The notes under the pieces were generated by a model. It was given only the letters and a program-made list of their open reading frames with translations. It was not told the origin of the DNA and did no database searches. DNA of 51,868 bases, taken from contig JAKOVI010000125.1 in the NCBI GenBank assembly GCA_029782135.1, positions 1-51,868 of the forward strand. Reading direction: 5' to 3'. The stretch's first letter is position 1; each line of letters opens with the position of its first letter. Below, one piece after another: positions 1 through 51,868 of this stretch. A program made the position numbers and the translations under genes. Source of the stretch: Bacillota bacterium. Its GTDB lineage: Bacteria > Bacillota > UBA4882 > UBA10575.

Positions 1-942
1 GGCGAAGAGACAGCCTTGATCGCGTCGATTGAAGGAAAACGGGGTGAGCCAAGTCCGAAACCGCCATTCCCGGCGACCTCCGGTTTGTGGGGAAAACCGA
101 CGCTGATCAATAACGTAGAAACCTACGCCAATATTCCTGCGATCTTTCAACAGGGAGCGGACTGGTTTGCGCAGATTGGGACAGAAAAGAGCAAGGGGAC
201 GAAAGTATTCGCCCTGGCCGGGAAGGTCCGCAACACCGGGTTGGTGGAAGTCCCAATGGGGACAACCCTCCGGGAGATTATCTTCGACTTGGGCGGGGGT
301 ATCCCGGGCGGGAAGAAGTTTAAAGCCGCGCAAACCGGTGGGCCCTCCGGTGGTTGTCTGACAGAGAAAGACCTTGATTTGCCGATTGATTATGAGTCGC
401 TCAAGGCAGCGGGTTCAATGATGGGTTCCGGCGGACTGATCGTGATGGATGAAGATAACTGCATGGTCGACGTTGCCCGCTTCTTCCTTGAGTTTACGCA
501 GGACGAATCCTGTGGTAAATGTACCCCTTGCCGGATTGGGACCAAACGGATGTTGGAGATTCTGACCAGAATCACGAAAGGGGAGGGGAGAGAGGAGGAT
601 CTTGAACTCCTTGAAGAGTTGGCAAAGAATATTCAGGCGACTGCGCTGTGCGGCTTAGGACAATCCGCGCCCAATCCAGTCCTGAGTACGATCAAGAATT
701 TCCGGGATGAATATATTGCCCATATTCGTGATAAAGAATGTCCGGCCAAAGTTTGTCGCGCCTTAATGAAATATACGATTACAAGCGAGTTATGTAAAGG
801 CTGCGGGTTGTGCGCGCGTAACTGTCCGGAAAAGGCGATCACCGGCGAACCGAAAAAACCCTACACGATCAACCAGTCTCTTTGCATCAAATGCGGGAAC
901 TGTCTCGATAAATGCCCGTTTAATGCGATTGTGTTAAAGTAA
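1..942 (+). CDS. NuoF/HydB-type NADH-binding flavoprotein subunit with C-terminal 2[4Fe-4S] domain (5' partial)
   Basis: The 3' part of a NuoF-family subunit; the frame is open from base 1, so the N-terminal FMN/NAD-binding part lies outside the window. The fragment begins with the family motif GEETAL and continues through a SLBB-like segment to the N3 [4Fe-4S] site (CGKCTPC, then ALCG). It ends with a bacterial ferredoxin domain carrying two clusters ([12 protein letters not shown] and [12 protein letters not shown]). Respiratory NuoF lacks that tail, whereas HydB of electron-bifurcating [FeFe] hydrogenases and NADP-reducing hydrogenase subunits have it. The protein is probably cytoplasmic and passes electrons between NAD(H) and ferredoxin. 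Which complex it belongs to depends on the unseen upstream genes; formate dehydrogenase or NADP-hydrogenase subunits remain alternatives. Confidence 0.9.
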
Positions 943-1093
943 GAATTGATTGGGCTATTGGCCTGTTTTGGGCGGCCGGTTGCGGGCAAAGCTTCTGCTA
1001 TCACCTCTTCGCCTGTCGTGTCATATCATGTACCAGAAGAAACCGTCCTTGACGATTGAGGATAGTCGACAGAACGGAGAGGAGGAAGGGCAG

Positions 1094-1345
1094 ATGGCCC
1101 AAGTACCGATTTCGCATCGACCCAATCTCCTTGACCAGTTGAGTCCCAGAGAACGTGAGATCCTGCCATTGGTGGCTCAAGGAAAGGATAATCGTGAGAT
1201 TGGAAGCATTCTGTTTATTAGCGAAAAGACGGCCAAAAACTATGTAACCAGCATACGTAAGAAGCTAGGCTTGAAAAACCGGACGCAAATCGCACTTTTC
1301 GCACTCAAAGAGGGGATTATCAGTCTCGAAGAGACAAACGAGTAA
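1094..1345 (+). CDS. Stand-alone LuxR/GerE-type helix-turn-helix regulator
   Basis: An 83-residue protein that is little more than a LuxR-type HTH: LSPREREIL opens the domain, followed by NREIG and the recognition-helix region SEKTAKNYV, ending at about residue 75. There is no receiver or ligand-binding domain. This size resembles GerE and other single-domain LuxR regulators of Firmicutes. I chose the ATG at 1094 because GGAGAGGAGGAAGG lies just upstream; the frame is open further 5' to 950 but without a good ribosome binding site. It follows the hydrogenase-type subunit by about 150 bases and is closed by a strong terminator, so it may be cotranscribed with that operon. Its target is unknown. 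Confidence 0.8.
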   Translation: MAQVPISHRPNLLDQLSPREREILPLVAQGKDNREIGSILFISEKTAKNYVTSIRKKLGLKNRTQIALFALKEGIISLEETNE

Positions 1346-1430
1346 TCACCGTATAGTCAAACCTACCATTCCCTCTTTTTTAAAATTTTCTCTTTCTACT
1401 TTAGTTAATATTGTTAGGAGCTAAGTTAAG

Positions 1431-1457
1431 CAGCCCTGGAAGCAGGGCTGTTTTTTT
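1431..1457 (+). terminator. Rho-independent terminator after the LuxR-type gene
   Basis: An 8-bp perfect stem CAGCCCTG/CAGGGCTG with loop GAAG is followed by seven T. It ends the hydrogenase-subunit/LuxR transcription unit. Confidence 0.9.
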
Positions 1458-1594
1458 ATATGGATAATAGGTTCGAAACATATAGCTGGAAATTGCAGTG
1501 CAACGGCGAAAACTCTTAATGATTGTTGAACTAATTCTGGCCAGGTATTTGACTGTTCCTATCATTTCCTAAAGGAAGTGGAGGGTTGATCAAG

Positions 1595-1675
1595 AAAGTA
1601 TTAAGCACCGAAGTGGTTGCGGTAATCAATCCGGTTCAAGGATAAGGAGGGCGAGAAAGCGGACAACCACCGGTT
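1595..1675 (+). other. Candidate structured 5' leader of the CAP-domain gene
   Basis: In the roughly 290 bases between the terminator at 1457 and the CAP gene, two arms can pair: ACCG-AA-GTGGTTG with CAACCAC-CGGT, which is 11 base pairs with a two-base bulge enclosing about 40 bases. I could not match it to c-di-GMP, c-di-AMP, cobalamin, THF or other riboswitch consensus sequences that I know. The same stretch also contains a short open frame (LIKKVLSTEVVAVINPVQG), so a leader peptide is an alternative. A cis-acting role is inference. Confidence 0.3.
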
Positions 1676-1743
1676 CTGTTAATTAAATAAGCAACCGTGG
1701 CAGCACCTATACGAAGAGGGCAGTTTTGAAGGGAGAAGATTCG

Positions 1744-2490
1744 ATGCGCGCCCGATTCGTTGGTAGTTTATTTTTGGCTCTGATCCTGATCGTTACGGTA
1801 CTACTTCCCGCAACAGCAGCCACTGTTTATGTCTATTATGGTGGTTCCGGTTCTTACTATACCCCGCCGGCCAGCGGTTCGAGCTCCGGAAGCGGAAGTA
1901 GTTATCAAAGCAATTGGAGCTACTCAACGAAGTACCAATCGAACTACTCCACGCAGTATTATTATTACACCAGCCAATCCAGCAATAACAACAGTTACTA
2001 TGTACCTCCAAAAAATAACCAACCGGCTCCGGCACCAACGGAGCCCAAGACTCCTTCGGTTCCTCAACCTAATCCGCAACCGTCAGATCCTGCTCCCAGT
2101 AAAGGTTTAACCGCGATGGAGCAGAAGATGGTGACTTTGGTAAACCAGGAACGGATCAAGGCTGGTTTACAAGAATTAAAAGTGGACACAACCCTCGTTG
2201 GTCTGGCCAGAAAGAAGAGCCAGGATATGATCGACAAGAACTATTTCGGTCATACCTCGCCGACCTATGGAACGCCATTCGAGATGTTAAAGAAGGCTGG
2301 CGTCAGTTATTACACCGCCGGTGAAAACCTGGCGGGAGCCGGTTCGGTCGAATCGGCCCATGCCAGTCTCATGGCCAGCCCCGGCCATCGGGCCAACATT
2401 CTAAATTCACGATTCAACCACTTTGGAGTTGGAATCGCGGCAGGTGGCCCGTATGGAAATATGTTCACACAATTATTCATCGGGAAATAA
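1744..2490 (+). CDS. Secreted CAP-domain (SCP/PR1, YkwD-like) protein
   Basis: A 248-residue exported protein. Residues 1-26 are a signal peptide (basic start, hydrophobic core, ATAA cleavage region). A Ser/Tyr/Asn-rich low-complexity stretch follows to about residue 90, then a Pro-rich linker to about 120, then a C-terminal CAP domain. CAP signatures are visible: MVTLVNQERIKAGL at the domain start, GHTSP, GENLA and GHRANIL, which carry the His and Glu residues of the CAP cavity. Bacillus YkwD and other spore- or wall-associated proteins share this layout; their biochemical role is poorly defined. The ATG at 1744 follows AAGGGAGA; a TTG in frame at 1726 lacks a ribosome binding site. Terminated at 2544-2577. 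Confidence 0.9.
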   Translation: MRARFVGSLFLALILIVTVLLPATAATVYVYYGGSGSYYTPPASGSSSGSGSSYQSNWSYSTKYQSNYSTQYYYYTSQSSNNNSYYVPPKNNQPAPAPTEPKTPSVPQPNPQPSDPAPSKGLTAMEQKMVTLVNQERIKAGLQELKVDTTLVGLARKKSQDMIDKNYFGHTSPTYGTPFEMLKKAGVSYYTAGENLAGAGSVESAHASLMASPGHRANILNSRFNHFGVGIAAGGPYGNMFTQLFIGK

Positions 2491-2543
2491 AAAAATAAAA
2501 ATACTGCCTTTACGTTTGGGGAGCTGCACCGCTTTTCCCCGGC

Positions 2544-2577
2544 AAAAGAGCCTGCGACAAGCAGGCTCTTTTGTTTT
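2544..2577. terminator. Bidirectional terminator between the CAP-domain gene and lexA
   Basis: A 12-bp perfect stem (AAAAGAGCCTGC/GCAGGCTCTTTT) with loop GACAA is bordered by A and T runs on either side, so it can stop transcription of the CAP gene on the plus strand and of lexA on the minus strand. Confidence 0.9.
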
Positions 2578-2628
2578 CGGGGTATATTCGTTAAAAGCTA
2601 TTTGAACCAACGTTTTAAAGGCTTAACT

Positions 2629-3246
2629 TTAAAACCTCCGGATCAAACCGATTACCTTTCCCAAAATCGAGAGGTTCTTGGTATAAATCGGGTTGTAGCG
2701 AGGGTTCTCCGGCTGCAAACGGTACTGGTCCTTTTCGCGGTAAAAACGCTTCACCGTTGCTTCTTCATTATCCAATAAGGCCACGACGATCTCCCCGTCC
2801 CGGGCGGTAGAGGTTTTATGGACGACGACCAGATCTTGATCGAAGATTCCGGCATTGATCATACTATCGCCTCTTACTTTAAGCATAAACAGATCCTGGT
2901 AGGAAGTGAAGTCTTTGGGGAGAGGATAGTATTCTTCAACATTTTCAACCGCTAAAATCGGTTCCCCGGCAGTCACACGGCCGACCACCGGTACCGGAAT
3001 CACCTCCGGGAACGAAAAATCTATATTATCGGAGGGTTTTAAGACTTCGATCGCCCGTGGTTTCGTCGGGTCCCGGCGGATATAACCAAGTTGTTGGAGT
3101 TTTTCCAAGTGAGCATGCACAGTTGAACTGGAGCTTAAGCCAACCGCTTCCCCAATCTCCCGGACGGATGGGGGATACCCTTTCTTTTGTGTTTCGCGGA
3201 TAATATAATCCAAAATTTCTTGCTGGCGTTGGGTAAGGTCGTCCAT
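2629..3246 (-). CDS. lexA: SOS repressor LexA
   Basis: Full-length LexA (205 residues). The N-terminal winged-helix domain (residues 1-65, including [13 protein letters not shown]) binds SOS boxes. The C-terminal S24-type self-cleaving domain has the Ala93-Gly94 scissile bond in VTAGEP, the nucleophile Ser128 in GDSM and the general base Lys166 in VKRF. RecA filaments stimulate autocleavage, which derepresses the SOS regulon. AGGAGGT lies 6 bases before the ATG. The gene faces away from a yneA-like gene; three LexA boxes sit in the shared upstream region, one overlapping its own -35, consistent with autoregulation. Confidence 0.97.
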
Positions 3247-3325
3247 TCAACTACCTCCTTATTGGAAAAATTATGCATCAAATTGCTTCAGCTCACATAT
3301 AATTGACCTGTAAAATACTGCTTAA

Positions 3326-3354
3326 AGTATATCATAAAAGAAAAAAGAATGCAA
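3326..3354 (-). promoter_or_regulatory. lexA promoter
   Basis: On the minus strand, -35 TTGCAT (3349-3354) and -10 TATACT (3326-3331) are separated by exactly 17 bases. The -35 overlaps the LexA box at 3352-3365. Confidence 0.75.
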
Positions 3355-3365
3355 ACAATTGTTCG
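3352..3365. promoter_or_regulatory. LexA box 1 (lexA side)
   Basis: CAAACAATTGTTCG, or CGAACAATTGTTTG on the minus strand, fits the Gram-positive SOS-box pattern CGAAC-N4-GTTYG. It overlaps the lexA -35 element, so LexA bound here would block its own transcription. Confidence 0.8.
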
Positions 3366-3373
3366 GTTAGATC

Positions 3374-3402
3374 TTGACACAAACAGGTGTTCGTGTTAAG
3401 AT
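3374..3402 (+). promoter_or_regulatory. Promoter of the yneA-like gene
   Basis: Consensus -35 TTGACA (3374-3379), 17-base spacer, -10 TAAGAT (3397-3402). The spacer is largely filled by LexA box 2. Confidence 0.8.
3380..3393. promoter_or_regulatory. LexA box 2 (between -35 and -10 of the yneA-like gene)
   Basis: CAAACAGGTGTTCG resembles CGAAC-N4-GTTCG with one altered base. It lies exactly in the promoter spacer, where repressor binding would exclude RNA polymerase. Confidence 0.75.
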
Positions 3403-3411
3403 AAAGAAAAA

Positions 3412-3425
3412 CGAACAGGTGTTTG
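3412..3425. promoter_or_regulatory. LexA box 3 (at the transcription start of the yneA-like gene)
   Basis: CGAACAGGTGTTTG matches CGAAC-RNRY-GTTYG perfectly. It sits about 10 bases after the -10, so this promoter is doubly repressed. Its presence argues against translation starting at the in-frame TTG at 3423. Confidence 0.85.
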
Positions 3426-3452
3426 GAAGCGGAGAGGGTAGAGGTGAAGAGC

Positions 3453-3779
3453 ATGGTAGGCGATCTGGGACAAGCCAGAGCAATCCAATTGAAGAGAAAA
3501 TGGCGTTGGAATCCGCGGCGCGGTCTGGCTAATCTGACGATCTTCATGTTAATGGTCGTTTTCTTTTTGATGGTGATGTACTTTACGGCCGGGAAAAGCC
3601 AAGGCCAGTCCGATTACCAGCGGGAAGTTTTCGTCGAAAAAGGGGATACGTTGTGGGAGATTGCTTTAGAATATTATCCAAAGGTCGATCCCAGAATCAC
3701 AATCGCGGAGATTAAAAGAATTAACAACCTGGAAGTTTCCATGATCTATCCCGGCCAAAGACTAAGGTTGCCGGATTAA
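3453..3779 (+). CDS. yneA: YneA-like SOS cell-division suppressor (membrane anchor plus LysM)
   Basis: A 108-residue protein. A basic N-terminus is followed by one membrane segment (about residues 27-45, LTIFMLMVVFFLMVMYF) and an extracellular LysM domain (about 57-107) with the hallmark KGDTLWEIA and YPGQRLRLP. The arrangement, size and position divergent from lexA match Bacillus YneA, which delays septation during DNA damage; the sequence itself only shows membrane anchor plus LysM. The promoter carries two SOS boxes. I took ATG 3453 because AGAGGTG lies 6 bases upstream; TTG 3423 lies inside a LexA box, and GTG 3444 is possible. Function is inferred from context and architecture. Confidence 0.8.
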   Translation: MVGDLGQARAIQLKRKWRWNPRRGLANLTIFMLMVVFFLMVMYFTAGKSQGQSDYQREVFVEKGDTLWEIALEYYPKVDPRITIAEIKRINNLEVSMIYPGQRLRLPD

Positions 3780-3898
3780 CTAAAAGAGAGGTCCTGAGTC
3801 CGGGTGCGGATTTTTATTAAGATAATATAAAGCGTCTCACAGGTTGTACCCATGAGATGCGAAATCAACAAGCGTAATAGTGTGTTTGGAAAGTCGGT

Positions 3899-4012
3899 TT
3901 ATAAAAAAGGAAGCCAATCCGGTAATTCTTCTTCGATCGCTCCAGCTACTTCAGAATCAGAAACTTTATTAAAGATGAGAATGTGTACCACATTTCGAGG
4001 AAAATATTTCAA
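3899..4012 (-). CDS. Small ORF or gene remnant, 37 residues, unknown
   Basis: A minus-strand frame from TTG 4012 to TAA at 3899 encodes 37 residues whose composition looks coding: it begins MKYFPRNVVHILIFNK and ends in an acidic helix-like stretch and PDWLPFL. A stop codon lies two codons upstream of the TTG, and the ribosome binding site is weak. It may be a real microprotein or the C-terminal remains of a decayed gene. I do not recognise the family. Confidence 0.3.
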   Translation of the reverse strand: MKYFPRNVVHILIFNKVSDSEVAGAIEEELPDWLPFL

Positions 4013-4095
4013 TACAGCTTAAAACCTAAAAACAACCAAGAAAATACGTCCTATAATATATATTATGTAAAGTAGACAAGAAAGCAGGTGAAATT

Positions 4096-4356
4096 ATGAC
4101 AGCAGAGGCCGGGTACAACGAGCGTAAAGGCAATTGTGGGTCCGGGACGGCTAAACTCAATAAGCTCAACGGGATCAATGAAGAGGAAATTGAGTTGGAG
4201 GCTGCTGAGCAATTATGGAAGCGGGAAATAAAGTCGTTGGAAGAGAAGTTACGGAATTTCCGGCAGGGCTTTATTCAGTTTTACGGTTACACCCCGGAAT
4301 TTTTCTCTGATTTACTGTACGTGAAGAAGTTAAAAATTAAACCAACTCAATTATAA
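4096..4356 (+). CDS. Small acidic/basic helical protein, unknown function
   Basis: Encodes 86 residues with no recognisable domain. Residues 30-60 (EEEIELEAAEQLWKREIKSLEEKL) look like an amphipathic or coiled-coil helix, and the C-terminus is aromatic (FIQFYGYTPEFF) then basic. There is no signal peptide or membrane segment. The ATG has an AGGTG-containing ribosome binding site 6 bases upstream, and a TATAAT at 4052-4057 could serve as its -10. It lies alone between the lexA/yneA locus and the phosphofructokinase gene. I do not know its role; coding status rests on the start signals and composition. Confidence 0.55.
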   Translation: MTAEAGYNERKGNCGSGTAKLNKLNGINEEEIELEAAEQLWKREIKSLEEKLRNFRQGFIQFYGYTPEFFSDLLYVKKLKIKPTQL

Positions 4357-4459
4357 CGAACTTTTTTAAAGGATTTTTTATCCGAATGAATGTTCGTTTA
4401 AAAGGTTTAAGCACTCCTCCCCTCCCCTTCTTTGTTATTAAGCAAAAACATAAAATTAG

Positions 4460-4508
4460 CCCCGGCGCCGGGAAAGTAAATTCTTCACGGGCACCGGGGT
4501 TTGTTTTT
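4460..4508. terminator. Terminator between the 86-residue ORF and the phosphofructokinase gene
   Basis: Arms CCCCGGCGCC and GCACCGGGG enclose about 20 bases. On the minus strand the mismatch becomes a G-U pair, giving a 9-10 bp stem followed by a T-rich run, so it best serves the minus-strand phosphofructokinase gene. T's on the plus side (4500-4508) suggest it can act both ways. Confidence 0.7.
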
Positions 4509-4597
4509 AAGGGTAGTAACATATTAAATTTTTCTATGGGTTCTTAAAACTAATTTAAAAAAGTAGCTTGTCCGCTGTTTAAAAAAGAGAAAGGAAA

Positions 4598-5875
4598 TTA
4601 TTTACTTGCTACACTTACCGGTTCACGGTCAAGGCTGGTTGCCAAGACTTTTTTCAATTTCGCAAAACGCGGCAGGCTGTTTTCCAGCGGCGGAGCCGAG
4701 GCACCCTGGATCAACGGTAAGGCGTAGTCGATAAACTCTTTCTTCAGGCCGTTACCGGCTTCATTAATCCATTCGCGCGGAATCTTCTTCTCCTTATTGG
4801 CAACCTCTTCGAGTTTGACCAGTTTGGTTTTGCATTTATATACCGGTCCGGCTTCACGCTCGAAGGCGACCATGTAATCGGTCTTTCCTTCCACAGCATA
4901 ACGGACGGCCATCTGTCCGGCCATCGCGGCTTCATTGACATCGGTCTGGGAGCCCAGGTGCGCCGCACATCTTTGGAGGAGACTGAACTCAATGCCACGG
5001 ATTTTGGCGTTGGTTTTTTCGCGCAGGATATTGACCAGGGTCGGTGCCAAGCCGCCTAATTGTACATGGCCAAAGGAATCCCGGTAAGCCAATTCCTGGC
5101 CATACTCGGAGATATATTTTCCATCCTTATCTCTGATCCCTTCGGAAACCGCAATAATCACATTGTTTTGACGGCGGTAGACCTCATTTACATCGTTGAA
5201 AAAGCGGTCCAGGTCGAAGGGGATTTCCGGGAGGTAGATTAAATCCGGACCATAGCCGGCATTTGCGGCCAGCGCGGCGGAAGCAGTCAGCCAACCGGCG
5301 TTCCGGCCCATGATTTCCAGGATTGTGATCATTCCTTGGTCATAAACCCTGGCATCATGATAAACTTCCATAATCGAGGTCGCGATATACCTGGCAGCGC
5401 TCCCGTAACCCGGACAATGGTCCGTTCCCCATAGATCGTTGTCAATGGTTTTCGGTACACCCAGGACGCGGCACTCGTAACCCACCTTTTGAAAATATTT
5501 ACTTACTTTGTTACAAGTATCCATGGAATCATTTCCGCCATTGTACAAGAAATAGCGGATATTATATTTCTGAAAGACTTCGAGAATCCTTTTGTAATCG
5601 GTCTCGTCTTCTTCCATGTTTTTCAGTTTATAGCGGACGGAACCGAGCGCCGAGGAAGGGGTGGTTTTTAGAAGTTCCAGTTCATACGGGTCTTCTTTCC
5701 TAATGTCGTAAAATTTTTCCTCCAGGATGCCCTTAATGCCGTGGGCTGCTCCATAAACCCCCGTGATGGCTTCCTGCTTGAGCGCCTCCTGAAAAACTCC
5801 GGCTGCGCTGGAGTTAATCACTGCTGTTGGTCCCCCGGACTGTCCGAAGATCAACGCACCTTTTAAAACACCCAT
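4598..5875 (-). CDS. pfp: PPi-type 6-phosphofructokinase
   Basis: A 425-residue PfkA-superfamily enzyme converting fructose 6-phosphate to fructose 1,6-bisphosphate in glycolysis. The N-terminal GQSGGPTAVIN loop binds the phosphoryl donor. Residues that set donor choice match the pyrophosphate class: GGNDS (113-117) has Asp where ATP enzymes have Gly104, and PKTIDND (141-147) has Lys where ATP enzymes have Gly124. The catalytic Asp is in TIDND, and MGRNAGW (189-195) contacts the sugar phosphate. Length and motifs resemble clostridial PPi-dependent enzymes, which can also run in reverse. The ATG is preceded by AGGAGGT. It diverges from the class II aldolase gene, the next step of glycolysis. 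Confidence 0.9.
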   Translation of the reverse strand: MGVLKGALIFGQSGGPTAVINSSAAGVFQEALKQEAITGVYGAAHGIKGILEEKFYDIRKEDPYELELLKTTPSSALGSVRYKLKNMEEDETDYKRILEVFQKYNIRYFLYNGGNDSMDTCNKVSKYFQKVGYECRVLGVPKTIDNDLWGTDHCPGYGSAARYIATSIMEVYHDARVYDQGMITILEIMGRNAGWLTASAALAANAGYGPDLIYLPEIPFDLDRFFNDVNEVYRRQNNVIIAVSEGIRDKDGKYISEYGQELAYRDSFGHVQLGGLAPTLVNILREKTNAKIRGIEFSLLQRCAAHLGSQTDVNEAAMAGQMAVRYAVEGKTDYMVAFEREAGPVYKCKTKLVKLEEVANKEKKIPREWINEAGNGLKKEFIDYALPLIQGASAPPLENSLPRFAKLKKVLATSLDREPVSVASK

Positions 5876-6365
5876 CTGTTAATACCTCCTAGTATTATAG
5901 TAATAATATTCGGCTCTATGTTAAATGTCCCCGGTATAATTAACTGTTTAAAATGATTTAAAGAGTCAATTATATCATGCCCGGTTCGCCGGATAGCCGG
6001 ATAACCGTTTCTAGTATAATTCACCATTCTCTCCGGAACCGGGAAACCAAGTGGTTTTGACCAAGGAGTATCCTGTTAGATAAGCGAGCAAAATCATCTT
6101 AAATTACGAAATTACGGATTTTATTATACACCAATCAGTCCCAAAGATAATTAAATTTAACAAAATCCACATAAAAAAGTAACAAAGATGGCAAATAGCC
6201 TCCAATCCATAGTATTTATGCCAACTGGTAGCTAACACGTGGGCGTAAACGGCGGTATACACGTTAGAAATTCCTTGATTTTAAGTACTAATTTGGTAGA
6301 ATTAAGATAATAAATCTAAAACATAATTATTCTATCAACATTATATCTAAAGGAGTTGTTAGATT
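5876..6365. other. 490-base divergent intergenic region, pfp/fba
   Basis: AT-rich and non-coding as far as I can see. It must hold both divergent promoters. A plausible fba promoter lies at 6275-6302. Just upstream, ACACGT occurs twice, 24 bases apart (6235-6264), which could be an operator; nothing else stands out. Confidence 0.5.
6275..6302 (+). promoter_or_regulatory. Probable fba promoter
   Basis: TTGATT (6275-6280), 16-base spacer, TAGAAT (6297-6302), about 60 bases before the start codon of the aldolase gene. Confidence 0.5.
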
Positions 6366-7295
6366 ATGCCATTGGTTACTACGAAAGAAATGTTTAAAAA
6401 GGCTTACGAAGGCGGATATGCAATTGGGGCCTTCAATGTTAACAACATGGAAATTATCCAGGGGATTACCGAAGCAGCCAAAGAAGTTAATGCCCCATTA
6501 ATTTTACAAGTCTCTGCCGGTGCGCGGAGATACGCTAATCATACATATTTAATGAAATTGGTAGAAGCGGCGGAAATCGAAACCAAGCTGCCGATCTGTC
6601 TCCATCTCGACCATGGGGATTCCTTTGAAATCTGCAAAGCCTGTATTGATGGCGGTTTTACCTCCGTCATGATTGACGGTTCACACCTGCCCTTTGAGGA
6701 AAATATTAAACTGACCAAACAGGTTGTCGACTACGCCCATGCGCACGGTGTGGTTGTTGAAGGTGAACTTGGAAGGCTGGCCGGTGTTGAGGATGATGTA
6801 AAAGTCTCTGAAGAAGAGTCTTCCTATACCAAACCTGAAGAGGTGGAAGAGTTCGTCGCCCGGACCGGGGTTGATTCCCTGGCGATCGCCATCGGGACCA
6901 GTCACGGTGCTTATAAGTTCAAAGGTGAACCCAAGTTAAGATTTGATATCCTCGAAGAAGTAGCGAGGAGACTGCCAGGTTTCCCGATTGTTCTGCACGG
7001 GGCTTCCTCGGTCATTCCTGAATTGGTTGAGAAAATTAATAAATATGGTGGTAATATGCCCGGCGCCCGTGGTGTTCCGGAGGAAATGTTAAGGAAAGCC
7101 GCCCGGTCGGCCGTCTGTAAAATTAATATCGATTCCGATCTCCGCCTGGCGATGACCGCTACAATCCGGGAATATCTTGCCCAGCATCCCGACCATTTTG
7201 ATCCGCGGCAGTACCTTAAACCAGCCAGAGAGGCCATTAAAGAACTGGTGAAGCACAAGATTGTCCATGTTCTTGGTTGTGACGGGAAAGCATAA
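6366..7295 (+). CDS. fba: Class II fructose-1,6-bisphosphate aldolase
   Basis: A 309-residue zinc-dependent aldolase that splits fructose 1,6-bisphosphate into glyceraldehyde 3-phosphate and dihydroxyacetone phosphate. The TIM-barrel signatures are clear: GAFNVNN near the start, HLDHGDS with a zinc His and the catalytic Asp, VEGELG, GTSHGAYK with a zinc His, LHGASS and KINIDSDLR with the phosphate-binding and active-site residues. Length is normal for the bacterial class IIB form. AAAGGAG precedes the ATG. It lies divergent to the PPi-type phosphofructokinase, pairing successive glycolytic steps, and ends in its own terminator. Confidence 0.96.
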   Translation: MPLVTTKEMFKKAYEGGYAIGAFNVNNMEIIQGITEAAKEVNAPLILQVSAGARRYANHTYLMKLVEAAEIETKLPICLHLDHGDSFEICKACIDGGFTSVMIDGSHLPFEENIKLTKQVVDYAHAHGVVVEGELGRLAGVEDDVKVSEEESSYTKPEEVEEFVARTGVDSLAIAIGTSHGAYKFKGEPKLRFDILEEVARRLPGFPIVLHGASSVIPELVEKINKYGGNMPGARGVPEEMLRKAARSAVCKINIDSDLRLAMTATIREYLAQHPDHFDPRQYLKPAREAIKELVKHKIVHVLGCDGKA

Positions 7296-7311
7296 TACCA
7301 GGCATAAATCT

Positions 7312-7340
7312 CCCGCCTTACCTTGTAGGGCGGGTTTTTT
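7312..7340 (+). terminator. Terminator after fba
   Basis: CCCGCC/GGCGGG stem with an 11-base loop, followed by six T. Confidence 0.85.
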
Positions 7341-7361
7341 GTCTCAAGGAGAGTGCTTCTA

Positions 7362-8162
7362 ATGCGCCAGAAATGGCAGGCGCCCATCTTCTTTCTGCTA
7401 GTTTTGCTGATTATTCATTCTTTCCCGGTAGGCGTGTCTACTGGGGTTAACGGTTCCCTCCCCTCCCCTCCTGTTTATTCCTACCGGGTCGTCAATTGTT
7501 TTCCGCATGATCCTGAAGCGTTTACCCAGGGTCTGATCTATCATGCCGGTTATTTTTACGAAGGTACCGGTTTGTACGGCCATTCTTCCTTGCGAAAGGT
7601 TAATCCCCAGGACGGAACGGTCCTCCAGCGAATTGACCTTCCGGCGGAATACTTCGGCGAAGGTCTTGCCATCCATAACGGCCGGCTGGTTCAAATAACC
7701 TGGCGGGAACATCAAGGGTTCGTTTATGACCTCAATTCCTTTATCCTGCTCGATACTTTCACCTATCCAACTGAAGGATGGGGACTCACGAGTGACGGTA
7801 AATACTTGATTATGAGTGACGGCTCCCCTACCCTAACCTTCCTTGATCCTGAAACTTATACTCCGGTCAAACGCATCCGGGTCACCAGCGCCAACCGGCC
7901 GGTTGCCAACCTGAACGAACTGGAATTCATTAATGGCCTGATTTACGCGAACGTTTGGCAGACCGACCGGATTGCGATGATTGATCCGGACAGTGGTCGC
8001 GTGGCCGGGTGGCTTGACTTGACCGGCCTCCTCGACTCTCAGTACAAACAAATGAAAAAGGTTGATGTTCTAAATGGAATCGCCTATGATCCGGATGGCG
8101 ACCGTCTCTTTGTTACCGGGAAATTCTGGCCGTTTGTTTTTGAGATTGAAGTAGTCCGGTAG
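7362..8162 (+). CDS. Exported glutaminyl-peptide cyclotransferase (glutamine cyclotransferase family)
   Basis: A 266-residue protein of the plant/bacterial glutamine cyclotransferase family (five-bladed propeller), which forms pyroglutamate at N-terminal Gln of peptides. A signal peptide occupies about residues 1-28 (WQAPIFFLLVLLIIHSFP). Family motifs follow: PHDPEAFTQGL, YEGTGLYG, ERI/LPAEYFGEG-like FGEGLA, TYPTEGWGLT and NELEFINGLIYANVW. The ATG at 7362 has AAGGAG 10 bases upstream; an in-frame GTG at 7353 would sit on the ribosome binding site. It has its own terminator and no functional neighbours, so the substrate is unknown. It should act outside the cytoplasmic membrane. Confidence 0.88.
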   Translation: MRQKWQAPIFFLLVLLIIHSFPVGVSTGVNGSLPSPPVYSYRVVNCFPHDPEAFTQGLIYHAGYFYEGTGLYGHSSLRKVNPQDGTVLQRIDLPAEYFGEGLAIHNGRLVQITWREHQGFVYDLNSFILLDTFTYPTEGWGLTSDGKYLIMSDGSPTLTFLDPETYTPVKRIRVTSANRPVANLNELEFINGLIYANVWQTDRIAMIDPDSGRVAGWLDLTGLLDSQYKQMKKVDVLNGIAYDPDGDRLFVTGKFWPFVFEIEVVR

Positions 8163-8191
8163 TTGTTGAACCAAGATATAGATATATTACA

Positions 8192-8218
8192 AAAAGAGGA
8201 GCATTTTGCTCCTCTTTT
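8192..8218 (+). terminator. Terminator after the cyclotransferase gene
   Basis: A 12-bp perfect stem AAAAGAGGAGCA/TGCTCCTCTTTT with a three-base loop; symmetrical A/T flanks make it potentially bidirectional. Confidence 0.85.
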
Positions 8219-8238
8219 CGGCATATGCTACTCTACTT

Positions 8239-8260
8239 AAAAAAGCCGGTTATCCCGGCC
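8239..8260 (-). terminator. Terminator after the patatin-barrel gene
   Basis: Read on the minus strand: GCCGG, loop GATAA, CCGGC, then six T. Confidence 0.85.
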
Positions 8261-8270
8261 TTTTTACAGG

Positions 8271-10214
8271 TTAAAATGATAAATCCAGAGATAAAGCGCT
8301 CCGCCAGGAAGCTTTCTGGAAATCATAAGCCAGGTATCCCCCGAAGATAAAAGGTTTAATTCCAAGGAGGTTCAGGTCGCAGGCTGCTCCAATCCCGGCG
8401 GCAGTGGCGGTTTTTGCTTGGCGGTTATAACATAAATCCGCAAAGGTGAAGAAAGAGATCTCTTTGAGTTGGATACATTGGAGCAGTTCCAGTGAGTAGG
8501 TAAAGCGGTAGTGGTAATCAAATTGGAAGGAAGATTGGATGAAAAGCTCCTGGTTCGGAAGGGCCGGTGCAAATCCACGGTAGATTATCGGCGGCGCCAA
8601 TACTTCTTGCGCAGTGGTATTACTGACCACCAGTCTCGGTTGTAAGGTAAAGTTCTCCCCTACTCCACTGCTAATAACTTGGGAAAAAACATATTTTGTT
8701 CCGGTTATTCCGGGACGGCCGGTTATTGGGGTATAAAGATCGACCTCCCCTTTGAGCTTCGTTTTCACCCAATTGAGCTCGAACTCTACCCCCCCATGAA
8801 GATACTGCGCGTTGTTGAAACTAGCCCAACCGGCGGCGAGAGCATAATTGGGACGGTAATAAGTTAAATCAAGACCGTACCATCTCCCCTCCCCGCTCGC
8901 TTCTTTTTCGTAGCGTGCTTGACCGGTCAGGTCGATCGACGGCGTCAAGCCGATTATTTTCAGTTTTGCTTCTAAAACATCGAAGTTTTTCCCTTCCGTT
9001 AAGAGTTTCAGGTAAACGGGTCCCGTTTGCCATAACAGCCCGTACTGGAGAGTGAGGGAGTCGGTTTTCAACAGTTCCGGTTGGAAAAAGGAATGATCCT
9101 TCCCATAGTACACGATAGGCTTAATCCGGGTAAAATCATACCGTAAACGGTCATACTTAAGGTCAGTCACCAGCCTTGCGCGGTTTTGTTCGTAGGCGAG
9201 ACTTTCCGGTTGATCTTCTGGTCGTTTATCCGCACGCAAGGGGATATTTTGGGTGGCTAAAACCTGCTTGAGCACGGGGATCTGCTTTTTGGCTTCCCGG
9301 TAACCTAAAGCAATGAATTCCGCAGCCAGGTGATAATCCATAAATGAATAATCCCCGACCTCACAGTTGATCGTCAGGTCAGAATACCGTTCAATAACGT
9401 CTTGTGAATTTCTTTCCTTTTGGATATTAATAAAACGTGTCCAGGCACGAACCGGCAGATCATAGGTGGTGTAGGGCAATGCGTCAAAAGCGGTCGTCGA
9501 AATGATCACATCAGCACCAAGTACCTTCGCAGCTTGCGATGGTGTCAATTCCAGGATGCCGGGATCCATAAGATACAGGCCATCATCGTAGGCGACTACC
9601 GGAAAAAAGAGGGGGATCGAGTAAGAACCTTGTATTTCTCTGGAAATCCGGCCACTGGTGTGAATATATTTCACCCCATGCGTCAAGTCATAACTTAATA
9701 AAGCCGTCATGATTGGAAACTCTTCCATCCTTTGATGGGGAGAGATTTTTTCCATGAAAAAATTAACCCTGCGGGTATCGATTACTGAATAGATGAAGGG
9801 AAAATTTAGATCAAACAACGAAGGCAAGAGATCGGTCGTTACCAACTCTTCAATGGTGGCGATCGGCATTCCGCTACCGTAAAGCACCGCAACAATCGCC
9901 CCCATACTCGAGCCGACCACCAAGTCAACCGGGATCCGCTCTTCTTCCAAAGCTTTTAAGATCCCGACATTAACCAAAGCCCTTGCTCCCCCACCCCCCA
10001 GGGCGACCGCAACAATTGGTTTTTGCTGGTCTTGGCGATGAGGAGCATTTTGAATAAAAATGAGCTCTCCGGTTGTCTCTTCTTTAACGATCCGGTAAGG
10101 ACGGTTAACTTCTTCAGTCTTTGCATAAATAATCCCAGAGCACCAAACCAGCAGCCCAAAAACTATTATGATCTTGGTTAGTAATTGTTTGCCAGCAGAC
10201 CGAATCTTTATCAA
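8271..10214 (-). CDS. Patatin-like phospholipase fused to a C-terminal beta-barrel (PlpD-like)
   Basis: A 647-residue exported protein. A signal peptide/membrane segment is at about residues 13-31. The patatin domain (66-330) has the oxyanion motif GGGGAR (73-78), nucleophile Ser103 in GSSMG and the dyad Asp217 in DPG. The remaining 300 residues are rich in alternating aromatic/polar strands and end in LSLDLSF, the terminal-Phe pattern of outer-membrane barrels. The layout matches patatin-D15 autotransporters such as Pseudomonas PlpD, though no clear POTRA domain is visible. The likely role is lipid hydrolysis at an outer membrane. The start is a TTG behind CAGGAA. It is transcribed alone. 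Confidence 0.88.
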   Translation of the reverse strand: MIKIRSAGKQLLTKIIIVFGLLVWCSGIIYAKTEEVNRPYRIVKEETTGELIFIQNAPHRQDQQKPIVAVALGGGGARALVNVGILKALEEERIPVDLVVGSSMGAIVAVLYGSGMPIATIEELVTTDLLPSLFDLNFPFIYSVIDTRRVNFFMEKISPHQRMEEFPIMTALLSYDLTHGVKYIHTSGRISREIQGSYSIPLFFPVVAYDDGLYLMDPGILELTPSQAAKVLGADVIISTTAFDALPYTTYDLPVRAWTRFINIQKERNSQDVIERYSDLTINCEVGDYSFMDYHLAAEFIALGYREAKKQIPVLKQVLATQNIPLRADKRPEDQPESLAYEQNRARLVTDLKYDRLRYDFTRIKPIVYYGKDHSFFQPELLKTDSLTLQYGLLWQTGPVYLKLLTEGKNFDVLEAKLKIIGLTPSIDLTGQARYEKEASGEGRWYGLDLTYYRPNYALAAGWASFNNAQYLHGGVEFELNWVKTKLKGEVDLYTPITGRPGITGTKYVFSQVISSGVGENFTLQPRLVVSNTTAQEVLAPPIIYRGFAPALPNQELFIQSSFQFDYHYRFTYSLELLQCIQLKEISFFTFADLCYNRQAKTATAAGIGAACDLNLLGIKPFIFGGYLAYDFQKASWRSALSLDLSF

Positions 10215-10412
10215 TGTTTATTCCTGCCTTCCTCAGATCAACTTGTTTCGTTCTTAAGCGTATGCATTTTTGTACAGAAGTCATATTCGCGTTCCAACTG
10301 CAAACTCCCTGTTTAATCTCTGCAAAAAATAAACCCGAATTTTCATGAGCAAATTGCTTATCTTCCTTAGTGGTCAAACATCATATATGTTTTTCGTTAT
10401 TTCGAGCAAGAA

Positions 10413-10451
10413 AAAAGATCCTGTTTATATTGTAAATAAACAGGATCTTTT
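10413..10451 (-). terminator. Terminator after the FmdB-like gene
   Basis: A 15-bp perfect stem (AAAAGATCCTGTTTA and its complement) around a 9-base loop, with a T run on the minus strand; it closes the pduL-fmdB transcription unit. Confidence 0.88.
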
Positions 10452-10493
10452 CCTAGGCATGTTTTTTTCCGGGATTGCGTCATCAGTTTACCT

Positions 10494-10709
10494 CTAATGG
10501 CAGGTTGAACAGTGTCCACCGGCGCAACTGGCGCAACCGGATGAACTGGTGGTTGCTGAATCAGCCTGTCTACCCATTCCGAACAGTGAAAAGAGACGGG
10601 TTGTCTCTGATGAGCCGCACTTCGGGCAAGGAAGCTGTTTGGTATCTGTACGGCACAATTCTTCGAATTTATACTTACACTGTTGGCAGGTAAATTCATA
10701 GATCGGCAA
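10494..10709 (-). CDS. FmdB-family zinc ribbon protein
   Basis: A 71-residue zinc-ribbon protein. Starting at TTG 10709 gives MPIYEFTC, the usual FmdB N-terminus, with AGGTGAGG just upstream; an upstream GTG (10718) falls within that ribosome binding site. Two CxxC pairs (CQQC and CPKC) form the ribbon in the first 35 residues, and the tail is Ser/Gly/Cys rich, ending CASCAGGHCSTCH, as in many homologues. The family was named after a putative regulator of formamidase; its real role is unclear. It starts about 20 bases after pduL and is probably cotranscribed with it. Confidence 0.85.
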   Translation of the reverse strand: MPIYEFTCQQCKYKFEELCRTDTKQLPCPKCGSSETTRLFSLFGMGRQADSATTSSSGCASCAGGHCSTCH

Positions 10710-10728
10710 TAGCCTCACCTCAGAAACG

Positions 10729-11301
10729 CTATTTGATGATCGTCACTAAATCTCCAGTCTTGAGGCCTGCGGCGTTGGCTTCATCAATATCAAGATGCAG
10801 GTCTTTTTTATAGTTGGGACCAACCCTGACTAAGATCTGGTCGAAGATCAAGCCCCTGCTTCCTTCCACTTTCGCCTGGATAATGTCTTGATCCTTTAAT
10901 CCAAGCTCTTCTCCCTCTTCGGTGCTTAAATGCAAGTGGCGCTGGGCAATGATCACTCCCTCATTGACTTCAATCCGGCCTTTTGGTCCCTCGATAATAA
11001 TTCCTGGGGTGTCTTTTAAATTCCCGGAGTCACGGATTGGAGCGTCTATCCCTAAGGTAAAAGAGTCAGTTAAGGAAATTTCGACTTGGGTTTGGGAACG
11101 AACCGGCCCAAGGATTCGCACATTCGGGATGCTCCGTTTGGGGCCAATTAAATTCACGGTTTCTTCGGCGGCAAATTGTCCGGGTTGGGAGAGTTCTTTT
11201 TTGACTGTAAGTTGATAACCGGGGCCAAAGAGTGTTTCGAGATCTTTTTGCGAGAGATGAACATGGCGGTTAGATACTCCAACTGGAACTTTGATGGACA
11301 T
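10729..11301 (-). CDS. pduL: PduL-type phosphate acyltransferase
   Basis: A 190-residue phosphotransacylase of the PduL family, exchanging acetyl- or propionyl-CoA with the acyl phosphate. It has the duplicated family core: VSNRHVHLS near the start and AQRHLHLS at about 120, which supply the zinc-binding His residues, plus the RDSGNLKDTPG stretch. The N-terminus begins directly with the enzyme domain and lacks the encapsulation peptide of microcompartment PduL. No other microcompartment genes are nearby, so it probably serves as the housekeeping phosphotransacetylase for acetate formation, as in acetogens that lack Pta. GAAAGGGG precedes the ATG. Confidence 0.93.
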   Translation of the reverse strand: MSIKVPVGVSNRHVHLSQKDLETLFGPGYQLTVKKELSQPGQFAAEETVNLIGPKRSIPNVRILGPVRSQTQVEISLTDSFTLGIDAPIRDSGNLKDTPGIIIEGPKGRIEVNEGVIIAQRHLHLSTEEGEELGLKDQDIIQAKVEGSRGLIFDQILVRVGPNYKKDLHLDIDEANAAGLKTGDLVTIIK

Positions 11302-11350
11302 GGTATGTACCCCTTTCTATGTGTCTGATCATGGATCCGGATCCACTCAG

Positions 11351-11375
11351 AAAAAAAACCGGTATGATTCCGGTT
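11351..11375 (-). terminator. Terminator after tRNA-Trp
   Basis: AACCGG/CCGGTT stem with a 7-base loop and an 8-base T run on the minus strand. Confidence 0.8.
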
Positions 11376-11385
11376 CGTAAGCATA

Positions 11386-11461
11386 TGGCAGGGGAGACAG
11401 GACTTGAACCCGCAACCACCGGTTTTGGAGACCGACGCTCTACCAATTGAGCTACTCCCCT
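11386..11461 (-). tRNA. tRNA-Trp (CCA), CCA end encoded
   Basis: Folds into a cloverleaf: acceptor AGGGGAG/CTCCCCT, D arm AGCTCAATTGGTAGAGC, anticodon loop CTCCAAA with anticodon CCA, and the T arm containing GGTTCAAGTCC. The discriminator is G and the 3' CCA is genomically encoded. Confidence 0.96.
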
Positions 11462-11482
11462 ATGCCGCTGTCATCATGTTAA

Positions 11483-11511
11483 ATTATATATTTATTTCTT
11501 TGCAGTGTCAA
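11483..11511 (-). promoter_or_regulatory. tRNA-Trp promoter
   Basis: Perfect sigma-A promoter on the minus strand: TTGACA (11506-11511), 17-base spacer, TATAAT (11483-11488). Confidence 0.85.
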
Positions 11512-11568
11512 GACAAAAATAAGGATACCTTGGTTTACCTTGCGCCGAATACCCAAGCACCGTACCGG

Positions 11569-11958
11569 TCAGAGGTTGATTCCCATAATCCCGCCCAACA
11601 GGCCAAGGATGACGGCAATTGCTCCATTAATCAACCCGGATTTAATGTTTAAGTCCAACCCCCAAATCCTGCCGATGAGAAAGAATAACAACCAGACAAC
11701 GACGGCAAGGATTATTCCCAATAACCAACCTTTTGTTTTTGCCTTGTATCCGGTTGCCAAAGCGCCAAGGACAATTGCGGTGTAAATCGAATATTTATAT
11801 ATGATCTGTTCGTGACTGCTCCAATCCCACCCCAGCAAGAAAGTCACCACTAAAAGAATGATGACAATTAAAAGGAAAGATAAAGAGTATTTTAACCCTG
11901 AAAATACAGAGTTGATGACAAGGCGTAAATTAAAGACCGGATTCTCTTGTTTTGCCAT
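11569..11958 (-). CDS. Small four-helix membrane protein (TIGR04086/YrzE-like)
   Basis: A 129-residue integral membrane protein with four hydrophobic segments at about residues 25-43, 55-75, 80-98 and 108-127. The glycine pattern GALATGYKAKTKGWLLGI and the final GAIAVILGLLGGIMGI resemble the TIGR04086/YrzE group of uncharacterised Firmicutes membrane proteins. Start ATG 11958 follows GGGGAGGGGAGG; an in-frame GTG 21 bases upstream sits within that purine run. It stands between two tRNA genes with no operon partner. Function unknown. Confidence 0.7.
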   Translation of the reverse strand: MAKQENPVFNLRLVINSVFSGLKYSLSFLLIVIILLVVTFLLGWDWSSHEQIIYKYSIYTAIVLGALATGYKAKTKGWLLGIILAVVVWLLFFLIGRIWGLDLNIKSGLINGAIAVILGLLGGIMGINL

Positions 11959-12268
11959 CGTCCTCCCCTCCCCCACCATTTTCTTACTTTAATTTATATG
12001 AATCCGTAACATCGAGTATGCTTGGGCTGAAAAATGGCTTTGTCAGAGCCATTGACTGGGGCTGGGTTTCTAAGGAACTTTACCCTAGAGAAAAGAAAAG
12101 AGGTCTCCGCCTCTGGAAGACCCTCGGTTGAAGGATGGATATTCCCGAAATTATAGTCCGCCTGGTTTTATTTGCCGAAAAACTCCGTTAAAAACAAAGA
12201 TATGGTGATACTCCAATGTTTCTGGGAGATGTTCGTGAAGAAGCCACTTGGCAAAAGGGTAAAAGAAA
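11959..12268. other. Intergenic region between the YrzE-like gene and tRNA-Pro
   Basis: No convincing gene. It holds a 7-bp hairpin AATGGCT/AGCCATT (12033-12053) with a T run on the minus strand, possibly a weak terminator. Inverted bits around 12095-12120 have no obvious function. Confidence 0.4.
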
Positions 12269-12298
12269 GGGGTTCTGATGTTCAGAACCCCATTTTTT
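12269..12298. terminator. Terminator after tRNA-Pro
   Basis: Ten-bp perfect stem GGGGTTCTGA/TCAGAACCCC with loop TGT and T-rich flanks on both sides. It lies directly 3' of tRNA-Pro on the minus strand. Confidence 0.85.
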
Positions 12299-12299
12299 A

Positions 12300-12377
<78 letters not shown>

Positions 12378-12396
12378 AAAAGTTAAGGCACATATA

Positions 12397-12425
12397 ATTA
12401 TAGCATTAGACTACAACCATGTCAA
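12397..12425 (-). promoter_or_regulatory. tRNA-Pro promoter
   Basis: Minus strand TTGACA (12420-12425), 17-base spacer, TATAAT (12397-12402), about 20 bases before the tRNA 5' end. Confidence 0.88.
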
Positions 12426-12501
12426 TGCTCAGCGCTGCAAGTTATGCGATCAGCGATTGGCTTTTCCGGTTAGCTTCCGCTATGTCCAATCACCAATGTT
12501 C

Positions 12502-13608
12502 TTAAGCACCATGGATTCTCCGGCTTTTCATCACGTTACCAAACTGATCGACCGTAATTTCCATCCGGTGGATGAAGTCGCCCAGGGAGGCGAGTTTGGC
12601 CACGCTTTCGAGGTGCATAAATTCGTTTAAAGCGCTGTTTAATAGCTCATAGATTTCCGTGAGTTCTTTTTCTCTTTGGATGATACGGTTACGCTCTCGC
12701 TTAAACTTCTCCTCCAGCTCCTGGTTTTCCGCAACTAAACGGTCAATTTCTTTCAATAACTTTTCTTCCTGTTTCAGATTGCGTTCCACCGCTAACAGGT
12801 GTTCAATAAAGCCCCTCAGATCCAACTGACGTTTCTGAGCTTCCTCAAGCGCTTCTACCCTTGCTTCGAGTTTTTGTAAGGCTTCCGGCAAATGAGCCAG
12901 TTGGTAAAGGAAAGTTGATTTTCGTTCCTCACTTTCCGGCGTATAACTGGGAGTAAGCTTTTTATTCCCTGTTTCCATCCGCGCTTCCTGAGGCTCAGGA
13001 GTAATTTCACGTTGCTTCGGCAACTCCTGTTTAAAGGTGACCTTTTCTTTACTGCCGGGCAAGGGCGGAACTTCCTTCCCGTTCAGAAGGGGTGTTTCCG
13101 GAATTCTTATACCGGAACGTTTAAGGACATCACGGCCTAAGGCATTAATCTCCTCTTCGCTGAGGTTCCGTTTCTGCACCAACCGGTAAAAGCGGAGTTT
13201 AAGCGCTGCTTCACTGACCTTTTTCTTCATTAACTGTTGTAACTCTTGGCAAGCTTCGTTTCTGGTTCCCCCCAACACTTGGTGCTTTGCAAAGATCTCA
13301 AGGATAAGCTGGTCTTCGTCATTGGCCAAAATCTCTTTCGGTGTTTGAGACTGGTATTTGGCCCTCATTATTTTGTAATAATCCGTGTTTGAGATCCCTT
13401 TCTCTTTGAGAATTCGACAAAATTGGCTCCGCAAAGCGGAAATTTTTCTCCCAAACCGCTGTGACAGCTCTTTCCGTAGTTTTGGATTCCACCAGTTTTC
13501 GTAGATCATCTCATTTTCGTTTTCTGTATAACGCGGTTTGGAGCGGGCAAGATGATTGCTTTCCGGCATAAAATCTTCTTTTTTTGCAAGTTCATTCGAT
13601 TTTTTCAC
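12502..13608 (-). CDS. RsfA-like protein with two Myb/SANT-like repeats and a coiled coil
   Basis: A 368-residue protein with three parts. Residues 20-85 (TENENEMIYENWWNPKLRKELSQ) and 89-148 (DEDQLILEIFAKHQVLGGTRNEA) each look like an acidic-start, three-helix Myb/SANT-type DNA-binding unit. Residues 150-230 are a Pro/Glu/Lys-rich linker, and 235-320 form a long coiled coil (ALQKLEARVEALEEAQKR, then LLKEIDRLVAENQELEEK). Bacillus RsfA, a prespore regulator, similarly joins a Myb-like N-terminus to a coiled coil, so a DNA-binding regulatory or structural role is likely, but direct kinship is uncertain. There is no signal peptide. It is monocistronic, with about 290 AT-rich bases upstream. Confidence 0.6.
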   Translation of the reverse strand: MKKSNELAKKEDFMPESNHLARSKPRYTENENEMIYENWWNPKLRKELSQRFGRKISALRSQFCRILKEKGISNTDYYKIMRAKYQSQTPKEILANDEDQLILEIFAKHQVLGGTRNEACQELQQLMKKKVSEAALKLRFYRLVQKRNLSEEEINALGRDVLKRSGIRIPETPLLNGKEVPPLPGSKEKVTFKQELPKQREITPEPQEARMETGNKKLTPSYTPESEERKSTFLYQLAHLPEALQKLEARVEALEEAQKRQLDLRGFIEHLLAVERNLKQEEKLLKEIDRLVAENQELEEKFKRERNRIIQREKELTEIYELLNSALNEFMHLESVAKLASLGDFIHRMEITVDQFGNVMKSRRIHGA

Positions 13609-13877
13609 TTTCTTCCCTCCACCACAATATGTTTTTACCCATCGCTAAATCATAGATGGATTGCAGTGTTATTATGTCTTGTTCTGAAAAGATTTATGCC
13701 AAACTTGATGAATTTTTTTCTAATTTAAGATCTTTTTTTGTCGATTGACGAATTGCATCGATTACTACATGAATAATATATTATCCGCCTCATTTAAAAA
13801 TGCTTTGACCTCGGTTATTTATCTAAAAATGAACATTGCAACAGGTGGAGATTCGGTCTTGATATTTTTTTATAGGC

Positions 13878-13907
13878 AAAAAAAAAAACCTTGACTAGCT
13901 GTCAAGG
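13878..13907 (-). terminator. Terminator of the homocysteine/methionine operon
   Basis: CCTTGAC/GTCAAGG hairpin followed on the minus strand by a run of eleven T's; the stem overlaps the stop codon of the methyltransferase gene. Confidence 0.85.
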
Positions 13908-15223
13908 TCATGAGAACAGAAGACTGTACCGGGAAGATATTGATCTATACACTTTCGAATGGGGTCAGGAAGGCTTGAACGCTCACCTTCATAGAGCGGT
14001 CTTCCAAGATAGTAACGGAAAAATCCGGTAAGGATTTCGGGTTGACCGCCCCTGACCGAGCAGGGACCGGTATAATATAACTGTAAATCCTGGATGAAGT
14101 TCTTGACTTCATCTGCTTTGCTTTCCCAAGCATTAAAGTCTAGCCGTAAAATTGTGTTCTTTTCTTTTTTCAACGTTTCGATTAAAGAAAAAAGATCGAT
14201 GGTCTCTCCATCCAAGTTTATGTTTTTTCGATCATATGGCCGGACGAGGAGAGAATGATGTTCTTCCCACTTGCCTGCCCACCATACCGCTTGTCCCCGG
14301 CCGGCGATGAGGACCCGCTCCGGTTGTTGCTTCTTTTTTGGTTGCGGGCTTGGGGGCAGCTTGTCGATGACTTTCCGCAAATGTTTGATGTGTTCGGGAT
14401 TAGTGCCGCAACAACCACCGACAATTTGGGGGCGTGCTTCCTCGATCAGGACGCGCATTTGCCGGGAAAATTCCTCGGCAGATAACGGATAAACGGTTTT
14501 TCCATCCCGCATTTGCGGTAACCCGGCATTGGGTTGAACGATTAGTGGTAAGGAAGTGGCGTTTGCCATGCGGACCAAGAACGGTTTAAGCTCCGCCGGC
14601 CCTAATCCGCAGTTTAAACCGGCGACATTTACTCCCAATCCTTCGAGGGTGGCAATGATCACTTCTGGTGAGGCGCCGGTAAGCGTGTATCCGTTTTCCA
14701 TTAAGGTAGCGGAAGCCATGACCTGAAGCCGGCAGGAACGGGCGGCGAGAACCGCTGCTTTTAATTCTGCAAGGTCATTCATGGTTTCAATATTGACCAA
14801 CTGAAGGCCTGTTTGTTTCAGAATTTGACATTGCTCATAGTAGATCGCCTCGGCCTCGTCGGGATCTAGTCCACCGAGGGGTGCCAACAATTCCCCGGTT
14901 GGTCCGAGGGAGCCGGCGACGAGACCGTGGGGACCGGCGACGCGGAGAGCAATCTCCGCCCCCCGTTGATTCACTTCACTGATTTTATCTGCTAAACCAT
15001 GACGGGACAAAGCAGCCCGGTTACCACCAAAAGTATTGGTTTGAATCAGATCGGCTCCGGCGTCCAGATAGGCACGGTGGATCGCCTCAACGGTTTCTGG
15101 TTTTTCCAGGGTCATCGTCTCCGGTGGTCTTCCCGGAGGCAACCCCCTTTCCTGGAGCATGCTCCCCATCGCTCCATCGAGTAGATAAGTACGCTCCGGA
15201 GCGAATAAACAGGTCGTTTTCAT
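13895..15223 (-). CDS. Homocysteine S-methyltransferase with an extra C-terminal domain
   Basis: A 442-residue protein. Residues 1-290 are a pterin-independent homocysteine methyltransferase barrel like the MetH N-terminal module: LDGAMGSML, QTNTFGGNR, GSLGPTG, and the zinc triad Cys205 (GLNCG) and Cys271-Cys272 (GGCCGTNPEH). It transfers a methyl group to homocysteine to make methionine. No folate, cobalamin or activation domain of MetH follows. Instead there is a linker rich in P, K and Q and a 140-residue tail containing TILRLDFNAWESKADEV, weakly reminiscent of a decayed pterin-binding barrel. The methyl donor is therefore unclear. It is the last gene of the SAM-riboswitch operon, about 20 bases after the COG2122 gene. 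Confidence 0.88.
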   Translation of the reverse strand: MKTTCLFAPERTYLLDGAMGSMLQERGLPPGRPPETMTLEKPETVEAIHRAYLDAGADLIQTNTFGGNRAALSRHGLADKISEVNQRGAEIALRVAGPHGLVAGSLGPTGELLAPLGGLDPDEAEAIYYEQCQILKQTGLQLVNIETMNDLAELKAAVLAARSCRLQVMASATLMENGYTLTGASPEVIIATLEGLGVNVAGLNCGLGPAELKPFLVRMANATSLPLIVQPNAGLPQMRDGKTVYPLSAEEFSRQMRVLIEEARPQIVGGCCGTNPEHIKHLRKVIDKLPPSPQPKKKQQPERVLIAGRGQAVWWAGKWEEHHSLLVRPYDRKNINLDGETIDLFSLIETLKKEKNTILRLDFNAWESKADEVKNFIQDLQLYYTGPCSVRGGQPEILTGFFRYYLGRPLYEGERSSLPDPIRKCIDQYLPGTVFCSHDLDS

Positions 15224-15244
15224 GACCTGAGTGCCTCCTTTGTC

Positions 15245-15979
15245 TCAAAGTTTAACTAATTCAATCCCGCCCCAAACCGCCATTTTTTCTCCAATGATCA
15301 GAACTGCTCCTGTCACCCCGGCGATTTGGGCGGCAAATTCAATAGTCGACGCCAAATCGGCTGCTGTTTTAATCCGGTTGGCGCAGGCGGTGGCGACCGC
15401 ATCAGCCAGCGCCGGATCAGGCGCGAGAATTACAGCGGCATCGGCTTTCCCTTCACTGTAGGAAGGTCCGACTGTTCCCGATGAGGTACATAGCCCCCAA
15501 GCCTGACTCGGTTGGATCTTAATCCCGGTTTTCCAGGAGAAAGGCGAATTGCCGGCATAAATCGCGACCGTCCGTGGTTGTTTGACATGGAGAAAAAGAT
15601 CCCCCCCGTTCTCAATCAGCAGTTCCGGATTGGCAGGTAACAATTCTTCGCCAAGCAATCCGGCGATTGCCCCCGCAACGGCGGCCATCGGGCCGACTCC
15701 AGCGCACTTTCCGGCAGCGATCATCCGGCGAACCACTTCGGGGGCACCGGGGTCTTCTTCCCATGGCGTAAGGGTGGTAAGAAATTGGGGATGCTGATAG
15801 ATGTATTCTTTCAGTTGGCGTCTGAGCGTTTTTAAGTGTTCTTCCGCAGTTGTACGACAATCATTCGTTGCTTCGATCCAAAGGTCACTCTCGCCGATGG
15901 TTATGCGGAAACTGTGCAGGCCGGGCCTGGCCCGGCGGTAGAAACGGTAAACATCAGTTCTTCGGTGTTGGTCGGTCAT
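15245..15979 (-). CDS. UPF0280/COG2122 ApbE-like protein (sulfide assimilation to homocysteine)
   Basis: A 244-residue UPF0280 family member, distantly related to ApbE. Visible features are GKCAGVGPMAAVAGAIA with conserved Cys92, ENGGDLFL, and CTSSGTVGPSYSEGKADAA, typical of the family. In Methanosarcina the COG2122 protein assists sulfide assimilation into homocysteine and cysteine, reportedly through a persulfide. It directly follows the NIL-ferredoxin gene (stop and start codons adjacent), and COG1900 is at the head of the operon, so all three genes of the anaerobic homocysteine system are together. Control by the upstream SAM riboswitch is expected. Biochemical role inferred from family and context. 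Confidence 0.88.
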   Translation of the reverse strand: MTDQHRRTDVYRFYRRARPGLHSFRITIGESDLWIEATNDCRTTAEEHLKTLRRQLKEYIYQHPQFLTTLTPWEEDPGAPEVVRRMIAAGKCAGVGPMAAVAGAIAGLLGEELLPANPELLIENGGDLFLHVKQPRTVAIYAGNSPFSWKTGIKIQPSQAWGLCTSSGTVGPSYSEGKADAAVILAPDPALADAVATACANRIKTAADLASTIEFAAQIAGVTGAVLIIGEKMAVWGGIELVKL

Positions 15980-16390
15980 CTAAAACATCACCTTAATCAC
16001 CCGCATCGTGCAGGCGGGAACACAAAGCTCGCAGACGATACATTTTTCCCGGTCAAAAACAAGGCGGGCAGTTTGGGGATCAAGCCGTAAGGCGCCGGAA
16101 GTGCAGACCGCCGTACAAGCCCCGCAATGAATACACTCCTCCTCTTCCAGGACAATCTCTTTACTCAGGGGCTGGACAATGACCCCTTGCTTCTCCAGGA
16201 AATCAAGCCCTTCATCAATTTTTTCCGGAGAACCGTTCGAAAGCTCCAAAACAAGTTTTCCCTCTTCACCCGGGGTGATCTTTGCTTTCAAAATATTAAT
16301 CGCCAAATCATAATCTTTCACCAGATGGTATGTAATAGGCCTTTCCGTCAATTCCTGAGGAAACGTTAAGACAACACGGCGTTTGGCCAT
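15980..16390 (-). CDS. NIL domain plus 2[4Fe-4S] ferredoxin protein
   Basis: A 136-residue protein. Residues 1-75 form a NIL domain (a small ACT-like fold also found on methionine ABC transporters). Residues 78-136 carry two [4Fe-4S] motifs, CIHCGACTAVC and CIVCELCVPAC. Its homologue in methanogens (MA1822) works with the COG1900 protein in making homocysteine from aspartate semialdehyde and sulfide, where it would supply electrons. It starts 4 bases after the COG1900 stop codon with GGAGGTG upstream, so expression is tightly coupled. The cluster ligands are complete. Confidence 0.9.
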   Translation of the reverse strand: MAKRRVVLTFPQELTERPITYHLVKDYDLAINILKAKITPGEEGKLVLELSNGSPEKIDEGLDFLEKQGVIVQPLSKEIVLEEEECIHCGACTAVCTSGALRLDPQTARLVFDREKCIVCELCVPACTMRVIKVMF

Positions 16391-16393
16391 TTT

Positions 16394-17554
16394 CTACACC
16401 TCCTCCCGTAAAGGTTTCACACCGTCACGCCAAGGCAGGGATGCGACCGGTTCGGTCAGGTAAAATTGACCGTTGATAATCCACTCTTTAAGCTCGGTTG
16501 CGATTGAACGGGCCTTTTCCAGGCTGGACAAGGGGGCGGTCGGGATCACTTTGCCGTTCAGTTCAATCTTTCCGCTGCGCAGTTCGGCATAGGAGACAAC
16601 CCCCAAGGCCGGACGGGCACGTTGTTGTACTCCGTAATCATAGACTGTTGCTTTCAGCTCTTCGTTGCAGAGCACAACTGTCCGGACAATCTCCTCGTCA
16701 AGCAAGGGGATGGGAATCCCAAGCCCTACATAGAGACTGGTGCCATAGTTATGGAAGATCGCCGCGCGCAGATATTTCCGGTTCATTCCCCTTAGGTCCC
16801 CAATCACGGCTATCGTACCGGCGTTCGTCAGCGGTACGCCGTTTTCATCCCGTCTTTGCGCCGGATTATGCTGTGTTCCTTCCCAGGCAACATAGCCAAC
16901 GCCGCCGCCCAAAAAGATCCGTGTACCAACCCCAATTGTCCGGTAATGTGGATCACAAAGCAGCGGACTGAGTTCCCCGGAAGTCGTATAAGTAGCATTA
17001 CCGTAATTGGGAAGCAGGGTCCCCATATATGTATGATAAGTCCGTCCGGTTGAGTTCACGGCAACACAATAATTCTGATAAGCATTCCGTGGGTTAAATA
17101 AATAGACTTGATTCAGATCGTTAATGGTAATCCAGGTCTCAATTGTGGTGCGGGGATAACAATCCGTTCCGAAACCAATGGCCTTCAATTTGATCTTTTT
17201 CCCGGCTACCAGGTCTTCAATGACATGGGCGCCACCATACTCCAGTCCCCTGCTTTCCGACAATTCCGTCGCCCCCAGATAGGCGTCGACAGCTGCCAAA
17301 CCGGCATAGGCCGGCACATCATTCAACCATACCTTTGCCATCTTGATCGGCGGATCCCCGTGCCCAAAGTTAAGGAAGGCTCCCGAGGAACACATTGCGC
17401 CAAAGGTCCCGGTGGTGACAACATCCACTTTCTCCAAAACTTTTTCCGGGCCTTCATCTTTGGCCATCGCGACTACCTCTTCCGCGGTGAGCACGACCAC
17501 CTTGCCCGCTTTAATCTTCTCATTAATCTCCTGGTATGAACGTGTGATACCCAT
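16394..17554 (-). CDS. COG1900/DUF39 homocysteine biosynthesis protein
   Basis: A 386-residue DUF39 (HcyBio) protein, homologous to Methanosarcina MA1821, which is needed for homocysteine formation from aspartate semialdehyde and sulfide without homoserine activation. Motifs include VVTTGTFGAMCSSGA with Cys55, GFGTDCYPRT with Cys132 and the glycine-rich FLGGGVGYVAWEGTQHNP. The two cysteines correspond in position to those thought essential for persulfide chemistry. It heads the operon, preceded by AGGAGGG and a SAM-I riboswitch, so methionine/SAM status should control it. No CBS-like domain is attached, unlike some homologues. Cytoplasmic. Confidence 0.93.
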   Translation of the reverse strand: MGITRSYQEINEKIKAGKVVVLTAEEVVAMAKDEGPEKVLEKVDVVTTGTFGAMCSSGAFLNFGHGDPPIKMAKVWLNDVPAYAGLAAVDAYLGATELSESRGLEYGGAHVIEDLVAGKKIKLKAIGFGTDCYPRTTIETWITINDLNQVYLFNPRNAYQNYCVAVNSTGRTYHTYMGTLLPNYGNATYTTSGELSPLLCDPHYRTIGVGTRIFLGGGVGYVAWEGTQHNPAQRRDENGVPLTNAGTIAVIGDLRGMNRKYLRAAIFHNYGTSLYVGLGIPIPLLDEEIVRTVVLCNEELKATVYDYGVQQRARPALGVVSYAELRSGKIELNGKVIPTAPLSSLEKARSIATELKEWIINGQFYLTEPVASLPWRDGVKPLREEV

Positions 17555-17610
17555 TTAAATCCCTCCTTCTTTCTTTTTGTGAAAAATTCTGGATAAAAGA
17601 AAAGAACCCA

Positions 17611-17643
17611 AAGAGGGTTCGCAAGTAGTACTGCTACCCTCTT
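17611..17643 (-). terminator. Riboswitch-controlled terminator before the COG1900 gene
   Basis: On the minus strand AAGAGGGT pairs with ACCCTCTT around about 17 bases, followed by a T-rich run. Its 5' arm adjoins and partly overlaps the 3' strand of riboswitch P1, so antiterminator and terminator can be mutually exclusive. Confidence 0.75.
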
Positions 17644-17752
17644 CTCATCTCTCAAAGCATAGCTTTGCAGGAATTGGCACCTTCTGGTCTTTTGACCTAG
17701 GGTTGCCGAGGTTTCATCGGGCCTGTCCCTCCGCCTCTCTTGATAAGAAGAG
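17639..17752 (-). ncRNA. SAM-I (S-box) riboswitch
   Basis: The minus strand shows all S-box hallmarks: an 11-bp P1 (CTCTTCTTATC with GATGAGAAGAG), then AGAGAGGCGGAGGGA, GGCCCGATGAAACC, CGGCAACC, the P3 segment GGTGCCAATTCCTGC and the junction AGAGATGAG. SAM binding should stabilise P1 and favour the terminator, switching off the homocysteine/methionine operon when SAM is plentiful. Confidence 0.97.
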
Positions 17753-17788
17753 TAACAGAGCTTTTTTCAATTTCGTATAATTGAAAGT

Positions 17789-17817
17789 ATCCTAACACAT
17801 CACGAAAAGGATGTCAA
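17789..17817 (-). promoter_or_regulatory. Promoter of the SAM-riboswitch operon
   Basis: Minus strand TTGACA (17812-17817), 17-base spacer, TAGGAT (17789-17794); transcription would start about 30 bases before the riboswitch P1. Confidence 0.75.
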
Positions 17818-17878
17818 CTGCTTTTTTTTAATTTTTTTGATCGCCTTAGCGAACTCACTGAAAAAAGAGTTTAAACGC

Positions 17879-18778
17879 TCAGAGAACACGGTAGCCCTCA
17901 TTGTTCACCGCAACCGGAAGCCACCGGGCTTTAATGTTATGCGCAGCAAAAGCGGCGACCATCCCCTCGCCAACCGCCTCCCGGCGTTCGCCTGGGCAAA
18001 AAGCAATAATCGACGGACCGGAACCGCTCAGCGCAACTCCCATTGCTCCTTCCCGGTAGGCTGCCTCCAAGACATGATGAAAACCGGGGATCAAGACGGA
18101 ACGCCGGTCTTGATGAAGCTTATCCCGCATTGCGAAACGTAATAACTCCGGCCGGTTGCTAAAACAGGCACCAACCAGGACCCCAGTATGGGCAAGGTTA
18201 AAGATGGCCTCTTCCATCGTAACCTTGGCGGGAAGAAGTTGACGTGCCTCTTTGGTCGCAACCCGGAGGTGAGGAACGGCTAACACGACATGCAGATCCT
18301 TTGGAAAAGGGATTTTAAGCACCGTATGCCCGCCACCGAGCGGTTCCGGCAAGACTCCAACCAGGCCGCCAAAAAGCGCCGGGGCAACATTATCCGGATG
18401 GCCTTCGAGTGTAGTGGCCAGCGCTAATAGTTGATCCTTGGATAAGGGCTCCCCTAAACAGTAATTGGCAGCCACCAAACCGCCGACAATTGCGGAGGCA
18501 CTGGAGCCAAGGCCACCGACTTCCGGAATCCGGTTCTCGAGATGAACCTTTCCCCCGCTAAGCGGATGACCGGTTTCCGCGTAAACCCTCTTGATTGCTT
18601 GACAGACCAGGAGATCTGTCCGGCCGGCAAGTTGCGCGGCACCGTACCCTTCGGCTGTTACTGTCCATTCATCGGCCGGGGTAAAGTGAACGGTATTATA
18701 GAGTTCAAGGGCTAAACCGAGAAAGTCAAAACCCGGTCCTAAATTGGCACTGGTCGCCGGTGCCATTACCGTAACCAT
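17879..18778 (-). CDS. thrB: Homoserine kinase
   Basis: A 299-residue GHMP kinase that phosphorylates homoserine in threonine biosynthesis. Diagnostic features are APATSANLGPGFD near the N-terminus, the ATP-binding VGGLGSSASA loop, LEGHPDN, and ALSGSGPS at about residue 255. I chose ATG 18778 because GGGAGGT lies 6 bases upstream; the in-frame ATG at 18793 has no ribosome binding site. It follows ilvE on the same strand with a 13-bp hairpin between them. Because the neighbouring COG1900 route branches at aspartate semialdehyde, homoserine can be committed to threonine. Confidence 0.95.
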   Translation of the reverse strand: MVTVMAPATSANLGPGFDFLGLALELYNTVHFTPADEWTVTAEGYGAAQLAGRTDLLVCQAIKRVYAETGHPLSGGKVHLENRIPEVGGLGSSASAIVGGLVAANYCLGEPLSKDQLLALATTLEGHPDNVAPALFGGLVGVLPEPLGGGHTVLKIPFPKDLHVVLAVPHLRVATKEARQLLPAKVTMEEAIFNLAHTGVLVGACFSNRPELLRFAMRDKLHQDRRSVLIPGFHHVLEAAYREGAMGVALSGSGPSIIAFCPGERREAVGEGMVAAFAAHNIKARWLPVAVNNEGYRVL

Positions 18779-18798
18779 CAACAAACCTCCCATTCAAC

Positions 18799-18828
18799 AA
18801 CGAACCCTTCCCTGCGGAAGGGTTCGTT
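18799..18828 (-). other. Perfect 13-bp hairpin between ilvE and thrB
   Basis: AACGAACCCTTCC/GGAAGGGTTCGTT with loop CTGC. Neither side has a clean T run, so it is at best a weak terminator; mRNA stabilisation or partial attenuation just before the thrB ribosome binding site is possible. Confidence 0.5.
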
Positions 18829-18865
18829 CTTTAATTCCGGTCAGGGAAAAGCCAATGTCCTGCCT

Positions 18866-19735
18866 TTAGTAAATCGGGGTCCCATGGGAGGAAGCGTATT
18901 TATGATAGGCTTCCTTCAGTTGCTTGGAATAAGGACCGGGTACTCCGGAACCAATGGTCCTTCCGTCCACTTCAACGACTGGAATCACCTCGGCTGCAGT
19001 ACCGGTCAGGAAGCACTCGTCGGCCGTGTAAATATCGTAGCGGGTAAGCGCGGTTTCAACTACTTCCAGTCCGATCTCCGCCGCTAGCTTCATAACGACG
19101 CCACGTGTAATTCCTTTCAACGCGCCGAAGGATACTTGCGGGGTGGCCAAGATTTTGTCTTTAATAATAAAGATATTGTCACCGGTACATTCAGCAACGT
19201 AACCTTCATGGTTTAGCAAAATTGCTTCGGAGACGCCGTGCAGGTTGGCTTCGATCTTCGCTAAAATATTGTTCAAGTAGTTCAAGGATTTAATCATCGG
19301 ATTGACTGCTTCCGGCTGGTTGCGGCGGGTCGGCACTGTAATGATTTTCAGCCCTTTCTCGTAAAGCTCTGCCGGGTATAAACTGATTAGATCGGCGATG
19401 ATAATTAGCGAGGCTCTTTTACATTTCCTTGGATCTAACCCTAAATCCCCTACCCCCCGGGTAACCACCGTCCGGATATAGGCATCGGTCAGCTTATTTC
19501 TGCGCAGCGTTTCGAGATGGGCTGCTTTTACTTCGTCTTTGCTCAGCGGGATTTCAAGGGCAATCGCTTTGGCGGAGTTGAACAACCGGTCAATATGGGC
19601 GTCGAATTCAAAGATCCGCCCGTTATAAGCCCGGGTCCCTTCAAAAACTCCATCACCGTACAATAAACCATGGTCGAAAACAGAAATCTTCGCTTCCTCT
19701 TTGGGATAGAATTTCCCGTCAATGTAAACTTCCAA
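18866..19735 (-). CDS. ilvE: Branched-chain amino acid aminotransferase (class IV)
   Basis: A 289-residue fold-type IV PLP aminotransferase. It has the N-terminal FDHGLLYGDGVFEGTRAY, the PLP-binding Lys149 in MIKSLNYLNNILAK, the phosphate-binding ALKGITRGVV, and FLTGTAAEV near the end. IlvE transfers the amino group from glutamate to branched-chain 2-oxo acids. The related D-amino acid transaminase and ADC lyase are alternatives, but the motifs and the nearby thrB favour IlvE. GAAGGAGGAG precedes the ATG. About 260 bases without features separate it from rsmB upstream on the same strand. Confidence 0.9.
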   Translation of the reverse strand: MEVYIDGKFYPKEEAKISVFDHGLLYGDGVFEGTRAYNGRIFEFDAHIDRLFNSAKAIALEIPLSKDEVKAAHLETLRRNKLTDAYIRTVVTRGVGDLGLDPRKCKRASLIIIADLISLYPAELYEKGLKIITVPTRRNQPEAVNPMIKSLNYLNNILAKIEANLHGVSEAILLNHEGYVAECTGDNIFIIKDKILATPQVSFGALKGITRGVVMKLAAEIGLEVVETALTRYDIYTADECFLTGTAAEVIPVVEVDGRTIGSGVPGPYSKQLKEAYHKYASSHGTPIY

Positions 19736-19995
19736 CTAGTTCTCCTCCTTCGGTTTCATTATTTAAACTTTTAGTTTGCCGGATCAAATAAAAGCTTGTC
19801 CAGATCATGGCAGAAAAAAAATTAGCGTCCTTAACGAAAACCTAAAATTTTATGATCTTTAAATTGTGTGAATATTAAATCTAACAAAAAAAACTACGAT
19901 CTCCCCTCTTCTTTTTTCCGGAACGATAATTTCTTTATATTTTACCATAGATTACCGGGGAGCTCAAGAATTCAATCGAAGATCGCCCCTGGTTT

Positions 19996-21336
19996 TTAAG
20001 CATTCTTTATTAACCTGGTCATGAAGAAACCGTCGGGGCCGTCCGTCTCAGGCAGCAAGATTATTCCTTCCGGCAGCAGTTGGTGATGAAGATTCCGCGC
20101 GAAATTCCCGGGCAGGGAAACTTGGAACTCTGGATGTGAGCGGAGAAAATTCTTGATCTGCTCTTCATTTTCTTCTTGTTCCAACGAGCAAGTGCTATAA
20201 ACGATGCGGCCACCGGGCTTGATTAGCTCGGCGGCATGTGCTAATAATTCACCCTGCAGTGCGGTTAAGTCTTTTAAATCCTCCGGCTGCCGCCGCCAGC
20301 GGATATCAGGACGGCGCCGTAAGACGCCGGTTCCGGTACAGGGCGCATCGAGGAGAACTGCATCCAAGGGAACCCCAGGTTGCCATGAGCGGGCATCGAG
20401 CGTCAGCGGCTCAACAATTGTGATCCCCAGACGGGAGGCGTTTTCATGAATCAACCTGGTCTTATGGGGATATTGATCGAGGGCGTAGATTAGACCGGTA
20501 TTGTTCATGAGTTGCGCCAGATGGGTGGTTTTTCCGCCGGGGGCGGCGCAGAGATCGGCGATCGTTTCGCCCGGTTGCGGGGCGAGTAAGTGGGCGATCA
20601 GCATCGAACCCTCATCCTGGATATAAAAATGCCCCGCCGCCCATAACGGGGTCGAAGTAAGGGCATAGCCGGTGGACAGCCGTACCGCCTCGGGAAGAAG
20701 GGGCGACGGCGCAGCATCCAGCGCCAAACCGGCCAACTGCTTTAACAATTCCGTTCTGGAGATCTTGAGTGTGTTGGTCCGGATGGTGAACGGCGCCGGT
20801 AGATTGTTGACAGACACCAGACGGTGTGTTTCCTCCTTCCCCCACCGGCGAAGCCATCTTTCCACCAGCCATTGCGGATGGGAGTGGCAAATCGTCAGGT
20901 GGGCAAGTGGATCTTCGGTAAAGCCGGGGAGTGAAAGCTCTGCTTTCTTCCGGACGTAGTTCCGGAGGACCGCATTAACCAGTCCGGATAAACCATTAAA
21001 CTTCGATTGCCGGACAAGATTTACCGCTTCGTTGACAACCGCGTAGTCCGGCCCGGTTGCCGTCAATAACTCGTACAAGGCTTGACGGAGAAGATTTCTG
21101 ACTTCGATTGGTAAAGCAGCCAGCTTTTTGGTCAAAAGCTGGCTGAGCAAATGATCGATCAGGGATAAATGGCGCAGCGTCCCATAGACGATCTCGGTAG
21201 CTAGCGCCCGTTCTTGGGCTGCTGGATCGTTCAGTGCAAATAAGGAGTTTAAGATCCGGTTCGCATAGGCGCCTTGCTCCTCAATGGCCACTAAGGCTTT
21301 AAGGGCTAAAGCACGCCCCGAAAGTGTTTTAGTCAT
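19996..21336 (-). CDS. rsmB: 16S rRNA (cytosine-967 C5)-methyltransferase
   Basis: A 446-residue RsmB. An N-terminal NusB-like RNA-binding domain (residues 1-130; EIVYGTLRHLSLIDHLL and ALYELL) precedes a Rossmann methyltransferase domain with the SAM-binding DLCAAPGGKTTHLA, motif IV DAPCTGTGVLRRRPDIRW and the catalytic STCS segment with two conserved Cys. It methylates C967 of 16S rRNA. The start codon overlaps the stop of the YugP-like gene (ATGACTAA), so translation is coupled. It is the last gene of the yicC-to-rsmB cluster; rlmN and prpC/prkC, which often follow it in Bacillus, are not here. Confidence 0.96.
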   Translation of the reverse strand: MTKTLSGRALALKALVAIEEQGAYANRILNSLFALNDPAAQERALATEIVYGTLRHLSLIDHLLSQLLTKKLAALPIEVRNLLRQALYELLTATGPDYAVVNEAVNLVRQSKFNGLSGLVNAVLRNYVRKKAELSLPGFTEDPLAHLTICHSHPQWLVERWLRRWGKEETHRLVSVNNLPAPFTIRTNTLKISRTELLKQLAGLALDAAPSPLLPEAVRLSTGYALTSTPLWAAGHFYIQDEGSMLIAHLLAPQPGETIADLCAAPGGKTTHLAQLMNNTGLIYALDQYPHKTRLIHENASRLGITIVEPLTLDARSWQPGVPLDAVLLDAPCTGTGVLRRRPDIRWRRQPEDLKDLTALQGELLAHAAELIKPGGRIVYSTCSLEQEENEEQIKNFLRSHPEFQVSLPGNFARNLHHQLLPEGIILLPETDGPDGFFMTRLIKNA

Positions 21337-22027
21337 CGCGCATCCCACGGATCAATAGTAACCGGAAGAGCTGCAGGATTGCCATTGCCGTCGCGGCCAG
21401 GTAAGTCAGGGCGGCGGCGGATAGTACTTTACGGGCACCGGCAACTTCTCCCCCCCGCATAAGATAACCCTCGGTTTCCAGCATATTTAGCGCCCGGCTA
21501 CTGGCGTTAAATTCCACCGGTAAAGTGAAGACTTGAAACAGGACGGCAAATGTAAAGAGGAGGATTCCCAAGTTCATCAAGAAGGTACCGCCATGGCCAA
21601 ACAGCAGACCGATGAAGAAAAGAGGAAAAGCCAATTGCGAACCGAATTGCGCCGCCGGAAAGAGAGCAGTCCGGATATTCAGTGGAACATACTCTTCAGC
21701 ATGCTGGATGGCATGGCCGGTTTCATGAGCAGCTACCCCTAAAGCGGCCAGTGACCGTCCGTGGTATACCTGGGGTGAAAGGCGCAAAACACGCTGTCTC
21801 GGATCATAGTGATCCGATAAGTACCCTGGTGTAATCTCGACGGCAACATCGGAAAGGTTGTTTTTGTTCAAAAGATCCCTGGCCACTTGCGCCCCTGTCA
21901 GGCCGGAACTGGCGCTGACCCTTAAATAACGCTGAAAAGTGGAACTCACTTTCATCTGTGCATAAAGAGCAAGGATAATAGCAGGGAAAAGCAGCAGATA
22001 GGTCGGGTCGTAAAACGGAAAGAACAT
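21329..22027 (-). CDS. YugP-like membrane zinc metallopeptidase
   Basis: A 232-residue integral membrane protein. Its metalloprotease signature AAHETGHAIQH is on the cytoplasmic or membrane-proximal loop, and hydrophobic segments occur at about residues 8-26, 125-150, 155-172 and 205-225. The N-terminal half with SGLTGAQVARDLL and DHYDPRQRVLRLS is typical of the neutral zinc metallopeptidase family (Bacillus YugP). The physiological substrate is not known. It lies between fmt and rsmB, where Bacillus has no gene, and overlaps rsmB by 8 bases. GGAGGTT precedes the ATG. Confidence 0.92.
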   Translation of the reverse strand: MFFPFYDPTYLLLFPAIILALYAQMKVSSTFQRYLRVSASSGLTGAQVARDLLNKNNLSDVAVEITPGYLSDHYDPRQRVLRLSPQVYHGRSLAALGVAAHETGHAIQHAEEYVPLNIRTALFPAAQFGSQLAFPLFFIGLLFGHGGTFLMNLGILLFTFAVLFQVFTLPVEFNASSRALNMLETEGYLMRGGEVAGARKVLSAAALTYLAATAMAILQLFRLLLIRGMRDD

Positions 22028-22249
22028 GGCTGAACCTCCTTATCATTTTCTTGGTGAACTGCCGGTTCCGGGATGAAAGCCAATCAGGGCTGAAGATAGT
22101 ATTCCCGAAAAGAACCAGACAATCAAATTCATAGGAACCCGCATCGGATGAAAATGTATCTATGCAGGTCGTTCAGAACAATAAACGCTTTCGGCATGAA
22201 AAAAGTTTCCTCAGTACCCCGCAAACAATATGTTAAAATGTTTCCCGGT

Positions 22250-23197
22250 TTATCCAAGAACCGTTCCGGCCGTTAAAGTGTTACCGGCAGCAAACTGTTC
22301 GATGGTTAATCGCTTTTTCCCGGGAAATTGGAGTTCGGTCAGTAAAAGCACCCCATCCCCGGTCCTGACCGGCAGCGCCCACTCTTCCTCTTTAACCAGT
22401 TCGCCAATTGTTCCGGGTACTGCGGCCTCCAAACCATACCAGCCTTTACCGGGCCGGGCCGCCCAGATCTTAAGAGGTTCTCCATTTAAACTGGTGCGGG
22501 CGCCCGGCATTGGATCGAAGGCGCGAATCCGGTTGTAAAGAGAAACGGTTTCATGGGACCAATCCAAAATGTAATCCTCCGGCGAGAGTTTTCGGACATA
22601 TGTTGCCGCGCTATGGTCTTGCGGCTGGGGTGTAATTTTCCCTTCTTCCAGCGCATCAAGGGTTTCGACGAGCAAAGCGGCGCCGATCGCTGCCAAACGG
22701 TCGTGCAGGGTACCGAAGGTTTCCGTTTCCCCGATTGCTACCGTACGGGTTAATAAGAGATCACCGGTATCCCAACCTTCATCCATTTTCATCGTGGTAA
22801 CACCGGTTGTTGTTTCCCCATTTAGAATAACGGCTTGAATTGGTGAAGCGCCCCGGTATTTTGGGAGGAGCGAAGCATGGAGATTAATACAGCCATACAA
22901 TGGTAAATCCAGAATGGCCGGGGGAATCTTCAAGCCATAGGCAACGACGACAATTGCCTCGGGACGGACTTCTTTTAAAAATGACATTAACGCCTCGTCG
23001 GGGAGGCTTTCCGGTTGATAAACCGGCAAATTATGGGTCAGGGCAATCGTTTTCACCGGGGAATAAGCCAGTTTCATCCCCCGCCCCTTCGGGCGGTCCG
23101 GCTGGGTCACCACGCCGAGGACCTGATGCTTTGAAGCCAATAGCTTTTCCAGAGAAACCACGGAAAACTCCGGGGTCCCCATAAAAACCAGTCTCAT
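22250..23197 (-). CDS. fmt: Methionyl-tRNA formyltransferase
   Basis: A 315-residue enzyme that formylates initiator Met-tRNA using 10-formyl-THF. The N-terminal hydrolase-like domain has RLVFMGTPEFSV, VVVAYG, the catalytic region INLHASLLPKYRGASPIQ and TTMKMDEGWDTGD. The C-terminal OB-fold domain begins near residue 205 (YILDWSHE). The start codon overlaps the def stop codon (ATGA), so it is translationally coupled to peptide deformylase, whose product removes the formyl group. Roughly 220 bases without a visible gene separate it from the YugP-like gene. Confidence 0.97.
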   Translation of the reverse strand: MRLVFMGTPEFSVVSLEKLLASKHQVLGVVTQPDRPKGRGMKLAYSPVKTIALTHNLPVYQPESLPDEALMSFLKEVRPEAIVVVAYGLKIPPAILDLPLYGCINLHASLLPKYRGASPIQAVILNGETTTGVTTMKMDEGWDTGDLLLTRTVAIGETETFGTLHDRLAAIGAALLVETLDALEEGKITPQPQDHSAATYVRKLSPEDYILDWSHETVSLYNRIRAFDPMPGARTSLNGEPLKIWAARPGKGWYGLEAAVPGTIGELVKEEEWALPVRTGDGVLLLTELQFPGKKRLTIEQFAAGNTLTAGTVLG

Positions 23198-23649
23198 CAG
23201 CTTTCGTCACCCTCCTTGGACAGGTGATCGATGAAGAGGATTCCGTCCAGATGTTCAATTTCATGTTGCAACGCCCGGGCGAGAATCCCTTCCCCCTCTA
23301 ACTCTATTTTTTTCCCATCGAGATTAAGCGCGGTCACCTTAACCTTGGCGGCTCTGGTGATATATGCTCTCCGCTCCGGAATACTTAAGCACCCTTCAAC
23401 ATCGCGGTCTTGACCGGATTTACTGACGATCTGCGGATTAATAAGGACCAGTGGTCCTTGGCCGACATCAAGCACGATTACACGTTCCGAGACCCCAACC
23501 TGGGGGGCGGCCAAGCCGACGCCATCGGCAGCATACATTGTCTCCAGCATATCTTGGGCAAGGGTCTTAATCCGTTTCGAAACCTTCTTCACGGGGCGGG
23601 CTTTTTGCCGCAAAATTGGATCCGGTACGGTGATCAGAGGTAAAATCAT
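23197..23649 (-). CDS. def: Peptide deformylase
   Basis: A 150-residue metalloenzyme that removes the N-formyl group from nascent proteins. All three family motifs are visible: GVGLAAPQVG, EGCLSIPE with the metal-binding Cys, and HEIEHLDG with two metal His and the catalytic Glu. The usual HEIDH reads HEIEH here, a conservative change. It sits between priA and fmt, as in Bacillus, and overlaps fmt by four bases. Confidence 0.97.
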   Translation of the reverse strand: MILPLITVPDPILRQKARPVKKVSKRIKTLAQDMLETMYAADGVGLAAPQVGVSERVIVLDVGQGPLVLINPQIVSKSGQDRDVEGCLSIPERRAYITRAAKVKVTALNLDGKKIELEGEGILARALQHEIEHLDGILFIDHLSKEGDES

Positions 23650-23693
23650 TAAACAGCACTCCGTTTCGGTATAATGAAGGAAGAATCAATTTA

Positions 23694-26177
23694 TTATAGC
23701 ATGGAATAAGGGTTTTCGTCGATGATCATCCGGACGCCTCGTTTCCGGCATTCGGCGGAGAGGCTGCCCAGGACGGGTAGTATATTTTGAACCGTTTCGA
23801 GTACTCCGGTCTTTATAATGGTATGCCAGCGGTACCGGTTTTTGACTTTTTCAATCACCGCCGGACTGGGGCCGATGATCTCCAGCTTTTGTTGGTTTGG
23901 GTCTCCCGCCGGTAATTGGTCCTTTAATTCTTCGGTAACCTCGCGTGCCATTTTCACAACGTTGCTGAAGAGCGGTCCGGAAAAGACCAACCGGATGAGG
24001 TGAGTAAAAGGAGGATACCAGGCCTGCTGGCGGAAGAGCATTTCTTGCCGGTAAAAGGCCTCTTCATCCTGTTGGACGAGGGCGTTGATACTGTAATGTT
24101 CCGGGTTAAATGTTTGGATAATGACGGTCCCAGCTTTCTCTCCCCGTCCGGAGCGGCCGGCCGCTTGGGTCAAGATCTGGTAAGTCCGTTCCGCCGCGCG
24201 GAAATCAGGGAGATTTAAACCGGAATCCGCCGCAATGATCCCTACTAAAGTAACATTGGGCAGATCAAGTCCTTTTGCTACCATTTGTGTTCCTAACAGA
24301 ATATCGATCTCGCCTTTGACAAGTTGTCGGTAGATCCGCTCATGGCTCCCCTTCCGCCCGGTTGTATCAAGGTCCATTCTTTTGATCCTGGCGCCGGGAA
24401 AAACCATGGCCAGTTCCTCCTCCAAGCGTTGGGTTCCGTGACCGAAGTAGCGGATATAATGGCTCTGACAGCGTGGGCATGTTTTCGGCGATTTCGTTTG
24501 GTAACCACAGTAGTGACAGCGGAGCACCGCCGGCCGTTGGTGAAAGGTCAAAGTGACGTCACAAGCGGGACATTTGAGCACGTGGCCGCATTCCCGGCAA
24601 ATAATAAAAGTTGCGTACCCTCTCCGGTTTAAGAGAATGATCGCTTGTTCCCGGCTGGCCAGTCGCTCCTCGAGCGCGGCCTTCAACGGTGGCGAGAGAA
24701 CGGTAAAGCGCCGCTCTTTAAATTCATGGCGCAGATCAACGACTTGAATGGTAGGCATCGGCCGCCCCAGAATGCGTCCGGTCAAGCGCAGTCTGATCAT
24801 TTCTCCCTGGTTGACCGCGTAAATACTTTCCAAGGATGGCGTGGCGCTGCCGAGGATTAATACGCCGTTGGTGCGACGGCAGATTTCTTTGGCGACCTCG
24901 CGGACGTGGTAGCGGGGGACTTCTTCTTGTTTGTAAGTAAATTCGTGTTCCTCATCTACAATGATGAGGCCGGGATTCGTGAGGGGTGCAAATACGGCTG
25001 AACGGGCACCCACTACTACTTTCACTTCTCCGTTTTTAATCCGCCACCATTGGTCAAAGCGTTCCCCTTCCGATAAACTGCTATGCAACACAGCAACAGT
25101 ATTCCCGAATCTTGACCTTACCCGATCAACGGTTTGCGGGGTTAATGCTATCTCTGGTACCAGTAGAATTGCGCTTTTTCCTTGTTTGAGTGTTTCGTCA
25201 ATTGCCCGGAGATATACCTCGGTTTTACCACTGCCGGTTACGCCGTGCAGAAGAAAAAAAGTCGGCTGGTTGGCAGAAATGGCCGCTGAAATTTGGTCAA
25301 AAGCGGATTGTTGTTCCTGGTTGAGGACTGGAATGGGCTCAGGGATTGAGGGGTATAAAAATGGATCCCTCTCCAGCACTAATGATTCCTTTGCCAAGAT
25401 TCCTTTTTGGCAAAGCGTCTGCAAGACACTGGAGCTCACTCCGGTAGCCGCCAGAATCTCAACGGCAGTCCGCGGCTCCCGCTGCGCCAATAAATAATCG
25501 TAAACAGAAGTTTGTTTCGGGGTGAGTTTAACCTTCTCTTCTTGTTCTAATGGCTTTTTTAGCTTATAGGCCGTTATGGTTTTAACGGAAACCTCAGGTT
25601 TTTTCGGTTGCCAGCCAACTTGGATCAACCCGGCGGCGCATAATTGTGAGAGAAAAGGTGAAAGTTCTGGATTAAGCTCCGGAAATGGTGACCAGGAGGG
25701 CGACAACTTTTGGAGTTGGGTCATCAATACGGACCGGATTTCGTCCGGGATGGGTAAATGACTGACAAATGCGTGGATCTCCTCCGGCTTGCCGAGCCGC
25801 TGCCAACTTTTTTCTGTTCGTGCCTTTAAACCCGGGGGAAAAAAAAGCGGCAGCAGATCCTGGCGACGGCAGAAAAAACGCCGGGCGAGCCACTCAATTA
25901 AGGAGATTTGAAAGGCGGTGATCAGCGGGGCCTCATCCAAGACCGCTTCTACTTCTTTCAGTTGTTGTTGGTATGTAGGCGGTTGGTGGCCCCAGACCAC
26001 GGCTTCGACTTTACGTCCGGCAAAGGGCAGTAAAAGCCGGCTGCCTAAAGGCGGAATGTAATTCCAACCGTCGGGGATTTTATAGTCGTAGAGGCGATCA
26101 TCAGGCAGTTCCGGGAGGTTAATTAGGACCTGAAGACAACGGTTGGTTTGTCCAAGCGGTTTCAACGGTTTTTTCAT
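23694..26177 (-). CDS. priA: Primosomal protein N' (replication restart helicase PriA)
   Basis: An 827-residue superfamily 2 helicase that reloads the replisome at stalled forks. After an N-terminal DNA-binding domain come Walker A GVTGSGKTEVY, Walker B DEEH, and the helicase C lobe containing GTQMVAKGLDLPNV and QAAGRSGRG. Between helicase motifs, four Cys pairs (CREC, CPAC, CHYC, CPRC) bind two structural zinc ions. Length is normal for Firmicutes. It directly precedes def and fmt on the same strand. coaBC, which separates rpoZ and priA in Bacillus, is absent here. Confidence 0.97.
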   Translation of the reverse strand: MKKPLKPLGQTNRCLQVLINLPELPDDRLYDYKIPDGWNYIPPLGSRLLLPFAGRKVEAVVWGHQPPTYQQQLKEVEAVLDEAPLITAFQISLIEWLARRFFCRRQDLLPLFFPPGLKARTEKSWQRLGKPEEIHAFVSHLPIPDEIRSVLMTQLQKLSPSWSPFPELNPELSPFLSQLCAAGLIQVGWQPKKPEVSVKTITAYKLKKPLEQEEKVKLTPKQTSVYDYLLAQREPRTAVEILAATGVSSSVLQTLCQKGILAKESLVLERDPFLYPSIPEPIPVLNQEQQSAFDQISAAISANQPTFFLLHGVTGSGKTEVYLRAIDETLKQGKSAILLVPEIALTPQTVDRVRSRFGNTVAVLHSSLSEGERFDQWWRIKNGEVKVVVGARSAVFAPLTNPGLIIVDEEHEFTYKQEEVPRYHVREVAKEICRRTNGVLILGSATPSLESIYAVNQGEMIRLRLTGRILGRPMPTIQVVDLRHEFKERRFTVLSPPLKAALEERLASREQAIILLNRRGYATFIICRECGHVLKCPACDVTLTFHQRPAVLRCHYCGYQTKSPKTCPRCQSHYIRYFGHGTQRLEEELAMVFPGARIKRMDLDTTGRKGSHERIYRQLVKGEIDILLGTQMVAKGLDLPNVTLVGIIAADSGLNLPDFRAAERTYQILTQAAGRSGRGEKAGTVIIQTFNPEHYSINALVQQDEEAFYRQEMLFRQQAWYPPFTHLIRLVFSGPLFSNVVKMAREVTEELKDQLPAGDPNQQKLEIIGPSPAVIEKVKNRYRWHTIIKTGVLETVQNILPVLGSLSAECRKRGVRMIIDENPYSML

Positions 26178-26197
26178 CCTCCCAGTTAAAATGTGAT

Positions 26198-26230
26198 AAA
26201 AAAATAAAATCCCGGCGCCCAGGCACCGGG
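26198..26230 (-). terminator. Terminator or attenuator between rpoZ and priA
   Basis: On the minus strand CCCGGTGCC pairs with GGCGCCGGG (one G-U) around two bases, followed by an 11-base T/A-rich run. It repeats the core sequence of the terminator at 4460. It would reduce read-through from rpoZ into priA. Confidence 0.7.
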
Positions 26231-26243
26231 GAAAATTTTACAA

Positions 26244-26441
26244 TTATTTGTCAGATTGTACCGGACGAATCTTCCCTTGTAAAATTTCGTTTAAAGCGAT
26301 GGAAACAGCCCCGGTGGTTCGATCTTCGGATGAAGGATCGTTTTGGGCAATGATCTCACGAGCGCGTTTGGCAGCAGTTACGACCAAAGTGTATCTACTG
26401 TCCACCTTCGCCAACAGTTCTTCAAGAGAAGGGGTGTTCAT
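26244..26441 (-). CDS. rpoZ: RNA polymerase omega subunit
   Basis: A 65-residue omega subunit that stabilises the beta-prime subunit of RNA polymerase. The conserved core is DSRYTLVVTAAKRAREI followed by TTGAVSIALNEIL. The length is at the short end for the family. It is flanked by hairpins on both sides: a 12-bp stem with T run after gmk and a terminator before priA, so the cluster may be transcribed as several units. Confidence 0.95.
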   Translation of the reverse strand: MNTPSLEELLAKVDSRYTLVVTAAKRAREIIAQNDPSSEDRTTGAVSIALNEILQGKIRPVQSDK

Positions 26442-26528
26442 GGCGAATGCTATCCTCCCTATTGATAATCATAATATAAATAGCATTATTTTTGCAGCAT
26501 GTCAAGATTATGCTCAGTTCTGAAACTT

Positions 26529-26594
26529 AAAAAAACCATGCTCCTATAGAGTAATGGTTTGCAAAACGGTGTTTTTTTAAAAATAGGAGCATGG
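26529..26594 (-). terminator. Terminator between gmk and rpoZ
   Basis: CCATGCTCCTAT/ATAGGAGCATGG is a 12-bp perfect stem with a 35-base loop, followed on the minus strand by seven T. It should end or attenuate the yicC-mIHF-remA-gmk unit. Confidence 0.8.
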
Positions 26595-26616
26595 ATACGG
26601 CAAACTATATAGTTGT

Positions 26617-27213
26617 TTAGGGACAAATGAACTTTTTCCAATAACCCCTGGACACTTTCACTTCCTCGGCGTTGATAATCGCTTCCACCCGTCGGCAGGC
26701 CTCTTCCAAGTTGTCGTTCAATACCACATAATCATAGTTAGAAACGGCAGCCAGTTCTTTGTCGATGTAGGCCAGCCTTTTCCGGATCGATTCCTGATCA
26801 TCGGTATTTCGCGTAATCAATCTGCGTTGTAATTCTTGAATCGATGGCGGGTATAAGAAGATCAGAATCGATTGTGGGTAGTTCTTTCGGATTTGTACTG
26901 CTCCCTGGATATCAACATCAAGGATGACATGGCGTCCGCTATTCAACCACTTGAAAACTGCTTGTTTGGGTGTGCCGTAATAATGATCGTAAATTTCTGC
27001 CCATTCTAAGAATCCTTCATTCTCAATCTCAGCTTCAAACTGTTCTTTCGTCAGGAAATAGTAATTAACCCCATCTACTTCCTGCCCGCGGGGCGGGCGG
27101 GTCGTTGCTGAAATTGAGTAGGTTAAGTCTGGTCGCAGGGAAAGAATTTTATTTAGTACTGTGTTTTTACCCACTCCGGATGGACCTGAGAGTACAAAAA
27201 GTAGGCCAGTCAT
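26617..27213 (-). CDS. gmk: Guanylate kinase
   Basis: A 198-residue enzyme phosphorylating GMP to GDP with ATP. It has the P-loop GPSGVGKNT (residues 9-17), the GMP-binding TTRPPRGQEVDGVNYYF, EWAEIYDHYYGTP, and the lid region RLITRNTDDQESI. Starting at ATG 27213 gives MTGLLFVLSGPSG, the usual family start, with TGAGGGG upstream; an upstream ATG at 27237 overlaps remA. The gene follows remA, as in Bacillus. Confidence 0.96.
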   Translation of the reverse strand: MTGLLFVLSGPSGVGKNTVLNKILSLRPDLTYSISATTRPPRGQEVDGVNYYFLTKEQFEAEIENEGFLEWAEIYDHYYGTPKQAVFKWLNSGRHVILDVDIQGAVQIRKNYPQSILIFLYPPSIQELQRRLITRNTDDQESIRKRLAYIDKELAAVSNYDYVVLNDNLEEACRRVEAIINAEEVKVSRGYWKKFICP

Positions 27214-27220
27214 GCTGATT

Positions 27221-27490
27221 TTACCCCTCAGGATCATTATTGACGGCTTCGCGTGAATTTAGACGATGGGCGACTGTTTCGGGTTGTACCGCTGATAAAA
27301 TCACGTGCACACTGTCGACAATAATTACCGCTCTGGTTCTTCGTCCGTATGTAGCATCGATTAATGTTCCCCGCTCGCGGCTTTCCTGGATAATCCGTTT
27401 AATGGGTGCCGACTCTGGACTGACAATCGCCACAATTCGGTTGGCCGCTACCATATTACCAAAACCAATGTTGATCAGTTTAGTTTCCAT
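27221..27490 (-). CDS. remA: RemA/DUF370 family DNA-binding regulator
   Basis: An 89-residue RemA homologue ([20 protein letters not shown] at the N-terminus, then [18 protein letters not shown]). In Bacillus subtilis RemA activates biofilm-matrix and osmoprotection genes as a ring-like DNA-binding protein. The location upstream of gmk is the conserved one. A second nucleoid-type gene (mIHF) lies immediately upstream, which is unusual for Bacilli. Confidence 0.94.
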
Positions 27491-27511
27491 ACGGAGTGGA
27501 ATCCCCCTTTA

Positions 27512-27823
27512 CTAGTTGCCAAAACGTTCGATGAGAGCTTGTTTTTGCCGTGAACCTAACCCTTGAATTCTTCTGGTTTCGTCGATGCCGATTTCGTTCA
27601 TGATCTTACGTGTCCGGACCTTACCAATGCGCGGCAAAGACTCTAAAAGATAGGCAACTCTCATTTTGGCAATGACGTCATTATCGATATTCTCCAGGAT
27701 CTCCCGAATTCCAGTGCGTCCGGATTTTAAGTCTTGACGGATTTTAGCTCGTTCACTCCTGACTTTTTGCGCCTTTTTTAAGGCTTTTCTTTTCTCTTCC
27801 AGAGTTAATTGGGGAAGCGCCAT
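27512..27823 (-). CDS. mihF: Integration host factor, actinobacterial type (mIHF)
   Basis: A 103-residue protein closely resembling mycobacterial IHF: it begins MALPQLTLEEKRKAL and has the core MRVAYLLESLPRIGKVRTRKIM and the C-terminal RRIQGLGSRQKQALIERFG. The helix-two-turn-helix segment around GIGKV-type residues binds DNA non-specifically and bends it. It is unrelated to HU/IHF. In Actinobacteria the gene lies directly upstream of gmk; here it precedes remA and gmk. AGGAGGTG lies just before the ATG. It probably shapes the nucleoid. Confidence 0.95.
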   Translation of the reverse strand: MALPQLTLEEKRKALKKAQKVRSERAKIRQDLKSGRTGIREILENIDNDVIAKMRVAYLLESLPRIGKVRTRKIMNEIGIDETRRIQGLGSRQKQALIERFGN

Positions 27824-27834
27824 TTTTTCACCTC

Positions 27835-28716
27835 CTATTCAATATTTTGAACTTGTTCTCTAATTTTTTCGATTTCGGTCTTCATATCCACAATATACTG
27901 AGAGATCGACAATTCAGTTGTCTTGGCGGCAATCGTATTGATTTCCCGGTGTAGTTCCTGGGTGATAAAATCGAGCTTCCTTCCGACCGGTCCGGAAGCT
28001 TGTAAGGTGGAACGAAATTGCGCGAGGTGACTTTTAAAACGGACAATCTCCTCGGTAATAGCTGAACGCTCCACATAAAAAAGAACCTCCGTAGCCAACT
28101 TTTGTTCATCGACTTCTATCTCTCCCAGAAGTTCACGGGCTGCAATCTGTAACTTCTCTTGGTAAATTCTGGGTAGATCGGAGGCTATCTCTTGTATTTC
28201 CTCGATATTTTTGGTTAATAACTCGAGACGCTCCATTAAATCAGCGACAATCATCTCCCCTTCTTTCCGCCTCATTTGTAAAAGCGCCTCGGCTGCTCCT
28301 TGAAGTGCTTTACAGACAGCCTGTTGCAAAGCCTCTTCATTGAACTCTTCCTTGATGGAAAAAAGATCCGGGAACATGAACAATTGTTCCAACCGGATTT
28401 TCCCGGGAAGCTTAAACTCTTTTTTGAGTTGTTTAAAATGTCGCAGATAGGAGGCTAATAAAGCCTGGTTCACCGTAAGCTGAGCAGATTGTCCGGTGGA
28501 TTGTTTTTCGATTGCGACAAAAACATCAATCCGGCCCCGTTGAAAATATGGTTTAATTACTTTTCCTAAACTCTCTTCCAACCACAGGTAATTTTTGGGT
28601 AAACGAAATGAGAGATCCAAAAAACGATGGTTGACGCTTTTAATCTCGACTGTGATATTAAAACCGGAATCATCTTCTAATTTATATCTTCCGTAACCGG
28701 TCATACTAAAAGGCAT
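27835..28716 (-). CDS. yicC: YicC/YloC family endoribonuclease
   Basis: A 293-residue YicC-family protein: MTGYGRYK near the start, EIKSVNHRFLDLSFRLP, the central helical region, and the C-terminal signature GRKLDFITQELHREINTIAAKTTELSIS. Family members are metal-dependent endoribonucleases involved in mRNA turnover and stress survival. TAAGGAG precedes the ATG. It heads the yicC-mIHF-remA-gmk cluster, as YloC does in Bacillus. Confidence 0.94.
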   Translation of the reverse strand: MPFSMTGYGRYKLEDDSGFNITVEIKSVNHRFLDLSFRLPKNYLWLEESLGKVIKPYFQRGRIDVFVAIEKQSTGQSAQLTVNQALLASYLRHFKQLKKEFKLPGKIRLEQLFMFPDLFSIKEEFNEEALQQAVCKALQGAAEALLQMRRKEGEMIVADLMERLELLTKNIEEIQEIASDLPRIYQEKLQIAARELLGEIEVDEQKLATEVLFYVERSAITEEIVRFKSHLAQFRSTLQASGPVGRKLDFITQELHREINTIAAKTTELSISQYIVDMKTEIEKIREQVQNIE

Positions 28717-29058
28717 ATGTGCGACTCCTTAATAACTAAAACCAGGCCGCATTGGAAAATCTTCTAATGAACAGCTTGGTTTGCTTAGTTGAAAGATATT
28801 CATCTCTTTTTTTGCGCGGAAAACTACTCGCCTTGCCGAATGGTCACCGGAGCAACTTAAAACTCCGTCAATTTTGAGTATATATTCAACTCCTCCCCCA
28901 AAAACTCCTCCTTTTTCAGCGGAAATTTCTTTAATTTTACTTAGGGAACTTTTCTGATCGCGGGATCGTTTTAGGCAATAGAAAATGGAAAGAGCATAAA
29001 AAGACAGGAAACATGCTGGTTTGCACAGATTATTTTACCCAAAAAGGGGGCGTTATCA
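28717..29058. other. Divergent intergenic region, yicC/htrA
   Basis: About 340 AT-rich bases that should contain promoters for both flanking genes. I found no convincing ORF, hairpin or canonical promoter pair. Confidence 0.4.
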
Positions 29059-30249
29059 GTGAGAGGTCATTTTTTAAAAGTCCGGAACGTGTTCTTTCTA
29101 TTATTTGTGGTGGCCGTTACTTCCCTAATTACCTCCGCTGTTTTTTATACCTTCGTTTTGCCGCGGGAGGTCTCAGCCCAGAATCAAGTCGCCACCGGGC
29201 CGAAAGCGGAAGTTATTCCTGCCGCTTTCAGCTTTGGTTCCGATTCATCTTGGGAGAAAGCAATCATTAATGTGACAAAAAAGGTTGGCCCGGCAGTAGT
29301 CTATATTGATACAGTCCGCACGATAAAAACCAACCCAATGCTACCGGATATTTTCCGTGAGTTTTTCGGTCCCGGGTTTTTCGATGATTTTAGCGGGCGG
29401 GAATACCGGCAGCAAGGAACCGGTTCCGGTTTTATCATCAGAGAGGACGGCTATATTGTCACCAATTACCATGTGATTGAGAATGCCGATCAAGTTACCG
29501 TGAATCTAAAAGGCGGGAAAAAATATGATGCAAAGGTGATCGGTTCGGACCGGAAGTATGATCTGGCCATCCTGAAAATCGAAGCGAAAGGCCTGCCTTA
29601 TCTGGAATTAGGTGACTCCGATCAGTTGGAGATTGGGCAATGGGTTGTTGCCATCGGTAATCCTTATGGCTTACACGAAACAGTAACGGTAGGGATTATT
29701 AGTGCCCTCAACCGTTCCCTCTCTTCACGAAATGCCAACGACGGGTATTTAATCCAGACCGATGCTGCGATCAACCCCGGAAACAGCGGCGGTCCCTTAG
29801 TAGACCTTAACGGCCGGGTGATCGGGATTAACGAAGCCATTCTCTCCAATGCCCAAAATATCGGGTTTGCCATTCCCAGTAAACTGTTGAAAGATAATCT
29901 TGAATCGTTACTCACCAAAGGGAAAATTGAACATTCGACTTCCAAAACGCCTTGGCTTGGGATCCATATGACTGATATTACCCCGGAGCTTGCCGAATAC
30001 TTTCAGTTGCCGTTTCAACAAGGAGTTCTAATCGGACGGGTCGTCAAAGACTCACCGGCGGCCAAAGCCGGGCTGCAGCCCCAGGATATTATCACCCAGA
30101 TCAACCGGGAACCTGTTAAGTCCGGCGAAGAGTTAGCTGCCCGCATCCAAAAGATGAAAATCGGTGATAAAGTCTCCCTTCTCGTCTGGAGAAACCAAAA
30201 GTACCGGGTCGTTGAAGTCGTACTGGCCGCTCGCCCTGATGGTCAATAA
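29059..30249 (+). CDS. htrA: HtrA/DegP-type serine protease with PDZ domain
   Basis: A 396-residue membrane-anchored protease. One N-terminal membrane segment (about residues 11-34) is followed by a trypsin-like domain with His138 (TNYHVI), Asp168 (KYDLAI) and Ser243 (NPGNSGGPL), then a single PDZ domain (about 290-390, QPQDIITQINREPV). It degrades or refolds misfolded envelope proteins. The GTG start has a GGGGG-containing ribosome binding site. An ECF-type sigma factor and its anti-sigma factor follow in the same direction, but a strong promoter at 30264 allows them separate transcription. Confidence 0.95.
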   Translation: MRGHFLKVRNVFFLLFVVAVTSLITSAVFYTFVLPREVSAQNQVATGPKAEVIPAAFSFGSDSSWEKAIINVTKKVGPAVVYIDTVRTIKTNPMLPDIFREFFGPGFFDDFSGREYRQQGTGSGFIIREDGYIVTNYHVIENADQVTVNLKGGKKYDAKVIGSDRKYDLAILKIEAKGLPYLELGDSDQLEIGQWVVAIGNPYGLHETVTVGIISALNRSLSSRNANDGYLIQTDAAINPGNSGGPLVDLNGRVIGINEAILSNAQNIGFAIPSKLLKDNLESLLTKGKIEHSTSKTPWLGIHMTDITPELAEYFQLPFQQGVLIGRVVKDSPAAKAGLQPQDIITQINREPVKSGEELAARIQKMKIGDKVSLLVWRNQKYRVVEVVLAARPDGQ

Positions 30250-30263
30250 CCAAAACCTACTTT

Positions 30264-30292
30264 TTGACATAATACTGCTTCAGCGCTAGAAT
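30264..30292 (+). promoter_or_regulatory. Promoter of the sigma/anti-sigma pair
   Basis: TTGACA (30264-30269), 17-base spacer, TAGAAT (30287-30292): a near-consensus housekeeping promoter about 40 bases before the sigma gene. Confidence 0.8.
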
Positions 30293-30330
30293 AAAGATAA
30301 GAGATTGTCCGCAGGAAAGGATTGGGTACT

Positions 30331-30927
30331 ATGCTGCAAACAGGGCTTTTATCCCTGGCCAGGTCGACGCCAGATACGTTTCAAGAGTTTGAAAAGCTTG
30401 TCAAAACCCATGAGAAAGCTTTTTACCATTTTGCTTACCGTTTAACCGGTAACCATGATGATGCCCTGGATCTGACCCAGGAGGGTTTATTAAAAGCTTA
30501 TCGCGCATTTGATCGTTTTAAAGCGGGGACGGCCTTTGACCGCTGGGTCTATCAGATTATTTATCGTCTCTTTATCGATCAGTACCGGAAAAAAAGACGC
30601 CGTCCCTTTGTCTCCTCCTTGGATGAAACACCACCATATTTGGATCAGGAAAAACAGATGGAGGTTCCCGATCATAGCAGACTGCCGGAGGATTTTGCCC
30701 TTCGTCACGAATTGGGAGAGACGATTCAACAAGCGCTCTTACGCTTACCGGAGGATTTCCGGGCCGCCGTGGTCCTCTGTGATGTCCAAGGATTTTCCTA
30801 TGAAGAGATCAGTAATATTCTCCAGTGTTCCCTGGGAACAGTCCGTTCCCGGATTCACCGGGGACGCCGTTTACTCCGGGAATATCTGAAACCGTATCTT
30901 GGTGGCGAAAGGAGAACAAACCTATGA
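30331..30927 (+). CDS. ECF-type RNA polymerase sigma factor
   Basis: A 198-residue sigma-70 family protein with regions 2 and 4 only. Region 2 spans about residues 15-85 (FYHFAYRLTGNHDDALDLTQEGLLKAYRAFDRF, with DRWVYQIIYRLFIDQYRK). Region 4 spans 130-185 (LRLPEDFRAAVVLCDVQGFSYEEISNIL, then GTVRSRIHRGRRLLRE). It directs RNA polymerase to stress promoters and is probably held by the zinc-finger protein encoded next, whose start overlaps its stop (ATGA). ATG 30331 follows AGGAAAGGA. Position after htrA suggests envelope stress. Confidence 0.94.
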   Translation: MLQTGLLSLARSTPDTFQEFEKLVKTHEKAFYHFAYRLTGNHDDALDLTQEGLLKAYRAFDRFKAGTAFDRWVYQIIYRLFIDQYRKKRRRPFVSSLDETPPYLDQEKQMEVPDHSRLPEDFALRHELGETIQQALLRLPEDFRAAVVLCDVQGFSYEEISNILQCSLGTVRSRIHRGRRLLREYLKPYLGGERRTNL

Positions 30928-31454
30928 ACTGCCATCGTGTCCAAAATTTACTCTCGGCCTATCTTGACCAGGAGCTCTCTTCCGAAGAGCGGCGCTTGGT
31001 GCGTAACCATATTTTCCATTGTCCCGTCTGTTCGGAAAGTTATGAGGAACTGAACACGCTCAAGAATTATCTGGGTAATTTGGAGCCTCCTACTCCGGAA
31101 CCACAATCCATCCTTAACTTTTCGCTGATGTTTCCGGAGTCCATGGATCCACATTATCACACATTGTTTTGGGGCAAAAGATTATTATTAACCGGTAGTT
31201 GTATCTTTCTCTTTCTCGTAACCTCTTTTTCCCTTTTTCCGGTGACCGCACCGACCGGAGTTGCTCGCCAACAAGCCGAAGCTACTCCCTTCGTCCGCAG
31301 ACCTACACGTTCCCAAATTGTGCAGGAACAAAAGCACAATCTTCTGGCCGGGAGTACGGTAAAGAAAGAGGATAAAGAAAAAGAGGAAGTAGAAATCAAG
31401 CCGTGGTGGGAAGACAGTCTGCGTTTGCCAGTGGTTCCCGTCTCCCATCGTTAA
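30924..31454 (+). CDS. Zinc-finger anti-sigma factor, membrane anchored
   Basis: A 176-residue protein. The N-terminal zinc-binding anti-sigma domain has His29-x3-Cys33-x2-Cys36 (NHIFHCPVC) after the usual HRVQNLLSAYLDQELSSEE helix. One membrane segment lies at about residues 85-105. The C-terminal 70 residues are extracytoplasmic, charged and Pro-rich. It should bind the sigma factor encoded upstream (overlap of four bases, ATGA) and release it on an envelope signal. Whether release uses proteolysis or zinc/redox change cannot be told from sequence. Confidence 0.9.
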   Translation: MNCHRVQNLLSAYLDQELSSEERRLVRNHIFHCPVCSESYEELNTLKNYLGNLEPPTPEPQSILNFSLMFPESMDPHYHTLFWGKRLLLTGSCIFLFLVTSFSLFPVTAPTGVARQQAEATPFVRRPTRSQIVQEQKHNLLAGSTVKKEDKEKEEVEIKPWWEDSLRLPVVPVSHR

Positions 31455-31538
31455 CAGGACTTTGGCACCGCCAGCCATGCCCGGGCATAAAATGAGATAA
31501 CCAAAGATCAAGCGAAGGGCATGGAGGTTGGCGCGAGC

Positions 31539-31946
31539 ATGAATAAATTATACCCTTACCCGGCAGTACAGTATATCCCGTTGCCATTGGAGATTTTCTT
31601 CCAGTATCAATGTCCGTTCAGCGGACCTTTTTTGCTGGTCGAAAAAGAAATCTCCCTACGAAAAGAGCAAATTCAAGAGAAATTCGGGGTTCAACTGCCC
31701 GCCCTCCCGTTTGTCCCCCATTCTTTAATCCTGTTCTTCGGCGGGATTAAACCCCAAGAAATTAAATACCGGGGCTACTATGTAACGATCAAAGCAGAAC
31801 CTGAACCCGCTCTTTATTTAGGATCCATTCCCAAACATTATTTCTATAAAAAAACCCTGGTCTTCCAGGCAAAGAATGAAAATGGGGAAATCCTTTGTTC
31901 GAAGCTCTACAACTTGGAATCCCCCACCAGAGTAAAAGTGCGCTAG
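31539..31946 (+). CDS. Uncharacterised 135-residue protein
   Basis: I do not recognise this family. The sequence starts MNKLYPYPAVQYIPLPLEIF and is rich in aromatic residues and proline, with many short hydrophobic strands (LILFFGG, YRGYYVTIK, ALYLGS), suggesting a compact beta-rich cytoplasmic protein. There is no signal peptide or clear membrane helix. ATG 31539 is preceded at some distance by GGAGG; an ATG at 31521 has no ribosome binding site. It lies 85 bases after the anti-sigma gene and might be in the same transcript. Confidence 0.6.
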   Translation: MNKLYPYPAVQYIPLPLEIFFQYQCPFSGPFLLVEKEISLRKEQIQEKFGVQLPALPFVPHSLILFFGGIKPQEIKYRGYYVTIKAEPEPALYLGSIPKHYFYKKTLVFQAKNENGEILCSKLYNLESPTRVKVR

Positions 31947-32028
31947 AGAATTTCTCCCCAAATTTACTTGCAGCAAGATTTTATGTTATACTTATTCATA
32001 GGGATCGATAAAAATATGGAGGTAAGTG

Positions 32029-32538
32029 ATGCGTAACGACGTAGCGTACAATGAGTATTCCCGGGAGGTCCTCGATCAACTGGCCAACGGCGGTGCTTTT
32101 CTCACCGTCAAAGTTGGAGATAAGGTAAATACTATGGCGATCGGCTGGGGGAGCATTGGCTATATGTGGGGCAGACCGGTACTTACCGTTATGGTGCGTT
32201 ATTCCAGGTATACATATGATTTATTGGAACAGGCCGGTGAATTTACGGTCAGTGTACCGAAGACCAGCGAGTTGAAGAAAGAACTCTCCTTCTGCGGACG
32301 GCATTCCGGACGTGATGTCGATAAGTTTAAGGAATGTTCGTTAACCATGCTTGAAGGAAAAGCGGTTGCGACCCCGGTGATTAAAGAGTGCGCCCTGCAC
32401 TTTGAGTGTAAGACCATCTACCGGCAGGTCATGGAACCAGGGTTACTCGCTCCCGAGATTAAGGAGGATTGTTATAAAAACCATAATTACCACCGATTTT
32501 ACATTGGGGAAATCCTCGCTTCCTATCGCACAGCATAG
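32029..32538 (+). CDS. Flavin reductase-like (DIM6/NTAB) FMN-binding protein
   Basis: A 169-residue split-barrel flavoprotein of the flavin reductase-like family. It has NTMAIGWGSIGYMWGRPVLTVMVR near residues 35-58, where FMN phosphate is usually bound, then FTVSVP, and a C-terminal HRFYIGEIL strand. Members reduce flavins or bind FMN as redox proteins in anaerobes; the specific reaction is unknown. GGAGGT lies 5 bases before ATG 32029. It has its own terminator and no related neighbours. Confidence 0.88.
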   Translation: MRNDVAYNEYSREVLDQLANGGAFLTVKVGDKVNTMAIGWGSIGYMWGRPVLTVMVRYSRYTYDLLEQAGEFTVSVPKTSELKKELSFCGRHSGRDVDKFKECSLTMLEGKAVATPVIKECALHFECKTIYRQVMEPGLLAPEIKEDCYKNHNYHRFYIGEILASYRTA

Positions 32539-32567
32539 GTTCCCCCCCTTTCACCTGTACTAACAAG

Positions 32568-32602
32568 AACAACCACCCGCTTAATGGGTGGTTGTTTTTT
32601 TA
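32568..32602 (+). terminator. Terminator after the flavin reductase-like gene
   Basis: An 11-bp perfect stem AACAACCACCC/GGGTGGTTGTT with a 7-base loop and a T run. Confidence 0.9.
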
Positions 32603-32663
32603 GCTTCTGTTCCGGTATTGGATAAAACATTATGTAATACCTTGAGAAAAAAAGGGGAAAACT

Positions 32664-34271
32664 TTAATCTTTTTGCATTTCGTCCTTTAATTCGGCAACC
32701 GGTTTTGGACGCCAAACACCATCCACCTTTTTCAGCCCGTATACAGTCGAGAGCTTTTGTTGGAGGCCTTTGTGAAGTTTGGTGGCAGTGTATTTTAAAT
32801 CTTTCTCCGGATCCATCTCCTCCGGAAATCTTGGATCATCCAGTTTTAGGCCACTGGCCATCAAGGTTTCCATGATCAATTTGGCCGCCAGGAAACGATC
32901 ATATTTATCGATCCCGAAGATATAAAAATCATTGAGCATCCCAATGATCTCCCAGGTCACCTGCTCGGCCTGCGAGTACCGGCCGGCGTCTTTATCCTGA
33001 TCCGAGAAACGGACCGGAAGATTGTCGATGATCCGGTCCAGATTGGTCACCAGGTATTCAAGGTTAAAGAGTCCGGTTGCACAGTTAAAGAGGATCCGCT
33101 CCCCTTTTTCCTCGACCTTGGCCACTTCGTCGGGGGAAATGGCAACTCCAAGATCGGCACAGTTTAATCTGTTGTGTTGATCAACAACCAAGATTCCCCC
33201 TTTGGTATCGACCACTGTCCGGAAGGCAAACTCAAAGCCGGCTTCTTTGCCCTGGAGAGCAAGTAGCGCAATGGTAACCGGATTAACCGTATAACCTAGA
33301 TTATCGACATTCCCTAAATAGACCAGGCGAATCCCCTGCGCTAACAGTTCTTCGTAACAGGCGCGGAGAATGGCAAAATTCTGACCATGCCCGCCCGGCA
33401 TCGGCAGCGGATTGTTTTCTTCTCCGTACGCTTGGGTAAAAACAGCTTTTGGCCGGCCGTAACTGCTGTGTGTATAGGCAGCCAGCATCGGTTGGACACC
33501 GGTTAAAGGATTGGTTACTTCGACGCCGGTTTCAATGATTAAATCATGTAAATAAGGGCTTTGGCGGAGAAGCCGGTAAGCTTCTTCCAATTCCTGATGC
33601 GTATAGATACTGGTCATTTGGAAGAGCGGCAGAAGCTTTGCCGGTTTGGTGCCGGTTAACTGCTGGTACCGAAGGCTCTCAATCAACAGCGAGCGCATCT
33701 TTAATTCCAGAAAACTGGCCCCCGGAGTCCCGTCCTCATTCAGATATGCCGGGACCAAACCTTTGGCGCGGTTTCGCCAGGTTTGCGCCAGCGCGGAAAA
33801 CTCCGCTTCGTACAGCGCAAAGAGATGAGGGCTGAACGCCTTGTTCCGTTTCAGATCAAAAAAGCTGCTGGCCGAACCGCCGTTTAATATACCGTAGCCG
33901 ACAAACGGATAAAGTAAGATCCCTAAATGCCGTAAGGCTGGCTCGTCAAAAACCCCTATTTTGCCTTCGACCCGACAGAATTCGCGTAAGTCATAGCAAA
34001 AACCCCACTGCTGAAGACGGGTTTGGGCCTGGGCCAATTCTACTTTACACAGCACCGGAGATGTTAAATCAAGAATTCTTTCTCCGTCGATCCTTGGAAT
34101 TCCGGTTGCTTTGACCGGCTGGAAGCGATCATATTCTCCGGCGTTAAATCGGTCTAAGATCTGGCGGGTTAACTTGAGGTCAATCCCCTTTTTTCTCATC
34201 ACCGCCGCTAAAGGTGGGGAGAATCCATATAATTGATCGTGCTCCACTTTCCTTGTTTGCCTCCTTTTCAT
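32664..34271 (-). CDS. UDPGP-family UTP-sugar-1-phosphate uridylyltransferase
   Basis: A 535-residue member of the eukaryotic-type UDP-glucose/UDP-N-acetylglucosamine pyrophosphorylase family, not the short bacterial GalU type. The nucleotide-binding loop position reads ILNGGSASSFF (128-138), PMPGGHGQNF (290-299) binds uridine, and NVDNLG (321-326) supplies the metal-binding Asp. The sugar specificity cannot be assigned from motifs. The classic LxGGxGTRxG loop is altered to LNGGSASSFF, which is unusual. The start is uncertain: AAAGGAGG lies inside the first codons from ATG 34271, so a GTG at 34247 is an alternative. Confidence 0.82.
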   Translation of the reverse strand: MKRRQTRKVEHDQLYGFSPPLAAVMRKKGIDLKLTRQILDRFNAGEYDRFQPVKATGIPRIDGERILDLTSPVLCKVELAQAQTRLQQWGFCYDLREFCRVEGKIGVFDEPALRHLGILLYPFVGYGILNGGSASSFFDLKRNKAFSPHLFALYEAEFSALAQTWRNRAKGLVPAYLNEDGTPGASFLELKMRSLLIESLRYQQLTGTKPAKLLPLFQMTSIYTHQELEEAYRLLRQSPYLHDLIIETGVEVTNPLTGVQPMLAAYTHSSYGRPKAVFTQAYGEENNPLPMPGGHGQNFAILRACYEELLAQGIRLVYLGNVDNLGYTVNPVTIALLALQGKEAGFEFAFRTVVDTKGGILVVDQHNRLNCADLGVAISPDEVAKVEEKGERILFNCATGLFNLEYLVTNLDRIIDNLPVRFSDQDKDAGRYSQAEQVTWEIIGMLNDFYIFGIDKYDRFLAAKLIMETLMASGLKLDDPRFPEEMDPEKDLKYTATKLHKGLQQKLSTVYGLKKVDGVWRPKPVAELKDEMQKD

Positions 34272-34385
34272 TCACGGTCAAAATAGTTTGAGGCTATAAC
34301 CTTTAGTTTTATGAATTATTCTTTTTAAGTTATGTCGATTCCTGCAAAAATGTTGTTAATCTTCCCCCTAAAGACCGCCGGACTC

Positions 34386-34414
34386 TTGTTCGTAAAGTCA
34401 ATTGGTAGTATAAT
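34386..34414 (+). promoter_or_regulatory. serC promoter
   Basis: TTGTTC (34386-34391), 17-base spacer, TATAAT (34409-34414), upstream of both possible serC starts. Confidence 0.65.
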
Positions 34415-34456
34415 GACACTAATAAATATTCAGGAAAAGTGAGGTATTTATGGGTC

Positions 34457-35545
34457 ATGGCAGAACGTGTCTTCAACTTTTATCCTGGTCCGGCCACTCT
34501 TCCTTTACCCGTCCTTGAAACAGCGCGTGAAGAGTTGTTGGATTTTCAGTCCACCGGGATGTCGGTCATGGAGATTAGCCATCGTTCCAAACAATACGAA
34601 AACCTGCAGAATGAAACGGAAGCCAGACTAAAACGGCTGTTGAACATGGGTGACAACTACAAGGTCATCTTTTTAGGGGGCGGCGCCAGTACCCAGTTTG
34701 CCATGGTGCCGATGAACTTTTTATCCCCCGAAAAGACCGCAGATTACTTGGTTACCGGTAGCTTTGCCAAGAAAGCGTATCAGGAGGCCAAGTTTTACGG
34801 CCATGTGCACCCGGCGGTTGATACCTCCGGCGAGAATTACCGCCGGCTTCCGCGGCAAGAAGAGATTAATTTTTCCGACAACCCGGTATATGTTCACCTG
34901 ACCAGTAATAATACAATCTTTGGTACACAGTGGCAGACCTTCCCGGATTGCGGCAATACTCCGATCATTGCCGATATGTCCAGCGATCTTCTCTCCCGCT
35001 GTTTTGATCCGGAACCATTCGGGTTGATTTATGCCGGTGCCCAGAAAAACCTTGGCCCGGCCGGGGTGACAATCGTGATCATCCGTGAAGATTTGCTGGC
35101 CAAAGCGAATCCGGATCTTCCCGTGATCTATCGCTATGAAACCTTTGTGAAGAACAATTCACTGTATAATACCCCACCCGCCTTCGCGATTTATATGGTC
35201 TCCTTGGTCCTCAAATGGTTGGAAGATTTAGGCGGAGTCAAGGCGATCGAGAAGATCAATAGAGAAAAAGCCGCTGTCATTTATGAAGTAATTGACCAAA
35301 GTAACGGTTTTTACCGCGGTCACGCCGAAAAAGACTGCCGTTCGATCATGAATGTCACCTTCCGCCTGCCCAGTGAAGATTTGGAGGATAAATTTGTCCG
35401 GGAAGCGACGGCCGCCGGCCTGGTTGGTCTCAAAGGTCACCGCTCCGTGGGTGGGCTTCGGGCTTCCATTTATAACGCGATGAGTTATGAGGGCTGTAAA
35501 ACTTTGGCCGAGTTTATGAAAGATTTCCTGGCCAAGAACGGTTAA
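34457..35545 (+). CDS. serC: Phosphoserine aminotransferase
   Basis: A 362-residue class V PLP aminotransferase converting 3-phosphohydroxypyruvate to phosphoserine. It begins RVFNFYPGPATLPLPVLE, has GGGASTQFAMVPMNFL, DMSSDLLSR, the PLP-binding Lys in YAGAQKNLGPAG, and GLKGHRSVGGLRASIYNA at the C-terminus, all SerC signatures. ATG 34457 yields the family N-terminus; GTG 34439 with AGGAAAA upstream would add six residues. No serA is adjacent, which is unusual for clostridia. Closed by a strong terminator. Confidence 0.95.
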   Translation: MAERVFNFYPGPATLPLPVLETAREELLDFQSTGMSVMEISHRSKQYENLQNETEARLKRLLNMGDNYKVIFLGGGASTQFAMVPMNFLSPEKTADYLVTGSFAKKAYQEAKFYGHVHPAVDTSGENYRRLPRQEEINFSDNPVYVHLTSNNTIFGTQWQTFPDCGNTPIIADMSSDLLSRCFDPEPFGLIYAGAQKNLGPAGVTIVIIREDLLAKANPDLPVIYRYETFVKNNSLYNTPPAFAIYMVSLVLKWLEDLGGVKAIEKINREKAAVIYEVIDQSNGFYRGHAEKDCRSIMNVTFRLPSEDLEDKFVREATAAGLVGLKGHRSVGGLRASIYNAMSYEGCKTLAEFMKDFLAKNG

Positions 35546-35577
35546 TGGCAGTTTGTTTCAAGCTTACTTTAGAAGAA

Positions 35578-35615
35578 AAACCCGGTTCCTTCGCAAAAGG
35601 AACCGGGTTTTGTTT
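35578..35615 (+). terminator. Terminator after serC
   Basis: A 14-bp perfect stem (AAACCCGGTTCCTT and complement) with a 5-base loop, then TTTTGTTT. Confidence 0.9.
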
Positions 35616-35716
35616 AACTTCACTAGTAGCAAAGAAACTACAACAGATCCGGCTGGGAAATTATATTGCTTACCGGATGGGCACCCATCTTTCCCCCCAC
35701 TTCATATTCTCCGCTC

Positions 35717-35803
35717 ATGGTTAATTCTCCGGAAGCACTGATTTGCATTGCTCGTTACTACCGGTGGCGGAAGGAATACGAAAAAGAAGGAGAAATAACA
35801 TAA
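35717..35803 (+). CDS. Possible 28-residue ORF between serC and the RtcB-like gene
   Basis: ATG 35717 to TAA 35803 encodes 28 residues with a charged C-terminal helix (YYRWRKEYEKEGEIT). There is no clear ribosome binding site. It could be a microprotein or chance; it is the only coding-like stretch in this 330-base gap, which otherwise holds only the serC terminator. Confidence 0.2.
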   Translation: MVNSPEALICIARYYRWRKEYEKEGEIT

Positions 35804-35875
35804 ATATTGAGATAAACAAAAGGTTTTCTTGTAGAGAAAAATCTATTTAAAAAGAATGCGAACAGGAGAAAACCG

Positions 35876-36994
35876 ATGCTGACGATTGAAGGACGTTACA
35901 ATAAAGCCCATATCATGATTGATGAGATTGATGAACTGACCCGTGAACAGATCCGAAAGCTGGTGGATCACCCCGCTTTTGGCGACAGCTATATTGCGAT
36001 TATGCCGGATTGTCATGCCGGCAAAGGAGCTGTCATCGGGTTCACCATGCGGATGAACAACTACATCATCCCGAACATCGTCGGTGTTGATATTGGTTGC
36101 GGGGTGCTGGCCGCCCGTTTTCCGGTTGACGGGCTGGATCTTCATGCCTTTGACCGGTTCATTAAGGAAAAAATTCCGGCCGGCTTCTCCATCCACCAGA
36201 AGGCCAAGATCAAAGAGGACCCCTCCCTTCGCCACTGGACAAAAGTGATCGGCATGGATTACGGGAAAGCGCTCCGGAGTATCGGTACACTCGGCGGCGG
36301 GAATCACTTTATTGAAGTCGGAAAAGATTCAAAGGACAGAACATGGGTAATAATCCATTCCGGAAGTCGCAATTTTGGTTTGCGGATTGCCAATCATTTT
36401 CAGAAAAAAGCCCGGCAAAACCTGTCACCAAGCTTCACCGGCAAAGAGTACAAAGAGCTTGAATATCTTTCGATCAACAGCCGGGATGGGCAAGATTATC
36501 TTGACGCCGCCCGTTATGCTCAAGTGTATGCTGCTTTGAATCGCCAAACCATGCTCAAAGAAATCGCCCGTTTCTTTGGCCGGGACCCGGTCGAAGTGAT
36601 TGAATCGGTGCATAACTTTATCGGTGACGATCGGATCATCCGTAAAGGGGCCACCCCTGCCCGTAAGGGCGAGCACGTCATCATCCCCTTCAATATGCGC
36701 GACGGTTTGGCGCTCTGTACCGGGAAAGGGTCGCCAAAGTACAATTACTCCGCCCCCCACGGCGCCGGACGCATCCTCTCCCGGGCGAAAGCAAAACAAC
36801 TGCTTTCCCTGGACCAATTTACCGAAGGAATGAAAAAAGCCGGTGTCTTTACGACGACCGCTATCAAAGATACCCTTGACGAGGCTCCAGAGGCGTATAA
36901 GGACAAAGAACTGATCATCCGGAATATCGCGGAAACCGTCGAGATTAATGATTTCGTCCGGCCAATCTATAATTTCAAAGCCGTCGGCGATTAA
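35876..36994 (+). CDS. RtcB-family RNA ligase (short RtcB2-type paralogue)
   Basis: A 372-residue RtcB-family protein; RtcB joins RNA 2',3'-cyclic phosphate or 3'-phosphate ends to 5'-OH ends with GTP and manganese. The metal ligands are present: Asp45 and His47 (MPDCHAGKG), Cys75 (GVDIGCG), His144 (GGGNHFIEV) and His161 (IHSGSRNFG). The guanylylated His appears to be His295 in APHGAGR. It is about 100 residues shorter than E. coli RtcB and lacks its inserts, like the RtcB2 subgroup. AGGAGA precedes the ATG. No archease or rtcA is adjacent, so a tRNA-repair or ribosome-rescue role is only a guess. Confidence 0.9.
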   Translation: MLTIEGRYNKAHIMIDEIDELTREQIRKLVDHPAFGDSYIAIMPDCHAGKGAVIGFTMRMNNYIIPNIVGVDIGCGVLAARFPVDGLDLHAFDRFIKEKIPAGFSIHQKAKIKEDPSLRHWTKVIGMDYGKALRSIGTLGGGNHFIEVGKDSKDRTWVIIHSGSRNFGLRIANHFQKKARQNLSPSFTGKEYKELEYLSINSRDGQDYLDAARYAQVYAALNRQTMLKEIARFFGRDPVEVIESVHNFIGDDRIIRKGATPARKGEHVIIPFNMRDGLALCTGKGSPKYNYSAPHGAGRILSRAKAKQLLSLDQFTEGMKKAGVFTTTAIKDTLDEAPEAYKDKELIIRNIAETVEINDFVRPIYNFKAVGD

Positions 36995-36998
36995 ATAA

Positions 36999-37024
36999 AA
37001 AACCCTTGATTGCTCAAGGGTTTT
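36999..37024. terminator. Bidirectional terminator between the RtcB-like gene and tRNA-Ala
   Basis: An 11-bp perfect stem AAAACCCTTGA/TCAAGGGTTTT with a 4-base loop; symmetrical A/T tails serve both convergent units. Confidence 0.88.
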
Positions 37025-37036
37025 AACTTACATATT

Positions 37037-37112
<76 letters not shown>

Positions 37113-37132
37113 ATCACTGCGTGACATATATT

Positions 37133-37161
37133 AGAATAACCCGAAACCGGTAATTTGTCAA
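37133..37161 (-). promoter_or_regulatory. tRNA-Ala promoter
   Basis: Minus strand TTGACA (37156-37161), 17-base spacer, TATTCT (37133-37138). Confidence 0.82.
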
Positions 37162-37170
37162 GGGTAATTT

Positions 37171-37746
37171 TTAGAGATTCCCTTTCAGACCGATCTCCTC
37201 CGCCACCGTGCGCATTCCGTTGATCGTCTCCTGGATTAACTGATCCAATTCCATGCCGAGGATTTCCGCCCCTTTGGTGATAACTTCACGGTTAACCCCC
37301 GCGGCAAAAGCTTTATCTTTCCACTTTTTCTTGACGGATTTGACTTCCAAATCCAAGATGCTTTTACTGGGCCGGACCAAGGCCGCCGCTGCAATCAAAC
37401 CGGTTAACTCATCGATTGTATAGAGTACTTTTTCCATGCGGTGCACCGGTTCAACATCGGAACAGATCCCCCAGCCATGGCTTTGGACGGCATGAATATA
37501 CTCCGCAGGCCATCCTTCCGCTTCCAGGATCATTTTTACCTTTTTACAATGCTGTTCCGGGTAGCGTTCATAGTCCAAATCATGAATTAACCCGATGATC
37601 CCCCATTTTTCCACATCTTCGTTGAAGAGGGCGGCAAAATGTCTCATCACCGCTTCCACGGCTAAAGCGTGCTTAAATAAACTCTCCTCCTGGTTATACT
37701 CTTTAAATAAGCGTAAAGCTTCTTCCCTGGTGATTTCCTTACTCAT
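37171..37746 (-). CDS. HD-domain phosphohydrolase
   Basis: A 191-residue HD-superfamily protein. The metal-binding residues are visible: His in LFKHALAVEA (about residue 26), the HD pair in LIHDLDYERYP, and Asp in YTIDELTGLI. Members hydrolyse phosphoester bonds in nucleotides or second messengers; the substrate here is unknown. The stand-alone domain has no sensor attached. Its ATG overlaps the stop of the upstream 891-residue exported protein gene (ATGA), so the two are translationally coupled, an unexpected pairing of a cytosolic hydrolase and an envelope protein. Confidence 0.85.
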   Translation of the reverse strand: MSKEITREEALRLFKEYNQEESLFKHALAVEAVMRHFAALFNEDVEKWGIIGLIHDLDYERYPEQHCKKVKMILEAEGWPAEYIHAVQSHGWGICSDVEPVHRMEKVLYTIDELTGLIAAAALVRPSKSILDLEVKSVKKKWKDKAFAAGVNREVITKGAEILGMELDQLIQETINGMRTVAEEIGLKGNL

Positions 37747-40418
37747 CGCACAGCTCCTTTCATAATATTCTGAGGTACTTTAAGAGTAAAGAAAATAAAC
37801 CTCTCGCCTTCCCGGTTAAAGCTAAAACCGATCCCCGGATTTAAGTTCAACGCGACCCCGGCAAATAAAAACTTCAGCTCTTGATAGAATTCCACTCCCC
37901 AGGAGAGTTGATATTCCCCTTGATCGGAAACCGCGCCATCCACAAAAAGGGAAGAGCACAGATCTTCAAAGTACAATTTCAGAGGCCAACTACCGGTCCG
38001 CAGTTGGTAAAGGGGGCGTGAATACTCAAGTGTAAATACTCCGCCGGTGGTTGCCCTTAAAGGCCAACGATAACCACGGAGTAAAGGAAAGACAGTACGC
38101 AAAGGACTATCCGGATCGTAACACCCTTCTAATTGTAAACGAAGATTCCCGTTTAAGATGAGCTGGTTTACATTTAAACCTCCGTAGTAACCAATTCGCT
38201 TGGCTCCCGGTTCATCATAACTTAGATCCTCGACCGGCGTTTGAAAATAGAGGTCCAAGGTCGTGGTTGGGTATTTGAAACCAAGAAAAACATAAGGAAT
38301 AAGCTCGGTTCCCCACTCCCTGCCGTAACGGAGCATGGAGCCGATATTAATCTTGGAAAGCCCGGGAGATAAGCGGTATAAAAGTGGGTACGACAGATTA
38401 AACCAAAGCGGACGAAGCTCGGAAGAACTATAACCGAGACTCGTCATCAGCGGGGGTAAAACGGTTAAGTCTAAACTAAAATCAACCCACCATTCATTAT
38501 CCTGAAAATCGTGCGTTAGAATTAACGAATATGAAGGAAAATGACTGATCGCATCACTACCGGAAGTGTAGAAACCGATGCCCGGATATATATAAAACGG
38601 AATGAAAATCTTAGGCGTTAACGTTGCCAGGTTATCCCGGTAACTCCCCTCTTTGATATCAAGCCCTTCTACCTTATACGCCATTCCGGCCAGCGGGGTT
38701 GCGGGTGAATAATCAGGGGGAACGAATTCTTCAAAAGTCGCCTTTTTTCGATAGATATCAAAACCGTGGGAGTTTAAACCTATAAAGTAAAGTTCATCAC
38801 GGTCAGGGTCATAGGCGGGTTGAGCAGCATAGCCACCCGTGGTCATTTTGGAGATCTGTTCCGTCCGGAAATCATAACAATAGACCGCATATTCTTGTCC
38901 ATAGTTGGCCTGGAAAAACAGGTGCTCCCCCGCCAGGGTGATTCCGTATTCTGCATGAGCCGATGTCACGAGCGGTTTCAGTTCTCCGGTTGCCAAAGTA
39001 AAAAGATAAAGATCATTACCGGTCCGCTTTTCCCGAGCGGAAAGAATAATCCGCTCATCACCGGCAGCAATTTCATCAATCAGATATGGGACTTCATACA
39101 AAAATTTACTGCCTTCCTCCCCTTGATAAAGATATAATTGGGAACCGAAACGGTTGCGCGTGGCGCAGGCGTATAATATCCTGCCATCCGGCAACAGATC
39201 ATAAGCCCGGATTTCACCAGCCAACACCAAACGGTCCTTTCCGGTCCGTAAATCCTTCTCCCGGATTTGGCTGATCATCCCGTAACTAAAATCGATAACG
39301 TTGTCGTAACCTGGTTTAATCTCTTCGACACCGTAATATAGTTTGTCATTATTCCATATTTTGATGGGTAAATTGAGAGAAGCGGTTGAGGAGAGGACCA
39401 CTTTTTCCACGCCGGTATCCAGGTTCCGGGCGATAATTTCCCGCCTGTAAAAACTACTCCCCGTTCCGGTCTTCACCGGGATGAGGCGCTGGTAAAAAAG
39501 CATCCGCTCCCCCTCTTCACCAGCCGCCAGCGTCGGATGGGCGGTATACCAACCTTTGGTGGTAACCGGAACACCGTCGATCGCAAAATCTTTAAAACGT
39601 TTTGTTTCGTATGCTTTCCAATCCTCCCATAACTGTGGAAAAGATTTACCAAAGACTGTTTTCGCGTGGGCATCAAAGGAAGCAAGGATAGAGGAACCGC
39701 GCCGGTTAAAGAACTCTGTCAGTTTCTCTTCTCCATATGTCTGCGCCAGGTACTCAAGGAAGAGACCGCCGTATGTGTAAATCCCATCTAATTGGAATTC
39801 ATGTGGGCTAAAGGTGGCATCCAGAATTTTAGGAAAGCGTCCGTCAGCGACCCGGGCTCCGATATAGGCGTCATAAAGCCCATCATTAAGCCTCCCCTGA
39901 AAACTGGAGAGTTGTGATTCGGTGTAGACCGCGATTCCTTCGATGATCCAGTCGGGAACCCAGAGATTGGGAGAGAGGATATCCCCGACAACACTGCACA
40001 AGACCTTCGCTCCCCCACCTACATTGGTCATCTGCAAAATATGTGTATATTCATGAATCGCAACCAGAGTATACCAGTCTTCCACCGTCCCGATGGAACC
40101 GGCACGGGGTGGATACCAGTAAAGATGGATTTGGTTATAAACCGGGTTTGCCATTCCGTTGGCTGTAACACCGTGATCGTTTAGGACAACTGGCAGGTGT
40201 TGCCGGCGGTTACCGGTCAGTTGCTCGATTCTTGGCCGGTAATACTCTAGGGTTTGAAGGACTTCCCATGCTTCGTCGGCCAATTCTGCCGGGTAAAAAA
40301 GCGTAAAGTGTTCGGTCTTCAGCGTCCGCCACTTTGTTGCGCCTTCACAAACCGTGGGAAGTAACAGCAAACATATGAGAAAACTCACCAGGAGACTGCC
40401 CTTTTTCATTCGCCTCAA
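37743..40418 (-). CDS. Exported gluzincin-like peptidase with beta-propeller and predicted beta-barrel
   Basis: An 891-residue exported protein. A signal peptide covers residues 1-26. The next 240 residues form a zinc-metallopeptidase domain with HEYTH (His122, Glu123, His126) and a downstream WIIEGIAVY that supplies the third ligand Glu160, the M1-like gluzincin pattern. Residues 270-580 look like a TolB/WD40-type propeller with repeated short strands. The last 290 residues are strand-rich (YGGLNVNQLILNGNLRLQLEG and similar) and may be an outer-membrane barrel. Related fusions occur in Gram-negative and diderm lineages. The substrate is unknown. AGGTTGAGGC lies before the ATG. It is coupled to the HD gene. 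Confidence 0.82.
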   Translation of the reverse strand: MRRMKKGSLLVSFLICLLLLPTVCEGATKWRTLKTEHFTLFYPAELADEAWEVLQTLEYYRPRIEQLTGNRRQHLPVVLNDHGVTANGMANPVYNQIHLYWYPPRAGSIGTVEDWYTLVAIHEYTHILQMTNVGGGAKVLCSVVGDILSPNLWVPDWIIEGIAVYTESQLSSFQGRLNDGLYDAYIGARVADGRFPKILDATFSPHEFQLDGIYTYGGLFLEYLAQTYGEEKLTEFFNRRGSSILASFDAHAKTVFGKSFPQLWEDWKAYETKRFKDFAIDGVPVTTKGWYTAHPTLAAGEEGERMLFYQRLIPVKTGTGSSFYRREIIARNLDTGVEKVVLSSTASLNLPIKIWNNDKLYYGVEEIKPGYDNVIDFSYGMISQIREKDLRTGKDRLVLAGEIRAYDLLPDGRILYACATRNRFGSQLYLYQGEEGSKFLYEVPYLIDEIAAGDERIILSAREKRTGNDLYLFTLATGELKPLVTSAHAEYGITLAGEHLFFQANYGQEYAVYCYDFRTEQISKMTTGGYAAQPAYDPDRDELYFIGLNSHGFDIYRKKATFEEFVPPDYSPATPLAGMAYKVEGLDIKEGSYRDNLATLTPKIFIPFYIYPGIGFYTSGSDAISHFPSYSLILTHDFQDNEWWVDFSLDLTVLPPLMTSLGYSSSELRPLWFNLSYPLLYRLSPGLSKINIGSMLRYGREWGTELIPYVFLGFKYPTTTLDLYFQTPVEDLSYDEPGAKRIGYYGGLNVNQLILNGNLRLQLEGCYDPDSPLRTVFPLLRGYRWPLRATTGGVFTLEYSRPLYQLRTGSWPLKLYFEDLCSSLFVDGAVSDQGEYQLSWGVEFYQELKFLFAGVALNLNPGIGFSFNREGERFIFFTLKVPQNIMKGAVR

Positions 40419-40545
40419 CCTCTATTCTTCTTTCCGGTAATTGTTGTTACAGCCTAGATCGCGTAGTAAGTTTTAAGGGATATATTTCGAATGTTCAGTG
40501 ATCTTATTCAATTTGCTTTCGGAAAGTCCTCCCCGCGTATACCTG

Positions 40546-40587
40546 AAAAAAGCACAATCTCCCACTCAATGAGAGAGATTGTGCTTT
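40546..40587 (-). terminator. Terminator after trpB2
   Basis: A 13-bp perfect stem (AAAGCACAATCTC/GAGATTGTGCTTT) with a 13-base loop and a T run on the minus strand. Confidence 0.88.
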
Positions 40588-40626
40588 CTACATTTTAAAT
40601 TGGCAGTTGTTAGACGGCCGAAATGC

Positions 40627-42006
40627 TTATTTTACACCCGGGACCTTTGGCAACAGGGCAAAACCCTTCTCAAGATCTGCGTCGCTTGGAATAAAATCGG
40701 TCATTGTGCCGTTTGCATACGCATCATAAGCGGTCAAATCAAAGAAGCCGGTACCGGTCAAACCAAAGAGAATGGTTTTTGCTTCACCGCTTTCTTTGCA
40801 ACGTAAAGCCTCATCAATCGCAACCCGGATTGCATGGGCCGATTCCGGCGCCGGCAGGATGGTCTCATGTTTGGCAAAGAAGGTTGCCGCTTCAAAGACC
40901 TTGGTCTGTTCCACCGCCACCGCTTCCATATAACCGTCGGCATAAAGCTTGGAGAGGACCGGTGACATGCCATGGTAACGCAGACCGCCCGCGTGATTGG
41001 GGGAAGGGATAAACCCGCTGCCAAGGGTGTACATCCGGGCTAACGGTGTAATTTTACCGGTGTCGCAAAAATCATAGGCGTAACGGCCCCGGGTAAACGA
41101 TGGACAGGAGGCCGGTTCAACGGCGATGATCCGCGGCGAAGCCTTTCCTAATAGTTTATCCTGCATAAAGGGGGCGATTAAGCCGCCTAAATTGGACCCC
41201 CCGCCCGCGCAACCGATGATAATATCGGGATATTCATCCAACATTTCCATAGCGGCCTTGGTTTCCAAACCGATGATCGATTGGTGGAGAAGAACCTGAT
41301 TGAGGACAGAGCCAAGGACATAACGGTATCCCTCCGTTGTGACGGCTTTTTCGACCGCTTCGGAAATGGCGCAGCCGAGACTTCCACCATTTTGCGGGTC
41401 TTTCTCCAGGATTGCCCTGCCGGCCGTCGTTGTCGGACTGGGGCTGGCAATCACTTCCGCGCCAAAGGTCTGCATCACTGAGCGACGGAAGGGCTTCTGT
41501 TCATAGGAGCATTTAACCATATAGACGGTTAAAGGAATCTTAAAAAAGGCACAAGCTTCCGCCATTGCCGTTCCCCACTGGCCGGCGCCGGTCTCTGTCG
41601 TCAGACCGGCCAGGCCTTGTTTCTTGGCATAATAAGTTTGGGCGGCGGCGGAATTGAGCTTATGACTGCCGGAGGTGTTGTTCCCCTCAAATTTGAAATA
41701 AATCCTCGCCGGTGTATCCAGTGCTTTCTCTAAATTGTAAGCGCGAATCAGTGGTGAGGGGCGAAACATTTTATAAAAATCCAGCACCTCACCGGGGATA
41801 TCAAAATACCTGGTTGTTGTATCCATTTCCTGTTTGACCAGCTCTTCGCAGAAGACCGGATAAAGTTCCTCCGCAGTGATTGGTTGGAAGGTCGCCGGGT
41901 TAAGCATCGGATCGGGTTGTTCCTTCAGATCCGCACGGAGGTTATACCATTGTTTCGGCATCTGCTCTTCGGATAAATACACTCGATACGGGACTTTTTT
42001 TGACAT
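40627..42006 (-). CDS. trpB: TrpB2-type tryptophan synthase beta chain
   Basis: A 459-residue TrpB2-subgroup PLP enzyme making tryptophan from indole and serine. PLP-binding Lys116 is in GSHKLNSA, catalytic Glu138 in TETGAGQWG, and the phosphate site in GCAGGGSN. The N-terminal extension (VYLSEEQMPKQWYNLRADL) and the length are TrpB2 hallmarks. No trpA or other trp gene is adjacent; TrpB2 commonly stands alone and may salvage indole. ATG 42006 follows GGAGAATTGAGC. A tryptophan-specifier T-box leader precedes it, so it is induced by uncharged tRNA-Trp. Confidence 0.95.
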   Translation of the reverse strand: MSKKVPYRVYLSEEQMPKQWYNLRADLKEQPDPMLNPATFQPITAEELYPVFCEELVKQEMDTTTRYFDIPGEVLDFYKMFRPSPLIRAYNLEKALDTPARIYFKFEGNNTSGSHKLNSAAAQTYYAKKQGLAGLTTETGAGQWGTAMAEACAFFKIPLTVYMVKCSYEQKPFRRSVMQTFGAEVIASPSPTTTAGRAILEKDPQNGGSLGCAISEAVEKAVTTEGYRYVLGSVLNQVLLHQSIIGLETKAAMEMLDEYPDIIIGCAGGGSNLGGLIAPFMQDKLLGKASPRIIAVEPASCPSFTRGRYAYDFCDTGKITPLARMYTLGSGFIPSPNHAGGLRYHGMSPVLSKLYADGYMEAVAVEQTKVFEAATFFAKHETILPAPESAHAIRVAIDEALRCKESGEAKTILFGLTGTGFFDLTAYDAYANGTMTDFIPSDADLEKGFALLPKVPGVK

Positions 42007-42059
42007 GCTCAATTCTCCTCTCTTCTCGTCTCATCTCGACTTTATTTTGGTTTTTATAT

Positions 42060-42345
42060 ATAAAAAGCTTCTGCCCCATTTTACTGGGACAGAAGCTTGT
42101 TTCCGCTTCTGCGGTACCACCCGGTTTGGCGCATAATGCACCCGCTCATTCCCATATATGCCTTGCATATATGCTCCCTTGTTAACGGATGGAGATTCCG
42201 TCAGGCATTACTCAGCAGGTTCCCTGCTTTTCCTCCTGCCCTCGTAAGTCCATTCAGCATGGTCCTTGGTTACTGCATTCCCACCCTCTGCAGCTCACTG
42301 TGAACAAGAAACCATCCTTACTCTCCTTACTCAACGGTTTGGGTA
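42060..42345 (-). ncRNA. T-box leader with Trp (UGG) specifier
   Basis: The minus strand carries the T-box sequence GGGTGGTACCGC (42111-42122), a Stem I with GAATGGAC at 42246-42255 whose UGG triplet (42250-42252) fits the specifier position, and a terminator AAGCTTCTGTCCCA/TGGGGCAGAAGCTT followed by TTTTTAT. Uncharged tRNA-Trp should stabilise the antiterminator and turn on trpB2. The tRNA-Trp gene lies at 11386-11461 in this window. Confidence 0.93.
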
Positions 42346-42392
42346 ATAGCTAATGTTATTATCAGATTTTGGTAAGGATTAATGTTTTTAAT

Positions 42393-42421
42393 AGTATACA
42401 CAGCCGGAAAAGGAAAGTCAA
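42393..42421 (-). promoter_or_regulatory. Promoter of the T-box/trpB2 unit
   Basis: Minus strand TTGACT (42416-42421), 17-base spacer, TATACT (42393-42398); start about 40 bases before the T-box. Confidence 0.8.
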
Positions 42422-42473
42422 GCATCGTTTGCTAAATTTTAACCGAATGGGCTGCACTGCTTGCCAACTTGGT

Positions 42474-43013
42474 TCAGCGGGGTTGAACGCCATAGGTATC
42501 CGTAAAGACCTTGGCGAAAGGTAGCTCTTCCGTGGGATGTCCCGGTTTTTGTTCACCGGGATATCCAAGGGCGATAATCGCTTCCACTTTACGGGACGAT
42601 GGGATGTTTAACACTTCCCGCACGTATTCTTCGGCTGTTTTCTGCTCATGATGGATTCGTTCACGAATCTGGATCCAGCAACATCCTAAACCCAGGGCTT
42701 CCGCCGCCAGGAAAATGTATGTGGCGGCAATGGAAGCATTTTCGATCCAAACATCGCATTTTTCCGGATCAGCGCAGACGACAATCGCCACGGGCGCTTC
42801 GTGTAAGAAAGAAGAACCATGAGGCCGGGCCTGTGCGAGTCTGCCGATGGTGGCTTGCTCAGTGACGACAATGAATTCGGTTGATTGAAGATTCCTGGAC
42901 GACGGTGCCCGCAGGGCGGCCTCGGCAATTTTGGCGATCTTTTCCGCCTCGACCGGTTGTTTTTTATACCTTCGGATGCTCCTTCTCTGCTCAATTAAGG
43001 CAAAAAAATCCAT
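42474..43013 (-). CDS. Nitroreductase-family FMN oxidoreductase
   Basis: A 179-residue nitroreductase fold protein. RRSIRRYKKQPV at the start and APSSRNLQSTEF are FMN phosphate and isoalloxazine contacts; GLGCCWIQIRER and ALGYPGEQKPGHP complete the family pattern. Such enzymes reduce nitro groups, quinones or other substrates with NAD(P)H; the physiological substrate is unknown. It appears monocistronic, opposite in order to no clear partner; trpB2 with its own promoter lies downstream. Confidence 0.9.
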   Translation of the reverse strand: MDFFALIEQRRSIRRYKKQPVEAEKIAKIAEAALRAPSSRNLQSTEFIVVTEQATIGRLAQARPHGSSFLHEAPVAIVVCADPEKCDVWIENASIAATYIFLAAEALGLGCCWIQIRERIHHEQKTAEEYVREVLNIPSSRKVEAIIALGYPGEQKPGHPTEELPFAKVFTDTYGVQPR

Positions 43014-43177
43014 TTTTTCACCTCTTCTCTACCGCGTAAATATCCAATGCCGTTCGTCTTTCGTGGTAAAAAATAGCTCGTGCCAGCATTTCCGTGGCAG
43101 GGCGGAATGAATTCTCCCATTTGACCTTAATATGTTGGCCGTGAATTCTTATTCAAAATTCAACAAGAACAAAGGAA

Positions 43178-43190
43178 ACCCTCCAAGGGT
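43178..43190 (-). terminator. Weak terminator after the antiporter operon
   Basis: ACCCT/AGGGT with loop TGG (minus strand), followed by a T-rich stretch. The short stem makes this tentative. Confidence 0.4.
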
Positions 43191-43196
43191 CATTAC

Positions 43197-43406
43197 TTAA
43201 CGGTACACCCCATAGTTCTTTGTCTCATACTTGACGGTCAGTTTAAGATCGGCAGCCGCATAGATCCGTTTCCAGTCAACCTTTTCCCATTCCCGCGGGT
43301 AGTGTACCCGGAAAACTTCCCCCAAGGCCAGGGGATCGGAGTTTAAATCCTGGAGTTTTCGCTTAAGTGTATCCAGAAAGCTAAAAAAACTATCGCGGAT
43401 AAGCAA
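43197..43406 (-). CDS. Small protein downstream of the antiporter; start uncertain
   Basis: A 69-residue ORF from TTG 43406. The composition is clearly protein-like (DPLALGEVFRVHYPREWEKVDWKRIY) but the family is unknown. No good ribosome binding site precedes the TTG. The frame is open without interruption upstream into the antiporter gene, and the extra residues (RREDKICRDL) also look coding, so initiation may be at a rare codon such as ATT 43436 overlapping the antiporter stop, or by coupled reinitiation. Likely part of the PII-like/antiporter operon. Confidence 0.5.
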   Translation of the reverse strand: MLIRDSFFSFLDTLKRKLQDLNSDPLALGEVFRVHYPREWEKVDWKRIYAAADLKLTVKYETKNYGVYR

Positions 43407-43435
43407 ATCACGGCAGATCTTATCTTCTCTTCGAA

Positions 43436-44617
43436 TTAATTCCGGTTAACACCCGCTTCACCGGCTTTTATAACTGCCAGTTTTGCGAAGTATGGACCGA
43501 TGATCTCATAAACGACGACCGAACCCAAGATGACGGTGGTGACCAAACTCGCAATTTCGGGAAAATCCTGTTGGACCAGTAAAGTAAGGCCAATCGCCAC
43601 CCCGGCTTGGGGAATGAGCCCCAAACCTAAATACTTCCGGACAACCGCCGGAGCTTTACTGATCGTTGCTCCGACCATCGCCCCGCTAACCTTCCCAATT
43701 ATCCGGCTGACGATATAAGCCACCCCAAGGGCGCCAACCTTTACTAAGAGCCCCAGATGTAAATTGGCGCCGGCTAGAACAAAGAAGAGGACAAAAATCG
43801 GCGTGTCGACGGATCTCACCAAGCGAAACAGCGCTTCGGATTGGCGCGGCAGAAGATTAACCGCGACACAACCCATCGTCATACCGGTCAGCAAAGCGGA
43901 AAAGTGAAAAAGCTCAGCAAGGCCGGCCTGGAGGAAAACCAGCCCCAGGAGAAGGACCAGTTTATCCGGTTTTTCTTTAAACCGGCTGGACAAGAGCAAA
44001 AGAACCACTGCAAAAACGGCTCCTAAAAGAATGGAACCGGTTAATTCCCAGAGAGGCGCCGCAACCATTGCCCCCACTCCTCCACTTACTTTCCCCGCAA
44101 GGCTTTTCGCCAAAGCCATGGTTATGCCATAGGCGATCAAACAAAGGGCATCGTCGAGGGCGACAACGGCTAATAGGTTACTGGTCATTGGGCCTTTTGC
44201 TTTATACTCCCGGAGAACCATAATCGTGGCTGCCGGGGCGGTCGCCGTGGAGATCGCGGCGAAAATCAAGGCGGAATGGAGCTCCAGTTCCAAGAGGTAA
44301 TGGAGGGTTAAGGAGACAAGAAGATACGCTCCCAGTACTTGCGTGACTGTAATGACCAACACGCTTTTTCCACATTGCTTTATTTGATGACGAGAAAGCT
44401 CGCCACCGATCGAAAAGGCGATCAGGCTTAAAGCAATTGAATTAATCGGTGATAAGGCCGTAACTGTTTCGGCGGTGACTAAATTAACGACAGACGGTCC
44501 GAGCAGTAAACCAATGAGCAGATACCCGGTAACAGCCGGCAGTTTTAGAAAATTGATTACTTTACCAGCGAACAGACCGGTGATTAAAATTATCCCAAGA
44601 TACAATACGATATTCAT
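43436..44617 (-). CDS. CPA2-family cation:proton antiporter (Kef/NapA-like)
   Basis: A 393-residue polytopic membrane protein with about 12-13 hydrophobic segments. LPAVTGYLLIGLLLGPSVVN near the N-terminus, AAISTATAPAATIMVLREYK, LLAVVALDDALCLIAYG with the ion-binding Asp pair, and the C-terminal GLGLIPQAGVAIGL are CPA2 signatures. No cytoplasmic RCK/TrkA-N domain is attached. A PII-like protein gene lies just upstream in the same operon and may provide the missing regulation. ATG 44617 follows GGGAG by 8 bases. The transported ion (Na+ or K+) cannot be read from the sequence. Confidence 0.93.
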   Translation of the reverse strand: MNIVLYLGIILITGLFAGKVINFLKLPAVTGYLLIGLLLGPSVVNLVTAETVTALSPINSIALSLIAFSIGGELSRHQIKQCGKSVLVITVTQVLGAYLLVSLTLHYLLELELHSALIFAAISTATAPAATIMVLREYKAKGPMTSNLLAVVALDDALCLIAYGITMALAKSLAGKVSGGVGAMVAAPLWELTGSILLGAVFAVVLLLLSSRFKEKPDKLVLLLGLVFLQAGLAELFHFSALLTGMTMGCVAVNLLPRQSEALFRLVRSVDTPIFVLFFVLAGANLHLGLLVKVGALGVAYIVSRIIGKVSGAMVGATISKAPAVVRKYLGLGLIPQAGVAIGLTLLVQQDFPEIASLVTTVILGSVVVYEIIGPYFAKLAVIKAGEAGVNRN

Positions 44618-44647
44618 CGCCAAGACTCCCTTTTCCTGAAATAATCA

Positions 44648-45019
44648 TCATTCCATCAGGTGTTGTTGAAATTTTCGGCCCAAACCGACTGCTTTACTGA
44701 CCGGAAGCACGAACATCATCCCGCTGCAGGCCTCTTCGAAGTTGTGGAACATGGTCGATAGTTTTTCCATGGCCTTTTCAATCTTTTCCGGATGTTTGGA
44801 GAGGGCAAAGATCGTGCGGTTATGTTGATGTTCACGTGATACCAGATCCCGTAATCCAAAGAAGATGGGAATGTGTGTGGAAAGTACTTTTGCCATTCCT
44901 TGGGTCTCAATAATCGTCGCACCCCGGATTTCGCATTCCAGAAGAACTTCTAAAACCTGTTCCAGTTTTTCCGGGTCATCGATGACAATAAAGAGTGCTT
45001 GAATGTTTTCCGCTTGCAT
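44648..45019 (-). CDS. PII-like superfamily protein, likely antiporter regulator
   Basis: A 123-residue protein predicted to have a ferredoxin-like beta-alpha-beta fold like GlnB/CutA (IQALFIVIDDPEKLEQVLEVLLECEIRGATIIETQG, then FALSKHPEKIEKAMEKL). The canonical PII T-loop Tyr and the ATP-binding signature are not evident, so ligand and mechanism are unknown. It begins the operon containing the CPA2 antiporter, 30 bases upstream of it, an arrangement seen with other PII-like proteins that regulate transporters. AAAGGGG precedes the ATG. Confidence 0.72.
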   Translation of the reverse strand: MQAENIQALFIVIDDPEKLEQVLEVLLECEIRGATIIETQGMAKVLSTHIPIFFGLRDLVSREHQHNRTIFALSKHPEKIEKAMEKLSTMFHNFEEACSGMMFVLPVSKAVGLGRKFQQHLME

Positions 45020-45275
45020 CGTCGGTCCCCTTTCGTTTTGTAAAATTTTGAGAACTTTTTCCCTTCAATATCTTATCGCTTTGCCCTTCACGGGTCAAAT
45101 TGAAGAAGATAAAGTTCTTTTAAATTAACTATTAAGTATTTGAAAAATCATTGAAGGTAGGATAAGTCTGACTGGTGTAGAAAGGATAATGCGAAGATTT
45201 ATTAACGGGTTGAATATAGACTTTAAGACACCTTCAAGCCGGAAAAAACGAAAGGTATGTTCAGGGGGATCAATG

Positions 45276-46409
45276 ATGAAACGCAAAATTGTACTTTTTC
45301 TTGTTCTGTTTTTGGTGTGTTTTCCGGATACACCTGTCCTCTCCGGCGTAAGCGATTGGGCACCAATTTGTATAAAAGACCCTTCCGGCCAGGTGTATGT
45401 GGAGATTAGGCCGGAGATTGAATTGTTGGCTGGGGTTTTAAGTCAGACTTCATGGATGGCGCAGAGAGGGCCTTCCGGTTCCGGGAACCGTTACTTCCGG
45501 GAATTAAAGGCCTTTTTCGATCCTTATAAGGATCATAAAGCAATTCTTCTTGCTGAAAAATTGACAAAACAGGGCTTTACCTACGATGCTCCGCCTAATT
45601 TCATCCTCAGTCTGGGAGCATTACCTGATTTGGCGCCGGTTAACGGTTATAGCCGGTACCTACAAGGAAGAGCAGGGGGAAAAAGTAATTTGGAAAACTT
45701 CCGCCAAGCGTTGGTTAAACTGGCTGTGGACTCGGGTTTCCTCCATTTCTATCAGCAACAAAAGCCCTATTTAGAAGAGATCCTAAACGCAAATACGGCA
45801 GGGTTTGACGGTACAAAAATCCTTACCTGGCTCCAGGACTTTTTCGGAGCGAAAGGGGATGAATACCATCTCATTTTGGCACCAGCCTTTTTTCCGGCCG
45901 GCGGTTACGGAATAACGATCGAGACGAAAGACGGCAGGATTCTTGTTTATCAGATCATCAGGGAATTTGGTCGGAGTGAAGATACACCCCAATTTGGCAG
46001 CATTTATAATCTGGAACAGTTGAGTTTGCACGAATGGGGACATTCCTTTGTTAACCCGGCTTTGGAAAAATATAACCGCCAGGTAAAGGCATTAAATAAA
46101 CTTTTTATGCCAGTTAAAGAACGAATGACACGAATGGCTTATCCGCGTGTCGAGACGTTCTTTAACGAGCAAGTTTTACGGGCTGTCGTGTTATTGGGGA
46201 CTAAGGAGCTTTACGGGGAATTTGAATACATCCGAATGCTTGAAGTGGAAAAAATAAACGGTTTCTATTTGACCGAATTTACCGTGGAACAGTTAAATTA
46301 CTATCGGGAGAACAGGGATCGATATCCTGACTTTGTTCATTTTGTCCCTTATCTTCTGGAGCAGTACAAACAGCATCAGAAAGAACTACTCAGTTTGGTA
46401 CAGGAGTAA
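45276..46409 (+). CDS. Exported DUF4932-like metallopeptidase
   Basis: A 377-residue protein. A signal peptide covers about residues 1-24 (KIVLFLVLFLVCFPDTP). The domain contains HEWGHSFVNP (His252, Glu253, His256), the zincin motif, in a setting that resembles DUF4932 proteins. Other features include AFFDPYKDHKAI and RYFRELKAF. It probably acts outside the cytoplasmic membrane on an unknown substrate. The start at ATG 45276 or the adjacent ATG 45273 follows AGGGGG; upstream in-frame codons to 45189 lack such a signal. No operon partner is visible. Confidence 0.8.
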   Translation: MKRKIVLFLVLFLVCFPDTPVLSGVSDWAPICIKDPSGQVYVEIRPEIELLAGVLSQTSWMAQRGPSGSGNRYFRELKAFFDPYKDHKAILLAEKLTKQGFTYDAPPNFILSLGALPDLAPVNGYSRYLQGRAGGKSNLENFRQALVKLAVDSGFLHFYQQQKPYLEEILNANTAGFDGTKILTWLQDFFGAKGDEYHLILAPAFFPAGGYGITIETKDGRILVYQIIREFGRSEDTPQFGSIYNLEQLSLHEWGHSFVNPALEKYNRQVKALNKLFMPVKERMTRMAYPRVETFFNEQVLRAVVLLGTKELYGEFEYIRMLEVEKINGFYLTEFTVEQLNYYRENRDRYPDFVHFVPYLLEQYKQHQKELLSLVQE

Positions 46410-46558
46410 TATTTTAAAGCTCGAATTATGTTTAGATATTTATGGCAAGATAAAGATAAGTTTCCAAATCTGTTTCCTTCTCCCCTAACAATCGGGGATG
46501 GCTTGTCCGGCGGATGCGCACGCAGATAAGCCCTTGAGGAGTATTATATTGAGGAGTG

Positions 46559-47617
46559 ATGTGCTTGTTTGCCAAGGTCATTGAGTATACAATTTTCCAT
46601 AATACCCTCCTCGATTATCTCAAGTTTTTCGCCGTCTTTCTCCTCGGCTTTCTCCTTGTCCGGCTCGGTAAAAAATTCGTTTTAACAAGGATCAATAAAT
46701 GGGTCGATAACGGTAATCACGAGTTTCTTCATTACTTACTGAACACGGCAAAGCAGCAATTACTGCCCACCCTTTACTTCGGGGTCTTTTACCTCAGCCT
46801 GCAATGGCTGGCCATTGGCCCGCTATTGCAGAAGATCATTAATTGGATAGGCCTCGCCGTTCTGATTGTTTTCGGGGTTTGTTTTAGCCTCTCCCTTGTC
46901 AATTACTGGTTTAATAATTACCTGATTAAAAAAGAGTCTGATCCCTCAAAAAGGCATATTTTAAGAGTCATCTTCATCTTTATCCAGTTTTTAGCCTGGA
47001 TATCTGCCCTGATCATCTTCCTGGATAATTTGGGGATTAAAATCTCCACCCTCCTTGCCGGACTGGGAATCGGCGGTATCGCCGTCGCCCTGGCCGCGCA
47101 AGTCTTTCTGAGTGATTTATTTAGCTATTTCACGATTTACTTTGACCGCCCCTTTGAGATTGGGGATTATATCGTAATTGACACCTTTTCGGGTACCGTT
47201 GAAAATATTGGAATTAAAACAACGCGCCTCCGGAGCCTGACCGGCGAAGAACTGGTTTTTTCCAACGCCGATCTGACGAGTTCACGCCTTCGGAACTATA
47301 AACGGATGGTTAACCGGCGGATCACCTTTGAAATCGGCGTCAGCTACCAGACTCCTGCTGATCAGTTAAGGGAGATTCCGGAACTGATCGCGGGGATCAT
47401 TAAAAGTATCCCGGAGACCCGTTTTGACCGGTCACATTTTAAATCCTTCGGCGAATACAGCCTCCGTTTTGAAACTGTCTATTATGTTACGACCAAGGAT
47501 TACCGTAAATACATGGATATCCAACAAGAGATTAATCTGCGGCTCATCGAGGAATTTGAGAAGCGCGGGATCTATTTCACCTACCCGACGCAAAATATTT
47601 ACCTGAAAAAGGTGTGA
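46559..47617 (+). CDS. MscS-family mechanosensitive channel
   Basis: A 352-residue small-conductance channel of the MscS family that opens under membrane tension to release solutes. Membrane segments are at about residues 18-38, 70-90, 93-115, 132-152 and the pore helix at 158-185 (GLGIGGIAVALAAQVFLSDLFSYF). The cytoplasmic beta domain follows: FEIGDYIVI, GTVENIGIKTTRLRSLTGEELVFSNADL. Two membrane segments precede the MscS core. The start is uncertain: GAGGAG lies only 3 bases before ATG 46559, and TTG 46565 has better spacing. Confidence 0.94.
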   Translation: MCLFAKVIEYTIFHNTLLDYLKFFAVFLLGFLLVRLGKKFVLTRINKWVDNGNHEFLHYLLNTAKQQLLPTLYFGVFYLSLQWLAIGPLLQKIINWIGLAVLIVFGVCFSLSLVNYWFNNYLIKKESDPSKRHILRVIFIFIQFLAWISALIIFLDNLGIKISTLLAGLGIGGIAVALAAQVFLSDLFSYFTIYFDRPFEIGDYIVIDTFSGTVENIGIKTTRLRSLTGEELVFSNADLTSSRLRNYKRMVNRRITFEIGVSYQTPADQLREIPELIAGIIKSIPETRFDRSHFKSFGEYSLRFETVYYVTTKDYRKYMDIQQEINLRLIEEFEKRGIYFTYPTQNIYLKKV

Positions 47618-47743
47618 TTTTCAGCAACCCTTTTTCGCCTGGGAATTTCAAGCATCGTTTGCTTGGGATCAAATTCAATGATACTCAATTTAACTTTGAA
47701 CAACTAAACTAAATTGTGAGCAAAGAGATCTAAAGAATCCGTC

Positions 47744-47771
47744 TTTACATTCCCCTCTGTTTTTTTATAAT
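47744..47771 (+). promoter_or_regulatory. Promoter of esterase copy 1
   Basis: TTTACA (47744-47749), 16-base spacer, TATAAT (47766-47771). The sequence around it (GATCTAAAGAAT upstream, CCCCTCT in the spacer) recurs before copy 2. Confidence 0.75.
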
Positions 47772-47814
47772 GATTAATAAAATAAAAGGGTTAAACCGAA
47801 AGGAATGATAATAT

Positions 47815-48675
47815 ATGAAACCATTTGATCAAAACGAACCATCAAACCACCCGGATAACGATTTTCAAGCGCCAGTCGTACCACCCGATCTGCAATACCT
47901 TCATGATGTTGAGATTGGCATGGGCGGGGACCGTACCTTAAAAATGGAGATTTGTTATCCTAAACCCGCACCGCCTGAGCCCTGGCCGGTGTTGATTTAT
48001 ATCCACGGCGGCGGGTGGAATCATGGCAGTAAAAACCAGCATGCCAATAAAATCGTCGGTTACGCGAAAAGAGGTTACGTCGGTGTCGCCATCGAGTACC
48101 GTTTGACTCCCGAAGGAGCAGTTTTTCCAGCACAGATTGAAGACTGTAAACTTGCTGTCCGTTATCTCCGGGCGCATGCTCAAAAATATCATCTTGATCC
48201 TGACCGCATCGGCGTATGGGGAAGTTCTGCCGGCGCCCATTTGGCATCATTATTGGGGACGCTCCCACCGGGTAAATTTGAAGGGACAGGAGGCTGGGAG
48301 AACTATTCCAGTCGCGTCCAGGCGGTTGTTGACTGGTTCGGACCAGCCGATTTTACCAGCGAGTTTGCCGATCAATGGCGTTCCCTCATCGCCCTTCTTG
48401 GGAAAAAACCCTCAGAAGACCCGGAGTGGGCAAAAGCGGCAATGCCGGGTACATACGCGAGCGACGACGATCCGCCCTTTTTAATTATGCATGGGACAAA
48501 TGACACCGTTGTTCCGTTTGCGGACAGTCAATCCTTTTATCAGTGCTTAATCGATGCCGGAGTCGATGCCACCTTCATTCCCGTCGAAGGGGTCGGCCAT
48601 GGGTTTTCGGACTACCCGGAAGCTTCCCAAAAAGCATGGGAGTTCTTAGAGAGACACCTTAAAAAGAAAAAATAA
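47815..48675 (+). CDS. Alpha/beta-hydrolase esterase, copy 1 (cytoplasmic)
   Basis: A 286-residue esterase/lipase of the HSL/BD-FAE type. It has the oxyanion HGGGW (64-68), the nucleophile Ser138 in GSSAG, Asp in HGTNDTVVP and His in GVGHGFSDYP. The catalytic set is complete. The N-terminus (MKPFDQNEPSNHPDND) is hydrophilic, so the product should stay in the cytoplasm. The following gene encodes a near-identical enzyme with a signal peptide, so the pair is a recent tandem duplication. Natural substrate unknown; short-chain esters or acetylated carbohydrates are plausible. GGAATG-type ribosome binding site. Confidence 0.92.
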   Translation: MKPFDQNEPSNHPDNDFQAPVVPPDLQYLHDVEIGMGGDRTLKMEICYPKPAPPEPWPVLIYIHGGGWNHGSKNQHANKIVGYAKRGYVGVAIEYRLTPEGAVFPAQIEDCKLAVRYLRAHAQKYHLDPDRIGVWGSSAGAHLASLLGTLPPGKFEGTGGWENYSSRVQAVVDWFGPADFTSEFADQWRSLIALLGKKPSEDPEWAKAAMPGTYASDDDPPFLIMHGTNDTVVPFADSQSFYQCLIDAGVDATFIPVEGVGHGFSDYPEASQKAWEFLERHLKKKK

Positions 48676-48785
48676 CCTTTTGTTAGCAAGCTTTCGGAAC
48701 GGTTACCTCAGTTCCTCCTGGGTACTGGGATCCGGAAGTATGGTTTTGTAAACAAGCAGTGTTGTCATATCATAATCCAAGTTAC

Positions 48786-48831
48786 ACCTTTCTGTTTGAA
48801 TGACCATTCAATCAAACAGAGAGGTTTTTTT
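48786..48831 (+). terminator. Terminator between the two esterase genes
   Basis: A 14-bp stem (ACCTTTCTGTTTGA with TCAAACAGAGAGGT, one G-U) with a 12-base loop and a run of T's. Confidence 0.85.
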
Positions 48832-48915
48832 ATCGATTAAAAACGTTGGTTATAATTTAGTTTATATCTAACTTAAATATCTAAATTTTAAACAAAGGGA
48901 TCTAAAGAATTGACC

Positions 48916-48945
48916 TTTACATCCCCTCTCCTGTTTCATTATAAT
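48916..48945 (+). promoter_or_regulatory. Promoter of esterase copy 2
   Basis: TTTACA (48916-48921), 18-base spacer, TATAAT (48940-48945), homologous to the copy 1 promoter; each copy is therefore independently transcribed. Confidence 0.7.
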
Positions 48946-48991
48946 GAACAACAGAATGAAGAACGGTTAAACTGAAAGGGGATATCAACTT

Positions 48992-49885
48992 ATGAAACCA
49001 CTTCTTATCGTCCTAGTGGTTCTTACTCTGCTCGCCAGCGGAATTACCAATATCAGCTCCGCCGCTAATGATAATTTTAAGGCGCCACTTGTACCACCCG
49101 ATCTACAATACGACCACGATGTTGAGATTGGTATGGGCGGGACCCGCACCCTGAAAATGGAGATTTGTTATCCGAAGACCGCTCCGCCTGAACCCTGGCC
49201 GGTGTTAATCTATATTCACGGCGGCGGGTGGAATCATGGTAGTAAGAATGAGCATGCCAATAAAATCGTCGGTTACGCGAAAAGAGGTTACGTCGGTGTC
49301 GCGATCGAGTACCGTTTAACCGGTGAAGCGACTTTTCCGGCGCAGATCGAAGACTGTAAACTTGCGGTCCGGTACCTCCGGGCTCATGCCGAAAAATATT
49401 ATCTTGATCCCGACCGCATCGGCGTATGGGGAACTTCTGCCGGGGCGCATTTGGCATCCTTATTAGGAACTCTCCCGTCGGGTACATTTGAAGGGACTGG
49501 AGGCTGGGCGAACTACTCAAGTCGCGTTCAAGCGGTTGTCGATTGGTTTGGACCAGCCGATTTTATCAGTGACCTAAAGCTGGCCGATCGATTCAGTTCA
49601 CTCGTCGCCCTTCTTGGGAAAAGACCCTCGGCCGACCCGGAGTGGGCCAAAAAAGCAATGCCGGGGACATACGCCAGCAGCGACGATCCGCCCTTTTTGA
49701 TTATGCATGGGACAAAAGACACCACTGTTCCCATTACGCAAAGTCAAACCTTTTATCAGAGCCTAATCGAGGCCGGGGTCGATGCCACCTTTATTCCAGT
49801 TGAAGGAGCCGGTCACGGGTTTTCGGACTACCCCGAAGCTTCTCAGCTTGCCTGGGAGTTCTTAGCAACCCACCTTAAAAAATAG
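48992..49885 (+). CDS. Alpha/beta-hydrolase esterase, copy 2 (exported)
   Basis: A 297-residue paralogue of the preceding gene. Residues 1-24 form a signal peptide (LLIVLVVLTLLASGITNISSA), replacing the hydrophilic N-terminus of copy 1. From about residue 28 on the two proteins align with few differences. The catalytic residues are HGGGW (76-80), Ser149 in GTSAG, Asp in HGTKDTTVP and His in GAGHGFSDYP. It carries a four-residue insertion (DLKLAD region) relative to copy 1. GAAAGGGG precedes the ATG. The pair would place the same activity on both sides of the membrane. Confidence 0.93.
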   Translation: MKPLLIVLVVLTLLASGITNISSAANDNFKAPLVPPDLQYDHDVEIGMGGTRTLKMEICYPKTAPPEPWPVLIYIHGGGWNHGSKNEHANKIVGYAKRGYVGVAIEYRLTGEATFPAQIEDCKLAVRYLRAHAEKYYLDPDRIGVWGTSAGAHLASLLGTLPSGTFEGTGGWANYSSRVQAVVDWFGPADFISDLKLADRFSSLVALLGKRPSADPEWAKKAMPGTYASSDDPPFLIMHGTKDTTVPITQSQTFYQSLIEAGVDATFIPVEGAGHGFSDYPEASQLAWEFLATHLKK

Positions 49886-49973
49886 CCATTAAATAGCCAA
49901 CTGCCGTGGAACGCTCTCTTAACCCCCCCACTAAGTGCGAGAAAACCGGAGAAATAGCTCCCAGTGCAAAATA

Positions 49974-50005
49974 ACAGCCCGGAACTACTCCGGGCTGTCT
50001 TTCTT
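49974..50005. terminator. Terminator between esterase 2 and the ABC transporter genes
   Basis: ACAGCCCGGA/TCCGGGCTGT with a 5-base loop; T-rich tails on both sides serve the convergent units. Confidence 0.8.
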
Positions 50006-50017
50006 CCCTGCCTGCAT

Positions 50018-50998
50018 TCAAACCTGCTCATATAAACGGCGGACGATCTCTTCAATCTCCGGCGGTTTGATACTGATATCAAGCAACTCAAAGTTTTGGG
50101 CAAAATATAAAAGGACTTCCTGGAAAGAGATCTCCTCTTTATTAAAGGCGTAAAGGTACTTATGTTCATTTTCTTTTTTAATCAATTTGAACCGTGGATC
50201 CACCTCCGCTTTGCTATCCGCAGCGCATTCAATCTGCACATAGTAATAGTTCGTATAGGTCTTCTTAAAGTGTTCCAGGCTTTCGTCATGTAAGATCCGC
50301 CCTTTGTCAATCATGATAATCCGCTCGCAGATTTGGTCAATATCATTCATGTCGTGCGTCGTGAGGATGACGGTCGTCGCTTTTTCGCGGTTCAATTCTT
50401 TGATAAAGTGACGGATTTTGTTTTTCACCACGACATCCAGGCCGATCGTCGGTTCATCCAGGTAGAGAATTTGCGGGTCATGCAATAAGGCGATGGCAAT
50501 CTCCGCCCTCATCTTCTGGCCTAAACTGAGCTGGCGGACCGGGGTCCGGATAAACTCCTTCATCCCCAAGAGTTCGACGAAAAACTCCAGATTACGCCGG
50601 TAACGGGCTTGTTCAACCCGGTACATCCGGCGATACAACTCAAAGGTATCTTCCATCGGCAAATCCCAATTTAATTGGGATCTTTGGCCGAAGACCACCC
50701 CAATCTTCATTGCGTTCTTTTTCCGGTCTTGGTAAGGGATAATCCCGTCCACTTTGATCTCCCCCGCGGTCGGGAGGAGGATGCCGGCAAGCATTTTAAT
50801 CGTGGTCGATTTTCCGGCGCCGTTCGGACCGATGTAGCCGATCAGCTCCCCTTGTTCAATCGTAAAGGAGATCTCCCGTACCGCACGGATAATCTGGTAT
50901 TTCCGGACGAATAACGATTTAACCGTGTTCCCGAAGCCCTTTTCCCGTTGGTAAACCTTAAAATCCTTCGAGACATTTTTCACTTCGATGAGGCTCAT
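50018..50998 (-). CDS. ABC-2 exporter ATP-binding protein
   Basis: A 326-residue ATPase of an ABC-2 type exporter. Walker A GPNGAGKST, Q-loop FGQRSQLNWDLP, signature LSLGQKMRAEIA, Walker B ILYLDEPTIGLD and the H-loop THD are all intact. About 90 extra residues after the core form a C-terminal domain typical of this exporter group (COG4586). It follows a DUF990-type permease gene by 20 bases on the same strand and forms one transporter with it. Substrate unknown. Confidence 0.94.
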   Translation of the reverse strand: MSLIEVKNVSKDFKVYQREKGFGNTVKSLFVRKYQIIRAVREISFTIEQGELIGYIGPNGAGKSTTIKMLAGILLPTAGEIKVDGIIPYQDRKKNAMKIGVVFGQRSQLNWDLPMEDTFELYRRMYRVEQARYRRNLEFFVELLGMKEFIRTPVRQLSLGQKMRAEIAIALLHDPQILYLDEPTIGLDVVVKNKIRHFIKELNREKATTVILTTHDMNDIDQICERIIMIDKGRILHDESLEHFKKTYTNYYYVQIECAADSKAEVDPRFKLIKKENEHKYLYAFNKEEISFQEVLLYFAQNFELLDISIKPPEIEEIVRRLYEQV

Positions 50999-51018
50999 CT
51001 TTCCGACCCCCTTCCTTT

Positions 51019-51819
51019 TTACGAACCGGTACTTTGATAGTTGTTAATCCCCAGCTTCCAGAGGAAGTAGGCCAGGGTAAAGAAGAGGACGCCAACCAGG
51101 GGCGTCAAGTATTGGAAAAGCGGATGAAAGAGGTATTCCTCTTTTCCCAAAAAATACTGGGCCGGATAGTAGTTGACAAATGCATAAGGCAGGATAAAGG
51201 TAAGAATGATCTGGACCGAACGGTTATAGATTGATAATGGATACTGCAGGAAACCGGTTATATTGGAAAAGAACAAGCGGTATAAACTATTACTTTTTAC
51301 CAGCCAAAAAGCAGGAATGTTGGTGAGCATAAAAGCGGCGCTTTGGATGAGGGTCGCGCCAAGAAGCACGATGACCAGCGCTATGAGTTTTGCGACGGTT
51401 AATTTGATCTGGAGGTTTTTAAAACAAAGCCCCAACACCACAACGGAGATGATGTAATTATTCACATAGCCGGCGCTGGTTTTTGTACACATGTAATACA
51501 ATAAAGGATTAACCGGCTTGGTGAGGACTTCATCAAACATCCCCAAACGGATATTCCGGCTCAGGTTCTGGAATGGGCTCAGGAAAAAAGTGGCCGCCAG
51601 GGAATAGGAGAGAACATCAAGGGTGTAGAGGAATAAAACTTCGTAAGTACTCCACCCGCTGATTGCCCGAAAGCGGTACAACAAGACGGAGATGAGGATA
51701 AAACCGGTCAACCAGGCAATCGTTTTGGTGACCATGCGTAAGAAGTATTGCGTCCGGTATTCCATTTGCGTTAAAAAATTCACTTTCGAAAAGGCCAAAT
51801 ATAACCGGAGCAGATGCAT
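51019..51819 (-). CDS. ABC-2 exporter permease (DUF990/COG3694-like)
   Basis: A 266-residue membrane protein with six hydrophobic segments (about residues 35-50, 60-80, 115-132, 140-170, 205-220 and 235-255). RLGMFDEVLTKPVNPLLYY after the second segment and the order permease-ATPase are typical of the DUF990 permeases (COG3694), which pair with a second permease (COG4587) and an ATPase. The partner's end is probably at 51833-51868. AAGGAGGGGG precedes the ATG. Confidence 0.9.
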   Translation of the reverse strand: MHLLRLYLAFSKVNFLTQMEYRTQYFLRMVTKTIAWLTGFILISVLLYRFRAISGWSTYEVLFLYTLDVLSYSLAATFFLSPFQNLSRNIRLGMFDEVLTKPVNPLLYYMCTKTSAGYVNNYIISVVVLGLCFKNLQIKLTVAKLIALVIVLLGATLIQSAAFMLTNIPAFWLVKSNSLYRLFFSNITGFLQYPLSIYNRSVQIILTFILPYAFVNYYPAQYFLGKEEYLFHPLFQYLTPLVGVLFFTLAYFLWKLGINNYQSTGS

Positions 51820-51832
51820 AATCCCCCTCCTT

Positions 51833-51868
51833 TCATCCCCCTTGAATAAAGATGCTCTTCTGGATCTT
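51833..51868 (-). CDS. 3' end of a further upstream ORF, probably the second ABC permease (partial)
   Basis: The minus-strand frame entering from the window edge ends in KSIFIQGG and a stop, 13 bases before the next permease start. Second permeases of this exporter type often end in a similar Gln-Gly-Gly, so this is likely the COG4587-like subunit, but only 11 residues are visible. Confidence 0.45.
   Translation of the reverse strand, partial: KIQKSIFIQGG

Follow-up and report, generated by a model that had tools for sequence, protein, structure and literature searches.

The stretch of Bacillota DNA analysed here (the window, 51,868 nt) carries on its minus strand four genes arranged head to tail and separated by gaps of only 3, 0 and 21 nt. 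Profile models, Rfam and consensus scans place the four genes, a riboswitch, a promoter-like site and a terminator at the positions given in the original prediction. Its description of the layout also stands: three genes of a homocysteine pathway are contiguous, a methyltransferase gene comes next, and the group has one promoter-like site, one SAM-I riboswitch and one terminator. In the direction of transcription, the features are:

17879..18793, minus strand: thrB (homoserine kinase), the upstream neighbour, outside the operon (TIGR00191, 281.4 bits)
17789..17817, minus strand: promoter-like site TTGACA-17-TAGGAT with TG before the -10 (extended -10); 10 of 12 matches to consensus
17749-17642, minus strand: SAM-I (S-box) riboswitch aptamer (Rfam RF00162, 96.5 bits against a gathering score of 44.4, E 4.1e-22; 115.8 bits with our own covariance model, R1)
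17596..17661, minus strand: predicted expression platform, in which the 3' strand of P1 takes part in an antiterminator, AGAAGAGGGU/ACCCUCUUU (from folds computed with the 5' part of the aptamer present or removed)
17620-17604, minus strand: predicted intrinsic attenuator hairpin GAACCC-CUCUU-GGGUUC, followed by UUUUCUUUU (terminator scan and predicted fold)
16394..17554, minus strand: hcyBio (COG1900a, L-aspartate semialdehyde sulfurtransferase-type), 386 aa, with Cys55 and Cys132 (PF01837, 508 bits, E 1e-152)
15980..16390, minus strand: NIL domain with two [4Fe-4S] ferredoxin motifs, 136 aa (PF09383, 5.9e-16; Fer4, PF00037)
15245..15979, minus strand: COG2122/UPF0280 (PRK04334), 244 aa, with a conserved Cys164 (NCBIfam NF003323, 274.8 bits against a cut-off of 271)
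13895..15223, minus strand: homocysteine S-methyltransferase module (442 aa) of a probable split MetH, with zinc ligands Cys205, Cys271 and Cys272 (PF02574, E 1.4e-69)
13895..14329, minus strand: degenerate, truncated folate (pterin-binding) domain, the C-terminal ~140 aa of the methyltransferase (hhalign to the MetH folate domain)
13909-13887, minus strand: operon-end intrinsic terminator hairpin followed by a T run, overlapping the stop codon of the last gene

The short gaps, the Shine-Dalgarno-like sequences that precede most of the operon genes, the single promoter-like site and the single final hairpin together argue for one transcript, the promoter and terminator calls being consensus matches only.

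The E value of the aptamer (4e-22) excludes a chance match. RNA folding of the leader with the aptamer present closes P1 and yields a separate GAACCC/GGGUUC terminator with a U-rich stretch after it. When the 5' strand of P1 is removed, its 3' strand enters the AGAAGAGGGU/ACCCUCUUU pairing, and the resulting antiterminator destroys the terminator, so that the two structures are mutually exclusive in the predicted folds. Judged by these folds, the leader is a textbook SAM-off transcriptional switch, which presumably binds SAM. Just one further SAM-I riboswitch was found in the genome, ahead of metK, and the operon is therefore part of an ordinary S-box methionine regulon. The proposal that the riboswitch ties the pathway to methionine control is in this way supported.

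The fourth gene and a probable dispersed methionine synthase

The 442-aa product of the last gene aligns to residues 18-424 of an 807-residue MetH from a related locus (L113) and has its three zinc-binding cysteines within residues 1-300. No match to PF00809, PF02310 or PF02607 was found in it, and it has no intact folate or B12 domain. Its tail of ~140 residues has no Pfam match, and the idea that this might be a new domain was ruled out by profile and structure comparison: it matches the first half of the folate domain of MetH (hhalign, probability 94.5%, E 7e-8) but has lost conserved motifs of that domain, such as GERIN. An AlphaFold model, confident throughout (pLDDT 92.9), superimposes on Thermotoga maritima MetH(1-566) with a TM score of 0.83 as against 0.52 for MmuM, although MetH sequences in the input alignment may favour the former fit. 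By these comparisons, the fourth protein falls short of a complete methionine synthase: it is the homocysteine module of MetH joined to half a folate domain, itself degenerate. The locus had been described as a complete sulfide-to-methionine operon; this is more than it can claim, since neither a working folate domain nor a B12 domain is present in the fourth protein and the probable remainder of methionine synthase lies on other contigs. What the operon would supply is homocysteine and a homocysteine-binding subunit.

Candidates for the remaining parts are scattered over the genome (G000). A stand-alone folate-domain protein (contig C146) covers MetH residues 330-584 and has no acs gene cluster around it, residues 578-807 are covered by two stand-alone corrinoid proteins (C141 and C84), a RACo-type reactivator is encoded on C110, and a short homologue of methylenetetrahydrofolate reductase (MTHFR) on C151 gives a weak match of 45.6 bits. 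FolP (C136) was considered as a further MetH part and set aside, since its score is that of a dihydropteroate synthase and its alignment to MetH is weak. No full MetH or longer MetH frame was found in G000, nor any PF01717 (MetE/MesB) member. A comparison of 16 genomes from this GTDB family shows that genus g2 has an intact MetH and lacks the stand-alone folate protein, and that genera g1 (to which this genome belongs), g3, g189 and g190 have the split parts; one genome of g1, G255, has a 664-aa MetH-like fused frame besides split parts. The distribution of split and intact MetH is thus mostly complementary, with one mixed case, and this agrees with a three-part split MetH whose pieces, to judge from distribution and homology, probably work together.

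The source of the methyl group might be a different one. The split synthase could draw on a corrinoid protein whose own donor is methylamines, methanol or the Wood-Ljungdahl corrinoid iron-sulfur protein (CoFeSP) instead of methyl-tetrahydrofolate (methyl-THF), as has been proposed for MesB. The degenerate folate domain of the operon protein, the MtbC/MetH-cap kind of the corrinoid proteins and the weakness of the MTHFR match all lean that way. The genome nevertheless encodes a member of the MTHFR family and, away from any acs gene cluster, a stand-alone methyltransferase of the folate type, and we hold this reading to be unlikely while giving it some weight. A second alternative accepts the reductive synthesis of homocysteine and takes the fourth protein for a stand-alone enzyme of the MmuM or betaine-homocysteine methyltransferase (BHMT) type, which would use S-methylmethionine or betaine. 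The protein does have a PF02574 domain of its own and no B12 domain, as such an enzyme would. However, it falls under the cut-offs of the corresponding NCBIfam models (98.3 against 215 for MmuM, PRK09485; 227.6 against 338 for betaine methyltransferase, PRK07534), its whole length fits MetH(1-566), and the genome does encode folate, corrinoid and reactivase pieces, which track the split form within the family. We think it quite unlikely that the fourth protein is such a stand-alone enzyme.

The homocysteine proteins and the conventional routes

Cys55 and Cys132 of HcyBio are present, as originally noted, and invariant in all 111 sequences aligned, and they match positions 54 and 131 of COG1900a as described in PMC12068725; in the Methanosarcina acetivorans protein Cys54 is essential and Cys131 is not (PMC12068725). 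The NIL-ferredoxin keeps all eight cluster cysteines in 100 of 100 relatives. The COG2122 protein is a different case. Cys92, which had been singled out as its key retained residue, is present in the window protein, yet in only 1 of 72 sequences, as against 71 of 72 for the near-invariant Cys164. A relative of the COG2122 protein has a solved structure (2o34); a sequence search found none for HcyBio.

The original prediction also suggested that the bacterium makes methionine without homoserine acylation or transsulfuration, and proposed a genome search for metA/metX, metB, metY and metC as the check. The genome assembly amounts to 2.38 Mb in 163 contigs and is 96.6% complete; targeted profile searches of it, with control searches giving the expected positives, turned up neither homoserine transsuccinylase (HTS/MetA, PF04204) nor MetX (TIGR01392). 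Nor did they find a true member of the MetB/C/Y/Z family (PF01053), for which there are four weak matches, none above 32 bits. The two highest-scoring lie in ORFs whose sequences read as KBL/BioF-like; another, on C146, overlaps a cysteine desulfurase-like ORF; and no match, that on C56 included, reaches the score expected of MetB/C/Y. There being no homoserine acyltransferase and no real PF01053 enzyme, the reductive route is the sole recognisable route to homocysteine. In that sense the proposal is supported: the search of G000 found no full conventional pathway, and this favours the reductive one. A survey of the phylum covered 249 genomes; a strong PF01053 member is present in 42 of the 80 that have HcyBio and in 145 of the 169 that lack it (Fisher p 4e-8, relatedness uncorrected).

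A conventional pathway might yet lie in the missing few per cent of the genome and leave the operon as an accessory route of sulfide assimilation; a missing met gene is conceivable in an assembly so fragmented and of this completeness. The family as a whole does not share the absence of PF01053: of its seven members in the phylum survey, four encode a strong PF01053 protein. Against this, MetA, MetX and PF01053 are all absent together from G000, and two other genomes of the family (G020 and G137) are likewise without PF01053; we regard a hidden conventional pathway as improbable. That the COG1900 protein instead makes coenzyme M, as a synthase of the MMP16/ComF type, or some other thiol is exceedingly improbable: it does match TIGR03287, with 112.6 bits, far under the cut-off of 363.95, its two cysteines occupy the COG1900a positions, and the SAM-I riboswitches, methionine T-boxes and methionine synthase neighbours (see below) indicate methionine.

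Proposed operation and relation to known systems

The gene identities, the riboswitch and its platform, the absence of other homocysteine routes from the assembly and the presence of split MetH parts, all read from sequence, make it highly probable that this is a SAM-repressed methionine operon that combines a reductive, homoserine-independent route to homocysteine with the homocysteine subunit of a split MetH. If the enzymes have their presumed activities, the leader binds SAM and the scattered MetH pieces are partners, the system would work as follows. When SAM is low, the antiterminator would form with the 3' strand of P1 and transcription would read through. HcyBio, by way of a persulfide on Cys55 and with electrons from the NIL-ferredoxin, would make homocysteine from aspartate semialdehyde and sulfide, aided by COG2122. 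The fourth protein would bind homocysteine, activate it with zinc and accept a methyl group from a separate corrinoid protein, which a separate methyl-THF:corrinoid methyltransferase would charge and the RACo-type protein would keep reduced. When SAM is high, P1 would close and the terminator would halt transcription.

Genetic work has demonstrated the three-protein pathway (DUF39, NIL/ferredoxin and COG2122) in Desulfovibrio, with a link to Dehalococcoides (PMC5764234), and also in methanogens (PMC12068725 and references therein). D. vulgaris Miyazaki F and D. alaskensis resemble the present case in having the same three families and no standard homocysteine genes, and homoserine is not an intermediate of their DUF39 route (PMC5764234). 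In D. vulgaris, however, the three genes have widely separated locus tags (PMC5764234), whereas those of the window are contiguous under a SAM-I riboswitch. M. acetivorans offers a COG1900a protein with two cysteines, a NIL-ferredoxin partner and a COG2122 protein (the L-aspartate semialdehyde sulfurtransferase MA1821-MA1822, and MA1715; PMC12068725, PMC5764234). Its archaeal COG1900 subunit has a CBS domain that has been proposed as a SAM sensor; the window protein, in contrast, consists of the HcyBio domain only, and control by SAM would be exerted through RNA. The DUF39 locus of Dehalococcoides (DET0921-DET0919; PMC5764234) is likewise a bacterial gene cluster, but the methionine synthase there is MesB (PMC7857596), a family that G000 lacks. 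The closest parallel to the synthase is the three-part split MetH of Phaeobacter inhibens, which has been shown genetically (PMC5764234) and has separate homocysteine, folate and corrinoid proteins together with a RamA/RACo-like reactivator. In the window, by contrast, half a folate domain, degenerate, remains attached to the homocysteine subunit, whose gene belongs to a SAM-regulated homocysteine operon, and the partnership of the pieces is a matter of homology and distribution. Split MetH beside intact relatives in one family gives an instance of gene fission in which a folded remnant has stayed behind. One might speculate that the half folate domain marks a distinct kind of methionine synthase subunit, the remnant having been reused as a surface to which free corrinoid proteins, methylated from several donors, could dock. 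We consider this rather unlikely; if true, one SAM-controlled operon would draw methyl groups from more than methyl-THF.

The leader has what is familiar in RF00162 riboswitches (the aptamer, an antiterminator and terminator built around P1, a regulated metK), and what is unfamiliar is the target, a reductive homocysteine operon. The pathway, SAM-I riboswitches and split MetH are each already known; their combination is a new case of known kinds. No report joining a SAM riboswitch to COG1900/DUF39 was found in the literature searched (Sun et al. 2013, PMC3766115, mention only unnamed genes under SAM riboswitches), though one could still exist elsewhere. The wiring, which seems undescribed in that literature, is widespread. 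A covariance model built here, with several of its hits confirmed with Rfam, finds SAM-I upstream of hcyBio in 25 of 80 named loci, in Bacillota and four Nitrospirota, and 22 of 26 SAM-I loci, the window counted in, show a clear terminator no more than about 60 nt from the aptamer. On a tree of HcyBio the SAM label takes 6 changes, as against a mean of 22 when shuffled; it is clustered, yet several gains or losses are required. In 49 of the 80 tree rows no SAM-I riboswitch or T-box was recognised. Recognition of the operon makes annotation and the prediction of auxotrophy more reliable for uncultured anaerobes, since genomes of this type would score as methionine auxotrophs despite a regulated route. 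In Actinomycetota, T-box leaders lie a short way upstream of hcyBio at two loci (L054 and L098), and their specifier, as we read the alignment, is apparently GAAC-AUG, with the methionine codon, and full-length MetH comes after the pathway genes at many hcyBio loci. SAM-I riboswitches, apparent methionine T-boxes and MetH neighbours are independent pointers to methionine synthesis, and the recurrence of such leaders is independent evidence for a role of COG1900a, NIL-ferredoxin and COG2122 in making methionine in bacteria.

Regulatory leaders of hcyBio in related loci

In two loci from Actinomycetota the place of the SAM-I riboswitch upstream of hcyBio is taken by a T-box, whose specifier is apparently AUG (Met) in both; in two other loci the riboswitch lies approximately 1 kb upstream, so that there may be an additional gene between it and hcyBio.

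L054:4592-4915, T-box leader close upstream of hcyBio
L098:4634-4951, T-box leader close upstream of hcyBio
L036:3604-3709, SAM-I riboswitch
L039:338-441, SAM-I riboswitch

The SAM-I riboswitch of Acetobacterium bakii (L121:7378-7475) precedes metH, 3' of the hcyBio-NIL-COG2122 cluster, rather than hcyBio.

MetH-like parts

A short (426 aa) MetH homocysteine subunit follows COG2122 in a more distant Bacillota locus (L084:2184-3461) and it also ends in a degenerate folate-domain tail. At this locus the reading frames of both hcyBio and NIL seem to be interrupted, for which assembly errors may be responsible. On contig C84 of the window's own genome (L128:7426-9408), the second stand-alone corrinoid protein comes directly after a regulator of the AraC type that may carry a PocR-like sensor, an arrangement that suggests a separate methyl-substrate system.

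Other genes of the window

12502-13608 (-), 368-aa protein immediately downstream of the operon
42343-42082 (-), T-box leader (97 bits)
40627-42012 (-), 461-aa PLP enzyme downstream of that leader

The 368-aa protein has no Pfam match and is likely to contain a coiled coil. UGG (Trp) is read at the specifier position of the T-box, and the PLP enzyme looks like the tryptophan synthase beta-like TrpB2.
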